Shown in pieces: positions 1-64,000 of a stretch of DNA of 64,000 bases. This DNA comes from Polaribacter sp. L3A8 (GTDB taxonomy: Bacteria; Bacteroidota; Bacteroidia; Flavobacteriales; Flavobacteriaceae). Within the stretch, counting starts at the first letter, position 1; each line of letters begins with the position of its first letter. The notes under the pieces are model-generated. The model had not been told where the DNA came from, ran no database searches, and saw nothing but the letters and a program-made list of their open reading frames with translations. A program made the translations under genes and the position numbers. The DNA lies in NCBI RefSeq assembly GCF_009796785.1, contig NZ_CP047026.1, positions 1,054,001 through 1,118,000 of the forward strand, in the 5' to 3' direction.

Positions 1-146
1 TTAGAGATTCCTTTCATAAGCATCCTAATAATCCAAAGTCCAATAATTAAAGCAGCAAGAGCTCCTATTAATTGAAGTCCCCAGTCTCCTAAACCTGAAG
101 AAATTGAATTGTAAAAATTTTTTAAAGCTTCTGTTGTTGTTTCCAT
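1..146 (-). CDS. Small-conductance mechanosensitive channel (MscS family), N-terminal part
   Basis: Only the first 48 codons are in the window; the gene runs off the left edge. The reading starts at the ATG complementary to 144-146 and gives a short polar N-terminus (METTTEALKNFYNS) followed by one hydrophobic helix (LIGALAALIIGLWIIRMLM). This is the usual beginning of short bacterial MscS proteins, which open under membrane tension to release solutes. The call rests on this first helix only; the pore helix and beta domain lie outside the window, so another membrane protein cannot be excluded. Confidence 0.6.
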   Translation of the reverse strand, partial: METTTEALKNFYNSISSGLGDWGLQLIGALAALIIGLWIIRMLMKGIS

Positions 147-256
147 AATATTTTTTTTTAATTTTTTTGTTCTCAAAATTAAGACACTTTAATTTTTAAA
201 AAGTCACTCTATAAAAATATTTGTGATAGATTTTTAAATAAGAAAATTAGAATATG

Positions 257-264
257 TATCTTTG
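257..264 (+). promoter_or_regulatory. Bacteroidota -7 promoter box TATCTTTG
   Basis: Exact match to the TAnnTTTG -7 element of the primary Bacteroidota sigma factor, 17 bases before the ATG of the small Cys-rich membrane protein. No clear -33 TTTG stands at the expected distance. Confidence 0.5.
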
Positions 265-281
265 TAATACAATTATTTTTT

Positions 282-485
282 ATGAAATTATTATTTATAA
301 CTATAGGTTTATTAGCACTTGGCGTTGCTGGAATCGCTATTAAAATTTGGGCAAAAAAAGATGGTAAATTTGCAGGTACTTGTGCAAGTCAAAACCCAAT
401 GTTAAATAAAACAGGGGAGTCTTGTGGCTTTTGCGGAAAATCTCCTGAACAGTTTGAATCTTGTGCTGAACCACAACATAATTAA
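282..485 (+). CDS. Small single-pass membrane protein with C-terminal cysteines
   Basis: A 67-residue protein. Residues about 3-24 form one hydrophobic helix, so it is probably anchored in the inner membrane. The tail carries five cysteines (one in FAGTCASQ, then SCGFCGKSPEQFESC), a CxxC-type arrangement that could bind metal or form disulfides. Small proteins of this look are common in flavobacteria, but I know no function. It has its own -7 box and is followed 15 bases later by a glycosyltransferase gene on the same strand, so the two may be cotranscribed. Confidence 0.7.
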   Translation: MKLLFITIGLLALGVAGIAIKIWAKKDGKFAGTCASQNPMLNKTGESCGFCGKSPEQFESCAEPQHN

Positions 486-500
486 TTCCTTTTTTTCTGA

Positions 501-1604
501 ATGATTTTATCTGTACTCTTCTACTTATTTGTAGTCTTTACAGGAATTCAACTTACCTATTATTTTGTTTTTTCTTCATTTTTATTTGAAACTAAAAAAG
601 ATAAAAAAAAAGGTCTTGATATTCCTATTTCTGTAATTATTTGCGCAAAAAATGAAGCTGAAAATCTACAAAAATTTTTACCTTCTATTTTAAATCAAGA
701 ATATCCTAATTTCGAAGTTATTTTAATTGATGATGCCTCTTCTGATGAAACTTCAGAAATAATGTTATCATTTAAAGAGAAACACAGTAATATTAAAATT
801 ATTAGTGTAGAAAACATTGAAGCTTTTTGGGGAAATAAAAAATATGCACTTACTTTAGGTATTAAAGCTGCAAAAAACGAGCATCTATTATTTACAGATG
901 CAGATTGCAAACCAGTATCTAAATATTGGATTTCTGAAATGTCTCAAAATTTCACTAAAGAAAAAACCATTATTTTAGGATATGGCAAATATAAAAAGGA
1001 AAAATCATTAGTAAACCTTTTTGTACGTTTCGAAACGTTGTTAACAGCCGTTCAGTATTTTAGTTACGCAAAATTAGGTGCCCCTTATATGGGGGTTGGT
1101 AGAAACTTGGCTTATCATAGATCAGAATTTTTTAATGTAAAAGGTTTTATAAACCACATGCATATTAAATCTGGAGATGATGATTTATTTATTCAAGATG
1201 CTGCTACCAAAGAAAACACCACCTTTTCAATTTCTAAAAAAAGTTTTACAGAATCATTAGCTCCAGAAAGTTTCACGGAGTGGTTTCAACAAAAAAGGAG
1301 ACATATTTCTACAGCTAAACATTATAAAACGCAACACAAATTATTTTTAGGGTTGTTCTTTATTAGTAAAGTGTTCTTTTACCTTTTAGCAATTCCTTTA
1401 TTTTTCTTGTATTCTTGGCAAATTATATTGCCCATATTTTTAACCTATTATTTAGTGCAATTTATTGTGATAGGCTTTTCTTCAAAAAAATTAAAAGAAC
1501 CTACCATTACTTATTTCTTACCTTTTTTAGAAATAGGCTTGCTAATTTTCCAATTTTCGATATTTATCACTAATTTGTCTTCAAAACCAAATCATTGGAA
1601 ATAA
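501..1604 (+). CDS. Family 2 glycosyltransferase, membrane-anchored
   Basis: A 367-residue GT-A fold glycosyltransferase. Residues 43-82 carry the nucleotide-sugar binding start (SVIICAKNEAENL, then LIDDASSD), DAD at 133-135 is the metal-binding DxD motif, and QKRRH after FTEWF resembles the QxxRW acceptor-site motif of processive GT2 enzymes. There is one N-terminal membrane helix and about three at the C-terminus, so catalysis is on the cytoplasmic face. The sugar and acceptor cannot be told; a lipid or surface polysaccharide is likely. Its last 10 bases overlap the sigma-factor gene that follows. Confidence 0.88.
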   Translation: MILSVLFYLFVVFTGIQLTYYFVFSSFLFETKKDKKKGLDIPISVIICAKNEAENLQKFLPSILNQEYPNFEVILIDDASSDETSEIMLSFKEKHSNIKIISVENIEAFWGNKKYALTLGIKAAKNEHLLFTDADCKPVSKYWISEMSQNFTKEKTIILGYGKYKKEKSLVNLFVRFETLLTAVQYFSYAKLGAPYMGVGRNLAYHRSEFFNVKGFINHMHIKSGDDDLFIQDAATKENTTFSISKKSFTESLAPESFTEWFQQKRRHISTAKHYKTQHKLFLGLFFISKVFFYLLAIPLFFLYSWQIILPIFLTYYLVQFIVIGFSSKKLKEPTITYFLPFLEIGLLIFQFSIFITNLSSKPNHWK

Positions 1605-2158
1605 AGGATCCTAAACTTGAAATAAACATATCTAAAGCTAAAGGCGGCAATCAATCTGCATTTAGGTATCTATTAGATACTTTTTGGTCTGCTGTTTATA
1701 ATTATCAATTAAAACGTACACAAAGCGAAAACGAGGCAGAAGATATTACAATTCAAACCTTTTCTAAAGCCTTTGATAAAATTAATACTTTTGATGAAAA
1801 ATATGTTTTTAAGACTTGGTTAATTGCTATTTCTAAGAATGTTCATATCGATTTATTACGAAAAAAAAATATTTCTATCGCTGCAGATACATCTAAAGAG
1901 CAAGAAGAAAAAGCTTATTTAGTGGTTGATGAAAGCCCTACACCTGAAGACAAAATTATTACCGAACAAAATTTAGCAAAATTGTTAAGAGACATCAAAC
2001 AATTAAAACCTAAATACCAAGAAGTTATTCAGTTGCGTTATTTTCAAGAATTATCTTACAAAGAAATTTCAGAACAAATTAACGAACCTATGAATAATGT
2101 AAAAGTAAAATTATTACGAGCAAAAAAATTATTAGCAGAGATCATTAAAAAATCTTAA
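1595..2158 (+). CDS. ECF-type RNA polymerase sigma factor
   Basis: A 187-residue sigma-70 family protein. Region 2 (about residues 20-95) includes NEAEDITIQTFSKAF and FKTWLIAISKN; region 4 (about 130-183) has a helix-turn-helix reading YQEVIQLRYFQELSYKEIS. No region 3 is present, as expected for the extracytoplasmic-function class. The start is a TTG inside the end of the glycosyltransferase gene; an in-frame stop at 1571-1573 leaves no ATG upstream. No anti-sigma gene follows: the next gene, 3 bases later, is a transporter. Signal and regulon are unknown. Confidence 0.88.
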   Translation: MEIKDPKLEINISKAKGGNQSAFRYLLDTFWSAVYNYQLKRTQSENEAEDITIQTFSKAFDKINTFDEKYVFKTWLIAISKNVHIDLLRKKNISIAADTSKEQEEKAYLVVDESPTPEDKIITEQNLAKLLRDIKQLKPKYQEVIQLRYFQELSYKEISEQINEPMNNVKVKLLRAKKLLAEIIKKS

Positions 2159-2161
2159 GCT

Positions 2162-3397
2162 ATGAAAAAATCCTTCTTACACTCTTTAGGACCAGGGTTA
2201 TTATTTGCAGGCGCTGCTATAGGTGTTTCTCATTTAGTACAGTCTACTAGAGCTGGGGCAGAATTTGGCTTTGGTTTACTATGGGCATTGTTACTGGTAC
2301 ATATATTTAAATATCCTTTTTTTCAATTTGGACCACGTTATGCCGCTGCAACAGGAGAAACCCTACTAGAAGGTTATAAAAAATTAGGCAAAGGGGTTTT
2401 AATTGCATATTACATTCTAAATTTTGCTACAATGTTTACCATACAAGCTGCTGTAACGATTGTTACTGCAGGTTTGGCATCACAACTTTTTGGAATTACA
2501 GACGACTTAGTTTTATGGGCTACACTAATTATGTTTATCAGTTTAATATTTTTAGTGGTTGGTAAATATAAATTGTTAGATAATTTAATGAAAATCGTTA
2601 TCATTATTTTAACCATTAGTACCATTCTAGCGGTAAATATTGCCCTTTTTAATACAAACGATACTTTTGATGTTACTCAGATTATACCATCTGGAGCCGT
2701 AGAGCTTACTTTTTTAATTGCTTTTTTAGGATGGATGCCAGCACCATTAGATGTTTCTATTTGGCATTCTATTTGGTCAGTAGAAAAAGACAAAACCAAC
2801 GTTATAAAAACAAAAAGAACCGCTGCAGTTTTCGATTTTAATTTAGGGTATATTGCTACCTTATTTTTAGGAATTTGTTTTGTTCTTTTAGGGGCTCTTG
2901 TGATGTATAAATCTGGAGAAACTTTTTCTAATAAAGGAGGTGTTTTTGCATCTCAATTGATTTATTTATATACAAAAAACTTAGGTGAGTTCTCTTACCT
3001 ATTTATTGCTATTGCTGCTTTTACAACCATGTTTAGCACCACGATTACAACAATGGACGCATCACCTAGAGCAATGAACAGAACTACAAAAATATTATTT
3101 AATAAGCAGTTAAAATATGGGTATTGGTTTTGGATTCTCTTCTTATTTGCTGGTACTTTTTTAATCTTAAAATATTTTATGGAGGATATGGGTTTACTTA
3201 TAAAAATAGCCACTATTTTATCCTTTTTAACAGCTCCTTTTTACGCCATTTTAAACTACAAATTAATTACAGGTAAACATACTCCTAAAGAACATCAACC
3301 AGGTATTTATTTAAGAATCTTAAGTATTGTTGGTATTGTCTTCTTAATCGGATTTAGTATTTGGTTTTTAAGCAGTATTTCAAACTTTTCTTCGTAA
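2162..3397 (+). CDS. Divergent Nramp-family membrane transporter
   Basis: A 411-residue protein with about 11 hydrophobic helices and the Nramp start GPGLLFAGAAIG. Nramp proteins import divalent metals with protons. In helix 1 the metal-binding DPGN motif is replaced by GVSH (residues 21-24), and helix 6 reads GWMPAPLDVSIW, keeping MP but not the usual MPH. It therefore belongs to the divergent Nramp-related group common in Bacteroidota; substrate (Mn, Fe, Mg or other) is uncertain. The gene follows the sigma factor by 3 bases and is probably in the same transcript. Confidence 0.8.
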   Translation: MKKSFLHSLGPGLLFAGAAIGVSHLVQSTRAGAEFGFGLLWALLLVHIFKYPFFQFGPRYAAATGETLLEGYKKLGKGVLIAYYILNFATMFTIQAAVTIVTAGLASQLFGITDDLVLWATLIMFISLIFLVVGKYKLLDNLMKIVIIILTISTILAVNIALFNTNDTFDVTQIIPSGAVELTFLIAFLGWMPAPLDVSIWHSIWSVEKDKTNVIKTKRTAAVFDFNLGYIATLFLGICFVLLGALVMYKSGETFSNKGGVFASQLIYLYTKNLGEFSYLFIAIAAFTTMFSTTITTMDASPRAMNRTTKILFNKQLKYGYWFWILFLFAGTFLILKYFMEDMGLLIKIATILSFLTAPFYAILNYKLITGKHTPKEHQPGIYLRILSIVGIVFLIGFSIWFLSSISNFSS

Positions 3398-3402
3398 ATT
3401 TG
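3395..3402 (+). promoter_or_regulatory. Bacteroidota -7 box TAAATTTG for lipA
   Basis: Exact TAnnTTTG element whose first three bases are the TAA stop codon of the Nramp-like gene, 20 bases before the lipA start. It would give lipA its own promoter inside the end of the upstream gene. Confidence 0.45.
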
Positions 3403-3422
3403 TATTTCAATTTAGAAATAAA

Positions 3423-4292
3423 ATGGCAATAGAATCTGTAATACTTCCAGAAAAACAAAAAAAACCCAAATGGCTACGTGTAAAATTACCTGTGGGTAAA
3501 AAATACACAGAATTAAGGTCTTTGGTAGATAAATATAAACTGAATACCATTTGTACAAGTGGAAGCTGTCCTAACATGGGAGAATGTTGGGGAGAAGGAA
3601 CTGCTACATTTATGATCTTAGGAAATATCTGTACACGTTCTTGTGGTTTTTGTGGTGTAAAAACCGGAAGACCAGAAACCGTAGAATGGGATGAGCCAGA
3701 AAAAGTAGCCCGTTCTATAAAATTAATGAGCATAAAACATGCCGTTATAACTTCTGTAGATAGAGACGATCTAAAAGATGGTGGGTCTATTATTTGGGCA
3801 GAAACTGTGGATGCAATTCGTAGAGCAAACCCTAAAACAACTTTAGAAACTCTAATTCCAGATTTTCAAGGTAACACTAAACAAATAGATAGAGTTATAG
3901 AAGTGCATCCAGAAGTTGTTTCTCATAACATGGAAACTGTTAGAAGATTAAGTAGAGAAGTTAGAATTCAGGCAAAGTACGATAGAAGTTTAGGTGTATT
4001 AAAATACTTAAAAGAAAAAGGAATGCGTACTAAAACTGGTTTAATGCTTGGTTTAGGTGAAAAGGAAGAAGAAGTGATACAAACTATGAAAGATTTACGT
4101 GCAGTAAATTGTGATATTATTACAATTGGTCAGTATTTACAACCTTCTAAAAAACATTTACCTGTAAAAGAATTTATTACTCCAGATCAATTTAAAAAAT
4201 ACGAAACTTTAGGCTTAGAAATGGGCTTTATGTATGTAGAAAGTGGTGCGTTAGTTCGTTCTTCTTATAAAGCACATAAACATGCAGTATAA
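3423..4292 (+). CDS. lipA: Lipoyl synthase
   Basis: A 289-residue radical-SAM enzyme that inserts two sulfurs into protein-bound octanoyl groups to make lipoyl cofactors for pyruvate and 2-oxoglutarate dehydrogenases and glycine cleavage. The auxiliary cluster cysteines are C44, C49 and C55 (CTSGSCPNMGECW) and the radical-SAM cluster is CTRSCGFC at 70-77. The C-terminal RSSY, which ligates the auxiliary cluster, is present in LVRSSYKAH. Length is normal for LipA. No lipB is adjacent. A hairpin terminator lies about 70 bases after the stop. Confidence 0.96.
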   Translation: MAIESVILPEKQKKPKWLRVKLPVGKKYTELRSLVDKYKLNTICTSGSCPNMGECWGEGTATFMILGNICTRSCGFCGVKTGRPETVEWDEPEKVARSIKLMSIKHAVITSVDRDDLKDGGSIIWAETVDAIRRANPKTTLETLIPDFQGNTKQIDRVIEVHPEVVSHNMETVRRLSREVRIQAKYDRSLGVLKYLKEKGMRTKTGLMLGLGEKEEEVIQTMKDLRAVNCDIITIGQYLQPSKKHLPVKEFITPDQFKKYETLGLEMGFMYVESGALVRSSYKAHKHAV

Positions 4293-4359
4293 CCCTTTTT
4301 AGTTGATAAAATTTTAGCTAAAAAATTAACATATCGGCATTAAAAAACAATAAAATACA

Positions 4360-4387
4360 ACGATTCTCAATAGAGGGTCGTTTTTTT
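4360..4387 (+). terminator. Intrinsic terminator after lipA
   Basis: ACGATTCTC pairs with GAGGGTCGT (two G-T pairs) across an AATA loop, followed directly by a T run. Points along the plus strand and ends the lipA transcript. Confidence 0.65.
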
Positions 4388-4439
4388 ATTAAACAACTAT
4401 AAAATGGTTAATAAATTATCATATTTATATTACCTATTT

Positions 4440-4447
4440 TATCTTTG
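4440..4447 (+). promoter_or_regulatory. -7 box TATCTTTG before a short transcription unit
   Basis: Exact TAnnTTTG box in the gap between lipA and pheT, about 66 bases before a strong hairpin terminator. With that terminator it outlines a transcript of roughly 90-100 bases. No clear -33 element. Confidence 0.4.
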
Positions 4448-4454
4448 CAGCCTA

Positions 4455-4546
4455 CTTGAAAAGGCAAATTAAGAGCAACTTTTAATACTGCATTTATGCA
4501 TGAATTATTTATAAAAAAACCATCTCAAATGAGATGGTTTTTTTAT
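4455..4546 (+). ncRNA. Candidate short RNA or 19-residue peptide gene between lipA and pheT
   Basis: The stretch is bounded by a TATCTTTG -7 box and a 14-bp perfect hairpin with a T run. It contains an ATG at 4496 opening a 19-codon frame (MHELFIKKPSQMRWFFYNF) that ends with TAA at 4553-4555, just past the hairpin. Part of that peptide is encoded by the terminator arms, so the frame may be accidental. I do not recognise an RNA family. Calling it an RNA gene is inference from promoter and terminator spacing. Confidence 0.3.
4513..4544. terminator. Bidirectional terminator, lipA-side unit and pheT
   Basis: A 14-bp perfect inverted repeat (AAAAAAACCATCTC, loop AAAT, GAGATGGTTTTTTT). A-rich and T-rich ends make it usable from both strands; it lies 32 bases past the pheT stop. 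Confidence 0.8.
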
Positions 4547-4575
4547 AACTTTTAATGATAAGAATTGCTTTAAAT

Positions 4576-7002
4576 TTATCTTAAAACAGCGTCTAAATTC
4601 TTTTCGAAAGATTGCTGTAGTTTTTGCATAATCTTATCTATTTGTTTGTCTGCCAAAGTTTTTGTTTCGTCTTGTAATAAGAAACTAACTGCATACGATT
4701 TTTTGCCTTCAGGTAATTTATCACCTTCATAAACATCAAATAAATCTACCTCTTTTAATAGTTTTCTTTCAGATTGAAAAGCCAAATTATAAACCTCATT
4801 AAATGCAACTTTAGTATCTAATAATAATGCTAAATCACGTTTTACAGCCGGGAATTTAGAGTTTTCACTTACTTTAATGTTCTTGTTACCTACTAACGTT
4901 AAAATAGTATCCCAATTAAAATCAGCAAATAAAACCTCTTGTTTAATTCCGAATTCTTTTAAAACCGCACCTTTAACAACACCAAATTCTACTAATTTTA
5001 TTTTTCCTAATCCTAAAGAAATTCCTTCAGAAAAAATATCTTCTTTTGTTGGTGAAGACTTTACTTTATCAATTCCTAATCTACCTAATAAAGAAGTTAT
5101 AATACCTTTTAAATAAAAGAAATCAGAAGTTTTACTAGCAACACTCCAACTTTCTTTTGTTCTATTTCCGGTAACAAAAAGAGTTAAATGTTTATTCTCT
5201 TCATACTTTTCTCCATATTTATGATATGTTTTACCAAACTCATAAAACTGTAAAGAATTGTTTTTTCTATTGATGTTGTATGCTACAGATTCTAAACCAC
5301 TAAATAATAAAGACTGACGTAATACTTTTAAATCGTTACTTAACGGATTTAACATCGCTACGTTGGCTTCTTCATTAATATTCTCTGACAACGCAGTGTA
5401 TTCTGGTTTTGTTAAAGAATTTGCCATAGTTTCATTAAAACCTAAAGCACTTAATTGGTTTGCAATAACGTTTTCTATCTTTGTTTCTTTGTTAGAATCA
5501 AAAGAAATTGACGTATTTAATTTATGAGAAAATTCAATATTATTGTAACCATAAACTCTTAAGATCTCTTCTATAATATCTGCTTCACGCTGAACATCTG
5601 TTCTATAAGAAGGAATTGTTAATCCTAAACCTCCGTTAGTTTCACTGTTTATTTTAATTTCTAAAGAAGCTAAAATATTTTTAATTGTTTCTTTTGGAAT
5701 CTCCTGCCCTATTAATCTATAAACATGCTCGTAAGACAAAAACACTTGAAAATCTTCTATTTTAACTGGATAAAAATCTGAAACATCAGATGCCAATTTA
5801 CCACCTGCATATTCTTCTATTAATAAAGCAGCTCTTTTTAAAGCATACTCTGTAGTATTAATATCGATACCACGCTCAAAACGGAAAGATGCATCTGTAT
5901 TTAAACCATGTCTTTTAGCCGTTTTACGAACGCTGACAGGATTAAAATAAGCACTTTCTAAAAAGATAGAAGTTGTATTGTTTGTAACACCAGATTTTAA
6001 ACCTCCAAAAACACCACCTATACAAAGCGGATTAGAATCTGCATCACAAATCATAATATCTTCTGATGATAATTCTCTTTCAACTTCATCTAAAGTGGTA
6101 AACTTTGTACCTTGCGCTAAGGTTTTTACCAAAATTTTATTCCCTTTTATTTTCTGAGCATCAAAAGCGTGTAAAGGTTGCCCTAGTTCGTGCAACACAT
6201 AATTTGTAATATCTACAATGTTATTTTTAGGTGTTAAACCAATCGCTTTTAATCTATTTTGTATCCATTCTGGAGAATCTTTTACCTCTACATCTGTAAT
6301 GGTAATTCCACAATAACGAGGAACTAATTCTTTATTTTCTACTTCTACATCTACACGAAGTGTTCTTTCATCTACATGAAAATTACTAACAGAAGGAGAT
6401 ATCAATTCTAATTTAAGATCTTTTTGAATTAATCCGGCACGTAAATCTCTTGCTACACCAAAATGGCTCATTGCATCAGATCTATTAGGTGTTAACCCAA
6501 TTTCGAAAATATAATCTGTTTCAATTTTAAAAACTTCTGCAGCTGGTGTTCCTACTTTTAATTTTTTATCTAAAACAAGAATTCCATCATGACCTTTACC
6601 TAAACCTAATTCGTCTTCGGCACAAATCATTCCATGACTTTCTTCTCCTCTAATTTTTCCTTTCTTAATTTTAAAACCATCACCTTTATCGTCATATAAA
6701 GTAGTTCCAATAGTAGCTACAGGTACTTTTTGTCCTGCTGCAACATTAGGTGCACCACAAACAATTTGTACAGGCTCTCCAGAACCTAAATCTACAGTAG
6801 TAACTTTTAGTCTATCTGCGTTTGGGTGTTGTATACAAGTTAATACTTTACCTACAACAATTCCTTTTAAACTTCCTTTAATCGATTCTTTGGTTTCAAT
6901 TCCTTCCACCTCTAATCCTAAATCGGTTAACAATTCTCCTGTTTTAATAGGTTCCCAATCTACCTGTAAAAATTGTTGTAACCAATTGTATGATATTTTC
7001 AT
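4576..7002 (-). CDS. pheT: Phenylalanine--tRNA ligase beta subunit
   Basis: 808 residues, normal for PheT, which with PheS (not in the window) charges tRNA-Phe. From the N-terminus it has the start MKISYNWLQQFL, an EMAP-type tRNA-binding domain (about 40-150), the B3/B4 editing region, B5 domain (DVQREADIIEEILRVYGY) and a C-terminal FDX-ACB anticodon-binding domain with KFPAVKRDLALLL. The frame is open 9 codons further upstream, but the -7 box at 7034-7027 puts the transcription start near 7020, so the ATG at 7002 is preferred. It stands alone, divergent from the next gene. Confidence 0.96.
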   Translation of the reverse strand: MKISYNWLQQFLQVDWEPIKTGELLTDLGLEVEGIETKESIKGSLKGIVVGKVLTCIQHPNADRLKVTTVDLGSGEPVQIVCGAPNVAAGQKVPVATIGTTLYDDKGDGFKIKKGKIRGEESHGMICAEDELGLGKGHDGILVLDKKLKVGTPAAEVFKIETDYIFEIGLTPNRSDAMSHFGVARDLRAGLIQKDLKLELISPSVSNFHVDERTLRVDVEVENKELVPRYCGITITDVEVKDSPEWIQNRLKAIGLTPKNNIVDITNYVLHELGQPLHAFDAQKIKGNKILVKTLAQGTKFTTLDEVERELSSEDIMICDADSNPLCIGGVFGGLKSGVTNNTTSIFLESAYFNPVSVRKTAKRHGLNTDASFRFERGIDINTTEYALKRAALLIEEYAGGKLASDVSDFYPVKIEDFQVFLSYEHVYRLIGQEIPKETIKNILASLEIKINSETNGGLGLTIPSYRTDVQREADIIEEILRVYGYNNIEFSHKLNTSISFDSNKETKIENVIANQLSALGFNETMANSLTKPEYTALSENINEEANVAMLNPLSNDLKVLRQSLLFSGLESVAYNINRKNNSLQFYEFGKTYHKYGEKYEENKHLTLFVTGNRTKESWSVASKTSDFFYLKGIITSLLGRLGIDKVKSSPTKEDIFSEGISLGLGKIKLVEFGVVKGAVLKEFGIKQEVLFADFNWDTILTLVGNKNIKVSENSKFPAVKRDLALLLDTKVAFNEVYNLAFQSERKLLKEVDLFDVYEGDKLPEGKKSYAVSFLLQDETKTLADKQIDKIMQKLQQSFEKNLDAVLR

Positions 7003-7026
7003 GTTCTTCTCTAGGTTTGTTAGCTG

Positions 7027-7034
7027 CAAATTTA
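7027..7034 (-). promoter_or_regulatory. -7 box TAAATTTG for pheT
   Basis: Reads TAAATTTG on the minus strand, 25 bases upstream of the chosen pheT ATG. It overlaps the alternative upstream start and so argues against it. Confidence 0.5.
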
Positions 7035-7106
7035 CTTAAAATCTCGTTTTTATTATCCTTTTTCATTTTAAAAACGAAAAAATATTTTTAACAATTTTAA
7101 AATAAA

Positions 7107-7114
7107 TACCTTTG
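7107..7114 (+). promoter_or_regulatory. -7 box TACCTTTG for the LtaS-like gene
   Basis: Exact TAnnTTTG match 18 bases before the ATG at 7133, in the divergent gap with pheT. Confidence 0.5.
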
Positions 7115-7132
7115 TACTCTTAATCATTAATA

Positions 7133-9133
7133 ATGTTACAGAAAATACCGAATTACATCAAATACATTTTTACAAATGTTTTATTTTTATTTCTATATAT
7201 CCTTTTTTTTAGAATTCTTTTTTATCAGTTTTTTGCCCAATTAGACCAAGTTTCTTCTTCTGAAATTCAAAAAGCATTTTGGTTAGGTATTCGTTTTGAT
7301 TTAAAGTTGGCTGTACTTACTTTTTTCCCTTTAGCAGGTTTAATTTTAATTGTTAATTATCAATTTTTTAAAAAGAAAATTTACAAAAAAATTGCAAACC
7401 TTTATTTAATTTTAAGTTATTTAATACTAACATTATTTTTTCTTTTTGATTTTGGCTATTATGATTATTTAAGTATCCGATTAGATGCTTCTTCACTTCG
7501 TTTTCTAAGCGATTTAAAAATATCTAGTCAGGTTTTAGTTGAAAGTTATCCTATTTATAAAGGAATTTTAGGGTTGTTATTGCTTTGTTTTATTATTTAC
7601 AAATTATCAAAATTTATATATAGCGCTTATACAAATCAGACAAACATCCTTTCTAAAAAAATTAAAACGATCTATTTTATTAGTACTGTTTTGCTTTTAT
7701 CTTACGGAATTTACAGCAGCATAACTCATTATCCTTTACGTTGGAGTCAAGCTTTTTTTTCTAAAAAAAACCAAGTAAATCAATTTGCTTTAAATCCGGT
7801 TTTATACTTTTTTGATAGTTTTGCTTATCGTAATGAAGGTATAGACATGAAAACATTTAAGGACTATTACCCTGTAATGGCCAACTATTTAAACCTACCT
7901 AAAGACCACGTATCCTTTGAAAGAAAGGTTGTTTTTGATGCTACTTATACTAAAAAACCAAATGTAGTAATTGTAATGATGGAATCTGTTGGTGTGAAAC
8001 CAATGAGTTATTTTGGAAGCCCTATTAGTAGTACTCCAAAAATGGATTCTATTATTAAAAAAAGTTTGGTTTTTTCTAACTTCTATGTTCATAAATCTGG
8101 AACAGCACCTAGTGTTTTTGCAAGTGTTACTGGTCTACCAGATATAGATGGTGTAAGAACCGCTTCTAGAAACCCATTAATTCAGGACCAACGTATTATT
8201 TTTGATCAATTTAAAGGATATGAAAAACTGTACTTTTTAGGCGGAAGTGCCAATTGGGCAAATATTAGAAGTGTTTTTCAATCGAACATAAAAGGCTTAA
8301 AAATATTTGAAGAAGGAAGTTACAACACAGAAAAAAGAGCAGACGTTTGGGGAATAGATGATTATGAATTATTTAAAGAATCTAATAAAAAATTAGAGAA
8401 ATTAACTAAAGAAAATAAACCGTTTATAGCCTACATACAAACTGCATCTAACCACATGCCTTTTACAGTGCCTGATGTACAAGAAAGTTATAAACCTTTA
8501 AATAAAAAAGAGGTTAGTGATGCCTTGTTAGAAAAATCTGGTTTTAAATCTATAGCACAATTAAATGCTTTAAGGTATTTAGATTTTAATATTGGAAAAT
8601 TCTTAGAGAGAGCTAAAGAATCTGGTTATTATGACAATACAATTTTTGCTTTTTTTGGCGATCATAATACAGCCATGAAAAGAACAGAGAATTTTACCAA
8701 AGAGTACGATTTAAACATTCAATTACAACATGTACCTTTCTTTATAAATGCACCTAAATTTGTTAAAACAGGTACAATGACTAAGAATGGAAAATTAATA
8801 GATTTGTTTCCAACCATTGCTAGTTTAGCTAAAGTAAATCATACAAATTATACTCTTGGTAATAATTTACTAGATTCTCTTCCTAAAAAAACAGCTTCTT
8901 TTGTTTATCTTAAAAGTAAAGGAGAACCTACTGTTGGTTTAATTCAAGATAGCTTATATTACTCTAAAACCAATATTAGTAAAACAACTGGTTTGTATAA
9001 TTTAAATACTAAAGAGGTAAAAGATATAAAAAATGAATATCCTAGTAAGGCAAAGAAAATGGATAGCTTATTAACTGCCTATTACCACGCTACAAAATAT
9101 TTATACTTAAATAATAAAAAAAAGAAACAGTAA
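7133..9133 (+). CDS. LtaS/OpgB-type sulfatase-fold phosphoglycerol transferase
   Basis: A 666-residue protein with about five N-terminal membrane helices (first ~200 residues) and a large exported catalytic domain of the alkaline phosphatase superfamily. VVIVMMESVG supplies a metal-binding Glu, KSGTAPS holds the likely nucleophilic Thr324, and FFGDHNT is the C-terminal metal site. Relatives move phosphoglycerol or phosphoethanolamine groups onto envelope polymers. Gram-negative flavobacteria do not make lipoteichoic acid, so the acceptor here is unknown. The gene is a single unit with its own -7 box and a hairpin after it. Confidence 0.85.
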   Translation: MLQKIPNYIKYIFTNVLFLFLYILFFRILFYQFFAQLDQVSSSEIQKAFWLGIRFDLKLAVLTFFPLAGLILIVNYQFFKKKIYKKIANLYLILSYLILTLFFLFDFGYYDYLSIRLDASSLRFLSDLKISSQVLVESYPIYKGILGLLLLCFIIYKLSKFIYSAYTNQTNILSKKIKTIYFISTVLLLSYGIYSSITHYPLRWSQAFFSKKNQVNQFALNPVLYFFDSFAYRNEGIDMKTFKDYYPVMANYLNLPKDHVSFERKVVFDATYTKKPNVVIVMMESVGVKPMSYFGSPISSTPKMDSIIKKSLVFSNFYVHKSGTAPSVFASVTGLPDIDGVRTASRNPLIQDQRIIFDQFKGYEKLYFLGGSANWANIRSVFQSNIKGLKIFEEGSYNTEKRADVWGIDDYELFKESNKKLEKLTKENKPFIAYIQTASNHMPFTVPDVQESYKPLNKKEVSDALLEKSGFKSIAQLNALRYLDFNIGKFLERAKESGYYDNTIFAFFGDHNTAMKRTENFTKEYDLNIQLQHVPFFINAPKFVKTGTMTKNGKLIDLFPTIASLAKVNHTNYTLGNNLLDSLPKKTASFVYLKSKGEPTVGLIQDSLYYSKTNISKTTGLYNLNTKEVKDIKNEYPSKAKKMDSLLTAYYHATKYLYLNNKKKKQ

Positions 9134-9171
9134 ATTTTATTTTCTGTTGATTAACAATAAACAATTTTAAC

Positions 9172-9208
9172 AAAGCTAAATTATTAATACTAAAAGTAAT
9201 TTGGCTTT
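9172..9208. terminator. Hairpin terminator between convergent genes
   Basis: AAAGCTAAATTA pairs with TAATTTGGCTTT (one G-T pair) around a 13-base loop. Sits between the convergent LtaS-like and PAP2 genes, with short A/T ends. Confidence 0.45.
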
Positions 9209-9272
9209 ATTTAAAATAGTTTCAGAATTAAGAACTAACCTTAATTTTAATTTAAGAAAGTTATCTTTTAAC

Positions 9273-9848
9273 TTACTGGACAAACAGCTTTTTATCTACC
9301 TTCTTAAAAAAGAAGTAATAGATATTTGCAAAAGTAACTCCTACAATAATTCCTACAGAAATATCAATAGGAAAATGTACGCCTAAATACAACCTACTAT
9401 AAGCAAATACTAGTGGCCAAAATAAGATAAAGTAGATGTACTTGTATTTATCTCTTAAAAGCAGTACCACAAAGACAGAGAAAAAAGTAGATGTTGTTGC
9501 GTGACCAGACATAAAACTATAACTCTGAGGTTTAATTAGAGTTCTTAATAAGTGTTTTATTTCTGGGTCATTATTCGGACGTAAACGTTCTACCGAATTT
9601 TTTATAAGGTTTGTAAATTGGTCTGAAAAAGCTACCAATAAAATCATGGAAAGTATCATAACTCCACCACGTTTCCAACCAAAAGCCTTAATGGTTACAT
9701 AAAAAATAAAAATAAACAATGGGCTCCAATAAAGTTGATTGGTAATTACCAACCAAAGCGGATCCCATTGTTCACTTCCTAAACTGTTTAGAAAAACTAA
9801 TAAATTCTTATCTAAATGTATAATTTTTTCTAACAAATTATTTTCCAA
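9273..9848 (-). CDS. PAP2-family membrane phosphatase
   Basis: 191 residues, five to six membrane helices. The three PAP2 motifs are visible: KNSVERLRPNN (C1), SGHATT (C2) and SRLYLGVHFPID (C3), with the catalytic histidines in C2 and C3. Such enzymes dephosphorylate lipid phosphates such as undecaprenyl pyrophosphate or phosphatidylglycerophosphate at the outer face of the membrane. The start is a TTG that overlaps the last 11 bases of the cyclophilin/FKBP gene, so it is the last gene of the nrnA-gldI operon. Exact substrate unknown. Confidence 0.88.
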   Translation of the reverse strand: MENNLLEKIIHLDKNLLVFLNSLGSEQWDPLWLVITNQLYWSPLFIFIFYVTIKAFGWKRGGVMILSMILLVAFSDQFTNLIKNSVERLRPNNDPEIKHLLRTLIKPQSYSFMSGHATTSTFFSVFVVLLLRDKYKYIYFILFWPLVFAYSRLYLGVHFPIDISVGIIVGVTFANIYYFFFKKVDKKLFVQ

Positions 9849-11004
9849 TTTTTAAAACTTCTATTTCAAAAACTAAGTCTGATTTTGCAGGAAAAGGACC
9901 ATATTTTTCTTCTCCATACCCTAAATAGTAAGGTATAAATAAACGAACCTTTTCTCCTTCACGCATCGTTAAGACACCTTCTTTAAAACCAGCAATCATA
10001 GGTCTTTGAGCATCATCTAACTGACACACAAAAGGAGCTGCATTAGTATCTGAAGTAGATTGAATTTTTTTACCATCTGCCGTATACAATGTATAATTTA
10101 TAGACAATGGTTTATTATCAACTATTTTTTTACCAGAAGTTTTCTTTAATTTTAAAATTCGAAGTCCAGAAGATGTTTTTACAGCTTTGGCCTCATCCAT
10201 TTTGGATAAAAAAGCAGCTTTTTCAACTAAATAATTCGCATATCTAGCTTTTTCTAATTCTTCTTCTGCTTTTTTATGATCTTTTTCTGAATTTTCAAAT
10301 TTCACCAATTCAGCATCAAAAACATTTGCAGCATTAAAGTTATTGGCTTTAGCTCCTAGTTTAATAATCTTTACAGTTAAAATAGTATCTTTTTGTACAA
10401 TACTATTTACAACAGCCATTCTTGTAGAGTCTATTGCTTTTTTTAACTGTAAAGAATCTTTAATTTTACTTTTTAATTCTTTTAACTGAACAGAATTTAT
10501 AACAGTTTTACCAAATACGGTATGTTTACCATCTAAATGAGGTATTACTTTGTGTGTTATAAAAAACTGAGTGTTATTAGTGGTTGGTCCCGCATTTGCC
10601 ATAGAAAGAATACCTTTATCATTATGTCTGTACATTAAATTTCCATCTTCACTCTTTGGAAATTCATCACCAAAAACATAACCTGCATCTTTTCTACCAT
10701 TTGCCGTAAAGCCACCACCTTGAATTACAAAATTATCTACAACTCTATGAAAAATAATACCTTCATAAAAGTCTTTCCCTTTTAAAGAATCTACCAACTT
10801 ACTATTTGTTCCTTCTACAAGAGAAACAAAATTTGCAACTGTCATCGGTACGTCTTCTGCATATAATTCTACTAAAATTTCTCCTTTATTGGTTAAAATT
10901 TCAGCATAAACACCATCATTAAGTTCTTTGTACTTGACTGGCGTTGTTTTACATGCTGTTAATAAAACAACAAATGCAACTAAGTATATTAAATTCTTCA
11001 TCAA
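9838..11004 (-). CDS. Lipoprotein with cyclophilin and FKBP domains (dual peptidyl-prolyl isomerase)
   Basis: 388 residues. A lipoprotein signal ends at Cys18 (VVLLTACKTT), so the protein is tethered in the periplasm or outer membrane. Residues about 30-215 are a cyclophilin domain (IIFHRVVDNFVIQGGG, NTQFFITHK, HLDGKHTVFG); a charged linker follows; residues about 290-387 are an FKBP domain ending in LVFEIEVLKIGK. The two are unrelated proline isomerase folds, fused here. It lies 8 bases after another FKBP lipoprotein gene, itself next to gldI, and probably helps fold exported proteins. Confidence 0.93.
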   Translation of the reverse strand: MMKNLIYLVAFVVLLTACKTTPVKYKELNDGVYAEILTNKGEILVELYAEDVPMTVANFVSLVEGTNSKLVDSLKGKDFYEGIIFHRVVDNFVIQGGGFTANGRKDAGYVFGDEFPKSEDGNLMYRHNDKGILSMANAGPTTNNTQFFITHKVIPHLDGKHTVFGKTVINSVQLKELKSKIKDSLQLKKAIDSTRMAVVNSIVQKDTILTVKIIKLGAKANNFNAANVFDAELVKFENSEKDHKKAEEELEKARYANYLVEKAAFLSKMDEAKAVKTSSGLRILKLKKTSGKKIVDNKPLSINYTLYTADGKKIQSTSDTNAAPFVCQLDDAQRPMIAGFKEGVLTMREGEKVRLFIPYYLGYGEEKYGPFPAKSDLVFEIEVLKIGK

Positions 11005-11012
11005 TGGTATTA

Positions 11013-11738
11013 TTATTTAATTTCTAACAATTCTACTTCAAAAATTAATGTAGAAAATGGCTTAATATCTGCACCTTTTTCTTGTGCTCCATAAGCTAAT
11101 TCTTGAGGAATGAAGAATTTGTATTTAGAACCTACATTCATTAATTGTACACCTTCTGTCCAACCTTTAATAACTTGGTTTAAACCAAATTCTGCTGGCG
11201 TTCCTCTATCAACAGAGCTATCAAAAACTTTACCCTCTAAATTAGTACCATGATAATGAACTTTTACTTTAGCAGTTGGTCCTGCTGGTTTATCTCCTGT
11301 ACCTTCTTTTAAAATAATGTATTGTAAACCACTATCTGTAGTTACCACACCGTCTTTAGTTTTATTTTCTGCTAAAAAAGCTTCTCCTGCTATTTTGTTT
11401 TCTCCAAAATTAGCTTCTGCTGCTTTAGCTGCTTTTTCTTGCTGCTCTTTCATTTGCTCAGCTTGTTTCTTTTGAAAATAAGGGCTTATTACTTTCTGAA
11501 TATCTTTAATATCTATTAATAAATTAGTAGAATCTAAACCATTTTTAATTGCTTGTGTTAAAATATCTTGATTAACTTCTTTAAAACCTTGTTTTAATTG
11601 ACTAGACATTGTTAAACCAATAGCATAACTAACAGAATCTATTTCTGTTTCTAAAGATTTTACTTCTTTTACTTGATTTCCACAAGAAACCATAGATGCT
11701 ACAACTGCAATTGCTAAAATACTTTTTATTACTTTCAT
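11013..11738 (-). CDS. FKBP-type peptidyl-prolyl isomerase lipoprotein
   Basis: 241 residues. Lipoprotein signal with Cys19 (ASMVSCGN), an FkpA/Mip-like helical dimerisation region (about 25-110, with SYAIGLTMSSQL) and a C-terminal FKBP domain (about 140-240, VKVHYHGTNLEGKVFDSS and FIPQELAYGAQ). Likely a periplasmic folding chaperone and isomerase. It is separated by 2 bases from gldI and by 8 from the fusion protein, inside one operon. Confidence 0.93.
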   Translation of the reverse strand: MKVIKSILAIAVVASMVSCGNQVKEVKSLETEIDSVSYAIGLTMSSQLKQGFKEVNQDILTQAIKNGLDSTNLLIDIKDIQKVISPYFQKKQAEQMKEQQEKAAKAAEANFGENKIAGEAFLAENKTKDGVVTTDSGLQYIILKEGTGDKPAGPTAKVKVHYHGTNLEGKVFDSSVDRGTPAEFGLNQVIKGWTEGVQLMNVGSKYKFFIPQELAYGAQEKGADIKPFSTLIFEVELLEIK

Positions 11739-11740
11739 TT

Positions 11741-12277
11741 TTAATTATTTATATTGATTAATGTTACTGTACTTTTTATTGATTGATTAATTTCTATCCT
11801 ATTACCATCACCAGAAAGACCAAAAGCATTATATGATGGAATGACAAATGTAATGGTTTCTCCAATTTTCATCAACTTTATTCCTGATTGAAGGGCAGAA
11901 ATAAAATCTTCTTTATCTACTTTATAGTCTTTTATGCCTAATTCTTTTTTACTATAAATTACAGTTCCTTGTAAATCAGTAATATTATATGCTATAGTTA
12001 CTGTATTTCCTGCTTTAGGAGTTGGTGTATTTTCTTCTATTTTATTAACATAAGTGTACCAAAATCCGTTAGGAGAAACTTTATAAGTGTTTGTAGAATC
12101 TTTTCTAATTGCCGATAAAATTTTTTCTTCTTCAATTTTATTCAACCTAATAGATTGATTGATCGTTTCTTTTAAAATAGTGGTAGAAGGTTTCACCATA
12201 ATAGGCCTTCTTGGTGCTGCCTTTTTAGAGCAACCAAAACACAAAAGAACAATACATATTAAAAAATTAATTTTCAT
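11741..12277 (-). CDS. gldI: Gliding motility lipoprotein GldI (FKBP-type)
   Basis: 178 residues with a lipoprotein signal ending at Cys16 (LLCFGCSKKAAPRRP) and an FKBP-like domain at about 85-178 (ITFVIPSYNAFGLSGDG). GldI is one of the Gld lipoproteins of the Bacteroidota gliding apparatus; in Flavobacterium it is needed for gliding and is thought to fold components of the motor or T9SS. Its start overlaps the end of nrnA by 11 bases. Presence supports a T9SS/gliding organism, in line with the T9SS cargo genes later in the window. The symbol rests on size, lipobox and context. Confidence 0.85.
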   Translation of the reverse strand: MKINFLICIVLLCFGCSKKAAPRRPIMVKPSTTILKETINQSIRLNKIEEEKILSAIRKDSTNTYKVSPNGFWYTYVNKIEENTPTPKAGNTVTIAYNITDLQGTVIYSKKELGIKDYKVDKEDFISALQSGIKLMKIGETITFVIPSYNAFGLSGDGNRIEINQSIKSTVTLININN

Positions 12278-13295
12278 AAGAAGCTTCTAATTCTTTTTGA
12301 TATTCTGGTAATAAAGTAACAAACTTAGTTACTGTTTCTTCTATTGATACATCAGATTTTCCTCCTGCAGCATTGTCATGCCCTCCTCCAGAAAAATGTT
12401 TTCTAGAAAACTGATTTACAGAAAAATTTCCTTTAGATCTAAAAGAAATTTTTACAACTCCTTGATCGTTATCTTCTATAAAAATAGCCGCAAAAATGAT
12501 TCCTTTTAAAGAAAGCGCATAATTAACAACCCCCTCTGTATCTCCTTTTTGAAAATCGAAACGCTTTTTGTCTTCAGAAGTTAAAGTAATGTATGCTGTT
12601 TTATAGGTCGGTAAAATTTGTAAATTACTTAATCCTTGTCCTAATAATAATAACCTGTTATAAGAATTAGTATCATACACTTTATTGTGTATTTTATCAT
12701 TTTCTGCTCCTTTATCAATTAAAGAAGCTATAATTCTATGCGTAGTACTTGTGGTAGATCTAAAACGAAAAGAACCTGTATCTGTCATAATACCTGTATA
12801 TAAACAAGTAGCAATATCTGCATCAATTAAATCTAAATCATTATTTAATTCTATAAATTGATACACCATTTGACATGTAGAACAAATAGTAACATCAGAA
12901 TACATGTATTTTACATCATCTGGTTGTTGATGATGGTCTATCATTGCAAAGTCGTTTGGGTATTTTTCTAACGTTTTTTGCATGTCAGAACCTACTCTAT
13001 GCAATGCATTAAAATCTAATAAAAAGATGATGTCTGATGCATTTATTGCTTTTTGAGACTGGCTATTTTGCCAATCGAAGCGATACGTTGTATCTGAGCC
13101 TGGTAACCAATGTAAAAATTCTGGATATTCATTAGGCACAACAACAGTTGCATTGTGTCCTTTTTTATCTAAATAATGTTTTAATGCCAAGGTAGACCCC
13201 ATAGCATCACCATCTGGGTTTCTATGCCCTACGATTACAATATTTCTTGATTGATCAAGAAAACTTATTAAGCTTTCAAATCCTTTTAAAATCAT
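12267..13295 (-). CDS. nrnA: DHH-family oligoribonuclease / pAp phosphatase
   Basis: 342 residues. DHH domain motifs are HRNPDGDAMGS (residues 24-34) and IDHHQQPDD (DHH at 120-122); the DHHA1 substrate-binding domain has SGGGHDNAAGG near residue 315. Family members remove nucleotides from very short RNAs and dephosphorylate 3'-phosphoadenosine 5'-phosphate. It is the first gene of the minus-strand operon nrnA-gldI-FKBP-cyclophilin/FKBP-PAP2, an arrangement linking cytoplasmic RNA turnover with exported foldases only by cotranscription. Confidence 0.93.
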   Translation of the reverse strand: MILKGFESLISFLDQSRNIVIVGHRNPDGDAMGSTLALKHYLDKKGHNATVVVPNEYPEFLHWLPGSDTTYRFDWQNSQSQKAINASDIIFLLDFNALHRVGSDMQKTLEKYPNDFAMIDHHQQPDDVKYMYSDVTICSTCQMVYQFIELNNDLDLIDADIATCLYTGIMTDTGSFRFRSTTSTTHRIIASLIDKGAENDKIHNKVYDTNSYNRLLLLGQGLSNLQILPTYKTAYITLTSEDKKRFDFQKGDTEGVVNYALSLKGIIFAAIFIEDNDQGVVKISFRSKGNFSVNQFSRKHFSGGGHDNAAGGKSDVSIEETVTKFVTLLPEYQKELEASYEN

Positions 13296-13649
13296 AAGTG
13301 GCGAATATACAATTTAATAGCATTTTTCAAAATAAATTTTATCTTACATTTATGTTAAACTTAAACAAATTAATCTTCAAAATCCTCATACAAACAAACT
13401 ATCTTAAAGCTGTTATTATTCTAATTTATTGTTCGCTTATAAAAGACATCAACCTAAAAAAGGCTTTTAGGATAAGAAATTAAAAAGAACATGTACGATT
13501 TATTTATTTTTGGTTGTGATAAATTTTATTTCCCATAAAATAGGGTGAAATAAAAAAAGAATAAGAAACAACAAGAATTGTTACAATTCTAACCTTAACT
13601 TGTGGTTTACATTAAAAAATGTACTTTTGCCAAAATTTTAAAAAATAAA
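13296..13649. other. Gap between divergent nrnA and ndk
   Basis: About 350 bases, very AT-rich. It holds the ndk promoter at its right end. A 61-codon open frame inside has no coding character. Nothing else recognised. Confidence 0.5.
13600..13629 (+). promoter_or_regulatory. Promoter of ndk: TTG, 19 bases, TACTTTTG
   Basis: A -33 type TTG (13600-13602) and an exact -7 box TACTTTTG (13622-13629) 19 bases apart, the usual Bacteroidota spacing. It lies 20 bases before the ATG at 13650 and rules out the upstream GTG at 13602 as start. Confidence 0.7.
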
Positions 13650-14069
13650 ATGGCAACAAACAGAACATTTACCATGCTTAAACCAGATGCTGTAGAAAAC
13701 GGACATACTGGCGCTATATTAGAAAAAATTAATGCTGCAGGATTTAGAATTGTAGCAGTTAAGAAAACTCAAATGACCAAAGCTGATGCTGAAACTTTTT
13801 ATGCAGTGCATAATGAGCGTCCGTTTTTTGGAGAATTAGTTGAGTTTATGACACGTGGACCAATTGTGGCTGCAATCTTAGAAAAAGAAAATGCTGTAGA
13901 AGATTTTAGAACTTTAATAGGTGCTACAAATCCTGCGGATGCTGCTGAAGGAACTATTAGAAAAATGTATGCTACTTCTATGGGAGAAAATGCAGTACAT
14001 GGTTCTGATTCTGATGAAAATGCAGAAATTGAAGGAAACTTTCACTTTTCTGGAAGAGAGCAGTTTTAA
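13650..14069 (+). CDS. ndk: Nucleoside diphosphate kinase
   Basis: 139 residues, the usual length. It transfers phosphate from ATP to other nucleoside diphosphates through a phosphohistidine. Seen: [10 protein letters not shown] near the N-terminus, and the active-site loop NAVHGSDS with His117. The ATG at 13650 was chosen over an in-frame GTG 48 bases upstream because of the promoter position and family length. Single-gene unit closed by a strong terminator. Confidence 0.97.
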
Positions 14070-14116
14070 TACGGAACAAGAATTTTAGTAATTCTTAGTC
14101 TAAGAATATATTTTGC

Positions 14117-14152
14117 AAAAACTCGTAACTTAATCGTTACGAGTTTTTTTTT
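14117..14152 (+). terminator. Intrinsic terminator of ndk
   Basis: A 13-bp perfect stem (AAAAACTCGTAAC / GTTACGAGTTTTT) with a 6-base loop and a long T run. Confidence 0.85.
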
Positions 14153-14159
14153 AATTATT

Positions 14160-14290
14160 TTTATAATGCAAACATTGTTGTATTACAAGAAATTGCGTTT
14201 AAAGTGAACGGCTATTTTCCTTAAGAAAATAGGAGTTTACAAAAAAGCGACTACTTTTAAATTTAATTAAATGTAGCTTTTTTTATATGG
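14160..14290. other. Non-coding stretch with two hairpins
   Basis: CTATTTTC/GAAAATAG (14212-14232) is followed by an imperfect AAAAAGCGACTAC.../GTAGCTTTTTT stem with a T run ending near 14285. No frame of note and no clear promoter. It could be a small RNA or debris at the edge of the accessory stretch. Confidence 0.2.
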
Positions 14291-14308
14291 TATTGTGCGA
14301 CGTACTTT

Positions 14309-14431
14309 TTACTTTAAAAATCCTTCACCTTTCAATTCATTCAATTCCTTTTCGTTAAAATGGTCTAAAATTAAATTCATTTTATCCTTATTCGCTTTTT
14401 TGTTATAAACCCAACCATATAATTTTCTCAT
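14309..14431 (-). CDS. Short frame, probably the displaced C-terminus of the helicase-associated-domain gene
   Basis: 40 codons from the ATG at 14431. It begins inside the end of the preceding gene in another frame. Its sequence (KLYGWVYNKKANKDKMNLIL) looks like the W-rich end of a helicase-associated repeat, and one base removed from the A9 tract at 14433-14441 joins it to the larger frame to give about 205 residues. I read it as the original C-terminus of that gene, not an independent gene; translation from its own ATG is still possible. Confidence 0.4.
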   Translation of the reverse strand: MRKLYGWVYNKKANKDKMNLILDHFNEKELNELKGEGFLK

Positions 14432-14927
14432 ATTTTTTTTTATAATCAAACCATTTTCCAGTTGGATTTAATTTTTCATTATATCTAAAATTTTTCCACT
14501 TTTTAATTTTATCAATTGTTGTTTCAGGTTTTTCCCATTTCCTGATGTCGCCAAATTTTATTTCCCAAACACTATTTAGTTTCTTTCTATTTTGTTCTTT
14601 TACTAATTCCTTTTTGGGTAAAATATAAGCATTGAATCTAGTAATATATTTCTGTTTATTCGGTTTTTTATCTGTTGAAAGTTGCAATGTAAACTTCTCT
14701 AAATAATCCTCAGGGTTTTTACTGTGCATTTTAAAATTGACTCCTAAGCTTTCAATTTTTCTAATTAATTCAAGATTTTGTTTTCTTTTAGCTGATACTA
14801 AAAAAGTTCCTAAATTTTTATTATTGTATTTAAAACGATGGTTTACTTGAATTTCAACATTTTCATTAATTGCATTTTCCAATAATACAAGCCATTCATT
14901 TTCCTTTTGTTTTCTTTTGGATTCCAT
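14403..14927 (-). CDS. Helicase-associated-domain-like protein, probably frameshifted near its end
   Basis: 174 residues, basic and tryptophan-rich. Residues about 10-65 match the pattern of the helicase-associated (HA) domain: W, then a LGTFL segment, a KRK stretch and a LGVNF end. HA domains usually sit after a helicase core, but none is present here. The stop at 14403 follows an A9 tract; deleting one A extends the protein in register with the short frame at 14309-14431. It opens the accessory stretch after ndk. Function unknown; DNA binding is a guess from the domain. Confidence 0.55.
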   Translation of the reverse strand: MESKRKQKENEWLVLLENAINENVEIQVNHRFKYNNKNLGTFLVSAKRKQNLELIRKIESLGVNFKMHSKNPEDYLEKFTLQLSTDKKPNKQKYITRFNAYILPKKELVKEQNRKKLNSVWEIKFGDIRKWEKPETTIDKIKKWKNFRYNEKLNPTGKWFDYKKKYEKIIWLGL

Positions 14928-14994
14928 TCTGGAAAGGTAAAGATTATTATATAATTAAATTTCGATTTTTTTGAGGCATTTACCACGTTTAACA

Positions 14995-15004
14995 CCCCCC
15001 CCCC
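14995..15004. repeat. C10 homopolymer tract
   Basis: Ten consecutive C in a strongly AT-rich, non-coding gap (14928-15138) between the HA-domain gene and the subtilisin cluster. Such a tract is prone to slippage and stands out in this genome. Confidence 0.8.
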
Positions 15005-15138
15005 TTAACAAACAACACTTTAAATACTTTTTGTTTACAAATAGAATATGATAAAGCTACATTAAGGCTGTAAAAAAGAGTGAAAAAAGCCTGAAGGACA
15101 GGTTTTTAGTTTTCGTATTAATATCTTCAAAAAAAGAA

Positions 15139-15336
15139 TCACACACTAAAATCGTTCTTTTCTTCTTCAAAACTTTCAAACTCTATAAAATCTGAGAGTT
15201 GTATTTCTTTTTCAGTTTTAAATTTTATTACTCGTAGTTTTGGGTAGTATTTTAAAATTGTTAAATCTCGTTCTATTAAAGACTTTTTTATTTTACCGTA
15301 TGTAATTTCTGATTTTAAGATTGCAAAGTAAATCAT
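15139..15336 (-). CDS. Small protein resembling a stand-alone subtilisin propeptide/inhibitor
   Basis: 65 residues, no signal peptide. It begins MIYFAILKS and has PKLRVIKFKTEKEI followed by an acidic FIEFESFEEEKN tail. The beta-alpha-beta-like pattern and the ending resemble inhibitor I9 propeptides, which fold subtilisins and block their active site. It starts 5 bases after the stop of a subtilisin gene on the same strand, so a regulator of that protease is the natural reading. This is inference from pattern and position; similarity is weak. Confidence 0.5.
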   Translation of the reverse strand: MIYFAILKSEITYGKIKKSLIERDLTILKYYPKLRVIKFKTEKEIQLSDFIEFESFEEEKNDFSV

Positions 15337-15341
15337 AACTA

Positions 15342-16598
15342 TTATAGTATCTGTATTAAACCATTTCCAATATCTCTATATTTTGAACTTGCAACTGGTT
15401 TTGCATAATTTTCCAAAATCTCCCAGATTTCTTTTGCAGACATAGTAGGAAATTTCTCCATATACAAAGCTGCCAAACCAGTAACATGAGGAGTAGCCAT
15501 ACTTGTTCCGTTCATCATTTTATAAGGTGTAGAATGACTTATCTTTTTAGGGTAGCTACTATAAACACCAACACCTGGGGCACAGACATTAATATTACCT
15601 CCATTTGCAGCATTGATTCCTCCATTAGAAAATGAAGCAATATTCATTTGACTATCAATTGCTGCAACAGCCATAAAAGAGTTAGAATTTGCAGGTGCAG
15701 AAACAGGTTTCGGTAATAAGGGTCTTTTGCTATCGTTTCCTGCAGCTGCAATAAGCAAACAATTTTGCTCTAAAGCTTTATTCCCTATAGATTCAAATAA
15801 AGGAGAAGGCATTTCATTAATACCTACAGGAGAAGCCAAAGAGAGAGAAACTACTTGAAATTTTTTAGCAATTGCCCAATCTATTGCATCAATAATTCCG
15901 GATGTAGTACCTTTTCCGTTTTTAGATAAAACTTTTCCAATTTTTAAATTACAATCTTTTGCAATTCCATAACGTTTGCCATTTTCTAGGCGCAAATTTC
16001 CGGCGGCAACACCAGTACAATGCGTACCGTGCCCAAAAGTATCTACATTCCAATCTTCACCTTCTACAAAAGATTTTCCTTCTATTTCTCTACCTAAAAA
16101 ATCTGGATGAGTAACATCAAAACCAGTGTCTAAAATACAAACATTTATACCTTTTCCAGAAAATTGTGTATGGTCTACTCCAATCGCTTTCAACCCCCAT
16201 TCATAACCTGTAAGTACTTTTTGTGGTAAAGATTTATTTAAAATAAAATCTTCTAATTCTGCTATTTTTACAGAGAAATCTTCTGCTTTTAATTTTAATT
16301 CTTTAAGCAATTCTAATTCTGTTGCTGGAAAAAAACTTCTTTCTTTCTCATAGTAAACAATGGGGCTTTTTTCGTTTTTAATGGAAGCATTTAGCTGATC
16401 TACATCTAAATTATCTACAACCATCACCCCTAAATTTTGATAAAGAACAGCATTTTTTTCATCAATAATATTAAAAGATCTATTGTCTTTAGATAATTCT
16501 TCGGAAGGGAAAAAACTGACAGAAAACTCTTTTTCTACTTTTTTTAATGTAGATTTATCTTGCTTATTAAGCATTACAATATATTTTTCTGTTGCCAT
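15342..16598 (-). CDS. S8 subtilisin-like serine protease without signal peptide
   Basis: 418 residues. The N-terminal ~90 residues resemble an I9 propeptide (MATEKYIVMLNKQDKSTLKK). The catalytic domain has the complete triad: Asp157 (NVCILDTGF), His190 (FGHGTHCTG) and Ser366 (NGTSMATPHV), with Asn288 (AAGNDS) for the oxyanion hole. There is no signal peptide, lipobox or T9SS tail, unlike the secreted S8 enzyme at 33837-35495, so it should act in the cytoplasm. It is fourth in a five-gene cluster and probably acts on, or is released by, its neighbours. Confidence 0.9.
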   Translation of the reverse strand: MATEKYIVMLNKQDKSTLKKVEKEFSVSFFPSEELSKDNRSFNIIDEKNAVLYQNLGVMVVDNLDVDQLNASIKNEKSPIVYYEKERSFFPATELELLKELKLKAEDFSVKIAELEDFILNKSLPQKVLTGYEWGLKAIGVDHTQFSGKGINVCILDTGFDVTHPDFLGREIEGKSFVEGEDWNVDTFGHGTHCTGVAAGNLRLENGKRYGIAKDCNLKIGKVLSKNGKGTTSGIIDAIDWAIAKKFQVVSLSLASPVGINEMPSPLFESIGNKALEQNCLLIAAAGNDSKRPLLPKPVSAPANSNSFMAVAAIDSQMNIASFSNGGINAANGGNINVCAPGVGVYSSYPKKISHSTPYKMMNGTSMATPHVTGLAALYMEKFPTMSAKEIWEILENYAKPVASSKYRDIGNGLIQIL

Positions 16599-16610
16599 TA
16601 TTTTTATTTT

Positions 16611-17192
16611 TTAAGTATTTATTTTTGCCAAATTCTTTTCAAACAAAAGATAAATATCCTCTGCAAGTAATGTCATTCTTAATTTTTTATTTATCCCTGC
16701 AATGCTTTCGTTTTGCTTAATAATCAGATTCCAATACACTTCAATTTTAGTAATGGTATTTAGTTCTGCTATTTTTGCATCATCCATAATATTGTTTTGA
16801 ATAAGCATCAAAATAAGATTAGAAACAAGTTCTTCTCCTTCTTCTAATTTCACTTTTTCTTTATTCATTAACTCCATCAATATTTCAAATATAGATTCTG
16901 TTGCACTAAAAGAAAAACCCCAATACATCTCTCTTCTTCCCGTTTGTATTTTCTCCATTTTAACAGGATTAAATCCTTTTTTTACAGTAAAAACAGAATT
17001 TACTATTTTCAGGATTTCAGATTCTACAGTTGTGTTTCCACTGGTTTGAAAATAAGACAAAAGCGTTTGGGTAAACTCGTCGAAACGACGTTCAAACTCA
17101 AAACTCCTATTTCCTAAAAGAGTCTGAATTTTATTGAAATCTTTTAAGAACCCCTGATAGATTTCTACTTTATGATGAATAAATTCTTGCAT
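16611..17192 (-). CDS. Unknown mainly helical protein of the DUF2589/subtilisin cluster
   Basis: 193 residues, no signal peptide or membrane helix. The sequence is rich in helix-forming, charged residues (KVKLEEGEELVSNLILMLIQ). I recognise no family or catalytic motif. Its ATG shares one base with the stop codon of the gene before it (TAATG), and the subtilisin follows after 12 bases, so translation is coupled in one operon. A structural or adaptor role in the cluster is possible but not shown. Confidence 0.75.
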   Translation of the reverse strand: MQEFIHHKVEIYQGFLKDFNKIQTLLGNRSFEFERRFDEFTQTLLSYFQTSGNTTVESEILKIVNSVFTVKKGFNPVKMEKIQTGRREMYWGFSFSATESIFEILMELMNKEKVKLEEGEELVSNLILMLIQNNIMDDAKIAELNTITKIEVYWNLIIKQNESIAGINKKLRMTLLAEDIYLLFEKNLAKINT

Positions 17193-17890
17193 TAGTCAAA
17201 AGTTATTTCTTCTATTTCTTTACCATCTTTGTCTGTAAAGGTTACAATTCTGATGGCTTCTTCTTCCATTTCTACATGTAGATTAATAATAAGCTTGTCT
17301 TTATCATCAGAACTACCCGTATTTGGATCGATATAGATATTATTAAGTTTAGAATTTACAAGGTTATATCTACTACTTATAGACTCTGAAAGTATTTTTG
17401 CTAAAGCATCATTAGCTTCTTCATTCTCTTCAGCCTGCGGTTTAAAAACTTTTAAATTGAGCGATTTTATTTGCGGAGAGAGATCTACTTTTTTAATTTC
17501 GGTCGTAAAATTCTTTACATACTTTTGGTCTTTGTTTTCCAAACTTTTGAAGAGCGTCTGAAAATCTTTATTTTTTAAATCTTTTTCTTCTAGTAAAGAA
17601 ATTTTTAAATCTTTGGTTTTATTAGACTCAATGATTTTATTATTTACATCCTTTAAAAAAACTTCTGGCTCGTATTTAAAATTGTATTTAGAATCTGCAT
17701 CTATATCTGTAATTTTTACAGGAATATCCATTTTTACAGTTCGCATTGCATATCTAGGCACTTTAAAATATTTTAAATAGCTGTGCTTTGCATATTCTTT
17801 TGCAACAAGTACAGCATTTTCATCTGCTGCTTTTCGTGCCTGAATTATCTCACTATTAAGATAATCCAGGTAATCTGATAATTTGATCAT
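17192..17890 (-). CDS. Unknown protein, possible distant relative of the DUF2589 protein
   Basis: 232 residues, soluble. N-terminal helix (about 1-40), then VPRYAMRTVKMDIPVKITDI at about 53-72, which resembles a segment in the neighbouring DUF2589 protein (VPSFRIETCEIDFNVKL). A charged middle and an acidic C-terminus with DKDGKEIEEITFD follow. I recognise no named family. It lies between the DUF2589 gene (11 bases away) and the helical protein (1-base overlap). Confidence 0.75.
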   Translation of the reverse strand: MIKLSDYLDYLNSEIIQARKAADENAVLVAKEYAKHSYLKYFKVPRYAMRTVKMDIPVKITDIDADSKYNFKYEPEVFLKDVNNKIIESNKTKDLKISLLEEKDLKNKDFQTLFKSLENKDQKYVKNFTTEIKKVDLSPQIKSLNLKVFKPQAEENEEANDALAKILSESISSRYNLVNSKLNNIYIDPNTGSSDDKDKLIINLHVEMEEEAIRIVTFTDKDGKEIEEITFD

Positions 17891-17901
17891 GATTTACATT
17901 T

Positions 17902-18774
17902 TTATTCTGACATTAGTCCTAAAACTTTTGCAAGTCCTGCTGGCATTTCATCATTGGTTGCTTTTACCTTTACTCCCAAAGAATATTCTTTTTCTACTTT
18001 TATACCGGTACTAGAGGTTCTTTTATAAGATACATCTACCTTAAATTTTACCGGACCAAAACCGCCAGAAGCTCCTGCACTTACACCAAACTCACTACCA
18101 ACTTCTTTTGTGTAAGTAGAATTCAATTTTACGTTAAAATCTATTTCACAAGTTTCTATTCTAAAACTAGGCACATTTAAAAGCGCTATAAATGGAACAA
18201 TAATTTCTGTATCTGTAGGGATATTTTTTAGATTAGAGGGGCCTTCTGGTGCTTCACTATCAAAATCTGGGTTTGGCACATTTTTTTTGTATTTAAATTC
18301 TGCCATTCTTAATTTTCTATCATTTCCCTCTCCTTCAAAACCAACTGAATTGATAAAAGAAACAGTACTTACCGAAGCATTAGATTGTGCTTTTACACAA
18401 GCATCTAATGGACCACCAATAATGGTTGCAAAATCTATGCTTCCTAATTCTGCTGCAAAATCTGCGTCTGCTGCTCCTGCTGCATCAAAGGTCATTTCAT
18501 CTTTTTGCATTTGCCCAAAAACACCTGCCATAACTGTTGTAGAGGCATTAGCTAAAGAGTTTTCCCATTTAGCATCGTACTTTTTATTAAATGTAGAAAT
18601 AATATCTAAAATTTCTTTTTTAGTTAACTCTTCTAATTCCGAAGGAGCAATTCCACTTATTTTTTCATAAACAGAAGGTGTTAATAATTGTTCTACACCA
18701 GATAGAATCTCTATTAATTGAGACTTCGTTTTTTTCGATTGATCTTTTTCTAAAATTTCTTTTAAAGTTTTCAT
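17902..18774 (-). CDS. DUF2589-domain protein
   Basis: 290 residues. The N-terminal ~70 residues are helical and charged; an Ala/Gly-rich section follows (about 95-110). From about 110 to 285 it matches the DUF2589 pattern: SIDFATIIGGPLDACVKAQ, STVSFINSVGF, then VPFIALLNVPSFRIETCEID and a basic end typical of beta-sandwich-like repeats. DUF2589 has no established function. It is the first gene of the five-gene cluster and has its own -7 box, so it leads the operon. No membrane segment or signal peptide. Confidence 0.82.
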   Translation of the reverse strand: MKTLKEILEKDQSKKTKSQLIEILSGVEQLLTPSVYEKISGIAPSELEELTKKEILDIISTFNKKYDAKWENSLANASTTVMAGVFGQMQKDEMTFDAAGAADADFAAELGSIDFATIIGGPLDACVKAQSNASVSTVSFINSVGFEGEGNDRKLRMAEFKYKKNVPNPDFDSEAPEGPSNLKNIPTDTEIIVPFIALLNVPSFRIETCEIDFNVKLNSTYTKEVGSEFGVSAGASGGFGPVKFKVDVSYKRTSSTGIKVEKEYSLGVKVKATNDEMPAGLAKVLGLMSE

Positions 18775-19259
18775 AGTTACAGTTTTATTAGTTATACTTT
18801 TTGTGGTAGCAAATGTACAACTAGATATACCCTGACCTTTAAGGGTTATAACTACAATAAGAAGAGGAAAACACCCTTTTTAAAAATTAAAATAAATGAG
18901 CTGAATCTAAGGATATAAACTATCAATAGAAATTACTTAATTATATTAATGCAAAATATTCGGCAATTAAAACGAAAAATCATTAAAGTATTGAGTAGGT
19001 TTATAGTCATGAAGATAAATTCAATAACTTATTTTTTATGATTTTTAATAGTATTTAACAAGAGCCTTTAATGGATATATAATAAAAAGTGTTAGAGATT
19101 TCATTTTTAAACAACAAAAAAGGCAATAAAAAACACAGAGTATAATTAATTCTTTTTTACCCACTGAGTTGAAAATCATTTTAATCTGTGGTTTCTTTTA
19201 ACCTATTTAACGTCACCAAAAATAATTACTTATGACACCACACTAATAAAGTTATAAAA
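18775..19259. other. Gap upstream of the DUF2589 operon
   Basis: About 485 bases between the divergently oriented end of the DUF721 gene and the DUF2589 gene. AT-rich with no open frame worth naming. The only signal recognised is the minus-strand -7 box at 18810-18817. Confidence 0.5.
18810..18817 (-). promoter_or_regulatory. -7 box TACATTTG for the DUF2589 operon
   Basis: Reads TACATTTG on the minus strand, 36 bases upstream of the DUF2589 gene ATG. No clear -33 TTTG. Confidence 0.5.
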
Positions 19260-19556
19260 CTACATCAACACCACTTTAGAAATCAGATCATCACCTATTT
19301 CTTCATTCATCATTTTTACAATTTTATCTTTACCATAACTTAACTCTTCTCTTAAAACAGAAGAATTTAAGTTAACCACCAAGGTTTTATTTTGCAATTT
19401 CACAGAAGTTGTATGAGTAGCAACTCCAGGTCCCATCATTTTATTCCAAGTTTCTTCTATCTTTATTTTTTGCATTCCCTTAGTCAAGTTGTTTTCCTTG
19501 ATAAAAAATTGCATTAAATTTTTTACTGAAAATGAATCGTTTTCTCTTTTTGCCAT
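19260..19556 (-). CDS. DUF721 (DciA-like) protein
   Basis: 98 residues. Contains the DUF721 pattern: EETWNKMMGPGVATHTTSVK followed by LVVNLNSSVLREELSYGK. DciA, the best known DUF721 protein, helps load the replicative helicase DnaB in bacteria lacking DnaC. Its position 87 bases after recF on the same strand, as in many genomes where DUF721 genes sit beside recF, fits a DNA replication role. Confidence 0.85.
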   Translation of the reverse strand: MAKRENDSFSVKNLMQFFIKENNLTKGMQKIKIEETWNKMMGPGVATHTTSVKLQNKTLVVNLNSSVLREELSYGKDKIVKMMNEEIGDDLISKVVLM

Positions 19557-19566
19557 TACTGTTTTA

Positions 19567-19606
19567 GATTGTTGGATTGTTGGGTTGTTGGATTGTTGGA
19601 TTGTTG
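19567..19606. repeat. 8-bp tandem repeat GATTGTTG, five copies
   Basis: Five copies in a row, the third with GG for GA, continuing into a partial GATA. It lies in the short gap between recF and the DUF721 gene. Confidence 0.9.
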
Positions 19607-19643
19607 GATATTTTATACTTATTACTGTGAAACTATAGAAAAT

Positions 19644-20723
19644 CTACAACTTAAAAATCTGATATTCTTTACTACCCTGTTTTAAGATATTTTCTGTTCT
19701 TTCAAAATGAGTGTCTGTTATAAATATTTGTCCAAATTCATCATTATTTACCAAATCTATAATTTGAGACACCCTATTTTCATCTAATTTATCAAAAATA
19801 TCATCTAATAATAAGATAGGAATCACTTTAGATTGTTGTTTGATAAACTCAAACTGCGCCAATTTTAATGCAATTAAATACGATTTTTGCTGTCCTTGAG
19901 ACCCGAATTTTTTAATCGGGTATTCTCCAATATCAAAACTTAAATCATCTTTATGTATCCCCGATGTTGTATACTGTATAATCTTATCTTTTACCAAAGA
20001 TTTTTGCAACAAGTCTTTCATTTCAAAATCATGCAACTGGCTCTTATAAGCTAAATTAACAAGTTCTTTATCACCAGAAATTATCTGATATTTTTCATTA
20101 AAGATCGGAATAAACTCTTCTAAAAACTGTTTTCTAACTTCGTATATTCGAGTACCAAATTCAGAGAGTTGTTCATCATAAACACTTAAGTTTAAAGCAT
20201 CAAAAGTTCTATTGGCCGCAAAATACTTTAACAATGCGTTTCTTTGAGAAAGCACTTTGTTATAAGACAATAAATCTTTTAGATAGGTTTTGTTTTGTTG
20301 AGAAATAACGCCGTCTATAAATTTTCTTCTTGTATCACTTCCTTCGGTAACCAAATCTCTATCTGCAGGCGAGATAATAACCAAAGGTAACTGACCGATG
20401 TGTTCAGAAAACTTCTCGTAACTTTTTCCGTTTCTTTTTAAAACCTTCTTTTGACCTTTTTTAAGACTACAAACTATTTTTTCGCTTCTATCATTTAAAA
20501 GGTAATCTCCTTCTATCATAAAAAACCCTTCTCCATGCCTAATATTCTGAACAGCGACAGCATTAAAGTAACTTTTTGTAAAAGATAAGTAATAAATAGC
20601 GTCTAACACATTGGTTTTACCAATGCCATTATTGCCCACAAAACAATTTATTTTCTGCTGAAAATCAAAAGATTGCGACTCAATGTTTTTAAAATTAAGC
20701 AAAGAAATTTTCTGTAAATACAT
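19644..20723 (-). CDS. recF: DNA replication and repair protein RecF
   Basis: 359 residues. SMC-like ATPase that helps load RecA at gaps. Walker A is GNNGIGKT (30-37), the ABC-type signature region is [19 protein letters not shown], and Walker B is [15 protein letters not shown]. The N-terminal [14 protein letters not shown] is typical of RecF. The DUF721 gene follows on the same strand; a plus-strand TPR gene is divergent. Confidence 0.95.
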
Positions 20724-20806
20724 GAATAGAATTTGATATTATAAAGGTTTTGCAAATTATTGAAAATTTAGGGAATTATCCGCTTTTAAAATCCAATTAA
20801 AAAAAC

Positions 20807-20814
20807 TATTTTTG
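20807..20814 (+). promoter_or_regulatory. -7 box TATTTTTG for the TPR gene
   Basis: Exact TAnnTTTG match 24 bases before the ATG at 20839; it overlaps an alternative start at 20812 and so supports the later one. Confidence 0.5.
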
Positions 20815-20838
20815 TCGCCACTAATTTTTAAGAAAAAC

Positions 20839-21603
20839 ATGGCTACATACAAGAAGAAATATAAAGCAGAAGGTAAAAAAGAAGAAAATCAAGTTGATGA
20901 ATCTGAATTTGAAACAGCAGGAGTATTAAATACTTTAGAAGAGACTGCCTCTAAATCTGAACAATGGATTGAGAAAAACAACAAACCTTTGTTCTTTGCT
21001 TTGATAGCAGTTGTTGTTATCTTTTTAGGATACTTAGGTTATAACAAATATGTAGTAGAACCAAATGAATTAGAAGCTTCTAATGAATTGGCTTTTCCTA
21101 GAAAATATTTTAATGAAGCTTCAACTGCTGGTTCTGGAATTGACTCTTTATTAACGTTAGGTTTAGAAGGTGCAGATGGAAAATATGGTTTCTTAGACAT
21201 TGCAGACTCATTTAGTGGTACAGATGCGGGTAATTTAGCAAACTATTACGCAGGTGTTTCTTACTTACAAATGAAGAAATATGACAAAGCAATTGAATTT
21301 TTGAGTAAATTTAATTCTGATGATGAAATGCTAGGACCTGTTTCTATAGGATCAATAGGAGATGCTTTTGCAGACATTAATCAATTAGATGATGCTTTAG
21401 ACTATTATGAAAAAGCTGCTAATAAAAAGAATAATGATTTTACATCACCTTTATATTTATTTAAAGCAGGACAAACTGCTATGGAGTTAAAGAACTTTAG
21501 TAAAGCAGAATCATTATTTACAAAAATTAAAGAAAACTATTCTAAATCTGATCAAGGTAGAGATATAGAAAAATATATAGCAGCAGCTAAATACGCTAAC
21601 TAA
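20839..21603 (+). CDS. Membrane-anchored TPR protein
   Basis: 254 residues. A charged N-terminus (about 45 residues) is followed by one membrane helix (LFFALIAVVVIFLGYLGY), then tetratricopeptide-type repeats (NYYAGVSYLQMKKYDKAIEF, DALDYYEKAANKK, SKAESLFTKIKENY). The layout resembles YfgM-like ancillary translocon proteins, but that is only a suggestion. Start at 20839 chosen from the promoter position. ribH follows after 74 bases, with a hairpin in between. Confidence 0.8.
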   Translation: MATYKKKYKAEGKKEENQVDESEFETAGVLNTLEETASKSEQWIEKNNKPLFFALIAVVVIFLGYLGYNKYVVEPNELEASNELAFPRKYFNEASTAGSGIDSLLTLGLEGADGKYGFLDIADSFSGTDAGNLANYYAGVSYLQMKKYDKAIEFLSKFNSDDEMLGPVSIGSIGDAFADINQLDDALDYYEKAANKKNNDFTSPLYLFKAGQTAMELKNFSKAESLFTKIKENYSKSDQGRDIEKYIAAAKYAN

Positions 21604-21623
21604 AATAGTTCGCAGTAAAAACA

Positions 21624-21662
21624 GTAGCAGTTAGCAGTAAATAACTGACTGAAGGCTGCTAC
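21624..21662. repeat. Hairpin carrying GCAGTTAGCAGT repeat units
   Basis: GTAGCAG (21624-21630) pairs with CTGCTAC (21656-21662). The left arm runs into TTAGCAGT, the same unit that makes the nine-copy array at 36814-36876. Lies between the TPR gene and ribH. Confidence 0.6.
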
Positions 21663-21677
21663 TAAAAATTAAAAAAA

Positions 21678-22184
21678 ATGGCTACAACCAATTTATCTAT
21701 TTACGATAAAGCAACAATCCCAAATGCGAAACCTTTTCGATTTGGGATTGTTGTTTCTGAATGGAATCCAGAAATTACAAAGAATTTACAAAAAGGTGCA
21801 ATTGAAACTTTATTAGATTGCGGTGCTACAAAAGAAAACATAATTTCTTGGGATGTTCCTGGGAGTTTTGAACTCGTTTATGGTTGCAAAAAAATGATTG
21901 CCTCTCAACAAGTTGATGCTATTATTGCTATTGGAAATGTAATACAAGGAGAAACAAAACATTTCGATTTTGTTTGTGAAGGTGTTACCCAAGGTATTGT
22001 AGATCTAAATGTAAAATACGATGTTCCTGTAATTTTTTGTGTATTAACAGATAATACAAAACAACAATCTTTAGATAGGTCTGGCGGTAAGTTAGGTAAC
22101 AAAGGAACCGAATGTGCTGTGGCTGCCATAAAGATGGCTGCTCTTAAAAATATTGATACCACTTCTGAAAGTATTGGTTATTAA
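21678..22184 (+). CDS. ribH: 6,7-dimethyl-8-ribityllumazine synthase
   Basis: 168 residues, normal for the family. Makes lumazine, the last intermediate of riboflavin, from a pyrimidine and a dihydroxybutanone phosphate. Seen: FGIVVSEWNPEI, VPGSFELVYG, AIGNVIQGETKHFDFV with the catalytic His, and the LTDNTKQQSLDRSGGK segment. No FMN riboswitch pattern is visible upstream. A very strong terminator follows. Confidence 0.96.
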   Translation: MATTNLSIYDKATIPNAKPFRFGIVVSEWNPEITKNLQKGAIETLLDCGATKENIISWDVPGSFELVYGCKKMIASQQVDAIIAIGNVIQGETKHFDFVCEGVTQGIVDLNVKYDVPVIFCVLTDNTKQQSLDRSGGKLGNKGTECAVAAIKMAALKNIDTTSESIGY

Positions 22185-22248
22185 AAGACAGCTAATTCTG
22201 TACACGTAATTTTAAGATTGTATAATTATTAGTACCTAAGATTAATTT

Positions 22249-22292
22249 AAAAAACATCCTACAAGGTTATATAACCTTGTAGGATGTTTTTT
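22249..22292 (+). terminator. Intrinsic terminator of ribH, 20-bp stem
   Basis: Perfect 20-bp inverted repeat (core CATCCTACAAGGTT / AACCTTGTAGGATG) with a 4-base loop, A-rich and T-rich ends. Confidence 0.9.
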
Positions 22293-22330
22293 AAACCGCT
22301 AAAATTTTAAGAATACTTTTAACAGGTTTC

Positions 22331-22362
22331 TTTGAGAGATTAAGTATAATTCTGTAAATTTG
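22331..22362 (+). promoter_or_regulatory. Promoter upstream of the small membrane protein and mutL
   Basis: TTTG (22331-22334) and TAAATTTG (22355-22362) are 20 bases apart, a close match to the Bacteroidota -33/-7 pair. A second possible -7 box, TACCTTTG, lies at 22372-22379. Confidence 0.6.
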
Positions 22363-22430
22363 AAACACTTATACCTTTGGTACAATTGTTGATTTTTTCT
22401 AAATCTTTATGAACCAAAAACTATAAAACT

Positions 22431-22706
22431 ATGGGATTCTTAAAACGTACACATAATAAATTTGATTACCAACCTCGCTATTACAAAGGAGAAGGAAATC
22501 CTTATAAAATTGAACACAAACTAGATCAATTTAGAAAAACTGCTGGTAAAAATAAAGGTATTAAAGGTAAATTCGGTGACGCTATTGATGACTTAAAAAA
22601 CTCAGATAAAGGCGTAAATAAAACACTTTTTATCATCATCGCAATTTTAGTCCTTGTATTTTTATACATCATAGATTTCGATTTATCTATTTTCAAGAGA
22701 AATTAA
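22431..22706 (+). CDS. Small tail-anchored-like membrane protein upstream of mutL
   Basis: 91 residues. A basic soluble part (about 1-60, with RTHNKFDYQPRYYKGEGNPY) and one C-terminal membrane helix (LFIIIAILVLVFLYIIDF). I know no function; homologues of this kind are often mislabelled as riboflavin synthase subunits because of neighbouring ribH. Its stop shares one base with the mutL start (TAATG), so the two are translationally coupled. Confidence 0.75.
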   Translation: MGFLKRTHNKFDYQPRYYKGEGNPYKIEHKLDQFRKTAGKNKGIKGKFGDAIDDLKNSDKGVNKTLFIIIAILVLVFLYIIDFDLSIFKRN

Positions 22707-24520
22707 TGTCTGATATTATTCAACTATTACCAGATCATGTTGCAAACCAAATTGCTGCAGGAGAAGTCGTTCAACGTCCTGCTTCTGTTGTAAAAGAGTT
22801 ATTAGAAAATGCAATTGATGCTGGAGCAACCAACATAAAATTATTATTAAAAGACGCCGGTAAAACGTTAATTCAAGTAATTGATGACGGAAAAGGAATG
22901 AGCGCTACAGATGCAAGAATGTCTTTTGAGCGTCATGCAACTTCTAAAATACAGAAAGCAGAAGACTTGTTTAACCTTTGCACAAAAGGTTTTAGAGGAG
23001 AAGCTTTAGCGTCTATTGCTGCCATTGCACATGTAGAATTAAAAACAAAGCAAGACAATGAAGAATTGGGTACTTCTATCAAAATTGAAGGAAGTAAAAT
23101 TGTATCACAAGATTTTATTTCTACCAATAAAGGAACAAGTATTGCTGTAAAAAACTTGTTTTATAATATCCCTGCAAGAAGAAACTTCTTAAAATCGGAT
23201 ACTGTAGAAACCCGTCATATTATTGATGAATTTCAAAGAGTTGCCTTAGCGCACCCAACAATTTCTTTTTTAATGCATCATAATAACAATGAAGTCTATC
23301 ATTTAAAAGGAAGCAATTTAAGAAAGCGTATTGTAAGTGTTTTTGGTACTAAAATGAATGAAAAATTAGTTCCTATAAACGAGCAAACAGACATTGTTGG
23401 TATAGAAGGTTTTGTTGCAAAACCAGAATTTTCTAAAAGAAAAAGAGGCGAACAATTCTTTTTTGTAAACGATCGTTTTATAAAAAGTTCGTATTTAAAC
23501 CATGCCGTTGTAAATGCTTTTGATGGTTTGCTAGAACAGGGTTCGCATCCTTCTTATTTCCTATACTTAACAGTGCCTGCAAACACTATAGACATTAACA
23601 TTCATCCTACAAAAACAGAAATAAAGTTTGATAATGAAAAGGCTTTGTATGCAATGTTAAGAGCCACTGTAAAACATAGTTTAGGGCAATATAATGTAGC
23701 GCCTCTTTTAGATTTTAATAGAGATGCTAACTTAGACACACCGTATCATTTAAACACAAAAACAACATCAACAAAAACGCCTAGAATTTCTGTTGATCCG
23801 GATTTTAATCCGTTTAAAGAAGAAGCTACAAAACAAATTCACACACCGTTTAAAAGAGAACCACAAACAGAAAGTTGGGAATCTCTATACACTTCTGTGG
23901 CCATTACGGATGAAGAAAAACAGTCTGAATTATTTGACAATCAGCAAGAAATAAAAACGCAAAAAACATTTCAAATTCAGCGTAAATATTTACTAAGTTC
24001 TATAAAATCTGGTGTGGTTTTAATTAATCAATCATTAGCGCATCAGCGTATTTTGTATGAAGAGTTTTTAGAAAGTATTACTGTAAAAGAAGCTAACAGT
24101 CAGCAATTATTGTTTCCTGTTAAAATTTCTTACTCATCCGCAGAAATAGAAATGATTTACACGATAAAAACCGAATTAGAAAATGCTGGTTTTTCTTTTG
24201 ATGAATTTACAAAAGACAGTGTTACTATAAAAGGAATTCCGGTTTCGGTTACAGAAAGTAAAATAACTATTATATTAGAAGAGTTATTAAGTGATATCGA
24301 TTTAGAAGTACCCGGTGCAAGTTTTAGTCATTTTGATGTAATGGCAAAATCATTTGCTAAAACATTATCTATAAAAACAGGTACACAACTCTCTGAAAAA
24401 GAACAAGAAGGTTTGGTAAATGATTTATTTTCTTGCAAAGAACCTACCGTTTCTCCTTTTGGAAAACCCGTTTTTAAAACACTAACATTAAACGAAATAG
24501 ATAATCTATTTAACAGTTAA
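22706..24520 (+). CDS. mutL: DNA mismatch repair protein MutL
   Basis: 604 residues. GHKL ATPase domain: ELLENAIDAGAT with Glu34, IDDGKGM and GFRGEALASI. A variable linker (about 330-425) is followed by a dimerisation domain (about 430-604). The segment equivalent to the MutL endonuclease motif DQHAxxExxxxE reads NQSLAHQRILYE, so the Asp, His and first Glu are changed. MutL joins MutS to downstream repair factors. First of a run mutL-rhomboid-rhomboid-EEP with gaps of a few bases. Confidence 0.95.
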   Translation: MSDIIQLLPDHVANQIAAGEVVQRPASVVKELLENAIDAGATNIKLLLKDAGKTLIQVIDDGKGMSATDARMSFERHATSKIQKAEDLFNLCTKGFRGEALASIAAIAHVELKTKQDNEELGTSIKIEGSKIVSQDFISTNKGTSIAVKNLFYNIPARRNFLKSDTVETRHIIDEFQRVALAHPTISFLMHHNNNEVYHLKGSNLRKRIVSVFGTKMNEKLVPINEQTDIVGIEGFVAKPEFSKRKRGEQFFFVNDRFIKSSYLNHAVVNAFDGLLEQGSHPSYFLYLTVPANTIDINIHPTKTEIKFDNEKALYAMLRATVKHSLGQYNVAPLLDFNRDANLDTPYHLNTKTTSTKTPRISVDPDFNPFKEEATKQIHTPFKREPQTESWESLYTSVAITDEEKQSELFDNQQEIKTQKTFQIQRKYLLSSIKSGVVLINQSLAHQRILYEEFLESITVKEANSQQLLFPVKISYSSAEIEMIYTIKTELENAGFSFDEFTKDSVTIKGIPVSVTESKITIILEELLSDIDLEVPGASFSHFDVMAKSFAKTLSIKTGTQLSEKEQEGLVNDLFSCKEPTVSPFGKPVFKTLTLNEIDNLFNS

Positions 24521-24522
24521 AA

Positions 24523-25251
24523 ATGAACAACAAAATTACAGGTGCTATAAAACATTTAATCATTATTAATGTGATTGTATTTGTTGCGCCGCAACTTTTA
24601 AAGTTAGATTTTACAAATGTTTTAGCTTTACATTTTCCAGAAAATGAACATTTTGGAATATGGCAATATGTTACCCATATGTTTATGCACGGTAGCTTTA
24701 GTCATATTTTGTTTAACATGTATGGTTTATGGGCTTTTGGTACACCTTTAGAACAAATGTGGGGAAAAAAGAAATTTATATTCTTTTATTTTTCTGCAGG
24801 ATTAGGAGCTGGATTAATTTATACTTTAGTTAACTATTATCAATTTAATGGTATTTATGAGCAATTAGCAAATTTCGGACTTACAGCAGGTGACATTCAG
24901 AATATTTTAAATTTGGGGAGTTATAATGATGCTAGAATTACATTGTCTAATGAAAGAATGGTTAAATTCTACAGTCTGTATCATACACCTGCAGTTGGAG
25001 CTTCTGGTGCAATATATGGAGTTTTAGTTGCGTTTGGAATCTACTTTAAAGATGCCAAATTAGCATTGATCTTTTTCCCTGTTCCAATCGCTGCAAAATA
25101 CTTTATTCCTGTAATGATTTTAGGTGATTTGTTCTTTGGAATGACAAAATACTCTATTGGTAATATTGCACATTTTGCTCATATTGGGGGTGCTTTAATC
25201 GGTTTTATTATTGCTTGGTATTGGAAAAAAAATCAATTTAAAACATATTAA
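24523..25251 (+). CDS. Rhomboid-family intramembrane serine protease (first of a pair)
   Basis: 242 residues with six to seven membrane helices. HGSFSHILFNM supplies the conserved HxxxN element, the nucleophile is Ser161 in GASGAIYG, and the partner His220 lies in HFAHIGGAL. Rhomboids cleave membrane proteins within or near the bilayer. An extra polar insert (about 105-150) separates helices. It follows mutL by 2 bases and its stop overlaps the start of a second rhomboid by one base. Confidence 0.92.
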   Translation: MNNKITGAIKHLIIINVIVFVAPQLLKLDFTNVLALHFPENEHFGIWQYVTHMFMHGSFSHILFNMYGLWAFGTPLEQMWGKKKFIFFYFSAGLGAGLIYTLVNYYQFNGIYEQLANFGLTAGDIQNILNLGSYNDARITLSNERMVKFYSLYHTPAVGASGAIYGVLVAFGIYFKDAKLALIFFPVPIAAKYFIPVMILGDLFFGMTKYSIGNIAHFAHIGGALIGFIIAWYWKKNQFKTY

Positions 25252-26105
25252 TGAGTTTTATAGACAACATAAAATCACGGTATAATAGCGGAAATATTGT
25301 AGAAAAGTTAATCTACATAAACCTTGCTGTGTTTATATTTACGTTACTTATTTCTGTTTTTCAAGATCTGTATAAAGGACAAATTAATTGGGTTGTAGAG
25401 TGGTTTTCTTTAGATGATAACTTCTCTTCTCTGTTATATAAACCTTGGACACTTATTACTTATGGTTTTTTACATGCAGATTTTTTACACATCCTTTTAA
25501 ACTTAATCACCTTATATTTTATAGGTAACTTGTTTGTAGAATACTTTACAGAGAAACAATTAGTAACTTTTTACCTTTTAGGAACCTTTTTTGGAGGTCT
25601 CTTATTTATGGTTAGTTTAAATTATTTTCCGTTATTTCAAGGACAATCCTCAATGTTAGTTGGTGCTTCTGCCGGAATTTCAGCAATTTTTATAGGTATA
25701 ACAACGTACATGCCTAATTATCAACTTAAAGTACGTTTTATTGGTTTTGTAAAACTATGGCACTTTGCCGCCGTTTGGGTTGGTTTAGATATTTTAGCGT
25801 TATCTGGCGGAAATGCTGGAGGGCATTTTGCCCATTTAGGAGGCGCTTTATTTGGTTTTTTATATGTAAATCAGGTATCTAATAAAGAAATAAAACTTTG
25901 GGAACAAGTATCTACTATTTTTTCAACAAAAAAGAAACCGCTAAAAACTGTTTACAAATCAGCAAAGAAAACAACTAGTTCAACTAAAAACACTTCGTTA
26001 AACCAACAACAAATAGACAGTATTTTAGATAAAATAAGTAAATCTGGATATGATACTTTAACCAAAGAAGAAAAGGAGTTTTTATTTAAACAAGGAAGAA
26101 AATAA
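25251..26105 (+). CDS. Rhomboid-family intramembrane serine protease (second of a pair)
   Basis: 284 residues. Same fold as its neighbour: HADFLHILLNL, Ser140 in GASAGISAIF and His195 in GHFAHLGGAL. The C-terminal ~70 residues form a soluble, Lys/Ser/Thr-rich tail ending in LTKEEKEFLFKQ, absent from the first copy. Substrates unknown. Overlaps the first rhomboid by one base and is followed after 1 base by the EEP-family gene. Confidence 0.92.
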   Translation: MSFIDNIKSRYNSGNIVEKLIYINLAVFIFTLLISVFQDLYKGQINWVVEWFSLDDNFSSLLYKPWTLITYGFLHADFLHILLNLITLYFIGNLFVEYFTEKQLVTFYLLGTFFGGLLFMVSLNYFPLFQGQSSMLVGASAGISAIFIGITTYMPNYQLKVRFIGFVKLWHFAAVWVGLDILALSGGNAGGHFAHLGGALFGFLYVNQVSNKEIKLWEQVSTIFSTKKKPLKTVYKSAKKTTSSTKNTSLNQQQIDSILDKISKSGYDTLTKEEKEFLFKQGRK

Positions 26106-26106
26106 T

Positions 26107-27114
26107 ATGAAGAACTTATCCCCCATAAATAAGCTTTTATATATCATAAACTCAGTTTTGGCAACAATACTGTTGTTATCTTATGTACTTCATTTTATAT
26201 CTCCAGCTAGAATTCCGTTTTTTGCAGTTTTAAGTCTTTTTGTACCTTTTTTAATGATTTTGAATCTATTTTTTGGAATCTACTGGTTACTTAAACTAAA
26301 AAAACAGTTTCTTTTATCTATTACAGTTTTAATAATTGGTTGTTTTTTTTCAGCACCTTTTTATAAAATATCGGGTAATTCTTCTGCTTTTAACAATGAT
26401 TTAAAAGTAATGAGCTATAACGTAAAAAGTTTTGATCTTTTTCACAAAAAGAAAGAATCTAAAACGCCAGATGGTTATAAATTTATTGCATCTAAAGCCC
26501 CAGATGTTCTTGTTATACAAGAATATTATCATAGTAAAAAAAACAAATTAAATTATCCTCATAAATTTATAAAATATCGTCCTAATAGTAATAAATACGG
26601 AATGGCTATTTATTCTAAATATAAGATTATAAATACTGGTTCTTTAGACTTAAAAAGCGTGGGTAATAATATTATTTATGCTGATATTTTAAAAGAAAAA
26701 GACACCATTAGAATTTATAATATTCACTTAGAATCTTTAAGAATAAAACCTGAAGAAGAAAATTTTGGTGAAGAAAATTCAGAAAAATTAGTAGAAAGAA
26801 TTAGTAATTCTTTTAAAACACAAGCAACACAAACCGTAAAATTTTTGGCACACGAAAAACAATGGAAAGGAAAAAAGATAATTTGTGGCGATTTTAATAA
26901 CACTAGTTATTCATGGGTATATAATCAAATTTTAAAAGGCAAAAAAGATGCATATACAGCGTCTGGTAAAGGTTTTGGAAAAACATATAACTATTGGTTT
27001 CCTATGCGAATAGACTTTATTTTAACTGATGAAAATGCAATTATTAATCAATTTACAACCTTTACAGAAAAATATTCTGACCACTTCCCTATTCTTTCTA
27101 GAATTAACTGGTAA
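26107..27114 (+). CDS. Membrane-anchored endonuclease/exonuclease/phosphatase family protein
   Basis: 335 residues. Three hydrophobic helices in the first ~90 residues, then an EEP domain: MSYNVKSFD, QEYYHSKK, CGDFNNTSYSW, RIDFIL and YSDHFPI, which carry the metal and catalytic residues. EEP domains cleave phosphoester bonds in nucleic acids, lipids or sugars; membrane-anchored forms like this are common in Bacteroidota with unknown substrate. Last gene of the mutL run; a GGR-type gene converges on it 5 bases later. Confidence 0.88.
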   Translation: MKNLSPINKLLYIINSVLATILLLSYVLHFISPARIPFFAVLSLFVPFLMILNLFFGIYWLLKLKKQFLLSITVLIIGCFFSAPFYKISGNSSAFNNDLKVMSYNVKSFDLFHKKKESKTPDGYKFIASKAPDVLVIQEYYHSKKNKLNYPHKFIKYRPNSNKYGMAIYSKYKIINTGSLDLKSVGNNIIYADILKEKDTIRIYNIHLESLRIKPEEENFGEENSEKLVERISNSFKTQATQTVKFLAHEKQWKGKKIICGDFNNTSYSWVYNQILKGKKDAYTASGKGFGKTYNYWFPMRIDFILTDENAIINQFTTFTEKYSDHFPILSRINW

Positions 27115-27119
27115 GTTTA

Positions 27120-28289
27120 TTAATAACTTCTTTTTTCTATAATTTTATAAGTTTTGCTTTCTACTTTTTTCTTTAACAAATAGGCCATTGTTAAAAAGAA
27201 GCCTTTAAACTTTGCCACTCTTAAAGCATAATGACTAAATTTTAAAAGTCTACCAAATTCTTTTTTAAGATCCTCATCATATTTTTTTAAAGACAATTCA
27301 GAAAAATCATCATTTGTAAAACATCTTTTTATACTTTTTGCAGCAATAATACCAGACATCATTCCGGTACCTATACCTTCTTTATAAAAAGCATTTGCTA
27401 AACCAGCGGCATCTCCCACTAATAAAAATCGATTTCCAGAAGTTTTGTTGTTTCCAAAGTGAAATGGAATAGACCAACCTCTCCAATTACTCACTTTAGT
27501 AGCATGGTTAAATTTAGTTTTAACCTTTTTGTGGGTTTTTAAAATATACTGAATTTCATCCACTAAATTAATTCCATATTTTTTAATATGATCTGCACGC
27601 CCTCCCAAACTAATATTTACTTGTCCGTCGGATAAAGGAAAAACATAAAAAAATAACAACATTTTTTTATAAATCATCCGAACTTCTGCAGTGTTTCCAA
27701 TAGGTAAATCTTTTACATCTTTAAAATACACACTCACAAAAGTTGATGCATATTTTTTATCTGTTTTATTATGCGCCAATTTATTAGCAACAATAGATTT
27801 AGCTCCATCTGCCCCCACTACAAATTTAGACAGTATTTCTTTACCATTTTTTAATTTGATAAAAACACCATCTGATACCTCTTTAATCTCTTTAACTCCG
27901 CTTCCAAAATGTTGACTGGCATAAGTATCTGATAAATGACTTACCAAAAATTGATCAAAATCTATACGCTTTGCATACGATATAATCATGTCTCTATCAT
28001 CACTTTCTTTAAATTCTAGTTTAGAGCGATTGTTTAAGTGCAGACTAATTTTTTTGCTATGTATAAACTTTGGATGTTTTAAAAAACTAGCAAATAAATC
28101 ATCTCCCAAAAGTTTCATCGCCTTATAGGCGTATAAAATTAAACCATCTCCACAAGTTTTATCTCTAGGAAAAGTTGCTTTATCAATAATATAATGCGGA
28201 ATTTTTAGTTTTGACAATTCTATAGAAGTGGCTGTACCAGAAGGTCCTGCACCAATAATACAAACCGCTGTTTTTTCAATTTTATTCAT
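27120..28289 (-). CDS. Geranylgeranyl-reductase-type FAD-dependent oxidoreductase
   Basis: 389 residues. FAD-binding start VCIIGAGPSGTATSIEL, the CGDGL motif of the geranylgeranyl reductase group, VVGADGAKS, and the second FAD motif LVGDAAGLANAFYKEGIG. Such enzymes reduce isoprenoid double bonds or hydroxylate aromatic rings; the substrate (menaquinone side chain, lipid or other) cannot be told. A single gene, followed on the minus strand by nothing, preceded by a GNAT gene 53 bases away. Confidence 0.88.
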   Translation of the reverse strand: MNKIEKTAVCIIGAGPSGTATSIELSKLKIPHYIIDKATFPRDKTCGDGLILYAYKAMKLLGDDLFASFLKHPKFIHSKKISLHLNNRSKLEFKESDDRDMIISYAKRIDFDQFLVSHLSDTYASQHFGSGVKEIKEVSDGVFIKLKNGKEILSKFVVGADGAKSIVANKLAHNKTDKKYASTFVSVYFKDVKDLPIGNTAEVRMIYKKMLLFFYVFPLSDGQVNISLGGRADHIKKYGINLVDEIQYILKTHKKVKTKFNHATKVSNWRGWSIPFHFGNNKTSGNRFLLVGDAAGLANAFYKEGIGTGMMSGIIAAKSIKRCFTNDDFSELSLKKYDEDLKKEFGRLLKFSHYALRVAKFKGFFLTMAYLLKKKVESKTYKIIEKRSY

Positions 28290-28342
28290 AGTTATACAAA
28301 ATCAATATAAAAAATATTTTAAAGCTGCTTTACTTCTAAAGG

Positions 28343-28840
28343 CTATAATTTTAATCTGTATTTTGTTTCTAGTTGATTCTCATCATTCATAAATTTCTTA
28401 ACAACCTTAAACCCATTGTTTTCTAATATTTTTACAGATCCTATATTTTGATCAACAACATAAGCAATAATTTTTATCATTTTTAAATGCTTACAAAAAG
28501 AGATTAATCCTTTACAAACTTCTGCTCCGTACCCTAAATTCCAAAATTTCTCTATAAACCGATACCCTATTTCATCATCTAAATTGTCTTTTACCAAGGC
28601 AACTGTTCCTATAAATTTATCGTCAGATTTTCTTTGGATAGCGTAAATCCAAAAATCATTTTTAGGTTTACTATAATTAGAAATTAATGCTCTTAGTTCT
28701 TCTTTATTTTCATTTAAGTTTTTTACAACTCCTGTTGCATATTTTAAAACAAGAGGATTACTTTCTAATCTATGAAATGCATTTAAATCTTCAAAAAGAA
28801 GTCTTCTAACAATTAGTCTTTCGGTTTCAAAAATCATCAA
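28343..28840 (-). CDS. GNAT-family N-acetyltransferase (RimJ/RimL type)
   Basis: 165 residues. ETERLIVRRLLFEDLNAF start, an acetyl-CoA-binding GYRFIEKFWNLGYGAE segment, and NIGSVKILENNGFKVVKKF near the end, typical of the group that acetylates ribosomal proteins or antibiotics. Substrate unknown. Divergent from mtaB. Confidence 0.9.
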   Translation of the reverse strand: MMIFETERLIVRRLLFEDLNAFHRLESNPLVLKYATGVVKNLNENKEELRALISNYSKPKNDFWIYAIQRKSDDKFIGTVALVKDNLDDEIGYRFIEKFWNLGYGAEVCKGLISFCKHLKMIKIIAYVVDQNIGSVKILENNGFKVVKKFMNDENQLETKYRLKL

Positions 28841-28848
28841 TAATATTG

Positions 28849-28856
28849 TAAATTTG
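28849..28856 (+). promoter_or_regulatory. -7 box TAAATTTG for mtaB
   Basis: Exact TAnnTTTG match 20 bases before the mtaB ATG in the short divergent gap. Confidence 0.5.
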
Positions 28857-28876
28857 CAATCCTTAAATGTACAAGA

Positions 28877-30211
28877 ATGAATGCAGATAAAAAAGTAGCT
28901 TTTTACACTTTAGGATGTAAACTGAATTTTTCGGAAACATCTACCATTGCTCGTAATTTTGTGAGTGAAGGTTTTGAACGTGTAGATTTTGAAGAAGCAG
29001 CAGATGTTTATGTTATAAATACCTGTTCTGTTACAGATAATGCAGATAAACGCTTTAAAACGATTGTAAAAAATGCTTTAAAGAAAAATGATGATGCTTT
29101 TTTAATTGCTGTTGGTTGTTATGCTCAATTAAAACCAGAAGAATTAGCTGCTGTAGATGGAGTAGATTTAGTTTTAGGTGCTACAGAGAAGTTTAATGTT
29201 ACCAGTTATATAAACGATTTAACAAAGAATAATGTTGGTGAGGTGCACTCTTGTGAAATTTCTGATGCCGATTTTTATGTAGGTTCTTACTCTATTGGAG
29301 ATAGAACTCGTGCATTTTTAAAAGTACAAGATGGTTGCGATTATAAATGTACTTACTGTACAATACCTTTAGCACGTGGAATTTCTAGAAGTGATACTTT
29401 AGAAAACGTAATTGAAAATGCCAAAGAAATTTCATCAAAAGGAATTAAAGAAATTGTTTTAACCGGTGTTAATATTGGCGATTACGGTAAAGGTGAATTT
29501 GGTAATAAAAAACACGAACATACTTTTTTAGAGTTGGTAAAAGAATTAGATAACGTAGACGGTATTCATCGTTTGCGAATTTCATCTATAGAACCTAATT
29601 TATTAAAAGACGAAACCATTGATTTTGTATCAAAATCTACTTCTTTTGTTCCGCATTTTCATATTCCTTTACAATCTGGTAGTGATGAATTATTAAAGAA
29701 AATGAAACGTAGGTATTTAACCAATACGTATACAAATAGAGTTACTAGAATTAAAGAAGTAATGCCAAATGCTTGTATTGGTGTAGATGTTATTGTTGGT
29801 TTTCCTGGTGAAACAGATGCGTTATTCTTAGAAACTTATAATTATTTAAACGAAATGGATATTTCGTATTTACATGTTTTTACGTATTCTGAAAGACCAA
29901 ATACAGAAGCGGTACATTTAGATGGTGTAATACCTAAAAAAGTACGTGCAAAGCGCAGTAAAATGTTACGTGGTTTGTCTGCAAAGAAAAGACGTTCTTT
30001 TTATGAAAGCCAAATAGGTAATACAGTTACTGCTTTATTTGAAAACGAAAATAAAGAAGGTTTTATACACGGTTTTACAGAAAACTACGTTAAGGTTAAA
30101 ACACCTTGGAATCCGGAATTAGTAAATACCCTACATGCTATAACACTTACTAAAATTGATGAAGATGGTTTGGTAAGATTTAATTTTGAAAAGAATAAAG
30201 TTACAGCATAA
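28877..30211 (+). CDS. mtaB: tRNA t6A37 methylthiotransferase
   Basis: 444 residues. Radical-SAM enzyme that adds a methylthio group to t6A37 in tRNAs reading ANN codons. N-terminal UPF0004 domain with CKLNFSE, TCSVTDNADK and VGCYAQL cysteines; radical-SAM site CDYKCTYC (C154, C158, C161); C-terminal TRAM-type domain. MtaB is preferred to MiaB because of the TLGCKLN start and KVQDGCDYKCTYCTIPLARG wording usual for MtaB. An alpha/beta hydrolase follows after 20 bases. Confidence 0.92.
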   Translation: MNADKKVAFYTLGCKLNFSETSTIARNFVSEGFERVDFEEAADVYVINTCSVTDNADKRFKTIVKNALKKNDDAFLIAVGCYAQLKPEELAAVDGVDLVLGATEKFNVTSYINDLTKNNVGEVHSCEISDADFYVGSYSIGDRTRAFLKVQDGCDYKCTYCTIPLARGISRSDTLENVIENAKEISSKGIKEIVLTGVNIGDYGKGEFGNKKHEHTFLELVKELDNVDGIHRLRISSIEPNLLKDETIDFVSKSTSFVPHFHIPLQSGSDELLKKMKRRYLTNTYTNRVTRIKEVMPNACIGVDVIVGFPGETDALFLETYNYLNEMDISYLHVFTYSERPNTEAVHLDGVIPKKVRAKRSKMLRGLSAKKRRSFYESQIGNTVTALFENENKEGFIHGFTENYVKVKTPWNPELVNTLHAITLTKIDEDGLVRFNFEKNKVTA

Positions 30212-30231
30212 AAATTGCTAAAAAAAACGAC

Positions 30232-30891
30232 ATGAAAAAGATTGCTATATACTTGGTACCAGGTTTAGCAGCTGGTCCAGAAATTTTTGAAAACCTAGAA
30301 TTATCCGAAGATAAATATGATATTCATTATTTAAAATGGATAACGCCCATTGCAATAGAAGAAACTATTGCAAATTATGCCATGAGAATGAGCGAAGAAG
30401 TTAAAGCGGAAAACCCTGTTTTAATTGGTGTTTCTTTTGGGGGAATTATGGTACAAGAAATGAGTAAATATCTAAAAACAAAAAAAGTTATTATCATTTC
30501 TAGTGTTAAACATCACGAAGAGCTTCCAAAAAGATATCAATTTGTAAAGTTTACAAAAGCGTACAAATTATTTCCAACAAAAGTGGTTTCTAACTTTGAA
30601 GATTATGCCCAATATTTTTTAGGAAAATCCTTAAAAAAAAGAGCTGACATTTATAAAAAATATCTTTCTGTTAGAAGTAAATTATACTTAAATTGGTCTA
30701 TTAGTAATGTTGTTCAATGGCAACAAACGGCACAAAATTTAAATATTACGCATATTCATGGAACCGATGACCATGTATTTCCTATAAAAAACATCGATAA
30801 TTGCATAAAAATTGAAGGTGGTAGCCATGTTATGATTATCACTAAAGCAAAAAGAATATCTAAAATTATTGACACTCTTTTAAGTTGTTAA
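30232..30891 (+). CDS. Alpha/beta-hydrolase fold protein
   Basis: 219 residues. Begins YLVPGLAAGPEIFENL (oxyanion strand), nucleophile elbow GVSFGGIMVQ with the Ser, then HGTDDHVFP with the acid Asp and GGSHVMI with the His, so the triad looks complete. Substrate unknown. Follows mtaB closely. Confidence 0.88.
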   Translation: MKKIAIYLVPGLAAGPEIFENLELSEDKYDIHYLKWITPIAIEETIANYAMRMSEEVKAENPVLIGVSFGGIMVQEMSKYLKTKKVIIISSVKHHEELPKRYQFVKFTKAYKLFPTKVVSNFEDYAQYFLGKSLKKRADIYKKYLSVRSKLYLNWSISNVVQWQQTAQNLNITHIHGTDDHVFPIKNIDNCIKIEGGSHVMIITKAKRISKIIDTLLSC

Positions 30892-30936
30892 ACCTAGTGT
30901 CTTTTCTTATTTTTAAAACAAAAAAATTATAATCTT

Positions 30937-31839
30937 ATGAGTAAATCATTTCGTTTCATTTCATTACTTAGCGTATTAATAGTAACTTTTTTATTTTTTA
31001 ATGCCATCAATAAAAATGAAACAGACCCAGAAACAAGTACGTCAAAAACATATAAAATAAAAGCTTTAAAGCTACCAACTAATTTAAATCTTGCAGGAGA
31101 AAGAGTGCCTTTAGAAATACCTGATGTTAAAGAAAGAATGGAAAGAGAATTGTTAGTAAATACGTATTGGCAATCTAATGGGTTATTACTTATAAAAAGA
31201 GCTAATAAGTACTTTCCTGTTTTAGAACCTTTACTTAAAAAATATGGTTTACCAGACGATTTTAAATTTTTAGCGTTGGCAGAAAGTGCTTTTATAGATG
31301 AAACTTCTTCTGCAGGTGCAGCAGGTATGTGGCATTTTATGAAAGCTACAGGTAAAGAATATGGTTTAGAAATTAATAGCAATGTAGACGAACGTTATAA
31401 TATAGAAAAATCTACTAAAGTTGCTGCCGAGTATTTAATAAAATCTAAAGAGCGTTTTAACTCTTGGACCTTAGCTGCAGCTTCTTATAATGCAGGTAAC
31501 TATGGCGTTAGTAAAAGGCTAGAAACCCAAGAAGTAGATAATTATTATGATGCTAAATTACCTAATGAAACAGAAAGATATGTTTTAAGAATTATTGCCT
31601 TAAAGGAAGTAATTTCTAACCCTAAAAAGTATGGTTTTGTGTTTGAGAATGAAGACTTATATACTTTAGAAAAAACGAGAACGATTAAAGTGGATACTGC
31701 TATTTCTAATATTACTCATTTTGCTAAAAAATTCGGGATGAATTATAAAGAATTCAAAATTCATAACCCTTGGTTAAGAGAAAATAACCTGAATAATAAA
31801 AGTAGAAAAGTATACGAAATTAAAATACCGGTGAACTAA
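30937..31839 (+). CDS. Lytic transglycosylase, SLT domain
   Basis: 300 residues. N-terminal signal/anchor helix (LLSVLIVTFLFFNAI), then an SLT lysozyme-like domain: LKFLALAESAF type start with catalytic Glu116, SSAGAAGMWHFMKATGKEYG and AAASYNAGNYGV, the MltD-type signature. It cleaves peptidoglycan glycan strands to anhydro-muropeptides in the periplasm. The last ~50 residues (THFAKKFGMNYKEFKIHNPW) may be a degenerate LysM. A separate unit from the hydrolase. Confidence 0.92.
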   Translation: MSKSFRFISLLSVLIVTFLFFNAINKNETDPETSTSKTYKIKALKLPTNLNLAGERVPLEIPDVKERMERELLVNTYWQSNGLLLIKRANKYFPVLEPLLKKYGLPDDFKFLALAESAFIDETSSAGAAGMWHFMKATGKEYGLEINSNVDERYNIEKSTKVAAEYLIKSKERFNSWTLAAASYNAGNYGVSKRLETQEVDNYYDAKLPNETERYVLRIIALKEVISNPKKYGFVFENEDLYTLEKTRTIKVDTAISNITHFAKKFGMNYKEFKIHNPWLRENNLNNKSRKVYEIKIPVN

Positions 31840-31847
31840 GAATACTA

Positions 31848-32045
31848 TTATTCAATAATATTTTTAATTCTGCCTACCAACCCAGATTCTAACTGAACTT
31901 TAATTCCATACGGATGGTTTTGAGATTTAGTTAGAATTTTTGCTATAACACCTTCTGTTAATTCTCCACTTCTTTGATGCGGTTTTTGCACAATTTCTAC
32001 AAATAAACCAATCTCAACATTCTTTCTTTGCCTTCCGTCTATCAT
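31848..32045 (-). CDS. ywbE: YwbE-family small protein
   Basis: 65 residues: DGRQRKNVEIGLFVEIVQK, TEGVIAKILTKSQNHPYGIK and GRIKNI match the YwbE/DUF2196 family. Small basic SH3-like protein; function not established. Convergent with the transglycosylase and upstream of nothing on the minus strand but a csp terminator. Confidence 0.85.
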   Translation of the reverse strand: MIDGRQRKNVEIGLFVEIVQKPHQRSGELTEGVIAKILTKSQNHPYGIKVQLESGLVGRIKNIIE

Positions 32046-32071
32046 AACTAATATTTTAAAGTACTAAAATA

Positions 32072-32104
32072 AAAAAAGCCTATCAAAATTGATAGGCTTT
32101 TAAA
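32072..32104 (-). terminator. Terminator of the first csp gene
   Basis: AAAAGCCTATC pairs with GATAGGCTTTT; near copy of the terminator at 32524-32558. Confidence 0.8.
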
Positions 32105-32132
32105 TAAAAATTTAACTAGTAATAAATATATA

Positions 32133-32324
32133 TTATAATACTCTTACGTTTACTGCGTTTAATCCTTTTTTACCATCTTGTAAGTCAAACTCAACCTCAT
32201 CGTTTTCACGAATTTCGTCGATTAATCCTGACACATGTACAAAATGTTCTTTGTTTGATCCTTCTTCAGTGATAAATCCAAATCCTTTAGATTCGTTGAA
32301 AAATTTTACGGTACCTTTATTCAT
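32133..32324 (-). CDS. Cold-shock protein, CspA family (copy 1)
   Basis: 63 residues, one cold-shock domain. RNP1 KGFGFI and RNP2 HFVHVS mark the nucleic-acid surface; starts MNKGTVKFFNESKGFGFI. Single-strand RNA/DNA chaperone. Nearly identical to the product of 32587-32778. The transcript has a leader of about 45 bases or more with a GTTGTTA/TAACAAC hairpin just before the start, shared by both copies. Confidence 0.95.
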   Translation of the reverse strand: MNKGTVKFFNESKGFGFITEEGSNKEHFVHVSGLIDEIRENDEVEFDLQDGKKGLNAVNVRVL

Positions 32325-32339
32325 AATAAAATTTATTGT

Positions 32340-32363
32340 GTTGTTAATTTAATTACTAACAAC
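32340..32363 (-). promoter_or_regulatory. 5' leader hairpin of csp copy 1
   Basis: GTTGTTA and TAACAAC (7 bp) with a 10-base loop, ending about 15 bases upstream of the ATG. The same stem with a changed loop stands before copy 2. Confidence 0.5.
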
Positions 32364-32376
32364 ATTTATTGAGTTG

Positions 32377-32384
32377 CAAATGTA
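32377..32384 (-). promoter_or_regulatory. -7 box TACATTTG for csp copy 1
   Basis: Exact TAnnTTTG match on the minus strand, about 53 bases before the start codon, leaving room for the leader hairpin. Confidence 0.5.
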
Positions 32385-32523
32385 ATACCAATAGTTGAAT
32401 AATAAAATAAAATATTGTATAAATATATTTTTATAAAAATAAATTAAAATTAGAAATGTAAACAGCTTTAAAACAGACGAAAAATTTTTCGATAAACAAC
32501 TATAAAAAAAACACTTAAAAAAT

Positions 32524-32558
32524 AAAAAAGCCTATCAAAAAAAATTGATAGGCTTTTA
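32524..32558 (-). terminator. Terminator of the second csp gene
   Basis: AAAAGCCTATC and GATAGGCTTTT, the same stem as after copy 1 with a longer A-rich loop. Confidence 0.8.
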
Positions 32559-32586
32559 GATAAAAAATTAACTAGTAATAAATATA

Positions 32587-32778
32587 TTATAATACTCTTA
32601 CGTTTACTGCGTTTAATCCTTTTCTTCCATCTTGTAAGTCAAATTCAACTTCATCGTTTTCACGAATTTCATCGATTAATCCTGAGACATGTACAAAATG
32701 TTCTGTGTTGTTTCCTTCTTCAGTGATAAATCCAAATCCTTTAGATTCATTGAAAAATTTTACGGTACCTTTAGTCAT
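32587..32778 (-). CDS. Cold-shock protein, CspA family (copy 2)
   Basis: 63 residues (MTKGTVKFFNESKGFGFI), differing from copy 1 at only a few positions such as NNTEH for SNKEH. The frame is open 13 codons further upstream, but the ATG at 32778 was chosen because it matches copy 1 and leaves the leader hairpin (32795-32818) untranslated. The whole transcription unit, from leader to terminator, is duplicated next to copy 1. Confidence 0.95.
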   Translation of the reverse strand: MTKGTVKFFNESKGFGFITEEGNNTEHFVHVSGLIDEIRENDEVEFDLQDGRKGLNAVNVRVL

Positions 32779-32794
32779 AATAAAAAAATATTGT

Positions 32795-32818
32795 GTTGTT
32801 AAATTCATTCCTAACAAC
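32795..32818 (-). promoter_or_regulatory. 5' leader hairpin of csp copy 2
   Basis: GTTGTTA (32795-32801 on plus) and TAACAAC (32812-32818), as in copy 1. The loop differs but the stem is unchanged. Confidence 0.5.
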
Positions 32819-32832
32819 GTTAATTGAATTGC

Positions 32833-32840
32833 AAAGATAA
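32833..32840 (-). promoter_or_regulatory. -7 box TATCTTTG for csp copy 2
   Basis: Exact TAnnTTTG match on the minus strand, about 55 bases before the start codon. Confidence 0.5.
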
Positions 32841-32895
32841 TGCCAATAATTTAAAAATGAAATAAAATTGTTGTTTTCCTTAAAAAAAACACAAT

Positions 32896-33837
32896 TTAAA
32901 CACTCATAATTCCTTTTTTAATTGAATCAAATTCTTCAATAATCTCTTTTATGATTTCTTTAGCCGATTTTATTTTATTAATTACCCCTGCAATTTGTCC
33001 AATTTCTAACTCTCCTTCTTCTAAATCTCCTTCAAACATTCCTTTTTTAGCACGAGCTCTGCCTAACAATTCCTTTATTTGTTCTGTTGATGGATTGTGT
33101 TTATATAACTCTTGTACTGCATTGTAAAACTTATTTTTTACCAATCTTACAGGCGCTAACTCTTTTAAAGTTACTTGCGTATCACCGTCTTTAACATCAA
33201 TAATGGTGTTTTTAAAATTAATATGCGCAGAAGATTCTTCTGATGCAGCAAACCTACTTCCTATTTGTACTCCATCTGCACCCAGCACCATGGCAGCTAA
33301 CATTCCACGTCCTGTTCCAATTCCGCCAGCAGCAATTACGGGGATTTTAACCTGCTCTTTAACCATTGGTATTAATGTAAACGTGGTTGTTTCTTCCCTC
33401 CCATTATGTCCACCAGCTTCAAAACCTTCACAAACAACAGCATCCACACCAGCAGATTCCGCCTTTAAAGCAAACTTAACAGAACTTACTACATGTACTA
33501 CCGTAATTCCTTTTTCTTTTAAAAAAATCGTCCAAGTTTTAGGATTTCCTGCAGAAGTAAAAACAATTTTAACGCCTTCTTCAATAATAATATCCATTAA
33601 TTTTTCAATATCAGGATATAACATAGGTACATTAACCCCAAAAGGTTTATCGGTTGCTTTTTTACATTTCTGAATGTGTTCTCTTAAAACATCGGGATAC
33701 ATAGATCCTGCACCAATTAAGCCCAAACCACCAGCATTAGAAACGGCAGATGCTAATTTCCATCCAGAAACCCAAATCATACCTCCTTGAACAATTGGAA
33801 ACTCAATATTAAATAATTCTGTAATTTTATTTCCCAT
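32896..33837 (-). CDS. Nitronate monooxygenase / FabK-like FMN enzyme
   Basis: 313 residues. TIM-barrel flavoprotein: FPIVQGGMIWVSGWKLASAV start, VDAVVCEGFEAGGHNG and PVIAAGGIGTGRGMLAAMVL (FMN phosphate loop), GADGVQIGSRFAASEES. The family includes nitronate monooxygenases (2-nitropropane dioxygenase) and the enoyl-ACP reductase FabK; the EAGGH motif fits both. Its start shares a base with the stop of the T9SS subtilisin gene (TAATG), so the two are coupled. Confidence 0.88.
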   Translation of the reverse strand: MGNKITELFNIEFPIVQGGMIWVSGWKLASAVSNAGGLGLIGAGSMYPDVLREHIQKCKKATDKPFGVNVPMLYPDIEKLMDIIIEEGVKIVFTSAGNPKTWTIFLKEKGITVVHVVSSVKFALKAESAGVDAVVCEGFEAGGHNGREETTTFTLIPMVKEQVKIPVIAAGGIGTGRGMLAAMVLGADGVQIGSRFAASEESSAHINFKNTIIDVKDGDTQVTLKELAPVRLVKNKFYNAVQELYKHNPSTEQIKELLGRARAKKGMFEGDLEEGELEIGQIAGVINKIKSAKEIIKEIIEEFDSIKKGIMSV

Positions 33838-35495
33838 TATTGTTTCATCAGCTTTATCGTTTTTTGTTGATTTCCTTTAGATATTTTAAGTAAATAAACA
33901 CCGCTTTCTAAAAAAGAAACATCAACAACTTTAGAGCTTGAAACTGTTTTTTCTAGCACCTTTTTACCCAGCATCGTATATATTTTAATTGTAAAATTTA
34001 AAGCATCTGTAGAAATTAATAGTTGGTTTTTAGCAGGGTTTGGATACACATTTACGTTGATATTAGTATCGTCTAAAACAGATAAACTAGTTATATAGGT
34101 TTTTAATGCTAGTTCAAAATTCGGAATTCCATAACCATGTTGATCTGTAGGAGCATTAAATTTATCTGCAGACTCATAAACAGCTTGTTTTAAATACGTA
34201 TTAAAATTATTTGTGGTTGCTTTTGATGATGATGCTTTTAAAAGAAAACCTTCATGCTGATTTAAACACGCAATTAATCCTGCCATAATTGGTGACGAAA
34301 AAGACGTACCGTTAGAACTTGCAATGCCACCTGTGGTATAATTAATTACCGCTGCACTTGCTCCTTTGGCTAAAATTTCGGGTTTTATTCTTCCGTCTGA
34401 TGTTGGTCCGAAAGAACTAAAACTAACAATATTTTCTGATGCATCTACAGCACCAACACTTATTACAGAAGCTGCATCTGCCGGCGCTCCCATATATTTC
34501 CATGATCCATTTCCGTCATTACCCACTGAGTTTACTAAAAGCATACCACGAGAAGCACCAATTTCTGCTCCTCTAGAAATAAATGTAGTTTTACCATCTA
34601 AATCTGCATACGTATAATTATAGTCCGGATTATCAAAAGTTGTATATCCTAAAGAAGTATTAATAACATCAACTCCCAAACTATCTGCTCTTTCTGCAGC
34701 TTCTACCCATAAACTTTCCTCTAAAGGGACTTCTACAGGCGCATTTTCTGTTCTAAATAAATAAAAAGAAGCATCTGGTGCAGTACCTACAAACTGGTTT
34801 TCTAAATAACCGCCAATTGTTGATAATACATGAGTTCCATGACTATCTCCTGTATAAAAATCATCACTTCTTTCTACAAAATCGTAGCCTCCTAAAATCT
34901 GATTGTTATCTCTAATTCTTTTAAAAGCTTCTAAAGTATTTACGTTAGGAAAACCTGCGTCTATAATTGCTATTATTTGACCTGCACCTGTTAAACCTTG
35001 CTCATGTAAATAATTTCCATGTAGCATTTTAATTTGATTATCGGTAGCACCATAATTAAAATCGGTTAGCGTTTCTTTAAACTTATTATAATGATTAGGT
35101 TTTATTGCTTTTCCTTTTGATTTAGCATTTAAATTTAAAGATTTATTAGCAAATTCTATATGATCGATAAAACTATAGGTAGCTAATAAATTATTAATAT
35201 TACCAACTTCACCTTTAATATGAATTGCATTTAACCATTTAGATTTAGCTAAAACAGTGATGTTTACATCATTCTTAATCTTATTATAATAATTTTCATC
35301 AACAGGTACATCTTTAATATCTAGAGGGATATTTAATTTAGACCTTCTGTCTAATGCTCTTTGCGTAAGCATTGTTAAAGGACTCTCTAAAAAAGTAGCT
35401 TGGTTTGGTTTGTCTCTTAAGAAAACCCATGCGTCTTCTTGGGCCGTAGCGTTAAAAAAAGTAGCTATAAATAAAAAAAGTAGTAATTTCTTCAT
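33837..35495 (-). CDS. Secreted S8 subtilisin with T9SS sorting domain
   Basis: 552 residues. Signal peptide ends NATAQ (residue 19). A prodomain-like region (about 25-125) precedes the catalytic domain: Asp179 (IIAIIDAGF), His219 (DSHGTHVLS), Asn326 (SVGNDG) and Ser398 (NGTSFSSPI). Residues about 480-552 are a type A T9SS sorting domain starting VYPNPAKNQL and ending GVYLLKISKGNQQ, so the enzyme is exported and attached or released at the cell surface, probably for protein degradation. The start codon lies in the loop of a 17-bp hairpin just after mnmA. Confidence 0.95.
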   Translation of the reverse strand: MKKLLLFLFIATFFNATAQEDAWVFLRDKPNQATFLESPLTMLTQRALDRRSKLNIPLDIKDVPVDENYYNKIKNDVNITVLAKSKWLNAIHIKGEVGNINNLLATYSFIDHIEFANKSLNLNAKSKGKAIKPNHYNKFKETLTDFNYGATDNQIKMLHGNYLHEQGLTGAGQIIAIIDAGFPNVNTLEAFKRIRDNNQILGGYDFVERSDDFYTGDSHGTHVLSTIGGYLENQFVGTAPDASFYLFRTENAPVEVPLEESLWVEAAERADSLGVDVINTSLGYTTFDNPDYNYTYADLDGKTTFISRGAEIGASRGMLLVNSVGNDGNGSWKYMGAPADAASVISVGAVDASENIVSFSSFGPTSDGRIKPEILAKGASAAVINYTTGGIASSNGTSFSSPIMAGLIACLNQHEGFLLKASSSKATTNNFNTYLKQAVYESADKFNAPTDQHGYGIPNFELALKTYITSLSVLDDTNINVNVYPNPAKNQLLISTDALNFTIKIYTMLGKKVLEKTVSSSKVVDVSFLESGVYLLKISKGNQQKTIKLMKQ

Positions 35496-35517
35496 ATTTC
35501 GAAATTACTACTTTTTT
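35473..35517 (-). promoter_or_regulatory. Hairpin enclosing the peptidase start codon; terminator-like end of mnmA
   Basis: On the minus strand a perfect 17-bp stem (core AGTAGTAATTTC / GAAATTACTACT) with the 10-base loop GAAATATGAA. The loop's ATG is the start of the T9SS subtilisin, and the 3' arm with its T run encodes the first codons of the signal peptide. It looks like a terminator for mnmA 19 bases after its stop and could also hide or expose the next start. Confidence 0.6.
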
Positions 35518-35535
35518 ATGATTTTTATAAATTAT

Positions 35536-36723
35536 TTAAGAAATTACTCCAGAACCTAATAATTCTTCATTGATATACCAAGCCACAAACTGACCTTCTT
35601 GTATGGCAGATTGCTTGTTTTCAAACTCTACATACAAACCTGTTTCTACTTTATGTAAGGTAGCATTTTCTAAAGGTTGCCTGTATCTAATTCTAGCATC
35701 TACTTGCATAGTTTCTCCAGATTTTAATGTTAAATCTTTACGGATCCAATGCATTTCTTCATTAGAAACAAACAACACATTTCTATATAAACCTGGGTGA
35801 TTTTTTCCTTCACCAGCATAAATTACATTTTCTACCACATCGGTTTCTATCACATACAAAGCTTCTTTTGTACCACCAACATTTAAACCTTTACGTTGTC
35901 CTTTTGTAAAATAGTGTGCGCCTTGATGTTTACCAACTACTTTACCATCTTCTTTCTTGTAAGAAAATTTTGTTGCGTAATAAGCAAGTTCTGCTTCTTT
36001 GTTTTCAAATACCGGAGGTTGTTTTGTGTACTGCTCAAAATCCGAAGGAATTGTTACAATTACTCCATTTTTGGGTTCTAATTTTTGCTGTAAAAACTCT
36101 GGTAAACGAACTTTACCGATAAAACATAAACCTTGAGAATCTTTCTTTTCTGCCGTAATTAAATCTGCTTCTTTGGCTATTTTTCTTACTTCAGGCTTTG
36201 TTAATTCGCCAATTGGGAATAATGCTTTTGTTAATTGTTCTTGAGACAATTGACATAAAAAATAAGATTGATCTTTATTAACATCCTTACCCGCTAATAA
36301 TTTATAAACGGGTTTACCATCTATAATTTCTTCTCCTTTTCTACAATAATGACCTGTAGCAACATAATCTGCCCCCAACTTTAAAGCAATGTCCATAAAA
36401 ACATCAAACTTTATTTCTCTATTACAAAGCACATCTGGGTTTGGCGTTCTACCTTTACTATACTCATCAAACATATAATCTACAATACGTTCTTTGTATT
36501 GATTGCTTAAATCGACAACCTGAAAAGGAATACCTAACTTTTCTGCAACAATCATTGCATCATTAGAATCTTCTAACCAAGGGCATTCATTTGAAATGGT
36601 TACAGAGTCATCGTGCCAATTTTTCATAAAAAGCCCAATAACTTCGTATCCTTGTTCTTTTAATAAATGTGCGGTTACACTAGAATCTACACCACCAGAA
36701 AGACCAACAACTACTCGTTTCAT
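35536..36723 (-). CDS. mnmA: tRNA 2-thiouridine(34) synthase MnmA
   Basis: 395 residues. PP-loop GLSGGVDSS (8-16) for ATP activation; nucleophile Cys100 ([12 protein letters not shown]) and the relay Cys200 ([10 protein letters not shown]) are both present. It thiolates the wobble uridine in tRNAs for Lys, Glu and Gln. Slightly longer than the usual ~365 because of an insert around 225-245 ([18 protein letters not shown]), seen in Bacteroidota. Ends in a hairpin region shared with the next gene. Confidence 0.96.
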
Positions 36724-36813
36724 TTTAAATTTTTAAGGATGCAAAGGTACAAATAAGAAATGGTTTTATAGATTGAAAGAATTGATGTAATCATTGTTTT
36801 GATTTATCCTGTG

Positions 36814-36876
36814 GTTAGCAGTTAGCAGTTAGCAGTTAGCAGTTAGCAGTTAGCAGTTAGCAGTTAGCAGTTAGCA
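36814..36876. repeat. 7-bp tandem repeat GTTAGCA, nine perfect copies
   Basis: 63 bases of exact GTTAGCA repeats in the gap between mnmA and the YwqK-like gene. No spacers, so not a CRISPR. A short CACCATGCACCATG duplication follows at about 36947-36962. Copy number is likely variable. Confidence 0.95.
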
Positions 36877-36972
36877 AGAATAAAAAGACTTCTACAGGCC
36901 CTGTCTAACAATCATTAAAATTTATCAACATTTAAACTATAAACATTGCACCATGCACCATGAACCTTAAAA

Positions 36973-37686
36973 TCAATCTTCTTTTTTACGAGTAAAATAA
37001 TTTTTTGCTTTTAGCTCTTTTTCAGTAGCTACTTCTCCATCCATATAATATTCCCAATTTCCCATGCGTAACCCGCCTTTATAATTACCTGTTTCTTTTA
37101 ACTGACCATTTAATTCAAAATATTTTGCCAATCCGTTTAAGACACCATTTTTGTAAGTAATTTCTTCTATTAGAATATCTTTACTAGAATATTTACTACT
37201 AACTCCATCTAACAAACCGTTTTTGTATGTAGAAAATTCTGTAACCCTACCATCTTGATAGTAATTTATTAATGCACCATCTAATTTACCATCTTTATAA
37301 TTTTCTTCTGACATGATTGTGCCATCAGAGTAAAAATATTTCCAATTACCAACTCGTTTTTTCCCCACTAAAACACCTTCTGTTTCTATGGTACCTTTTA
37401 ACGTAAAAAATTGAACATATAAAGAATCCGAATTTTCAAAAAAAGTCTTTATAATAACAGGGTGTTTAGAACTTGTAATATCATAAAATTTAAAAACACC
37501 TACTTCTTTTCCGTCTTTAAATTGACCAGTGTAGCGTAATCTTTTATTAGGGTAGTATTTTTTCCAAACTCCCACTCGTTCTTTATTTGCATTTAACCTA
37601 TTAATACCTTGCGCATTAAATTTTTCACTTGTAAAAAAACAAGAAAAAAACAGTAAAATAAAAAACAGTCTTTTTATATTTAACAT
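36973..37686 (-). CDS. Exported MORN-repeat / YwqK-like protein
   Basis: 237 residues. Signal peptide RLFFILLFFSCFFTSEKFNAQ. Repeats of the type GxWKYYYxDGxxxxEExYKDGKLDG (residues about 50-230; for example KRVGNWKYFYSDGTIMSEEN) match YwqK/MORN units. These are often labelled antitoxin-like in databases, but a signal peptide makes an envelope role more likely. The frame is open 25 codons upstream; ATG 37686 chosen for the signal peptide and the -7 box at 37705-37712. Confidence 0.8.
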   Translation of the reverse strand: MLNIKRLFFILLFFSCFFTSEKFNAQGINRLNANKERVGVWKKYYPNKRLRYTGQFKDGKEVGVFKFYDITSSKHPVIIKTFFENSDSLYVQFFTLKGTIETEGVLVGKKRVGNWKYFYSDGTIMSEENYKDGKLDGALINYYQDGRVTEFSTYKNGLLDGVSSKYSSKDILIEEITYKNGVLNGLAKYFELNGQLKETGNYKGGLRMGNWEYYMDGEVATEKELKAKNYFTRKKED

Positions 37687-37704
37687 TCCATAATAATTTT
37701 TAAG

Positions 37705-37712
37705 CAAATATA
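37705..37712 (-). promoter_or_regulatory. -7 box TATATTTG for the YwqK-like gene
   Basis: Exact TAnnTTTG match on the minus strand, 18 bases before the chosen start. Confidence 0.5.
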
Positions 37713-37765
37713 CATTAATAGTGCCAAAAACAAATCTACTTTTCGTTACCGAACAACTCAATAAT

Positions 37766-38317
37766 ATGGCAAACCCTAAAAGGGAAAACCGTCAAAGAGT
37801 CGCAAATATTGTATTAGAAAATCAGAAATTATTTAAGGAATTGATTGTTATTACTTTTGATGTTGAAAATAAAGTTTCTATAAAAGCTGCTTGGATTTTA
37901 GAGTGGATTTGCACACATCATCATTTAGAATGGATTTTACAACATCTCGATTTTTTTACTTCAGAAATTAAAAATGTAAAATTTGATAGCGCCATTAGAC
38001 CTTGTGCTAAAATTTGTGAACATCTAGCAACTGCGTATTATTCTAAAGATGAAAACGAAATCAAAAAAAAAATTACAAATAAACATATAGACACCATTGT
38101 AGAAACGGGTTTTGATTGGTTAATTACACCTCAAAAAATTGCAGTTAGAGCCTATACAATGACTTTTTTATATTTCTTTGGATTAGAAATCGATTGGATT
38201 CATCCAGAATTAAAACACCTAATAACCTCTAAAATCATACATGAAAGCAAAGGTTGTAAAGCTCGTGGAAAATACATTTTAGAATTGATAGAAAAACATC
38301 AAAAATCGACTTTATAA
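37766..38317 (+). CDS. Uncharacterised helical protein upstream of purB
   Basis: 183 residues, soluble, all-helical look with HEAT-like spacing (ENQKLFKELIVITFDVENK, KAAWILEWICTHHHLEWIL). No catalytic motif recognised. The start is the ATG at 37766; the frame is open 15 codons before it but that part would overlap the divergent promoter. purB follows 45 bases later with its own -7 box. Homologues next to purB are sometimes mislabelled adenylosuccinate lyase. Confidence 0.75.
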   Translation: MANPKRENRQRVANIVLENQKLFKELIVITFDVENKVSIKAAWILEWICTHHHLEWILQHLDFFTSEIKNVKFDSAIRPCAKICEHLATAYYSKDENEIKKKITNKHIDTIVETGFDWLITPQKIAVRAYTMTFLYFFGLEIDWIHPELKHLITSKIIHESKGCKARGKYILELIEKHQKSTL

Positions 38318-38332
38318 ATCTGTTTATTTGCC

Positions 38333-38340
38333 TATTTTTG
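38333..38340 (+). promoter_or_regulatory. -7 box TATTTTTG for purB
   Basis: Exact TAnnTTTG match 22 bases before the purB ATG. Confidence 0.5.
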
Positions 38341-38362
38341 CAATTAACAACATAACTAAAAG

Positions 38363-39706
38363 ATGAACTTAACAAAATTAAATGCCATCTCACCTATTGA
38401 TGGTCGTTATAGAGGTAAAATATCAAAATTAGCAGACTATTTCTCTGAAGAAGCTTTAATAAAATACAGAGTTCGTGTAGAAATTGAATATTTTATAGCT
38501 TTGTGTGAAATTCCTTTACCACAGTTAGCAGACTTTAACAACGATTTATTTGATGATTTACGTAAAATTTATATTGATTTTACAACAGAAGATGCTCAGA
38601 AAATAAAAGATATAGAAAGCATTACAAACCACGATGTAAAAGCTGTTGAATATTTTATCAAAGAAAAGTTTGATGCACTAGGTTTACAGGCACATAAAGA
38701 ATTTATCCATTTTGGATTAACTTCTCAAGACATAAATAACACAGCTATTCCGCTTTCTATTAAAGAAGCAATGAATGATGTTTATGTTCCTCATTATTTT
38801 GAACTTTTAGAAAAATTACAAGAATTAGTTATTGAGTGGAAAGACATTTCTATGTTGGCAAGAACCCATGGTCAGCCAGCATCTCCAACAAGATTAGGTA
38901 AAGAAATAGAGGTTTTTGTTGTGCGTTTAAAAGCACAATTCAACTTATTAAATGACATACCAAGTGCGGCAAAATTTGGTGGTGCAACGGGTAATTATAA
39001 TGCACATAAAGTTGCATACCCAAGTATAGATTGGAAAGAATTTGGAAGTACTTTTGTTCAAGAAAAATTAGGTTTACACCACTCTTTTCCTACAACACAA
39101 ATAGAGCATTACGATCATTTAGCAGCTCTTTTTGATACTTTAAAACGTATAAACACTATTATTTTAGATTTAGATAGAGATTTCTGGACCTATGTTTCTA
39201 CAGATTATTTTAAACAAAAAATTAAAGCAGGTGAAGTGGGTTCTTCTGCAATGCCTCATAAAGTGAACCCTATAGATTTTGAAAATTCTGAAGGAAACTT
39301 AGGTTTGGCAAATGCAATTTTCGAACACCTTTCTGCAAAATTACCTGTTTCTCGTTTACAACGTGATTTAACAGATAGTACTGTTTTACGTAATGTTGGT
39401 GTACCTTTTGGACATACAATTATTGCTTTTACATCTACCTTAAAAGGATTAAACAAATTATTGTTAAACAAACAAAAGTTTGAAGATGATTTAGAAAATA
39501 ATTGGGCTGTTGTTGCAGAAGCAATTCAGACTATTTTAAGACGTGAAGCATACCCTAACCCTTATGAAGCTTTAAAAGGATTGACAAGAACAAATGCTAA
39601 AATCAACCAGAAATCTATTGCAGATTTTATTGATACTTTAGAGGTTTCATTAGAAATTAAAGAAGAATTAAAAGCAATTACACCTGCTAATTATACAGGT
39701 ATATAA
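38363..39706 (+). CDS. purB: Adenylosuccinate lyase
   Basis: 447 residues. Acts twice in purine synthesis, releasing fumarate from SAICAR and adenylosuccinate. Fumarase/aspartase signature SSAMPHKVNP near residue 294, SPIDGRY at the N-terminus, TSQDINNTA and RTHGQPASPTRLGKE with catalytic residues. Length normal for the long (E. coli-type) form. A lipoprotein gene follows after 20 bases. Confidence 0.96.
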   Translation: MNLTKLNAISPIDGRYRGKISKLADYFSEEALIKYRVRVEIEYFIALCEIPLPQLADFNNDLFDDLRKIYIDFTTEDAQKIKDIESITNHDVKAVEYFIKEKFDALGLQAHKEFIHFGLTSQDINNTAIPLSIKEAMNDVYVPHYFELLEKLQELVIEWKDISMLARTHGQPASPTRLGKEIEVFVVRLKAQFNLLNDIPSAAKFGGATGNYNAHKVAYPSIDWKEFGSTFVQEKLGLHHSFPTTQIEHYDHLAALFDTLKRINTIILDLDRDFWTYVSTDYFKQKIKAGEVGSSAMPHKVNPIDFENSEGNLGLANAIFEHLSAKLPVSRLQRDLTDSTVLRNVGVPFGHTIIAFTSTLKGLNKLLLNKQKFEDDLENNWAVVAEAIQTILRREAYPNPYEALKGLTRTNAKINQKSIADFIDTLEVSLEIKEELKAITPANYTGI

Positions 39707-39726
39707 TTTTAAAAAAAAGTAATATT

Positions 39727-40194
39727 ATGAGCGTAAAGAATATAGAAGTTTCTGTTTTTAATTTAAATAAAGGAAAGCTTATATTCTTTGCGCTTTTCTC
39801 TTTACTCTTTTTTCTGACATCTTGTAAATCAGAAATGAAAGACAATTCTGATCGATTTAAAAAAGGAGTTTTCGAAATTCCTGCAGGAGAAGGTTATAGT
39901 AAAACTATTGTTACTAGAAAAGACAGTCTGCAAATAGAAGAATATGAAAAAATAGTAAGCATTTCTAATGATACTATTACTACAGAAAAAAGAATTAAAC
40001 ATATTGATACACTATATATCAAATGGAAAAATAATTTCTTCTATTCATTAAAAATGAAATCACCAAAAAAGGAATTAGATAAAGATCCTATTTACGTGCA
40101 AATAACTCAAGTTACAGACAGTTCTTATAGTTTTACTGCTAAAATTGGTTTCAGCAAATTTAAGCAGGACGGAACCGTATATAAAGTAAAATAA
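39727..40194 (+). CDS. Putative lipoprotein
   Basis: 155 residues. Hydrophobic stretch IFFALFSLLFFLTSC ends in a lipobox with Cys33, after a rather long N-region; a start at a later codon is possible but no ATG lies nearer. The mature part is polar, with repeated ITVTTEKRIKHIDT-like beta strands. No family recognised. TerC follows after one base. Confidence 0.7.
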   Translation: MSVKNIEVSVFNLNKGKLIFFALFSLLFFLTSCKSEMKDNSDRFKKGVFEIPAGEGYSKTIVTRKDSLQIEEYEKIVSISNDTITTEKRIKHIDTLYIKWKNNFFYSLKMKSPKKELDKDPIYVQITQVTDSSYSFTAKIGFSKFKQDGTVYKVK

Positions 40195-40195
40195 A

Positions 40196-40960
40196 GTGGA
40201 AATATTTCTACATATTGATACTTGGGTGGCTTTACTTACACTTACTTTTCTAGAAATTATTTTAGGAATAGACAATATTATATTCATATCCATATCTGCA
40301 AATAAACTTCCTAAGCATCAAGTAAGAAAAGCAACCCTTTTAGGGCTAGCATTAGCAATGATTACTAGAATAGCACTATTAATTAGTGTTTCTTATTTAA
40401 TTGCATTTAAAGAACCTTTTTTAGAAATTAATATAGGTTGGTTTAAAACAGGGTTAACAGGCCAAAGTATCATTTTATTTTTAGGAGGACTTTTTTTACT
40501 CTATAAAAGTACTAAAGAAATCCGTGATAAAGTAGAACATACTAATGAAAACGAAGTATTAAAATCTCCGAAGGTTATATCATTAACAAATGTTATTATT
40601 CAAATAATACTTATTGATATTGTTTTTTCTTTTGATAGTATTTTAACAGCAGTTGGTATGACTAACGGAATAGATGGCGCTTTAATTATAATGATTATTG
40701 CCGTAATAGTTTCTATTATAATTATGATGCTTTTTTCGAAGCCAATTAGTAATTTTGTAAACAATAACCCTACTATTCAAATGTTGGCATTGTCTTTTTT
40801 AATTTTAATAGGATTTATGCTAATTACAGAAAGCGCACATTTATCAAATACAGAAATTTTTAACAAAACTGTTGGGGCTATTCCTAAAGGATATTTGTAC
40901 TTTGCGATCGCATTTTCTTTAGGTGTAGAAATGCTGAATTTAAAAATTAGAAAAAAATAA
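40196..40960 (+). CDS. TerC-family integral membrane protein
   Basis: 254 residues, about seven membrane helices. The acidic motifs in helices match TerC: LEIILGIDNIIF near the start and IDIVFSFDSILTAVG in the middle. TerC-like proteins (for example Alx, MeeY/MeeF) export manganese or load metals into exported proteins. The start is a GTG 1 base after the lipoprotein stop. A His-rich protein and a TonB receptor with a His-rich loop follow, which supports metal transport. Confidence 0.9.
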   Translation: MEIFLHIDTWVALLTLTFLEIILGIDNIIFISISANKLPKHQVRKATLLGLALAMITRIALLISVSYLIAFKEPFLEINIGWFKTGLTGQSIILFLGGLFLLYKSTKEIRDKVEHTNENEVLKSPKVISLTNVIIQIILIDIVFSFDSILTAVGMTNGIDGALIIMIIAVIVSIIIMMLFSKPISNFVNNNPTIQMLALSFLILIGFMLITESAHLSNTEIFNKTVGAIPKGYLYFAIAFSLGVEMLNLKIRKK

Positions 40961-40965
40961 AACTT

Positions 40966-41280
40966 TTGTTCAAAAAACTACTTAGCGTTTTTTTTCTTTT
41001 ACTATTGATGTTACCAACATCTATAGAGATTATTCATAATTTAGAAAATCATGAACATACTGTGTGTACTTCTGTTACAGAACACCACATACATGAACAA
41101 CACTTTAGTTGTGCAGAATTTCACAAGCATTTAACCGTTTTTTCAATGGATTTTACATCTAATTTAGATGTAATTCCAACACATTTTTATACTTCAATTT
41201 TTATTGATAAACCTCAAAGAATTAAAGAGGTTTGCCAATCTATAAAAACTTCTAGAGGACCTCCTTATTATACTATTTAA
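40966..41280 (+). CDS. Exported His/Cys-rich small protein, likely metal-binding
   Basis: 104 residues, TTG start 5 bases after terC. A signal peptide (LLSVFFLLLLMLPTSI) is followed by a segment with many histidines and two cysteines: H24, H29, H31, C34, H40, H41, H43, H46, C49, H53, H55. This density suggests zinc, copper or nickel binding in the periplasm. I know no named family. It precedes a TonB receptor by 59 bases on the same strand. Confidence 0.75.
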   Translation: MFKKLLSVFFLLLLMLPTSIEIIHNLENHEHTVCTSVTEHHIHEQHFSCAEFHKHLTVFSMDFTSNLDVIPTHFYTSIFIDKPQRIKEVCQSIKTSRGPPYYTI

Positions 41281-41339
41281 AACCGAATTGTCATTTTAAA
41301 TGACATTACATATTTTTTAAATCAGTTAAATAAAACTTC

Positions 41340-43622
41340 ATGAAAACATTTATAAAACTGCTACTTTTAGTAGCAGGATTTTCTGTGAACGCTCAAAATA
41401 GCCTTTCAGGAAAAATTACAGATATGCACAATAATCCTTTAGCAGACGTGCAAATTAACACACCAGAATTACATAGAGGAACCACGTCTAAAGAAGATGG
41501 AACCTATATCCTTAAAAATATTCCAAAAAGGAAAATAAAAATCAACTTTAGTTATTTAGGATTTAAAACAGTTTCTAAAATTATTGATTTTAACTCAGAA
41601 AACGTAGTGTTAAATATCCAATTAAAAGAAACTGCTTTTAAGATGGATGAAGTAATTATTTCTGCACCTTTTAATAAGTTACAATCAGAAAATGTAATGA
41701 AAATAGAAAGGCTATCCGCAAAAGCTATTCACAAAACCGGAGCTACAACACTTGCAGAAGGAATTACAAACATTGCTGGAGTTTCTCAAATTTCTACAGG
41801 TGCTTCTATAGGGAAACCGGTAATTAGAGGGTTAAGCGGTAATAGAGTCTTAGTCTATACACAGGGCATTAGACTAGAAAACCAGCAATTTGGAGGTGAA
41901 CATGGATTAGGTGTTAACGATGCAGGTATTAGTAGTGTAGAAGTGATAAAAGGACCAGCTTCCTTACTCTATGGATCTGATGCCTTGGGAGGAGTTTTAT
42001 ACTTGAATCCCGAAAAATTTGCATCAGAAAACGATGAAGAAATCAATTTTAGTCATCGTTACTTTGCCAATACATTAGGAACAAACACTTCTATTGGAGC
42101 AAAACTATCTAAAGAAAATTGGAAATTTTTAGCAAGAGGAACGTACGCTAATCATTCTGATTATAAAATTCCAACCAAAGAAAGAGTTACAAACACTCGC
42201 TTTAATGAAAAAGATTTAAAAACGGGAGTAGCCTATTCTAAAAACAGTTTTACATCAGAAATTCGTTATAATTTTAACAGATCTAATCTTGGTTTACCAG
42301 AAGAAGGAATTGGAGAACAATCTACAAGTAAATCACTTTTAGAGCCTTACCAAGTTATCGATAATCATATTTTAAGCTCACATAATCATTTTTTTATTGG
42401 AGATTCTAAATTAGATTTAGATTTAGGCTATACTTTTAATGACCGACAAGAATTTGAAGAACATCACGACGAAGGAGAAGAAGAACATGAGGAAGGTGAA
42501 GATGACCACAACCATGATCATGAAGAAGAAGGCGAAGAAGCTGCTTTAAGAATGAAATTAAAAACATTTAGTTATAATGTAAAATATCATTTTCCTAAAA
42601 TAGGAAACATAGAGATTCTTTCTGGTGCGCAAGGTTTACATCAAACAAATACTAATTTTGGTGAAGAAATCTTAATTCCTAATGCAATAATAAACGATTT
42701 TGGTGTTTTTACAACAGCAAATTATTCTTGGAATAGAAATAGTTTACAAGCAGGTCTGCGTTACGATAACAGAAATATAGATACCGAAAGACACGAAATT
42801 TCTCACGAAGGAGACCTTCATATTTTTGAAGCTATCGATAAATCTTACAACAGCTTTACCACTTCTTTAGGTTTTAAAACAGCCATAACAGATAATTTTA
42901 CAGCAAGAATTAATGTTGCTTCTGGTTTTAGAGCACCTAATTTAGCCGAATTATCTTCTAACGGAGTGCATCACGGAACGGGTAGATTCGAAAAAGGGAA
43001 CGCTAATTTAACCAACGAAAAAAACACGCAATTCGATCTTTCTTTAGAATACAAAACAGAACATATAGAGTTGTTTGCAAATGGTTTTTACAATCAATTA
43101 AACGATTATATTTATATTTCTCCTACTGGCGAAATTGAAGATGAAGCTCCTGTTTTTGAGTATTTGCAAGAAGATGCTAAATTGTATGGTGGTGAATTTG
43201 GTTTTCATTTACACCCACATCCATTAGATTGGTTGCATTTAGAAAGCTCATTTGAAACAGTAATAGGTGAACAAGATAATGGTAACTATTTACCATTAAT
43301 CCCTGCTAATTCTTGGAAAAACACATTAAGAACCGAGTTTGATGTAAAAAAATGGCTGCAACAAGGATATGCTTCCTTAACCTTAAAAAGCACATTCTCT
43401 CAAAATAATGTTAGTCAGTTTGAAACCGAATCTCCTAGCTACAATCTCTTAAACGTTGGTTTTGGTGGCGATATTACTATAAATAACATTAAATTTTCGG
43501 CTAATTTATCAGCTAATAATATTTTAGATAAAAAATATATAGATCATTTATCTAGATTAAAAGCAGACGAAATTTTAAATCAAGGTAGAAATATCGTTTT
43601 AGGAATTAATTTTAAAATATAA
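41340..43622 (+). CDS. TonB-dependent receptor with His/Glu/Asp-rich loop, probably for a metal
   Basis: 760 residues. Signal peptide ending FSVNAQ, CarboxypepD-regulatory-like domain (about 22-105: GKITDMHNNPLADVQINTPE), plug domain (about 120-225, RGLSGNRVLVYTQGIRLEN, GPASLLYGSDALGGV) and an outer-membrane barrel ending in ILGINFKI. Around residues 374-401 an extracellular-loop-like segment is very rich in His, Glu and Asp (EEHEEGEDDHNHDHEEEGEE), as in ZnuD-type zinc receptors. Third gene after terC and the His-rich protein. Confidence 0.93.
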   Translation: MKTFIKLLLLVAGFSVNAQNSLSGKITDMHNNPLADVQINTPELHRGTTSKEDGTYILKNIPKRKIKINFSYLGFKTVSKIIDFNSENVVLNIQLKETAFKMDEVIISAPFNKLQSENVMKIERLSAKAIHKTGATTLAEGITNIAGVSQISTGASIGKPVIRGLSGNRVLVYTQGIRLENQQFGGEHGLGVNDAGISSVEVIKGPASLLYGSDALGGVLYLNPEKFASENDEEINFSHRYFANTLGTNTSIGAKLSKENWKFLARGTYANHSDYKIPTKERVTNTRFNEKDLKTGVAYSKNSFTSEIRYNFNRSNLGLPEEGIGEQSTSKSLLEPYQVIDNHILSSHNHFFIGDSKLDLDLGYTFNDRQEFEEHHDEGEEEHEEGEDDHNHDHEEEGEEAALRMKLKTFSYNVKYHFPKIGNIEILSGAQGLHQTNTNFGEEILIPNAIINDFGVFTTANYSWNRNSLQAGLRYDNRNIDTERHEISHEGDLHIFEAIDKSYNSFTTSLGFKTAITDNFTARINVASGFRAPNLAELSSNGVHHGTGRFEKGNANLTNEKNTQFDLSLEYKTEHIELFANGFYNQLNDYIYISPTGEIEDEAPVFEYLQEDAKLYGGEFGFHLHPHPLDWLHLESSFETVIGEQDNGNYLPLIPANSWKNTLRTEFDVKKWLQQGYASLTLKSTFSQNNVSQFETESPSYNLLNVGFGGDITINNIKFSANLSANNILDKKYIDHLSRLKADEILNQGRNIVLGINFKI

Positions 43623-43648
43623 AACACCAATTTCTTGCATTCAAAATT

Positions 43649-43699
43649 AATCACCTTAAGGTTCTAAAATAATTTTAGACTCTTATGGTGATTTTTTTT
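43649..43699. terminator. Bidirectional hairpin between the TonB receptor and UMF1 genes
   Basis: AATCACC...TTCTAAAAT pairs with ATTTTAGA...TGGTGATT with a few mismatches, followed by T8. Suits both convergent genes. Confidence 0.65.
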
Positions 43700-45005
43700 A
43701 ACGTACATGTTCCGTTTTCTTTATGAGACTTATAACAATAAAAGCTGCCAAAAAGAAAACAGCCAATGCCAATACACTACTTTGTATAGAAATTATAGAG
43801 TTTAAAATACCAAAAGTAACCATCCCTATAACCAAAGCTATTTTTTCTGTAACATCAAAAAAGCTAAAATAAGAAGCATGATCTTCTGTTTTAGGCAATA
43901 ATTTAGAGTACGTAGACCTTGCTAAAGACTGAATTGCGCCCATTACCAAACCAATTAAAGAACCTAAAATGTAAAAGTATATTTCTATATTTGGCGTATC
44001 TTTTGTTAAATTAAAACCAATAAAACAAACCAATCCCCAAATAGCAATCGTTATTTTTAAGGTTTTAATATTTCCTATTTTATTTGATAATCTAGAAAAT
44101 AGAAATGCCCCAAAAATACCCACAAACTGTACTAATAAAATTGTTAAAATAAGGTTTAAGGTTTCTAAGCCTAATATAGTACCAAAAATACCTGCCATTA
44201 AGATGATGGTTTGCACACCGATACTTAATAAAAAAAAGGAAATTAAAAATAATTTCAACTCTCTATAAGCAAACAATTCTTTTGCAACTTTTTTTATTTC
44301 TTGTATTCCTTTTATAAAGTAATTCCCTTTTGGTAACGTAGTTTTTTCTGAATCTGGTAATTTAGCATAGGTAATTTGAGCAAAACCCAACCACCACAAA
44401 CCTACTAATACAAATGATAACTGAGAACCAAATTGCTTGTCATAAAATCCAAAAACCTTAGTTTCAATTAAAACCAAACACAAAAGCAATAGTAAAATTG
44501 ATCCGGAATAGCCTAACATAAAACCTTTGGCACTTACGTTATCTTGTTGTTCTGGAAGCGCAACTTCTGGTAAATAGGCATTATAAAAAACAATACTTCC
44601 CCAAAAACCAATACTTGCTAAAATGGTAAAAACAATACCAACCCACAATGTATCTTTTCCTGTAAAAAAGAACAAACACATTACAGATAATGATCCTAAA
44701 AGGCAAAAACCTTTTAAAAATTTCTTTTTATTCCCTGCAAAATCCGCAATACCAGAAAGCATGGGCGAAATAAAAGCCACTACTAAAAAAGAAAAAGCCA
44801 ACGCATAATTATATAAGGTTGTTGGCGTCCATAAAGTACCTAAAAAGGCAATTTTACCCTCTGCATTAGCAAAACCTTCCGAGGTAGTTAAGCCAGCATA
44901 ATAAATAGGAAAAACAGCAGTACTTATCACCAAAGAATATACTGAGTTGGCCCAATCATAAAAGGCCCAAGCATTAATTAATTTTTTATCTCCAATTTTT
45001 AACAT
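43698..45005 (-). CDS. UMF1-family MFS transporter (Atg22-like)
   Basis: 435 residues, about 12 membrane helices. The start NAWAFYDWANSVYSLVISTAVFPIYY is the hallmark of the UMF1/Atg22-like branch of the major facilitator superfamily. Substrate unknown; yeast Atg22 exports amino acids. Single gene between two terminators. Confidence 0.9.
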   Translation of the reverse strand: MLKIGDKKLINAWAFYDWANSVYSLVISTAVFPIYYAGLTTSEGFANAEGKIAFLGTLWTPTTLYNYALAFSFLVVAFISPMLSGIADFAGNKKKFLKGFCLLGSLSVMCLFFFTGKDTLWVGIVFTILASIGFWGSIVFYNAYLPEVALPEQQDNVSAKGFMLGYSGSILLLLLCLVLIETKVFGFYDKQFGSQLSFVLVGLWWLGFAQITYAKLPDSEKTTLPKGNYFIKGIQEIKKVAKELFAYRELKLFLISFFLLSIGVQTIILMAGIFGTILGLETLNLILTILLVQFVGIFGAFLFSRLSNKIGNIKTLKITIAIWGLVCFIGFNLTKDTPNIEIYFYILGSLIGLVMGAIQSLARSTYSKLLPKTEDHASYFSFFDVTEKIALVIGMVTFGILNSIISIQSSVLALAVFFLAAFIVISLIKKTEHVR

Positions 45006-45026
45006 CGTATATTTTTTATATAAAAA

Positions 45027-45054
45027 AACCGTTCAAATAGCTATTTGAACGGTT
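45027..45054 (-). terminator. Terminator of the M48 peptidase gene
   Basis: A 28-base perfect palindrome (AACCGTTCAAATAG / CTATTTGAACGGTT) with a T run on the minus strand, 43 bases past the stop. Confidence 0.8.
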
Positions 45055-45096
45055 ACAATATAGGAAAATCTATTCCTTTTCTTATTTCTTATTTAA

Positions 45097-45900
45097 TTAT
45101 TTAGCATTGTATTGTGCTGCATATTTTTTTGCAGTTGGTAAATAGTTTTTTAAATCTTGTATTCTAGACTCATTAGAAGGGTGTGTACTTAACATTTCTG
45201 GCTGAGAACTTCCTCCTGAATTCTGACTCATTCTTACCCAAACCTCAGCAGCTTCTCTACCATCATAACCGGCCATAATCATAAAAACCAAACCTAACCT
45301 ATCTGCTTCCTGCTCATGCACTCTACTAAACTTTAGCATTCCTAAACCAGAACCAATACCAAAGGCTGTATTCCATAATTGTTGCGATTCGCTACTTTTT
45401 CCAGAAGTACCTAATGCCACAGCAACACCACCTAATTGTTGTAATTGTCCTTGAGACATTCTTTCTTGTCCGTGTTTTGCAAAAGCATGTGCAACCTCAT
45501 GCCCCATTACTGCAGCAACACCATTTTCATTTGCACAAATTGGCATTATCCCTGTATAAAAAACAACTTTTCCTCCTGGCATACACCAAGCATTTACAGT
45601 TTCATCATCTACCAAGTTAAATTCCCATCTGTAAGAATCTGCTTCAGCAACCATATTATTTGCTCTCATAAAACGATCTACAGCAGCAGAAATATTTTTA
45701 CCAACATTTTTAATTTGGTTAGACATTGCACTATTTGTAGACAACTTATTTTCTTCTAAAAAACTACTATATTGTGCAAAACTTGATGGTAATACTTGTG
45801 CATCACTTACAAAATTAACACGACTTCTACCTGTAATTGGTACAGTGCTGCATTCAACAAAAAGGAAAACGGTTAAAACTAAAACAACTATTTTTTTCAT
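45097..45900 (-). CDS. M48-family zinc metallopeptidase lipoprotein
   Basis: 267 residues. Lipoprotein Cys17 (VFLFVECSTVPITGR). Zinc site HEVAH at 134-138 with a downstream Glu in EQEADRLGL; NAWCMPGGKVVFYTG is the strand before it. BepA/LoiP-like peptidases of this type degrade misassembled outer-membrane proteins in the periplasm. Length is that of the stand-alone peptidase domain, without TPR repeats. Confidence 0.92.
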   Translation of the reverse strand: MKKIVVLVLTVFLFVECSTVPITGRSRVNFVSDAQVLPSSFAQYSSFLEENKLSTNSAMSNQIKNVGKNISAAVDRFMRANNMVAEADSYRWEFNLVDDETVNAWCMPGGKVVFYTGIMPICANENGVAAVMGHEVAHAFAKHGQERMSQGQLQQLGGVAVALGTSGKSSESQQLWNTAFGIGSGLGMLKFSRVHEQEADRLGLVFMIMAGYDGREAAEVWVRMSQNSGGSSQPEMLSTHPSNESRIQDLKNYLPTAKKYAAQYNAK

Positions 45901-46089
45901 CTATTTTTATTTTTTATAATCACTAATTAATAAGACACATAAATCTGTAAATTGTCACTATTATAGTATCTTTTTACAATGTATAAAACTACATATTCTA
46001 TCTTTATCAAAAAAATATTTTTTTTAAGAAAATGAAATTTGTAATCATTGCATAAATTTTTCGTCAAATTAAAAAAACAATATTAAATT

Positions 46090-46566
46090 ATGAAAAATAT
46101 ACTTTCCCTAATAGCTGTTCTTTTTTTGATAAATTGTTCTAGCAAAGCACAAACCTCATCCAAAGAAAAAAAAACATATAGTATTGAAAAAACAAATGCT
46201 GAATGGAAAAAACTATTAACACCTAATCAATATTATGTTTTACGTGAAGCAGGTACAGAACGTGCTTTTTCGAGTGCTTTAAACAAGAACAAAGCAAAAG
46301 GAACTTATGTTTGTGCTGCTTGTAAAACTCCGCTTTATAAATCTCAATACAAATATGATTCTCGATCTGGTTGGCCTTCTTTTGATAGAGCTATCAAAAA
46401 AAATGTAGAACTAGATGTAGATTATAAAATTGGTTATGCAAGAACAGAATTAAAATGTAATACTTGTGGTAGTCATTTAGGACATTCTTTTGGAGATGGA
46501 CCGAAAAACACCACAGGAAAGCGTCATTGTATTAATGGTGTTGCGTTAGAGTTTATTGCTGATTAA
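46090..46566 (+). CDS. msrB: Exported peptide-methionine (R)-S-oxide reductase
   Basis: 158 residues. A lipobox-like Cys16 (LFLINCSSKAQ) suggests a periplasmic lipoprotein. MsrB domain: zinc CxxC pairs (CAACK and CNTCG), RSGWPSF, SHLGHSFGDGP, and the catalytic Cys147 in RHCINGVAL. It repairs oxidised methionine in envelope proteins. A normal-length domain; no MsrA is fused or adjacent. Confidence 0.94.
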   Translation: MKNILSLIAVLFLINCSSKAQTSSKEKKTYSIEKTNAEWKKLLTPNQYYVLREAGTERAFSSALNKNKAKGTYVCAACKTPLYKSQYKYDSRSGWPSFDRAIKKNVELDVDYKIGYARTELKCNTCGSHLGHSFGDGPKNTTGKRHCINGVALEFIAD

Positions 46567-46678
46567 TAATCCTTGTTATTTTTAAAAAAATGTTTACATT
46601 CGTTTTAAATATTTTAACATTCTCTAGAAAACCTAATATGGTTAAAACGAAAGTGTTAAAATAAAAAAACGTTTTTAT

Positions 46679-47206
46679 TTGATTAAAAAACTACTTTTTT
46701 TATTAATATTATTGTTGGTAACAGAATTATATTCTCAAAAAACAAATCCAACTATTTTAAAATCTACAATAACTTCTGTAGGTAGTACTTCTGTATATCC
46801 TGTTTTTAACAGTAAAAAAAATTACGAAATCCAACAAAGTATAGGGCAATCTAGTATAATTGGTAAAAAAAACACAGGTACAACAACTGTACAACAAGGG
46901 TTTTTAAATCATGTTAAAATATTTACAATCAACAACTCTGATATAGAAATTATTGATGAATCACTAAATTTAGTAATTTCACCAAACCCTTTTATAGATC
47001 ATATAAAAATAAATTTTACTAGAGAAACCAAACATAATATTCATATATTTATTTATGATACAAATGGCAAAGTTTTATTTTCTAAAAAATATAACCCAAC
47101 AGACAGTATACATATTCCAATGAAATACTATACTATTGGTACTTATTTGATACGTATACAAAGTGGTAAAGACAAGTTTACACGAAAAATTATAAAAACA
47201 GAATAA
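46679..47206 (+). CDS. Small exported protein with T9SS type A sorting domain
   Basis: 175 residues from a TTG start. Signal peptide (LFLLILLLVTELYSQ); the middle has IQQSIGQSSIIGKKNTGTTT and VQQGFLNHVKIF, a pattern common in Bacteroidota T9SS cargo; residues about 100-175 are the sorting domain (ISPNPFIDHIKINF ... GTYLIRIQSGKDK). Surface-attached or released. First gene of a run of exported proteins ending at 55358. Function of the short passenger unknown. Confidence 0.8.
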   Translation: MIKKLLFLLILLLVTELYSQKTNPTILKSTITSVGSTSVYPVFNSKKNYEIQQSIGQSSIIGKKNTGTTTVQQGFLNHVKIFTINNSDIEIIDESLNLVISPNPFIDHIKINFTRETKHNIHIFIYDTNGKVLFSKKYNPTDSIHIPMKYYTIGTYLIRIQSGKDKFTRKIIKTE

Positions 47207-47211
47207 TAAAT

Positions 47212-47889
47212 ATGTTCAATAACAAGACTACATATAGTGTTATATTCTTTTTTATCTTTTGGGTAAACATAAATAATGCACAACAAATTTATATAGAATC
47301 TGGTTTTGAAAATGCCTATTTTAAAGATTATGAAAACAACTTAGGTAAAAACACGTTAGACTTAAATTATTCAAAATCACAAGAAGTTTTTTTAGAAACT
47401 GGTTTTAGATTTAAATTATATGAAGATAGATTTAAATGGAATTTAGGGGTTGGCTACAACAGATATCAAATTAACACGGGTTTTTATGCGGGAAATATAA
47501 GTATACCAACAACGTATAATTTAAGCTATGTTACAATAAAAACAGGTGTAAACTTTGCCATTGTTAACGAACCTAGGTTTAAACTACAGATACACACACA
47601 TATTTCTTATGATTTTCTTACAACAGGAACCAGAAGATATAATAACAATACTGCAAACTTATACACAGAACGAACTTTTGATAGGACTTTGCTTAGATAC
47701 CATAGAGGTTTAAGTGCCGAGTACGTTATTTCTGATGAAATATCTACCTATATAAGTTATAATGTAGCAGATAGTTTTAGAGATAGCAATAGAGATAGTA
47801 ATATTGAAGAAAAGTATTCATTACATACCAATGCATACTCAATAGGGTTACTTTTTAATATTGCCAGGTTAAATAAAAGAAGATTCTAA
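47212..47889 (+). CDS. Putative outer-membrane beta-barrel protein
   Basis: 225 residues. Signal peptide (VIFFFIFWVNINNAQ), then alternating hydrophobic/polar strands with aromatic girdles (FKWNLGVGYNRYQINTGFY, ISTYISYNVADSF) and an end SIGLLFNIARLNKRRF. This is the look of an 8- to 10-strand barrel. Too short for a SprF/PorP protein. Starts 5 bases after the T9SS cargo gene and may anchor its neighbours. Confidence 0.7.
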   Translation: MFNNKTTYSVIFFFIFWVNINNAQQIYIESGFENAYFKDYENNLGKNTLDLNYSKSQEVFLETGFRFKLYEDRFKWNLGVGYNRYQINTGFYAGNISIPTTYNLSYVTIKTGVNFAIVNEPRFKLQIHTHISYDFLTTGTRRYNNNTANLYTERTFDRTLLRYHRGLSAEYVISDEISTYISYNVADSFRDSNRDSNIEEKYSLHTNAYSIGLLFNIARLNKRRF

Positions 47890-47896
47890 AAAGAAT

Positions 47897-49051
47897 ATGA
47901 AGTTTTTACATAACATACTGCTCTTTTTATTTTTGGCTTCTAGCTCAATTATGCTAGGTCAAACACCTGGTTTTAATTACCAGGCCTTAATTTTAAATAC
48001 GGAAGAAATTCAAATTCCTGGAACAAATGTTTCAGAAAATAGCATTCCTTTAGGTTTAGAAGATGTTACCTTGCGGTTTACAATAACAAATGAAGCAGGT
48101 ATAGAATACATAGAAGAACATACAATTACTACTGATAAAAATGGAATGGTTTCTGTAATTGTAGGTGAAGGAACTCCTGTTAATTATACTTTTAGTAATA
48201 TTAATTGGGATGGAAAACTAAAGTATTTAAATGTAGAGTTAAATATTCTTAACAACAACCAAGGCTTTGTCTTTTTAGACTCACAAAAAATATTATACAT
48301 ACCTCAACCTACAAATGGTAATGGAAACGGCACAGGTACCGGTAATATAAAAATAGTAAATTCTTTAGGTAGCTTAACACAACCTTATACATTAGGAGAA
48401 TTAATTTGGCTTACTGACTTTGGTACTCATAGAAACCCAACATTAATGATTTGGGATGGCACAAATTGGCTTCCAGTTAATGATGATTTTGACCCAGCTA
48501 ATGAATTTGGACTTATAGTTGTAAATAATGATAACACCAGAGATACACAATTTAAAAATCCTGTAATTGGAGATCAAGTTTGGAATCAGACTTGTGGCTG
48601 CATAGAAGTTTTTGATGGCTTAAACTGGGTATCTTCAAAAAACACGGATGCTTTAAATGGTCTTTACACAGACGGTAATAGCATAAAATTAGGTGGTAAT
48701 TTAACTGAACCAACCATAATTACAACAAGCGACACTAATACCTTAACGATAGATGGTTTAGAAGAAAGTACAAATATAGATGACAAATTAGTAGTCATAG
48801 ATAAAAATACAGGGGTTTTAAAACAAAAATCTATTTCCTCTTTTACACAAAAAAAACAAGTAATTGTTTTTGCTGTAGATGGGCAATTAGAGTTTACAAC
48901 GCCTTTAGCAATAACTAGTGTAGATAAAATAGACGTATATAGAAACGGAGTTCGAATCGATTTTACAGCCGTAAATAATACAACTATAAAATTAGAACCC
49001 GAAGCACAATGCTACCAAGACGATAAAATAAGAATTGTACAATTATATTAA
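47897..49051 (+). CDS. Exported phage tail-fibre-like protein
   Basis: 384 residues. Signal peptide ending IMLGQ, then the Bacteroidota FNYQALILN...LRFTITNEAG...TTDKNGMVSVIVGEG domain (about 22-110), a Gly/Asn-rich turn, and a middle with repeated PTLMIWDGTNWLPVND and NQTCGCIEVFDGLNWVSS strand units. The C-terminus (KIDVYRNGVRIDF ... DDKIRIVQLY) matches the end-domain seen in phage fibres and in the next gene. Likely a surface appendage or adhesin component. Confidence 0.65.
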   Translation: MKFLHNILLFLFLASSSIMLGQTPGFNYQALILNTEEIQIPGTNVSENSIPLGLEDVTLRFTITNEAGIEYIEEHTITTDKNGMVSVIVGEGTPVNYTFSNINWDGKLKYLNVELNILNNNQGFVFLDSQKILYIPQPTNGNGNGTGTGNIKIVNSLGSLTQPYTLGELIWLTDFGTHRNPTLMIWDGTNWLPVNDDFDPANEFGLIVVNNDNTRDTQFKNPVIGDQVWNQTCGCIEVFDGLNWVSSKNTDALNGLYTDGNSIKLGGNLTEPTIITTSDTNTLTIDGLEESTNIDDKLVVIDKNTGVLKQKSISSFTQKKQVIVFAVDGQLEFTTPLAITSVDKIDVYRNGVRIDFTAVNNTTIKLEPEAQCYQDDKIRIVQLY

Positions 49052-49146
49052 CATAAAAAAACCCCCATAAAAATCTATGAAAAAAAATAAGTAAAAAAAA
49101 TTAGTAATAAATAATCAATTAGTATAAACTTTAAAATTTAAAAAAA

Positions 49147-49878
49147 ATGAAAACAAATTATTTAAAATTAGGCGTATTAGGTCTTATGATGATGGTAGGA
49201 ACTGCCGTTAATGCACAACAAATTTCAGGTGATGTAACAAAAACTCAAGACGCAAGTGTTTCTCAAACACTTAATGGTACTATTAGAGTAATAGACAACA
49301 AGGGTACTAAAAAATTCTTACAAGTAAAAAATGGTTTAACATTACTTACGGATGCTACTCCAGATGGAGGTATTGTTTCTACTTGGCAATTAGGAGGTTC
49401 TTTATCTGATAACACCTATATAGATGCTACCGGAAAAGTTTTCTCTTTAGATGGTTTAAAATTAGTGAACGGAACAACAACACCTGGTGCAACAGCTGCT
49501 ACTACTGAATCTATTGGTTCTAACGCAGTGGCTATTGCTGGTGCTGGTACAGCTGCTACAGAAACTGGATGGACTGTTTTAATTAGAGATGAAGCTACTG
49601 GTGAAGTTAACAAAATGTTAGTTTCAGATTTAATATCAACTGGACAAGCAGAATTTCCAATTGGTACAGACGGTGATGTTGCAGTTACTGCAACTGGTTT
49701 AGCAATGGGAACAGCAATAAGTAAAATCTCTGTATACAGAAATGGCGCAAAATTAAGAGCTGCTATAGATTATTCTCTTACAGCTACTAATACGATTACA
49801 TTAATTCCTAATGCTACTTCACCAAATGATTGGACTACCTATGCGGGTGACATGATTGAAGTACAGTGGATTTACTAA
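49147..49878 (+). CDS. Exported protein with fibre-like end domain
   Basis: 243 residues. Signal peptide (VLGLMMMVGTAVNAQ). A RVIDNKGTKKFLQVKNG motif at about 46-62 recurs in the genes at 50010 and 53892. The middle is Ala/Thr/Gly-rich. The C-terminus KISVYRNGAKLRA ... AGDMIEVQWIY resembles that of the previous gene and phage fibre end domains. A run of A before the ATG and a following terminator suggest strong expression; it could be a structural subunit. Confidence 0.65.
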   Translation: MKTNYLKLGVLGLMMMVGTAVNAQQISGDVTKTQDASVSQTLNGTIRVIDNKGTKKFLQVKNGLTLLTDATPDGGIVSTWQLGGSLSDNTYIDATGKVFSLDGLKLVNGTTTPGATAATTESIGSNAVAIAGAGTAATETGWTVLIRDEATGEVNKMLVSDLISTGQAEFPIGTDGDVAVTATGLAMGTAISKISVYRNGAKLRAAIDYSLTATNTITLIPNATSPNDWTTYAGDMIEVQWIY

Positions 49879-49924
49879 TTAAAAAATAATAATTTTTTAA
49901 AATTATTATTTCTTTTTTACATAT

Positions 49925-49960
49925 AAAAAGTGTTGGTTCTTACAGAATCAACACTTTTTA
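49925..49960 (+). terminator. Terminator after the 243-residue protein gene
   Basis: AAAAAGTGTTGGTTCT pairs with AGAATCAACACTTTTT (one G-T pair) and has a T-rich end. Confidence 0.75.
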
Positions 49961-50009
49961 ATAAAATAAAAATTATCACCCACTTAATTAAACAGTAGAT
50001 ATATTCTTA

Positions 50010-52454
50010 ATGCTTAATAGAAGACACTTACTTTTTTTTCTCTTTATTCTCTGTACTTTTTTTACACACATAAGTTATGCGCAAGAATTTAGGGTTATAG
50101 ACAATAAAGGAACTGTAAAAACGGCGATTAACAATAGCGTAACTTACGGAGCAGCGCCTGCAACACCTTTAGAAGGAGATGTTTGGTTTGACACTGCTGT
50201 TACACCCATTGAGATTAAAATTTGGGATGATAATGTATGGAGACCAATTAATGATGCCGATTACGACCCAGAAAACGAAACAAATACAGCTTTTAGTGTT
50301 GTTACTGTTTCTGGTATCGATTATTTAAGAATTACAGACGCTAAAGGAAGTTTAGACGTTCCATTATCTAGCATTTCTCAACCTCATACAGGTACACCTG
50401 GTTCTGTTTTCTTTGCAGGTACAGATGGCAAACCAACAGAAGAGAATAATCAATTATTTTGGGATGCCAGTAATAACAGATTTGGTATAGGAACCAAAAC
50501 TCCTGATAATAAATTACAAGTTACTGGAGCTATCCGTTCTGCTGGTTTTCTTAATTCAGATGGTAATGCAGGAGAACCTTCATATCGATTTCAAGATGAT
50601 ACAAATACAGGAATGTATAGTCCTGCAGCTGATGAAATTAGCCTAAGTGTAGGCGGCCATGACGCCATACACATAGATGAACTTACTGCTAGTAATACAG
50701 TAGTAACTATAAAACAAACCTTAAAACTAGATGGCCAACTATTAGATGAAACGAATACTGCCGGAATAGCAGGTCAAATTTTATCATCTACAGCAACAGG
50801 TACAAATTGGTTAGATGCATCAACCATAAATACAGACAACCAAAAAATAGATGTGTACGCTTTAAATGCTGATGGTAAAAATTTAGATTTATCTTTAGAA
50901 AGTGATGCCGAAACAACAAAACAAACAAACTTATCTGCTTTAAAAATAGCAGGCGATGTAACAGGAACATTAGCCGCAAGCAAAGTAGAAAAAATACAAA
51001 ACATACCGGTATCTGTTACGGCACCAACAGACGGACAAGTATTAACTTATAATACTACAGCCTCAGAATGGCAACCAAAGATAGCAACAAACTGGAGTAT
51101 TACGGGTAATGCAAGTACTACAACGTCTAACTTTTTAGGAACAACGGATGATGTAAAAATGCAAATACGCTCTAACAATTTATCCATGTTAGAATTTGGG
51201 AGAAGAGAAACTTTAGGATTAAATCAATCATTTACAGACTACAACGACCTAGACCAACCTTTAGTATATTTAAAAGGAAACGGAAATGTAGCTGCACTTC
51301 AATTTGCAGCAGCAGGAGCATCATTGTATAAACCAATGTTTTTTACCACAACAAATGGTAGTTTTAGATTAAAAGGAAGCGCAGGTGTTACCGATCTTTT
51401 TGAAATTGGTTCTGCAGGTCCAGCAAATGATGGAAGATTAGAATTTATTATTGGAGATGACGGTACTGAACCTATTGTTTTTAAAAGATATTACCATCCT
51501 GTTGGGTCTAATTCAGAAATGTTTAGAGTACAAGGAAGTAACACCACGGCAACTGCAAAAACTAGATTTGGCATCAATATTAATCCTGCCCTTGTTGCAG
51601 TAGACGACACGTATAATTCTTCTCCTTCAGCCAATATGGCAAATTCAACATTACAGGTAAATGGCTCCGTTTCTAAATCTATTTTAACAACTTCTGGAAA
51701 TTTATCATTATCAGAAGATCATCATACAATAGTATTAGGAGGAAATCATACAATTACGCTTCCAGCAGCAAATACATGTTTAGGTAGAGTTTATATAATT
51801 AAAAACCCCAATACGTATGCCACTTCTATTTCTGGTTATGTAAATGAACAAGGAGTTACGGGTATAGCAACAGTAAACAGCACTTCTACATTATGGTTGC
51901 AAAGTGATGGAACAAATTGGCAACAAATAACAAACTCAGCATCTTCTGAATTAGTAACTCCAGGCGACATAAAACAAGGTATACAAACCACCAATCATAA
52001 CGGTTGGTACTTATTAGATGGTAGCGCTATTTCTAGCTTACCTACTGGTGCCCAAACTAATGCGGCTAATTTAGGGCTTAGTGGTAATTTACCAGATGCT
52101 ACAGACCGTGTACTAAAACAACGTAGTGGTAGCGAAGCTATTGCAGACATAGGTGGAGCTGCCACCACTATCCTAACTCAAAATAACTTACCAAATGTAA
52201 ATTTTACAGGTAGTACAAGTTCAAATGGAGCACATAATCATACTATAACTGGTGTATCGGCATTTAACGCCTATGAAGTATCATCTACATTTGGTACTCC
52301 TGCTATAGGATCTACCGGCTCTCAAGCACTAGTAACTAACACTACTGGTAACCATAGCCATACAGTAACGGTAGCTAGTGGAGGTGCAAATACCCCAATT
52401 GCACGTTACCAACCTTATTTAGTTGTAAATACCTTTATTTACTTAGGCATGTAA
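50010..52454 (+). CDS. Large exported phage tail-fibre-like protein with collar-like end
   Basis: 814 residues. Signal peptide (FFLFILCTFFTHISYAQ), RVIDNKGTVK, then a GSVFFAGTDGKPTEEN / NRFGIGTKTPDNKLQVTGAI block of the kind that introduces trimeric fibre shafts, a long beta-rich middle, and a C-terminus like phage tail collar domains: NHNGWYLLDGSAISSLP, LPDATDRVLKQ, HNHTITG, and a final RYQPYLVVNTFIYLGM. No T9SS sorting domain is visible. Probably a surface fibre or adhesin; a phage origin for modules is likely, but no phage genes surround it. Confidence 0.7.
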   Translation: MLNRRHLLFFLFILCTFFTHISYAQEFRVIDNKGTVKTAINNSVTYGAAPATPLEGDVWFDTAVTPIEIKIWDDNVWRPINDADYDPENETNTAFSVVTVSGIDYLRITDAKGSLDVPLSSISQPHTGTPGSVFFAGTDGKPTEENNQLFWDASNNRFGIGTKTPDNKLQVTGAIRSAGFLNSDGNAGEPSYRFQDDTNTGMYSPAADEISLSVGGHDAIHIDELTASNTVVTIKQTLKLDGQLLDETNTAGIAGQILSSTATGTNWLDASTINTDNQKIDVYALNADGKNLDLSLESDAETTKQTNLSALKIAGDVTGTLAASKVEKIQNIPVSVTAPTDGQVLTYNTTASEWQPKIATNWSITGNASTTTSNFLGTTDDVKMQIRSNNLSMLEFGRRETLGLNQSFTDYNDLDQPLVYLKGNGNVAALQFAAAGASLYKPMFFTTTNGSFRLKGSAGVTDLFEIGSAGPANDGRLEFIIGDDGTEPIVFKRYYHPVGSNSEMFRVQGSNTTATAKTRFGININPALVAVDDTYNSSPSANMANSTLQVNGSVSKSILTTSGNLSLSEDHHTIVLGGNHTITLPAANTCLGRVYIIKNPNTYATSISGYVNEQGVTGIATVNSTSTLWLQSDGTNWQQITNSASSELVTPGDIKQGIQTTNHNGWYLLDGSAISSLPTGAQTNAANLGLSGNLPDATDRVLKQRSGSEAIADIGGAATTILTQNNLPNVNFTGSTSSNGAHNHTITGVSAFNAYEVSSTFGTPAIGSTGSQALVTNTTGNHSHTVTVASGGANTPIARYQPYLVVNTFIYLGM

Positions 52455-52488
52455 TGTTATAAAATTAAGTTTTAGTAACCTACACAAT

Positions 52489-52526
52489 AAACCTACTAGA
52501 AATTTAATTGTTTTCTAGTAGGTTTT
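52489..52526 (+). terminator. Terminator of the 814-residue fibre gene
   Basis: AAACCTACTAGAAA and TTTTCTAGTAGGTTTT around an 8-base loop, 35 bases past the stop. Confidence 0.8.
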
Positions 52527-52701
52527 ATATACATACAGCTTATATAAAGCTATAAAAACAGCGTCCAAATTATTCTTTTAGAAAATAAATGTTACGAAAT
52601 ATAATTATTAGTGATTACTTTATTTGTAAGACTTCTCTAGAGCTTTTCTTTTTATAAAAAAATATAACTAGTAACATGTTTTTCTTATTCACATTATAAC
52701 T

Positions 52702-53724
52702 AACGTGAGTTCGAGCTAATCAATCGCAATATTCGGTAACATATTCGGGATTTTTATAGAAGGTTTTTTAGGTAAAAAAGAATATGCAATTAATCCAGAG
52801 ATCATATTTGTTATGAAATTATCAAAAGATCTATGTCTAGAATGTTCAATTTGGCAAGTGTTTTTTAGTACATCATTTACTGTTTCGATGATTGCTCTTT
52901 TTCTTAGGATAACTTTATCCATATAGTCCATTGCTTTCTTTTTCATGTTTTTTCGAACTTTAGTTATTAAATGAATTCCGTCTACAAAAAGTCTTTCAAA
53001 TAAATCTTTCCCAATATATCCTTTGTCTCCAAAAATTTTTCCAAATAATTTGTCGTGAAACTTCTTTTGTTTGAGAGGGAATCTGTCGTCTACATTGGCT
53101 GGAGTGAACATAAAATCAATAATTTCTCCTTTGTCATTGCAGACAATATGTAGTTTAAATCCAAAATACCACCCCATAGTTCCATAGCTTTTTTTGGCAA
53201 TATCTTTAAATACTTGATGTTGTTTTTCTCTTTTATAGTGACATACTTTTAAAGGAGTAGAATCAATAAAAGAGATACCTGTGCAATCGCCTAAACAATA
53301 CATTTTCATAAAAACGGCTAAAGGTTGTGTAACCTTTTTTTGAAGTTCTACAAATCTATTATAAGAAACACAATCTGGAAACAGATCTTGTCTGTATTTA
53401 CAAATATGGTTTAAGTAAAAGTGTTTAAGGTTTCGGTAAGACTTTAGGTGAAATATAACAAGTATGGTCATCACTTCACTATCAGACATTTTGAACTTTC
53501 TATTACGTTTTTTAGTTGTTGAACCATCAGAAATGCTGTTTTTATTAAGAATTAAGTTAAATTCTTTCATAAAATCATCTAAAGAACAGAAAATTTCTAT
53601 AATTTTACTATCAGAAATCATAAGCAGGATATTTATTAATATATTAGAATTCAGTACTTTAATATACTAAATATTCTGCTTTTTTTATAGGTTTAATTAA
53701 AATTTCTTACATCGAACTCACGTT
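52702..53724. mobile_element. IS982-family insertion sequence, intact
   Basis: 1023 bases. Perfect 13-bp terminal inverted repeats AACGTGAGTTCGA / TCGAACTCACGTT. A direct AACT flanks it on both sides (52698-52701 and 53725-53728), a plausible 4-bp target duplication. It carries one transposase gene and sits in the gap between two paralogous fibre-like genes, after the terminator of the first, so neither coding region is broken. Confidence 0.9.
52716..53621 (-). CDS. IS982-family transposase
   Basis: 301 residues, DDE enzyme with Asp120 (ISFIDSTPLK), Asp199 (IFGDKGYIG) and Glu246 (RAIIETVNDVLK), all intact. IS982-type conserved stretches KLHIVCNDKGEIIDF and TPANVDDR are visible. No frameshift or stop, so it may be active. 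Confidence 0.95.
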   Translation of the reverse strand: MISDSKIIEIFCSLDDFMKEFNLILNKNSISDGSTTKKRNRKFKMSDSEVMTILVIFHLKSYRNLKHFYLNHICKYRQDLFPDCVSYNRFVELQKKVTQPLAVFMKMYCLGDCTGISFIDSTPLKVCHYKREKQHQVFKDIAKKSYGTMGWYFGFKLHIVCNDKGEIIDFMFTPANVDDRFPLKQKKFHDKLFGKIFGDKGYIGKDLFERLFVDGIHLITKVRKNMKKKAMDYMDKVILRKRAIIETVNDVLKNTCQIEHSRHRSFDNFITNMISGLIAYSFLPKKPSIKIPNMLPNIAID

Positions 53725-53891
53725 AACTAAATAAATATATTTATATTATATTTATCCTTAATATTTAAAAGTGATGGAGATTAAAAAAAATGTGACTTAA
53801 CAGGTTTTTATGAGTCTAATATAGGTGAAGAGCATTAAAGTTCCTGAAAAGGCTAATTACTAGCAAACTTTTAAAAACTACTTTTCCTGTT

Positions 53892-55358
53892 ATGAAAAAG
53901 AAAATTGTATTATTTTTATTACTGGTAAGCTGTATACAAGTAAGTTTTAGTCAAAAAGTTAGGGTAATAGATAATAAAGGAACCGTAAAAAATGTAAACA
54001 ACAACCAAGTTTACACCGCTGCTACAGACCCAAATTTACCAACAGTTATAGCCTTAGAAAACGATGTTTGGATAAACACAAGTACTACACCAAACACCAC
54101 AAGCATATACAATGGCACTGCATGGGTTGCTTTATCAAATGAACATATAGGCACAACAGGTTCTGTTTTCTTTGCAGGTACAGACGGTAAACCAACAGAA
54201 GAGAATGCTGAATTATTTTATGATATAGGTAACAAACGTTTTGGCGTAGGAAAAAACGACCCCGATTATAAACTAGATGTTGATGGAGCAATAGGAGCTC
54301 AAGGAATACTTAATTCAATAGGAACAGTTACCGAACCTTCCTATCGGTTTAAAGGTGATACAAATACAGGAATGTACAAACCTGCTGCAGATGAAATTGG
54401 TTTTGTTGTTGGCGGTTTAGAAGCCATTAATATTGATGAAACTTCTAATATAACAACTGTAACTATAAAAGACACTTTAACCGTAAAAAAGATAATAGAA
54501 TTAGATGGAGTTCTATTAGACGAAAATGATTCTGCTGGTACAGTTGGTCAAATTTTAACAGCAACTGCTACAGGTACTAATTGGGATAATATTTCATCAT
54601 TAGAAACAACATCAACCATAACAAATACAATTGTAGGTCATAAAATTGCAGATTACACAAATGAAAACGGAGGAACACCAGTTACAATAAACGAAACGGT
54701 AACATCTTTATCTCAAGATAATACACCTACTACCACAAATGCTTCTGCAACAGGAGAAATTACATTTACAGATGAAAACGGGTCCACAACCGGAAAAGCC
54801 CAAGTTGTTAGTGCCAATGCAGCAAATACAATTTCTGTAGGTACAGATGGTGGTGCTTATTTAGGTCCAACAGTATATACTGGTTTTTTTATCATTGCAG
54901 CTCCAGGAGGCACAGCCACAAGCTCTACTCCACTAATTATTAATGGCCTACCTTTTAAACCTTCTCAAATAACATTTATAGCTCATGCTAATGTAGAGAG
55001 CACCAATATAGATGCTATAGGATCTAGCTCTAATGATATAAATAATTCTTTTGGAACTATGAATGGATTTGCTAGGGTTATTAATGGTACAAAAACACAA
55101 CAAGTAATTTATTTAGGTGGTAGTGGAGAATCTATCAATAATATTTCTCGTTATGCCTCTAGTTCTAATTGCATTGGTCTTCGCTACGGAAACCAAGACG
55201 CAGTAGATTTAGGAAAAATAACCGCTTCTTTAACTACTTTTACTACAGATGGTTTTGAACTACAGACAACACATACTCAAGGCACAAGTGGCTCTACAGC
55301 TCTAAGAAATGCTGTTTTTAGTGAAAGTCTTGTAGTTTTATATACCGCTTATAAATAG
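53892..55358 (+). CDS. Exported phage tail-fibre-like protein, paralogue of the 814-residue protein
   Basis: 488 residues. Signal peptide (LFLLLVSCIQVSFSQ), RVIDNKGTVK, then TGSVFFAGTDGKPTEEN and KRFGVGKNDPDYKLDVDGAI, closely matching the gene at 50010 even at the DNA level. The C-terminal half differs: a compact end (about 320-488) with YTGFFIIAAPGG and RNAVFSESLVVLYTAYK, without the collar-like domain. So the two share a shaft-start module and carry different tips. The IS lies directly upstream. Confidence 0.7.
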   Translation: MKKKIVLFLLLVSCIQVSFSQKVRVIDNKGTVKNVNNNQVYTAATDPNLPTVIALENDVWINTSTTPNTTSIYNGTAWVALSNEHIGTTGSVFFAGTDGKPTEENAELFYDIGNKRFGVGKNDPDYKLDVDGAIGAQGILNSIGTVTEPSYRFKGDTNTGMYKPAADEIGFVVGGLEAINIDETSNITTVTIKDTLTVKKIIELDGVLLDENDSAGTVGQILTATATGTNWDNISSLETTSTITNTIVGHKIADYTNENGGTPVTINETVTSLSQDNTPTTTNASATGEITFTDENGSTTGKAQVVSANAANTISVGTDGGAYLGPTVYTGFFIIAAPGGTATSSTPLIINGLPFKPSQITFIAHANVESTNIDAIGSSSNDINNSFGTMNGFARVINGTKTQQVIYLGGSGESINNISRYASSSNCIGLRYGNQDAVDLGKITASLTTFTTDGFELQTTHTQGTSGSTALRNAVFSESLVVLYTAYK

Positions 55359-55486
55359 CAACTACCTCATCCACTTAAATCACTAAATAATAAATAAATT
55401 TCATCAATTTCTACACCAACATATTAATTAAAAACAGCGTACATAAAAAACTGTTCCTATTAAGTAAACAAATCGTCTCTAATTCT

Positions 55487-55494
55487 TATATTTG
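55487..55494 (+). promoter_or_regulatory. -7 box TATATTTG for ffh
   Basis: Exact TAnnTTTG match 25 bases before the ffh ATG. Confidence 0.5.
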
Positions 55495-55519
55495 TGCTTC
55501 CTAAAAAAGAAGACCAATT

Positions 55520-56848
55520 ATGTTTAATAATTTAAGCGATAAATTAGATAAAGCCTTACACACCTTAAAAGGTCATGGTAAAATTACAGAGGTTAATGTA
55601 GCAGAAACGCTAAAAGAAGTTAGAAGAGCATTATTAGATGCCGATGTTAACTTTAAAATTGCCAAAGATTTCACTAAAAGAGTACAAACAAAAGCTTTAG
55701 GTCAAGACGTATTAACTACATTAAACCCAGGCCAATTAATGGTAAAGTTAGTTAAAGATGAGCTAACAGAATTAATGGGTGGAGAAACTGTAGGTGTTAA
55801 TCTAGGTGGTTCGCCAACCGTAATTTTAATGTCTGGTTTACAAGGTTCTGGTAAAACAACTTTTTCAGGTAAATTAGCAAACTTTCTTAAAGACAAAAAA
55901 TCTAAGCAAGTTTTATTAGTGGGTTGTGATGTTTACAGACCTGCAGCAATTAACCAATTACAAGTTGTTGGAGAACAAATTGGTGTAGAAGTTTATGCAG
56001 AAGTTGGAAACAATAATCCTGTTGAAATTTCGCAAAACGCTATAAAGCATGCAAAAGCAAATGGTAAAAATGTAGTTATTATTGATACCGCTGGTCGTTT
56101 AGCTGTGGATACAGAAATGATGAATGAAATTTCTAACATTCATAAAGCTGTAAACCCACAAGAAACCTTGTTTGTTGTAGATTCTATGACTGGGCAAGAT
56201 GCTGTAAATACTGCAAAAGCCTTTAATGATATCTTAAATTTTGACGGAGTTGTACTAACAAAGTTAGATGGAGATACACGTGGTGGAGCTGCCCTATCTA
56301 TAAAATCTGTGGTTGATAAACCAATTAAATTTATTGGTACTGGAGAAAAAATGGATGCAATTGATGTTTTCCATCCAGATAGAATGGCAGACAGAATTTT
56401 GGGTATGGGAGATGTTGTTTCTTTAGTAGAAAGAGCACAAGACCAATACGACGAAGAAGAAGCTAGAAAATTACAAAAGAAGATTGCTAAAAATCAATTT
56501 GGTTTTGATGACTTTTTAAGTCAGATTCAACAAATTAAAAAGATGGGTAGCATGAAAGATTTAGTAGGTATGATTCCTGGAGCAGGAAAAGCAATGAAAG
56601 ATGTAGATATAGATGATGATGCTTTTAAAGGTATTGAAGCTATTATACATTCTATGACTCCAGAAGAAAGAAGCACTCCATCAACCATAAATGCTAGTAG
56701 AAAAAAGAGAATTGCAAAAGGTTCTGGTACTTCGGTTAACGAGGTAAACCAACTAATGAAACAATTTAATCAAATGAGTAAAATGATGAAAATGATGCAA
56801 GGTGGTGGTGGCCGAAAAATGATGCAAATGATGCAAGGAATGAAATAA
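55520..56848 (+). CDS. ffh: Signal recognition particle protein Ffh
   Basis: 442 residues. N domain helices, GTPase domain with GLQGSGKTT (106-114), DTAGRLAVD and TKLDGDTRGG, and a Met-rich M domain ending in MSKMMKMMQGGGG that binds signal sequences and 4.5S RNA. It targets membrane proteins to the translocon with FtsY. Ends with a strong terminator. Confidence 0.97.
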   Translation: MFNNLSDKLDKALHTLKGHGKITEVNVAETLKEVRRALLDADVNFKIAKDFTKRVQTKALGQDVLTTLNPGQLMVKLVKDELTELMGGETVGVNLGGSPTVILMSGLQGSGKTTFSGKLANFLKDKKSKQVLLVGCDVYRPAAINQLQVVGEQIGVEVYAEVGNNNPVEISQNAIKHAKANGKNVVIIDTAGRLAVDTEMMNEISNIHKAVNPQETLFVVDSMTGQDAVNTAKAFNDILNFDGVVLTKLDGDTRGGAALSIKSVVDKPIKFIGTGEKMDAIDVFHPDRMADRILGMGDVVSLVERAQDQYDEEEARKLQKKIAKNQFGFDDFLSQIQQIKKMGSMKDLVGMIPGAGKAMKDVDIDDDAFKGIEAIIHSMTPEERSTPSTINASRKKRIAKGSGTSVNEVNQLMKQFNQMSKMMKMMQGGGGRKMMQMMQGMK

Positions 56849-56857
56849 CAAGTGTTT

Positions 56858-56882
56858 AGGCTGCTTTTTAGCAGCCTTTTTT
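56858..56882 (+). terminator. Terminator of ffh
   Basis: AGGCTGC / GCAGCCT with a TTTTTA loop and a T run. Confidence 0.9.
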
Positions 56883-56907
56883 AATTTATAAATTTTAATT
56901 ATAAATA

Positions 56908-58329
56908 ATGCTTCAAAAAGTAAGTGACTTATTATTAAATTCAAAAAAAAATAGAATATTATTTTTTTCATTTTTAGCTATTCTAATTTTTTTAATATCT
57001 CGTAAAAATGGAATCTTTTGGGATAATGTATTATTTAGTTCTAAAATTGGTAGCCATCTTTATAACAACTCTCTTTTTAACTGGATATTACCAGATAGTT
57101 TAGACGCTGCCCATCCACCAACATTTGGGTTTCTATTGGCAATTTTTTGGAAAATATTTGGAGTTAATTTATTTAGCTCTCACCTATTAATGGTGCCGTT
57201 TACAATAGGTTTTTTTTATCAAATTTTTAAATTTGCAAACTATTTTTTAAAATCAAATTTACAATCATTATTTGCATTTCTTTTAATTATTGTAGACCCA
57301 ACATTATCAGCACAATTTGTTTTAATTAGTCCAGAAATTATACAATTATTTTTCTTTTTCTTTGCTATTAACTCAATTTTATATCGTAATAATACCCTTA
57401 AAATAATTGCGCTTTTTTTCTTAAGTATTATTTCGATAAGAAGTATGATGCTCTGTTTTGGAGTCTTTTTATTTGATATTATAAACCGCTACAATAATAA
57501 GGAGTCAGTAATTACAAAAAAACTACTTTTAAGTTATTTTATTGGTAGTATACCTGCTTTTAGCTTTTTAATAACGCATTATCTAACCAAAGGATGGTTG
57601 TATTCTCACGATAACTCTCCTTGGAAAAGTAATCATGAAATTATTACTTTAGGTAGTTTTTTAAAAAACTGTATTGTATTAATTCATAGATATTTAGACT
57701 TTGGACGCGTTTTTATAATTATTTTTATAATCGTTGGATTAGTATCTTATGGAAAGAAATTTTTTAAGTCTAAAAAAAATAAACAATTAATATTAATTTT
57801 AATAACATCAACCTTAGCAATAGTTATAGCCAGTTTATTATTTACAAATCCCATTGGTCATCGTTATTTTATTGTTTCTTATATTTGTTTTACATTATTA
57901 GCTTTTATAATTTTAAATTCTTTTTACGCAAAAAAAAGAATTATCTATAGCTTACTTTTTATAGGTTTATTAACTGGTAATTTATGGATTTATCCCAAAA
58001 AAATATCACAAGGTTGGGATGCTACATTGGCACACATACCTTATTATAATTTACGTTTAACAGCAATAAATTATTTAGATAAAAACAACATACCTATTAA
58101 AGAAGTAGCTACTTTTTTTCCTAATATAACCTCTTTACATAATGTAGATTTAAATAATGATAAACGTACTTTTGCTACTTTCAATAACAAAAATAATTAT
58201 GTCTTTTATTCTAATATCTACAATTTATCTGACGAAGAACTCGATATTTTAGATAAAAATTATAGTATATTAAAAGAATTCGATAACTTTAACATAACTA
58301 TTACCATTTATATTTTAAACAAAAAATGA
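56908..58329 (+). CDS. GT39/ArnT-like multi-pass glycosyltransferase
   Basis: 473 residues, about 11 membrane helices. The first loop has [12 protein letters not shown] and a second [19 protein letters not shown] with the acidic/His pattern of GT-C enzymes (ArnT, PMT, RgtA-D group), which transfer sugars from polyprenyl phosphate outside the membrane. Acceptor unknown; surface glycan or protein O-glycosylation are options. The stop overlaps the folD start by 4 bases (ATGA). Confidence 0.8.
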
Positions 58330-59201
58330 TTTTACTAGACGGAAAAAAAACATCTGCAGACATTAAAGAAGAAATTGCCTTAGATGTAAGAGAATTAAAA
58401 GACAACGGGTTAAGAACACCTCACTTGGCTGCAATTATTGTAGGCCATGATGGAGCAAGTGTTACCTACGTAAATGCAAAAGTAAAAGCCTGTGAACGTG
58501 TTGGTTTCGAATCTACTTTAATTAGATTACCAGAAGAAACTACAGAGGAGGAATTGTTAAATGAAATTGAAATTTTAAATATCGATAATGATATTGATGG
58601 TTTTATTGTACAACTTCCTTTGCCAAAACATATTGATGAACAAAAAATCTTAATGGCTGTAAATCCGGATAAAGATGTAGACGGGTTTCATCCAACGAAT
58701 GTTGGAAAGATGGCTTTAAATTTACCAACCTTTATCTCTGCAACTCCTTTTGGAATTCTAGAATTATTAGAAAGATACAAAGTTGAAACTTCAGGAAAAC
58801 ATGTTGTTGTTTTAGGTAGAAGTCATATTGTGGGTAGCCCAATGAGCATTTTGTTATCTCAAAAAAGAAAGGTTGGTAATGCTACTGTTACCATGTGCCA
58901 CAGTAGAACAAAAAACTTAAAAGAAATTACTTTACAAGCAGATATTATTGTTGCTGCTATTGGAATTCCAGAGTTTTTAAAAGCAGATATGGTAAAAGAT
59001 CATATTACTGTAATAGATGTTGGTATTACGCGTTTAGCTGATTCTAGCAAAAAAAGTGGATTTAGATTGGTTGGTGATGTTGCTTTTGATGAAGTTGCTA
59101 AAAAAGCTGATTTTATAACGCCAGTTCCTGGAGGTGTGGGACCAATGACAATTGCAATGTTATTAAAAAACACATTATTAGCTTGCCAAAGAAAAAGCTA
59201 G
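58326..59201 (+). CDS. folD: Bifunctional methylenetetrahydrofolate dehydrogenase/cyclohydrolase
   Basis: 291 residues. Interconverts methylene-, methenyl- and formyl-tetrahydrofolate. [14 protein letters not shown] with the catalytic Lys, [27 protein letters not shown], the NADP-binding [11 protein letters not shown] and the [14 protein letters not shown] signature are all present. Overlaps the GT gene by 4 bases. Confidence 0.97.
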
Positions 59202-59217
59202 TTTTTTCATAAATCAT

Positions 59218-59253
59218 AAAAAAAAGCGATGAATTAAATTCATCGCTTTTTTT
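59218..59253. terminator. Bidirectional terminator between folD and the AI-2E transporter
   Basis: AAAAAAGCGATGAAT / ATTCATCGCTTTTTT, 3-base loop, long A and T flanks on both strands. Confidence 0.85.
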
Positions 59254-59270
59254 TATGATTAAACAATTTA

Positions 59271-60287
59271 TTACATATTATTCTCAACAAATTCTTTTCT
59301 ATAAATTTTTACAATTACTAAAAACAAACTGATTAATAGCGGTCCAAAAATCAATCCAATAAATCCAAATAAAGGCACACCAACAATAACACCAATTAAA
59401 GTAATTAATGGATGAACATCATCTAACTTTTTTAAAACCAACAGCCTTATAATATTATCTGTAGACCCAACTACAACAATCCCGTAAATTAAAATTCCCC
59501 AAGCGGCAAAACTATCTCCTGAGGCTAGCGTTAAAATAAAAACAGGTAAGATACCAACAAAGGTTCCTATAAATGGAATCATAGAACCTACAGTAACAAT
59601 GGTAAACCAAAAGAAAGGATTATTGATATCAAAAATTAGAAATCCTATTAACGCAATTATACCTTGTGCAATAGCTACTAACGGAATTCCGATGGTATTA
59701 GAACGCACCATAGACTGCGCTTCTGAACCAATAATTTTTAAATTAACTTCGTTTATTGGTACATATTTATATATAGATTTTCTTAATATGGTTTCATTAA
59801 TTAACATAAAGTAAAGCAAAAAATACATTAAACCTACAGATATAAATATATTAAAGGTACTACCAACAAAACCTTGTAAACTATCTGTTATCCAGCTAGA
59901 AACTTTTGCTGCATCTATACTTTCTGCAAAACTATACCCAACTTTACTTTCTAAAGAAGTCAATTGTGTTTTAAATTCTGTTACAACTTCTTCAGAGTTC
60001 CCTACTACATCACTAACTTTATTTGCTAACATTAGTAAAATCCCAGAAATTGGTAAAAGTATCCCTATAAAAGAAACTAAGATTAAAAAAGCTGCGGCTA
60101 AATTTGGTTTCCATTTTTTCTTTACCAGAAAAATCATGCCTTTTCTTAATAAGACGAAAATTGTTACAGCTCCTAAAACACCTGACAAATAAGGAATTAA
60201 CTCCCTAAAAATTAGAATTAAAATAAACAAAATAAGAACTAAGACAAATAATTGTCTTATTATTCTTGGCGCAATAGTATCTTTCAT
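59271..60287 (-). CDS. AI-2E (TqsA/PerM) family transporter-like protein
   Basis: 338 residues with about seven to eight membrane helices and a polar segment at about 90-145. The C-terminal region (FFWFTIVTVGSMIPFIGTFV and FGFIGLIFGPLLISL) is characteristic of the AI-2E/PerM family (UPF0118), members of which export autoinducer-2 or act as Na+/H+ antiporters. The actual substrate is unknown. Confidence 0.9.
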   Translation of the reverse strand: MKDTIAPRIIRQLFVLVLILFILILIFRELIPYLSGVLGAVTIFVLLRKGMIFLVKKKWKPNLAAAFLILVSFIGILLPISGILLMLANKVSDVVGNSEEVVTEFKTQLTSLESKVGYSFAESIDAAKVSSWITDSLQGFVGSTFNIFISVGLMYFLLYFMLINETILRKSIYKYVPINEVNLKIIGSEAQSMVRSNTIGIPLVAIAQGIIALIGFLIFDINNPFFWFTIVTVGSMIPFIGTFVGILPVFILTLASGDSFAAWGILIYGIVVVGSTDNIIRLLVLKKLDDVHPLITLIGVIVGVPLFGFIGLIFGPLLISLFLVIVKIYRKEFVENNM

Positions 60288-60367
60288 ATATAGTATTTTG
60301 TTGCAATTTAAAAAGAATATAAAGTTAAAATTATCACTATCAATTTATAAATTACCACAAATGGAAT

Positions 60368-60736
60368 TTACTCATCTTCTCTATTTACTAAATCTAAAGA
60401 AAAAGCAGGTAAACAAATAGCTATATAATCACATTGTTCATCAAAAGGATTTGAATATTGCACTCTTGCCCCTTTTTCAATTTTAATGGATTGTCCCGCT
60501 TCTAAAAAAATTGTTTCTTCATCAATAATAAATTGTTTCTTTCCTTTAATAATATAGGTATATTCATCAAATTTAGGGGTTTGAAAAGGCTCTCTCCAAC
60601 CAGAAGGTGCAATCATGTGTGCAATACTTAATTGAGCATTACCGTCTGTAGCGTTACCAAAATGCTCTTCTATAACTTTACCGTCTGTTGTAGGTACCAC
60701 AAAGGGTGCTTTTTGAATTGTAAATTTTTTCTTCAT
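60368..60736 (-). CDS. Small cupin-domain protein
   Basis: 122 residues, a single cupin barrel: FDEYTYIIKGKKQFIID and SIKIEKGARVQYSNPF. A His in the first strand (HMIAPSGW) is not in the usual cupin HxH place, so metal binding is uncertain. No pathway can be named. Stands alone between the transporter and recQ. Confidence 0.8.
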   Translation of the reverse strand: MKKKFTIQKAPFVVPTTDGKVIEEHFGNATDGNAQLSIAHMIAPSGWREPFQTPKFDEYTYIIKGKKQFIIDEETIFLEAGQSIKIEKGARVQYSNPFDEQCDYIAICLPAFSLDLVNREDE

Positions 60737-60800
60737 AAAATTGTTTTTACGCTTATATAGTTCTTTATACCTTATAATTATTGGTCAATATCTTATCAAC

Positions 60801-60834
60801 AAAAAAGGCTGAAAACTAATTTTCAACCTTTTTT
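60801..60834 (-). terminator. Terminator of recQ
   Basis: AAAAAAGG(C)TGAAAA / TTTTCA(A)CCTTTTTT with one mismatch, 29 bases past the stop. Confidence 0.7.
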
Positions 60835-60862
60835 AATCTTTTTATTTTATAAAATATAGACT

Positions 60863-63046
60863 TTAATTAGCCACTTCATTTATAAATTTAATTCGCATTA
60901 AACGTAATTCATCTTCATCATAATCACCATCAAACTCATCTAAAGCTTCTTGTATATTATCTGTTTCAGCCTCCATAAAATAGTCATGTATTTCTTCTTG
61001 CTGATCTTCATCTAATAAATCGTCTATAGCGTAATCTATATTCAATTTGGTACCAGAGAAAATAATAACTTCCATCTCTTTTATCAACTCACTCATTTGA
61101 AGTCCTTTAGATTTAGATATATCCTCTAAAGGTAGTTTTTTATCAGTATTTTGAATTACAAAAAGTTTTAACCCAGAATTAGTTCCCGTACTTTTTACAA
61201 TTAAATCATCTGGTCTTAAAATATCATTTTCTTCAACGTAATCTGAAATTAATTTAATAAAATCTTTACCAAATTTTCTAGACTTACCCTCACCTACACC
61301 ATGTACTGTAGAAAGTTCTGTTAAAGTTATTGGATATTTTAAGGCCATATCATCTAGTGATGGATCTTGAAAAACGGCAAAAGGAGGAACACCTTGTTTA
61401 GTAGCTACTCTTTTTCGTAAATCTTTTAATAGTTTCACCAATTTATCATCAGCAACTCCACCAGAAGATTTTGCATTTGTTATGATAGCATTATCATTCT
61501 CTTCGCTATAAGAGTGATCTTCCGTCATCATAAAAGAAATAGGATTATTTAGATACTCTTGACCTTTTTTAGTTAATTTAACAACCCCATATTGTTCAAT
61601 CTCTTTCTTTATTAAATTAATCACCAAAACCTGTCTGATTAATGCCATCCAATACAGTGCCGATTTATCTTTACCACTTCCAAAAAAGGGTTGTAAATGT
61701 GTTTTATGAGAAGTTAAAAGTGCGTTTTCTTTTCCTACAATAGTATTTACAATCTCTTTTGCTTTATATTTTTGTAAGGTCTTTTTTACAACATTTAATA
61801 AGAGTTTAACGTCTTCTTTAGCTTCGTGTTTTTTCTTCGGATTTCTAGAATTATCGTCCATATCTGCTCCATCACCATTTTCGGCATCAAACTCTTCACC
61901 AAAATAATGCAACAAATACTTTCGTCTATTCATAGAAGTTTCTGCATAACCAACAACTTCTTGTAATAAAGCATGACCAATTTCTTGCTCTGCCACAGGC
62001 TTACTTGCCATAAATTTCTCTAACTTTTCTATATCTTTATATGCATAGAAAGCTAAACAATATCCTTCTCCATCATCACGTCCTGCTCTACCTGTTTCTT
62101 GATAATAACTTTCTAAACTTTTAGGAATGTCATGATGAATTACAAAACGAACATCTGGTTTGTCAATTCCCATTCCGAAAGCAATAGTAGCCACAACAAC
62201 ATCGCAATCTTCCATCAAAAACATATCTTGATGTTTTACACGTGTTTTTGCATCTAAACCTGCATGATACGGAACCGCTTTAATTCCGTTTACTTGTAAA
62301 ATTTGAGCAACTTCTTCTACTTTTTTCCTGCTTAAGCAGTAAATAATTCCAGATTTACCCATTCTTTGTTTTACAAAACGAATAATATCCTTGTCTACTT
62401 CTTTCGTTTTAGGCCTTACTTCATAAAATAAATTAGGTCTATTAAAAGACGCTTTAAATCTATTTGCTTCTGGTATTCCTAAAGTTTTTAAAATATCTTC
62501 TTGTACTTTTTCTGTTGCTGTTGCCGTTAAGCAAATAACAGGTACATTATCGATTGCTTTAATAATATGTTTTAAATTTCTGTATTCAGGTCTAAAATCA
62601 TGTCCCCATTCAGAAATACAATGCGCCTCATCAATGGCCACAAAAGAAATTTTTTGCGTTCTTAAGAAAGCAACATACTCTTCTTTTATTAAAGATTCTG
62701 GTGCAACGTACAAGAGTTTTGTAATTCCGTTAGCAATATCTTCTTTAACTTGCGCAACTTCTGTTTTATTTAAAGACGAATTTAAAACATGAGCCACACC
62801 ATTATGTTCAGATATACCTCTAATAGCGTCTACTTGATTTTTCATCAATGCAATTAAAGGAGAAACTACAATTGCTGTTCCCTCTGTCATTAATGCTGGC
62901 AGTTGGTAACAAAGTGATTTCCCTCCACCTGTAGGCATTATTACAAAAGTATTATTATTCTCTACAATACTTTTAATTACTTGCTCTTGTAAGCCTTTAA
63001 ATTTACTAAATCCAAAGAATTTTTTGAGAGGGCTGTATAAATCCAT
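60863..63046 (-). CDS. recQ: ATP-dependent DNA helicase RecQ
   Basis: 727 residues. Helicase motifs: TGGGKSLCYQLPAL (39-52), DEAHCISEWGHDFRPEY (139-155), TATATEKV, and QETGRAGRDDGEG. A winged-helix RQC region and an HRDC domain (about 555-635, LTELSTVHGVGEGKSRKFG) follow. In the RQC entry (371-400) the four zinc cysteines of E. coli RecQ are missing: MNRRKYLLHYFGEE then NGDGADMDDN instead of a CxxCxxC. A C-terminal acidic extension (about 660-727) is an addition. Unwinds recombination intermediates. Confidence 0.93.
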   Translation of the reverse strand: MDLYSPLKKFFGFSKFKGLQEQVIKSIVENNNTFVIMPTGGGKSLCYQLPALMTEGTAIVVSPLIALMKNQVDAIRGISEHNGVAHVLNSSLNKTEVAQVKEDIANGITKLLYVAPESLIKEEYVAFLRTQKISFVAIDEAHCISEWGHDFRPEYRNLKHIIKAIDNVPVICLTATATEKVQEDILKTLGIPEANRFKASFNRPNLFYEVRPKTKEVDKDIIRFVKQRMGKSGIIYCLSRKKVEEVAQILQVNGIKAVPYHAGLDAKTRVKHQDMFLMEDCDVVVATIAFGMGIDKPDVRFVIHHDIPKSLESYYQETGRAGRDDGEGYCLAFYAYKDIEKLEKFMASKPVAEQEIGHALLQEVVGYAETSMNRRKYLLHYFGEEFDAENGDGADMDDNSRNPKKKHEAKEDVKLLLNVVKKTLQKYKAKEIVNTIVGKENALLTSHKTHLQPFFGSGKDKSALYWMALIRQVLVINLIKKEIEQYGVVKLTKKGQEYLNNPISFMMTEDHSYSEENDNAIITNAKSSGGVADDKLVKLLKDLRKRVATKQGVPPFAVFQDPSLDDMALKYPITLTELSTVHGVGEGKSRKFGKDFIKLISDYVEENDILRPDDLIVKSTGTNSGLKLFVIQNTDKKLPLEDISKSKGLQMSELIKEMEVIIFSGTKLNIDYAIDDLLDEDQQEEIHDYFMEAETDNIQEALDEFDGDYDEDELRLMRIKFINEVAN

Positions 63047-63082
63047 TTATATAAATATTCGTTTAACTTTAAAAACAATTCG

Positions 63083-63090
63083 CAAACATA
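63083..63090 (-). promoter_or_regulatory. -7 box TATGTTTG for recQ
   Basis: Exact TAnnTTTG match on the minus strand, 36 bases before the recQ start. Confidence 0.45.
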
Positions 63091-63103
63091 CTATAATATA
63101 ATA

Positions 63104-63134
63104 TTTGCTCTAACTATTATTTATAGTAAATTTG
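63104..63134 (+). promoter_or_regulatory. Promoter of kdsD: TTTG, 19 bases, TAAATTTG
   Basis: TTTG (63104-63107) and TAAATTTG (63127-63134) match the full -33/-7 consensus with 19-base spacing, about 56 bases before the TTG start. Confidence 0.7.
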
Positions 63135-63190
63135 CTTGTTTCTTAATCTAAAGATATAACTTTTTTTTATTCTGATAAAATACCAAACAT

Positions 63191-64000
63191 TTGAAAAAGA
63201 CAAACACAATTATAAATACTGCTAGAGAAACTATTTTAACAGAGAGTAATGCTATTGCTAATTTAGCAAAATTAATTGATGCTGACTTTGAAGAAGCCGT
63301 TAAATTTATTTTAAATTCTAATGGTAGAGTAATTGTTACCGGAATTGGCAAAAGTGCAAACATTGCAACCAAGATTGTTGCTACTTTTAACTCTACAGGT
63401 ACACCTGCTATTTTTATGCATGCAGCAGATGCTATTCATGGTGATTTAGGGAATGTACAAAAAGAAGATGTAGTAATTTGTCTTTCTAAAAGTGGTAATA
63501 CCCCAGAAATTAAAGTTTTAGTTCCGTTTATTAAAAATTATGGAAATAAAATAGTAGCAATTACAGGTAATATAGACTCTTATTTAGGTGAACATGCAGA
63601 TTTTACATTAAATGCTTATGTAGAAAAAGAAGCATGCCCTAATAATTTAGCTCCTACTACAAGTACCACTGCTCAATTAGTTTTGGGTGATGCATTAGCC
63701 GTTTGCTTATTAGAGTTAAGAGGTTTTTCTAGTAAAGATTTTGCAAAATACCATCCTGGAGGTGCTTTAGGAAAACGTTTATACTTAAGAGTATCTGATT
63801 TGGTAGAAAACAACCAAGTACCTAAAGTAAATGAAACAGATAGTATAGCTAAAGTAATTGTAGAGATTTCCGAGAAAAGATTAGGTGTAACTGCTGTTCT
63901 TAACAAGGATAAATTAGTTGGAATTATTACGGATGGTGATATTAGAAGGATGCTATCTAAAACAACGCAAATATCTCAGTTTACAGCGAAAGATATTATG
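63191..64000 (+). CDS. kdsD: Arabinose-5-phosphate isomerase (KdsD/GutQ type), 3' end beyond window
   Basis: 270 codons in the window, open at the right edge. TTG start (MKKTNTIINTARETILTES); no ATG fits in frame. SIS domain: VIVTGIGKSANIATKIVAT, AADAIHGDLG, CLSKSGNTPE and the HPGGALGKRL signature near residue 190-200, followed by the first CBS repeat (GVTAVLNKDKLVGIITDGDI). The enzyme converts ribulose 5-phosphate to arabinose 5-phosphate, the precursor of KDO in lipopolysaccharide. Confidence 0.93.
   Translation, partial: MKKTNTIINTARETILTESNAIANLAKLIDADFEEAVKFILNSNGRVIVTGIGKSANIATKIVATFNSTGTPAIFMHAADAIHGDLGNVQKEDVVICLSKSGNTPEIKVLVPFIKNYGNKIVAITGNIDSYLGEHADFTLNAYVEKEACPNNLAPTTSTTAQLVLGDALAVCLLELRGFSSKDFAKYHPGGALGKRLYLRVSDLVENNQVPKVNETDSIAKVIVEISEKRLGVTAVLNKDKLVGIITDGDIRRMLSKTTQISQFTAKDIM

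Follow-up and report, generated by a model that had tools for sequence, protein, structure and literature searches.

What might a complete subtilisin do inside a bacterial cell in the company of a DUF2589 protein, whose family has no assigned role in Pfam? The question is raised by five minus-strand genes at 15139-18774 of the window, the 64,000-nucleotide stretch of Polaribacter sp. L3A8 analysed here (NZ_CP047026.1, positions 1,054,001 to 1,118,000), which gene coordinates and Pfam assignments identify as a single operon (Table 1).

Table 1. Features of the operon; positions are those of the window.
Feature	Position	Strand	Remarks
-7 promoter box TACATTTG	18810-18817	-	43 nt upstream of operon
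N-extended DUF2589 protein	17902-18774	-	290 aa; PF11655 match at residues 117-288
N-terminal extension of DUF2589 protein, ~105 aa	18460-18774	-	ahead of DUF2589 core
Low-confidence linker of DUF2589 protein, residues 88-110	18445-18513	-	pLDDT <50; invariant F96, F106
232-aa protein, second core component	17192-17890	-	no Pfam family above cut-off
193-aa protein, third core component	16611-17192	-	related to ~185-aa proteins at other DUF2589 loci
S8 subtilase, 418 aa	15342-16598	-	PF00082; ~135-aa N-terminal region, then catalytic domain
65-aa protein, final operon gene	15139-15336	-	homologue in 48/48 loci not cut inside operon

The operon as a recurring, probably mobile unit

Successive frames are separated by 11 bp (DUF2589 to 232-aa gene), 12 bp (193-aa to S8 gene) and 5 bp (S8 to 65-aa gene), the 232-aa and 193-aa genes overlapping by 1 base, in agreement with the five-gene same-strand arrangement described in a first-pass annotation of this DNA. 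The -7 box which that annotation placed ahead of the cluster is equally well founded, as the motif TAnnTTTG recurs in 43 of 51 upstream regions of up to 130 nt (the window and 50 loci) and lies at -35 to -52 in 40 of them, against 0.11 each in shuffled sequence. Purifying selection acts on all five frames: among 17 Chryseobacterium loci chosen from the 51, median dN/dS is 0.05, 0.05, 0.07 and 0.05 for the DUF2589, 232-aa, 193-aa and S8 genes, and 0.15 for the 65-aa gene, where single pairs reach 0.75. No direct repeats of 16 nt or longer were found flanking the cluster, and there is no tRNA or Rfam match at its site.

The 232-aa family led to 51 public loci, 48 of which hold all five genes in identical order; L004, L007 and L050, which stop partway through the operon, are excluded from the 48, and loci with broken frames (L009 and L035 in S8, L049 in the 232-aa and S8 genes, L052 in DUF2589) or with a DUF2589 ORF that is short as called (L048) are still counted for gene order. 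Because the query was an S8-type 232-aa protein, other locus types could not appear in this set. Homologues of the 65-aa protein were recognised in 43 loci by phmmer and in 5 more by profile; plain tblastn recovers all five genes in 13 of the 51 loci, and misses the 65-aa gene in most Chryseobacterium loci because that gene is divergent. In one related family, 246 genomes yielded 34 matches to the S8 N-terminal region, each with a DUF2589 match 1297-1391 bp upstream of it (a 35th, in G1070, with an E value of 9e-4 and two stops, was dropped). The full set in the same order in unrelated genomes bears out the proposal of a recurring unit, and the neighbourhood tabulation suggested with it places homologues of the five genes together beyond close relatives.

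Horizontal acquisition of the operon is probable, since it was not found in the 57 other congeners sampled (the genus set comprises 58 genomes with the window's own, 45 of them of good quality) and the operon tree groups the window's copy with Kaistella. The first-pass view of the site as an accessory stretch is borne out: at most ~1.05 kb separates ndk from DUF721 in 15 of 24 congeners, and DUF2589 has no match in that interval; in the other 9, ndk falls outside the examined stretch (~1.5 kb or less). Chromosomal neighbours are similar at most Chryseobacterium loci, and the genes constant across lineages are the five operon genes only. Pairwise S8 distances correlate with those of the 193-aa protein (0.95) and of DUF2589 (0.91) in 21 chosen sets, with shared ancestry uncorrected. 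Viral contigs contained one DUF2589 locus (L091) and no match for the 232-aa family; distant DUF2589 proteins occur in 5 plasmid records and 1 phage record.

The protease and its four companions

The S8 protein scores 165.5 bits against PF00082 (cut-off 21.8), which places it in Peptidase S8, and aligns with subtilisin Carlsberg at E 4.7e-42; the columns of its triad, D157, H190 and S366, are invariant in 19 of 19 aligned sequences. It begins MATEKYIVMLNKQDK, and by hydropathy none of 49 S8 sequences has a strongly hydrophobic stretch in its N-terminal 40 residues. An alternative, exported start was looked for and is lacking, the fifth codon upstream of the ATG being an in-frame TAA with no start codon between. 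The earlier description of a complete S8 protease without signal peptide thus holds, and these features support its assignment as a putatively cytoplasmic, non-exported subtilase. Its N-terminal region recalls an I9 pro-domain by eye only (YIVxL ... PIVYYEKER); there is no Pfam I9 match in the protein, and hhalign against a four-sequence I9 profile gives a probability of 10% (P 0.003, 18 columns). As neither lends significant support, this identity is not claimed. Nor is it claimed for the 65-aa protein, which had been labelled propeptide-like: 0 of 20 family members match I9 in Pfam, no significant relative appears in the PDB, and hhalign with the same four-sequence set returns a probability of 1.4%.

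The DUF2589 protein belongs to PF11655 at 92.4 bits (cut-off 23). Its N-terminal extension occurs in 4 of 395 genomes of the phylum (the window's and three with S8-type operons), within the genus in the window's own genome only (58 searched), and, throughout the genomes searched, in S8 operons alone. All 48 unique sequences share F96 and F106, and F106 opens a conserved run reaching into the core (mean entropy 0.23 over residues 105-125). Several free-standing DUF2589 proteins, those of L074-L076 for example, begin, when aligned, some three residues ahead of F106; others (L077, L081, L079) have a different start or inserts. The structure model is poor (pLDDT 65.7, pTM 0.33) and finds no significant fold match, and no gasdermin, pore or toxin profile in Pfam or PADLOC exceeds its cut-off.

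Of the remaining proteins, the 232-aa family numbers 317 at E<=1e-3 and the 193-aa family 43, each counted with itself; the former is predicted to have a long N-terminal helix and long strands (pLDDT 73.6), and the profile of the latter reaches one L074 protein at E 3.7e-5 and a probability of 71%. Neither they nor the 65-aa protein match any Pfam family over cut-off, and a PHROGs scan of the DUF2589, 232-aa and 193-aa proteins of the window and of three core proteins of L074/L075 gave no significant match. Profile comparison of the 232-aa protein with DUF2589 yields a suggestive 30-column stretch (probability 5.6%, P 0.007), but descent from one ancestor is not claimed.

A modular core with differing enzymes

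Judged by sequence, a DUF2589 protein, a 232-like protein and a ~185-aa protein constitute a modular core, new in this analysis. At 18 loci without S8, similarity places this core beside an M15 peptidase and a patatin, with Pfam assigning Patatin and Peptidase_M15_4 at L075; rarer partners are CHAP (2 loci) and PG_binding_1 (1 locus), and GH25 is present in 6 of 21 multi-DUF2589 loci, confirmed by Pfam in 3. Tox-HDC-like proteins near the core fall below cut-off, and gene lists inspected by eye reveal no evident hydrolase adjoining it at ~11 of 15 type C loci. Within this survey L118, L120 and L134 have no usable core, and at least 8 of 14 type A loci appear to be shared with the 51-locus set, so that the two counts overlap. 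The M15 and patatin operons, from Chryseobacterium relatives, carry three core genes homologous to those of the window and ordered alike; however, their enzymes lie upstream of the core, whereas those of the S8 operon lie downstream, and their DUF2589 proteins lack the N-terminal extension.

Possible roles and known counterparts

The explanation that we tentatively prefer is of a mobile operon under purifying selection whose latent cytoplasmic subtilisin acts on the extension and thereby switches the DUF2589 core. The DUF2589, 232-aa and 193-aa proteins would join in one complex, the S8 enzyme being kept latent by its own long N-terminal region, perhaps aided by the 65-aa protein. On a trigger, it would cut the disordered linker near F96/F106, a candidate protease site, removing the extension and leaving a core that resembles the free-standing forms at other loci. 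Loss of the extension might then change the state of the core by assembly or membrane action, which is a guess, given the poor DUF2589 model and its want of a significant fold match. The placement of every S8 N-terminal match just downstream of DUF2589, the restriction of the extension to S8 operons and the invariance of F96 and F106 despite a low-confidence linker hint at such a switch, as do the starts of L074-L076 near F106 and the distance correlations of S8 with the 193-aa and DUF2589 proteins. On the other hand, F106 may be invariant for structural reasons, because the 105-125 run is conserved right into the core, and the free-standing proteins of L077, L081 and L079 start elsewhere or carry inserts.

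The extension could equally be an uncut docking domain. That role belongs also to a second, more doubtful reading, in which the core proteins form a shell, filament or membrane-bound platform with the S8 enzyme as cargo, or docked to it through the extension, for controlled proteolysis in stress or stationary phase, an activity for which intracellular subtilisins are known. A constant core with a varying enzyme (S8, M15 and patatin, CHAP) would suit a scaffold, and very low dN/dS together with the similar neighbours of most Chryseobacterium loci would fit a physiological role, but no assembly fold was detected in models of low to middling confidence.

The same partners (Patatin, Peptidase_M15_4, CHAP, PG_binding_1, GH25), which hydrolyse lipid, wall and protein, and the sub-threshold Tox-HDC-like proteins, could point instead to a cell-damage or lysis module, in which the core permits or causes a cytoplasmic hydrolase to attack the cell or envelope by a logic analogous to that of gasdermins and their proteases. 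We consider this unlikely in view of the many type C loci with no evident hydrolase next to the core, the failure of DUF2589 to reach the cut-off of any gasdermin, pore or toxin profile, and the strength of purifying selection.

An anti-phage system with a protease effector, an option raised at first pass, seems improbable, even though the operon occurs sporadically and has apparently moved horizontally, subtilases are part of known defence systems (the IetS model), two ThsB_TIR genes lie near the multi-DUF2589 locus L133, and ZorB, DolB and mad models are each hit by an individual flank representative. These flank matches do not cluster: 72 representatives (one per homology group, from ORFs of 100-1100 aa among the five on either side at 51 loci) match ten PADLOC models at 1e-10, each by one protein and several of them generic. 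For the S8 protein itself PADLOC gives nothing beyond a generic subtilase hit and weak hits to IetS, in none of the five genes does Pfam or PADLOC recognise an ATPase or nucleotide sensor, and the dN/dS of 0.05 and the similar neighbours of most Chryseobacterium loci also speak against defence. Of the first-pass interpretation overall, then, the recurring unit and the non-exported subtilase find support here, and the 65-aa propeptide or inhibitor and the anti-phage role do not. The profile of the S8 enzyme resembles those of T7SS mycosin, PatA and QhpE, each time below cut-off, which might suggest that it matures a peptide or protein product in the manner of QhpE or PatA. There is likewise little chance of this, as no precursor peptide or modification enzyme is recognised in the operon, and no other genes are constant across lineages.

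In its widest form, which we regard as a long shot, the proposal is that the core is a new molecular platform across Bacteroidota by which interchangeable cytoplasmic hydrolases (subtilisin; M15 peptidase with patatin; amidase or muramidase) would reach envelope or cell proteins on demand, and which in the S8 branch would be set free when a dedicated N-terminal domain is cut. Should the protease prove to switch the core, bacteria would possess another protease-partner device, akin to fungal gasdermins; a carrier role would make the core a new platform for enzymes acting on protein, lipid or cell wall. With its place in a conserved core of three proteins, met repeatedly beside defined hydrolases, the DUF2589 family gains testable partners. 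Newness rests on composition, three of the five genes having no family match and one being a DUF.

Literature searches on related terms returned no description of this operon, and among 5.39 million papers DUF2589 is mentioned in one, in a passage on the Archaeoglobus fulgidus genes AF0414-AF0417 (PMC3949148). These are likewise a DUF2589-related gene cluster, up-regulated on lactate, for which the relevant passage names no protease and no function. IetAS resembles the operon in having an S8 enzyme within an operon, but the PADLOC IetS match is weak (7e-11), the IetS models span 749-795 positions as against 418 aa here, and no IetA-like ATPase is recognised among the five genes. In fungal HET-Q1/HET-Q2, according to the passages concerned (PMC10989679, PMC12881547), a subtilase activates its gasdermin partner by removing a short segment through a cut at Phe; the operon likewise pairs an S8 enzyme with a candidate dedicated partner, but DUF2589 has no profile-detectable gasdermin similarity. 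The intracellular subtilisins of Bacillus and Planococcus, as described in PMC6220982, are S8 proteases without export signal, like that of the operon, and are inhibited by an N-terminal pro-peptide. Theirs is a short one with a LIPY/F motif, whereas ~135 residues precede the catalytic domain here and no such motif is seen by eye near the start of any of 19 aligned S8 proteins. The operon's enzyme differs from them, finally, in having DUF2589 partners encoded alongside it.

Gene content and the location of the S8 enzyme

The five genes outlined in the first-pass annotation agree with the window sequence in all coordinates, gaps and overlaps, and selection at the codon level points to five genuine genes, with the 65-aa gene changing most rapidly. 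Pfam names two of the products (DUF2589, Peptidase_S8), while the 232-aa, 193-aa and 65-aa proteins match no Pfam family over cut-off. A -7 box lies 43 nt 5' of the first gene (DUF2589), and a box is found at -35 to -52 in 40/51 upstream regions, the window counted among them. The intact S8 reading frame is not extendable, since five codons before its start there is a stop codon, and no start codon intervenes; the alternative exported start that would have moved the protease out of the cell is thus absent. No strongly hydrophobic N-terminus was found in 49 S8 sequences. Judged by its sequence, the enzyme lacks an export signal on both counts and appears cytoplasmic.

A recurring and apparently mobile unit

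The five genes form one unit. A search with the 232-aa family across contigs of GTDB genomes yielded 51 loci, three of which stop within the operon; in all 48 used for gene order, the first four genes keep the same order and the 65-aa gene lies 3' of S8 (43 by phmmer, 5 by profile). The set recurs across differing hosts, among them Chryseobacterium, Kaistella, Amniculibacterium, Petrimonas, Paludibacter, Bacteroidales and a Saprospiraceae MAG. Reading frames are interrupted in a few copies. Among 246 genomes of a related family (that of genome G294), DUF2589 occurs in 55 and the S8 N-terminal domain in 34, invariably 1297-1391 bp downstream of the DUF2589 match on the same strand (34/34), although these pairs, coming from related genomes, are not 34 independent events; a further 31 DUF2589 places in this family are without such an S8.

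Neighbours of the operon, named by eye, differ from lineage to lineage: Chryseobacterium loci are accompanied by SDR and endonuclease/phosphatase-like genes, Petrimonas by acetate kinase, Kaistella by a ClpB-like gene and L194 by LigA, and the cluster in the window by ndk and DUF721/recF. The placement of the cluster in an accessory stretch is borne out by 15 of 24 relatives, in which ndk and DUF721 lie close together without it. Within the window's genus the DUF2589 extension was found in the window's genome and in none of the 57 others searched. In a tree built on four genes the window falls with Kaistella (support 100) and apart from L190 and L194, the only other clusters from its own family. 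Horizontal gain is the simplest reading, and the operon is apparently mobile.

The modular DUF2589 core

Among genomes sampled across the phylum, 28 of 395 carry DUF2589; at family level 12 of 299 do (11 scoring over cut-off). Of 71 regions fetched, 68 had a usable core and were sorted into four types, unevenly sampled because the G294 family supplied most of the A and B loci. All five genes occur in each of the 14 type A (S8) loci. Type B is a second conserved gene set of 18 loci (L075, L116, L197-L204, L206-L208, L211-L213, L219, L220), comprising Peptidase_M15_4, patatin, DUF2589, 232-like and ~185-aa proteins, its enzymes named by Pfam in L075 and by similarity elsewhere; by eye, the M15 N-terminus bears no obvious export signal. 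A similar M15-patatin-DUF2589 run was seen on a viral contig (L091). The 15 type C loci hold the three-gene core without S8 or M15/patatin; neighbours are CHAP (L076, L122), PG_binding_1 (L132) and an SpvB/TcdB protein (L081), and no hydrolase was evident by eye beside the core in the rest. Other arrangements, mostly with several DUF2589-like proteins, make up type D (21 loci), six of which (L205, L209, L210, L191, L078, L124) carry a GH25 muramidase (by Pfam in L078, L191 and L205) and a small protein that is zinc-ribbon-like by eye. A small Tox-HDC-like protein was also noted in L205, L209 and L210, with Pfam run on L205 and L210 only and below cut-off. The 232-aa family reaches into types B and C, and the 193-aa protein is a homologue of the ~185-aa proteins (E 3.7e-5 with one sequence; 3e-9 in a separate search). 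DUF2589, the 232-like and the ~185-aa proteins constitute a modular core.

What sets the S8 type apart is the ~105-residue DUF2589 extension, which, searched alone, was found in 4/395 genomes, namely that of the window and three that carry type A operons. It is predicted to be helical and is followed by a linker of pLDDT <50 in the structure model, in which F96 and F106 are invariant (48/48 unique sequences). Several free-standing DUF2589 proteins begin, in alignment, at about this F96/F106 region.

Features noted in the window and in compared loci (own coordinates)
Feature	Location	Strand	Remark
174-aa unknown ORF	window 14403-14927	minus	10-C run upstream
Run of 10 C	window 14995-15004		in AT-rich DNA, between cluster and 174-aa ORF; possible slippage tract
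Tandem repeat	window 19564-19607		short, 8-bp unit; between DUF721 and recF
Operon copy, Chryseobacterium sp. E1	L049 9100-12539		several frame breaks, likely sequencing error because adjoining genes are also fragmented
Type B locus	L075 10634-12492		
Type B locus	L116 8729-10450		
Multi-DUF2589 locus	L079 3195-7375		differs from the window's, also directly downstream of recF-DUF721 (by eye); shared position possibly chance
SpvB/TcdB-domain protein	L081 2622-6818		adjoins DUF2589 core; named from Pfam only
Two ThsB_TIR proteins (PF08937)	L133 1741-2610		near multi-DUF2589 locus

Possible mechanism and parallels

The DUF2589, 232-aa and 193-aa proteins may form a complex, the S8 enzyme would be latent, and a cut in the linker could free the DUF2589 core; taken as one mechanism, this is a tentative proposal that we consider possible rather than probable. 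Rival readings, all of them compatible with the data, view the operon as scaffold and cargo, as a cell-damage module, as a defence system or as the carrier of a maturation protease. With regard to defence, PADLOC run on 72 flank representatives matched ten models with one member each, several of them generic and reported without loci of origin: mad3, mad8, PDC-M37B (two models), DolB, a CARF model, TPR, ZorB (two models) and TRIP13.

In literature searched outside most subscription journals and preprints, mention of DUF2589 was limited to one sentence of one paper, and no description of the operon was found under bacterial gasdermin/subtilisin, intracellular subtilisin propeptides or wider terms. 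By analogy only, the window operon may be likened to fungal HET-Q1/HET-Q2, in which a subtilase cuts its partner at a Phe (PMC10989679).
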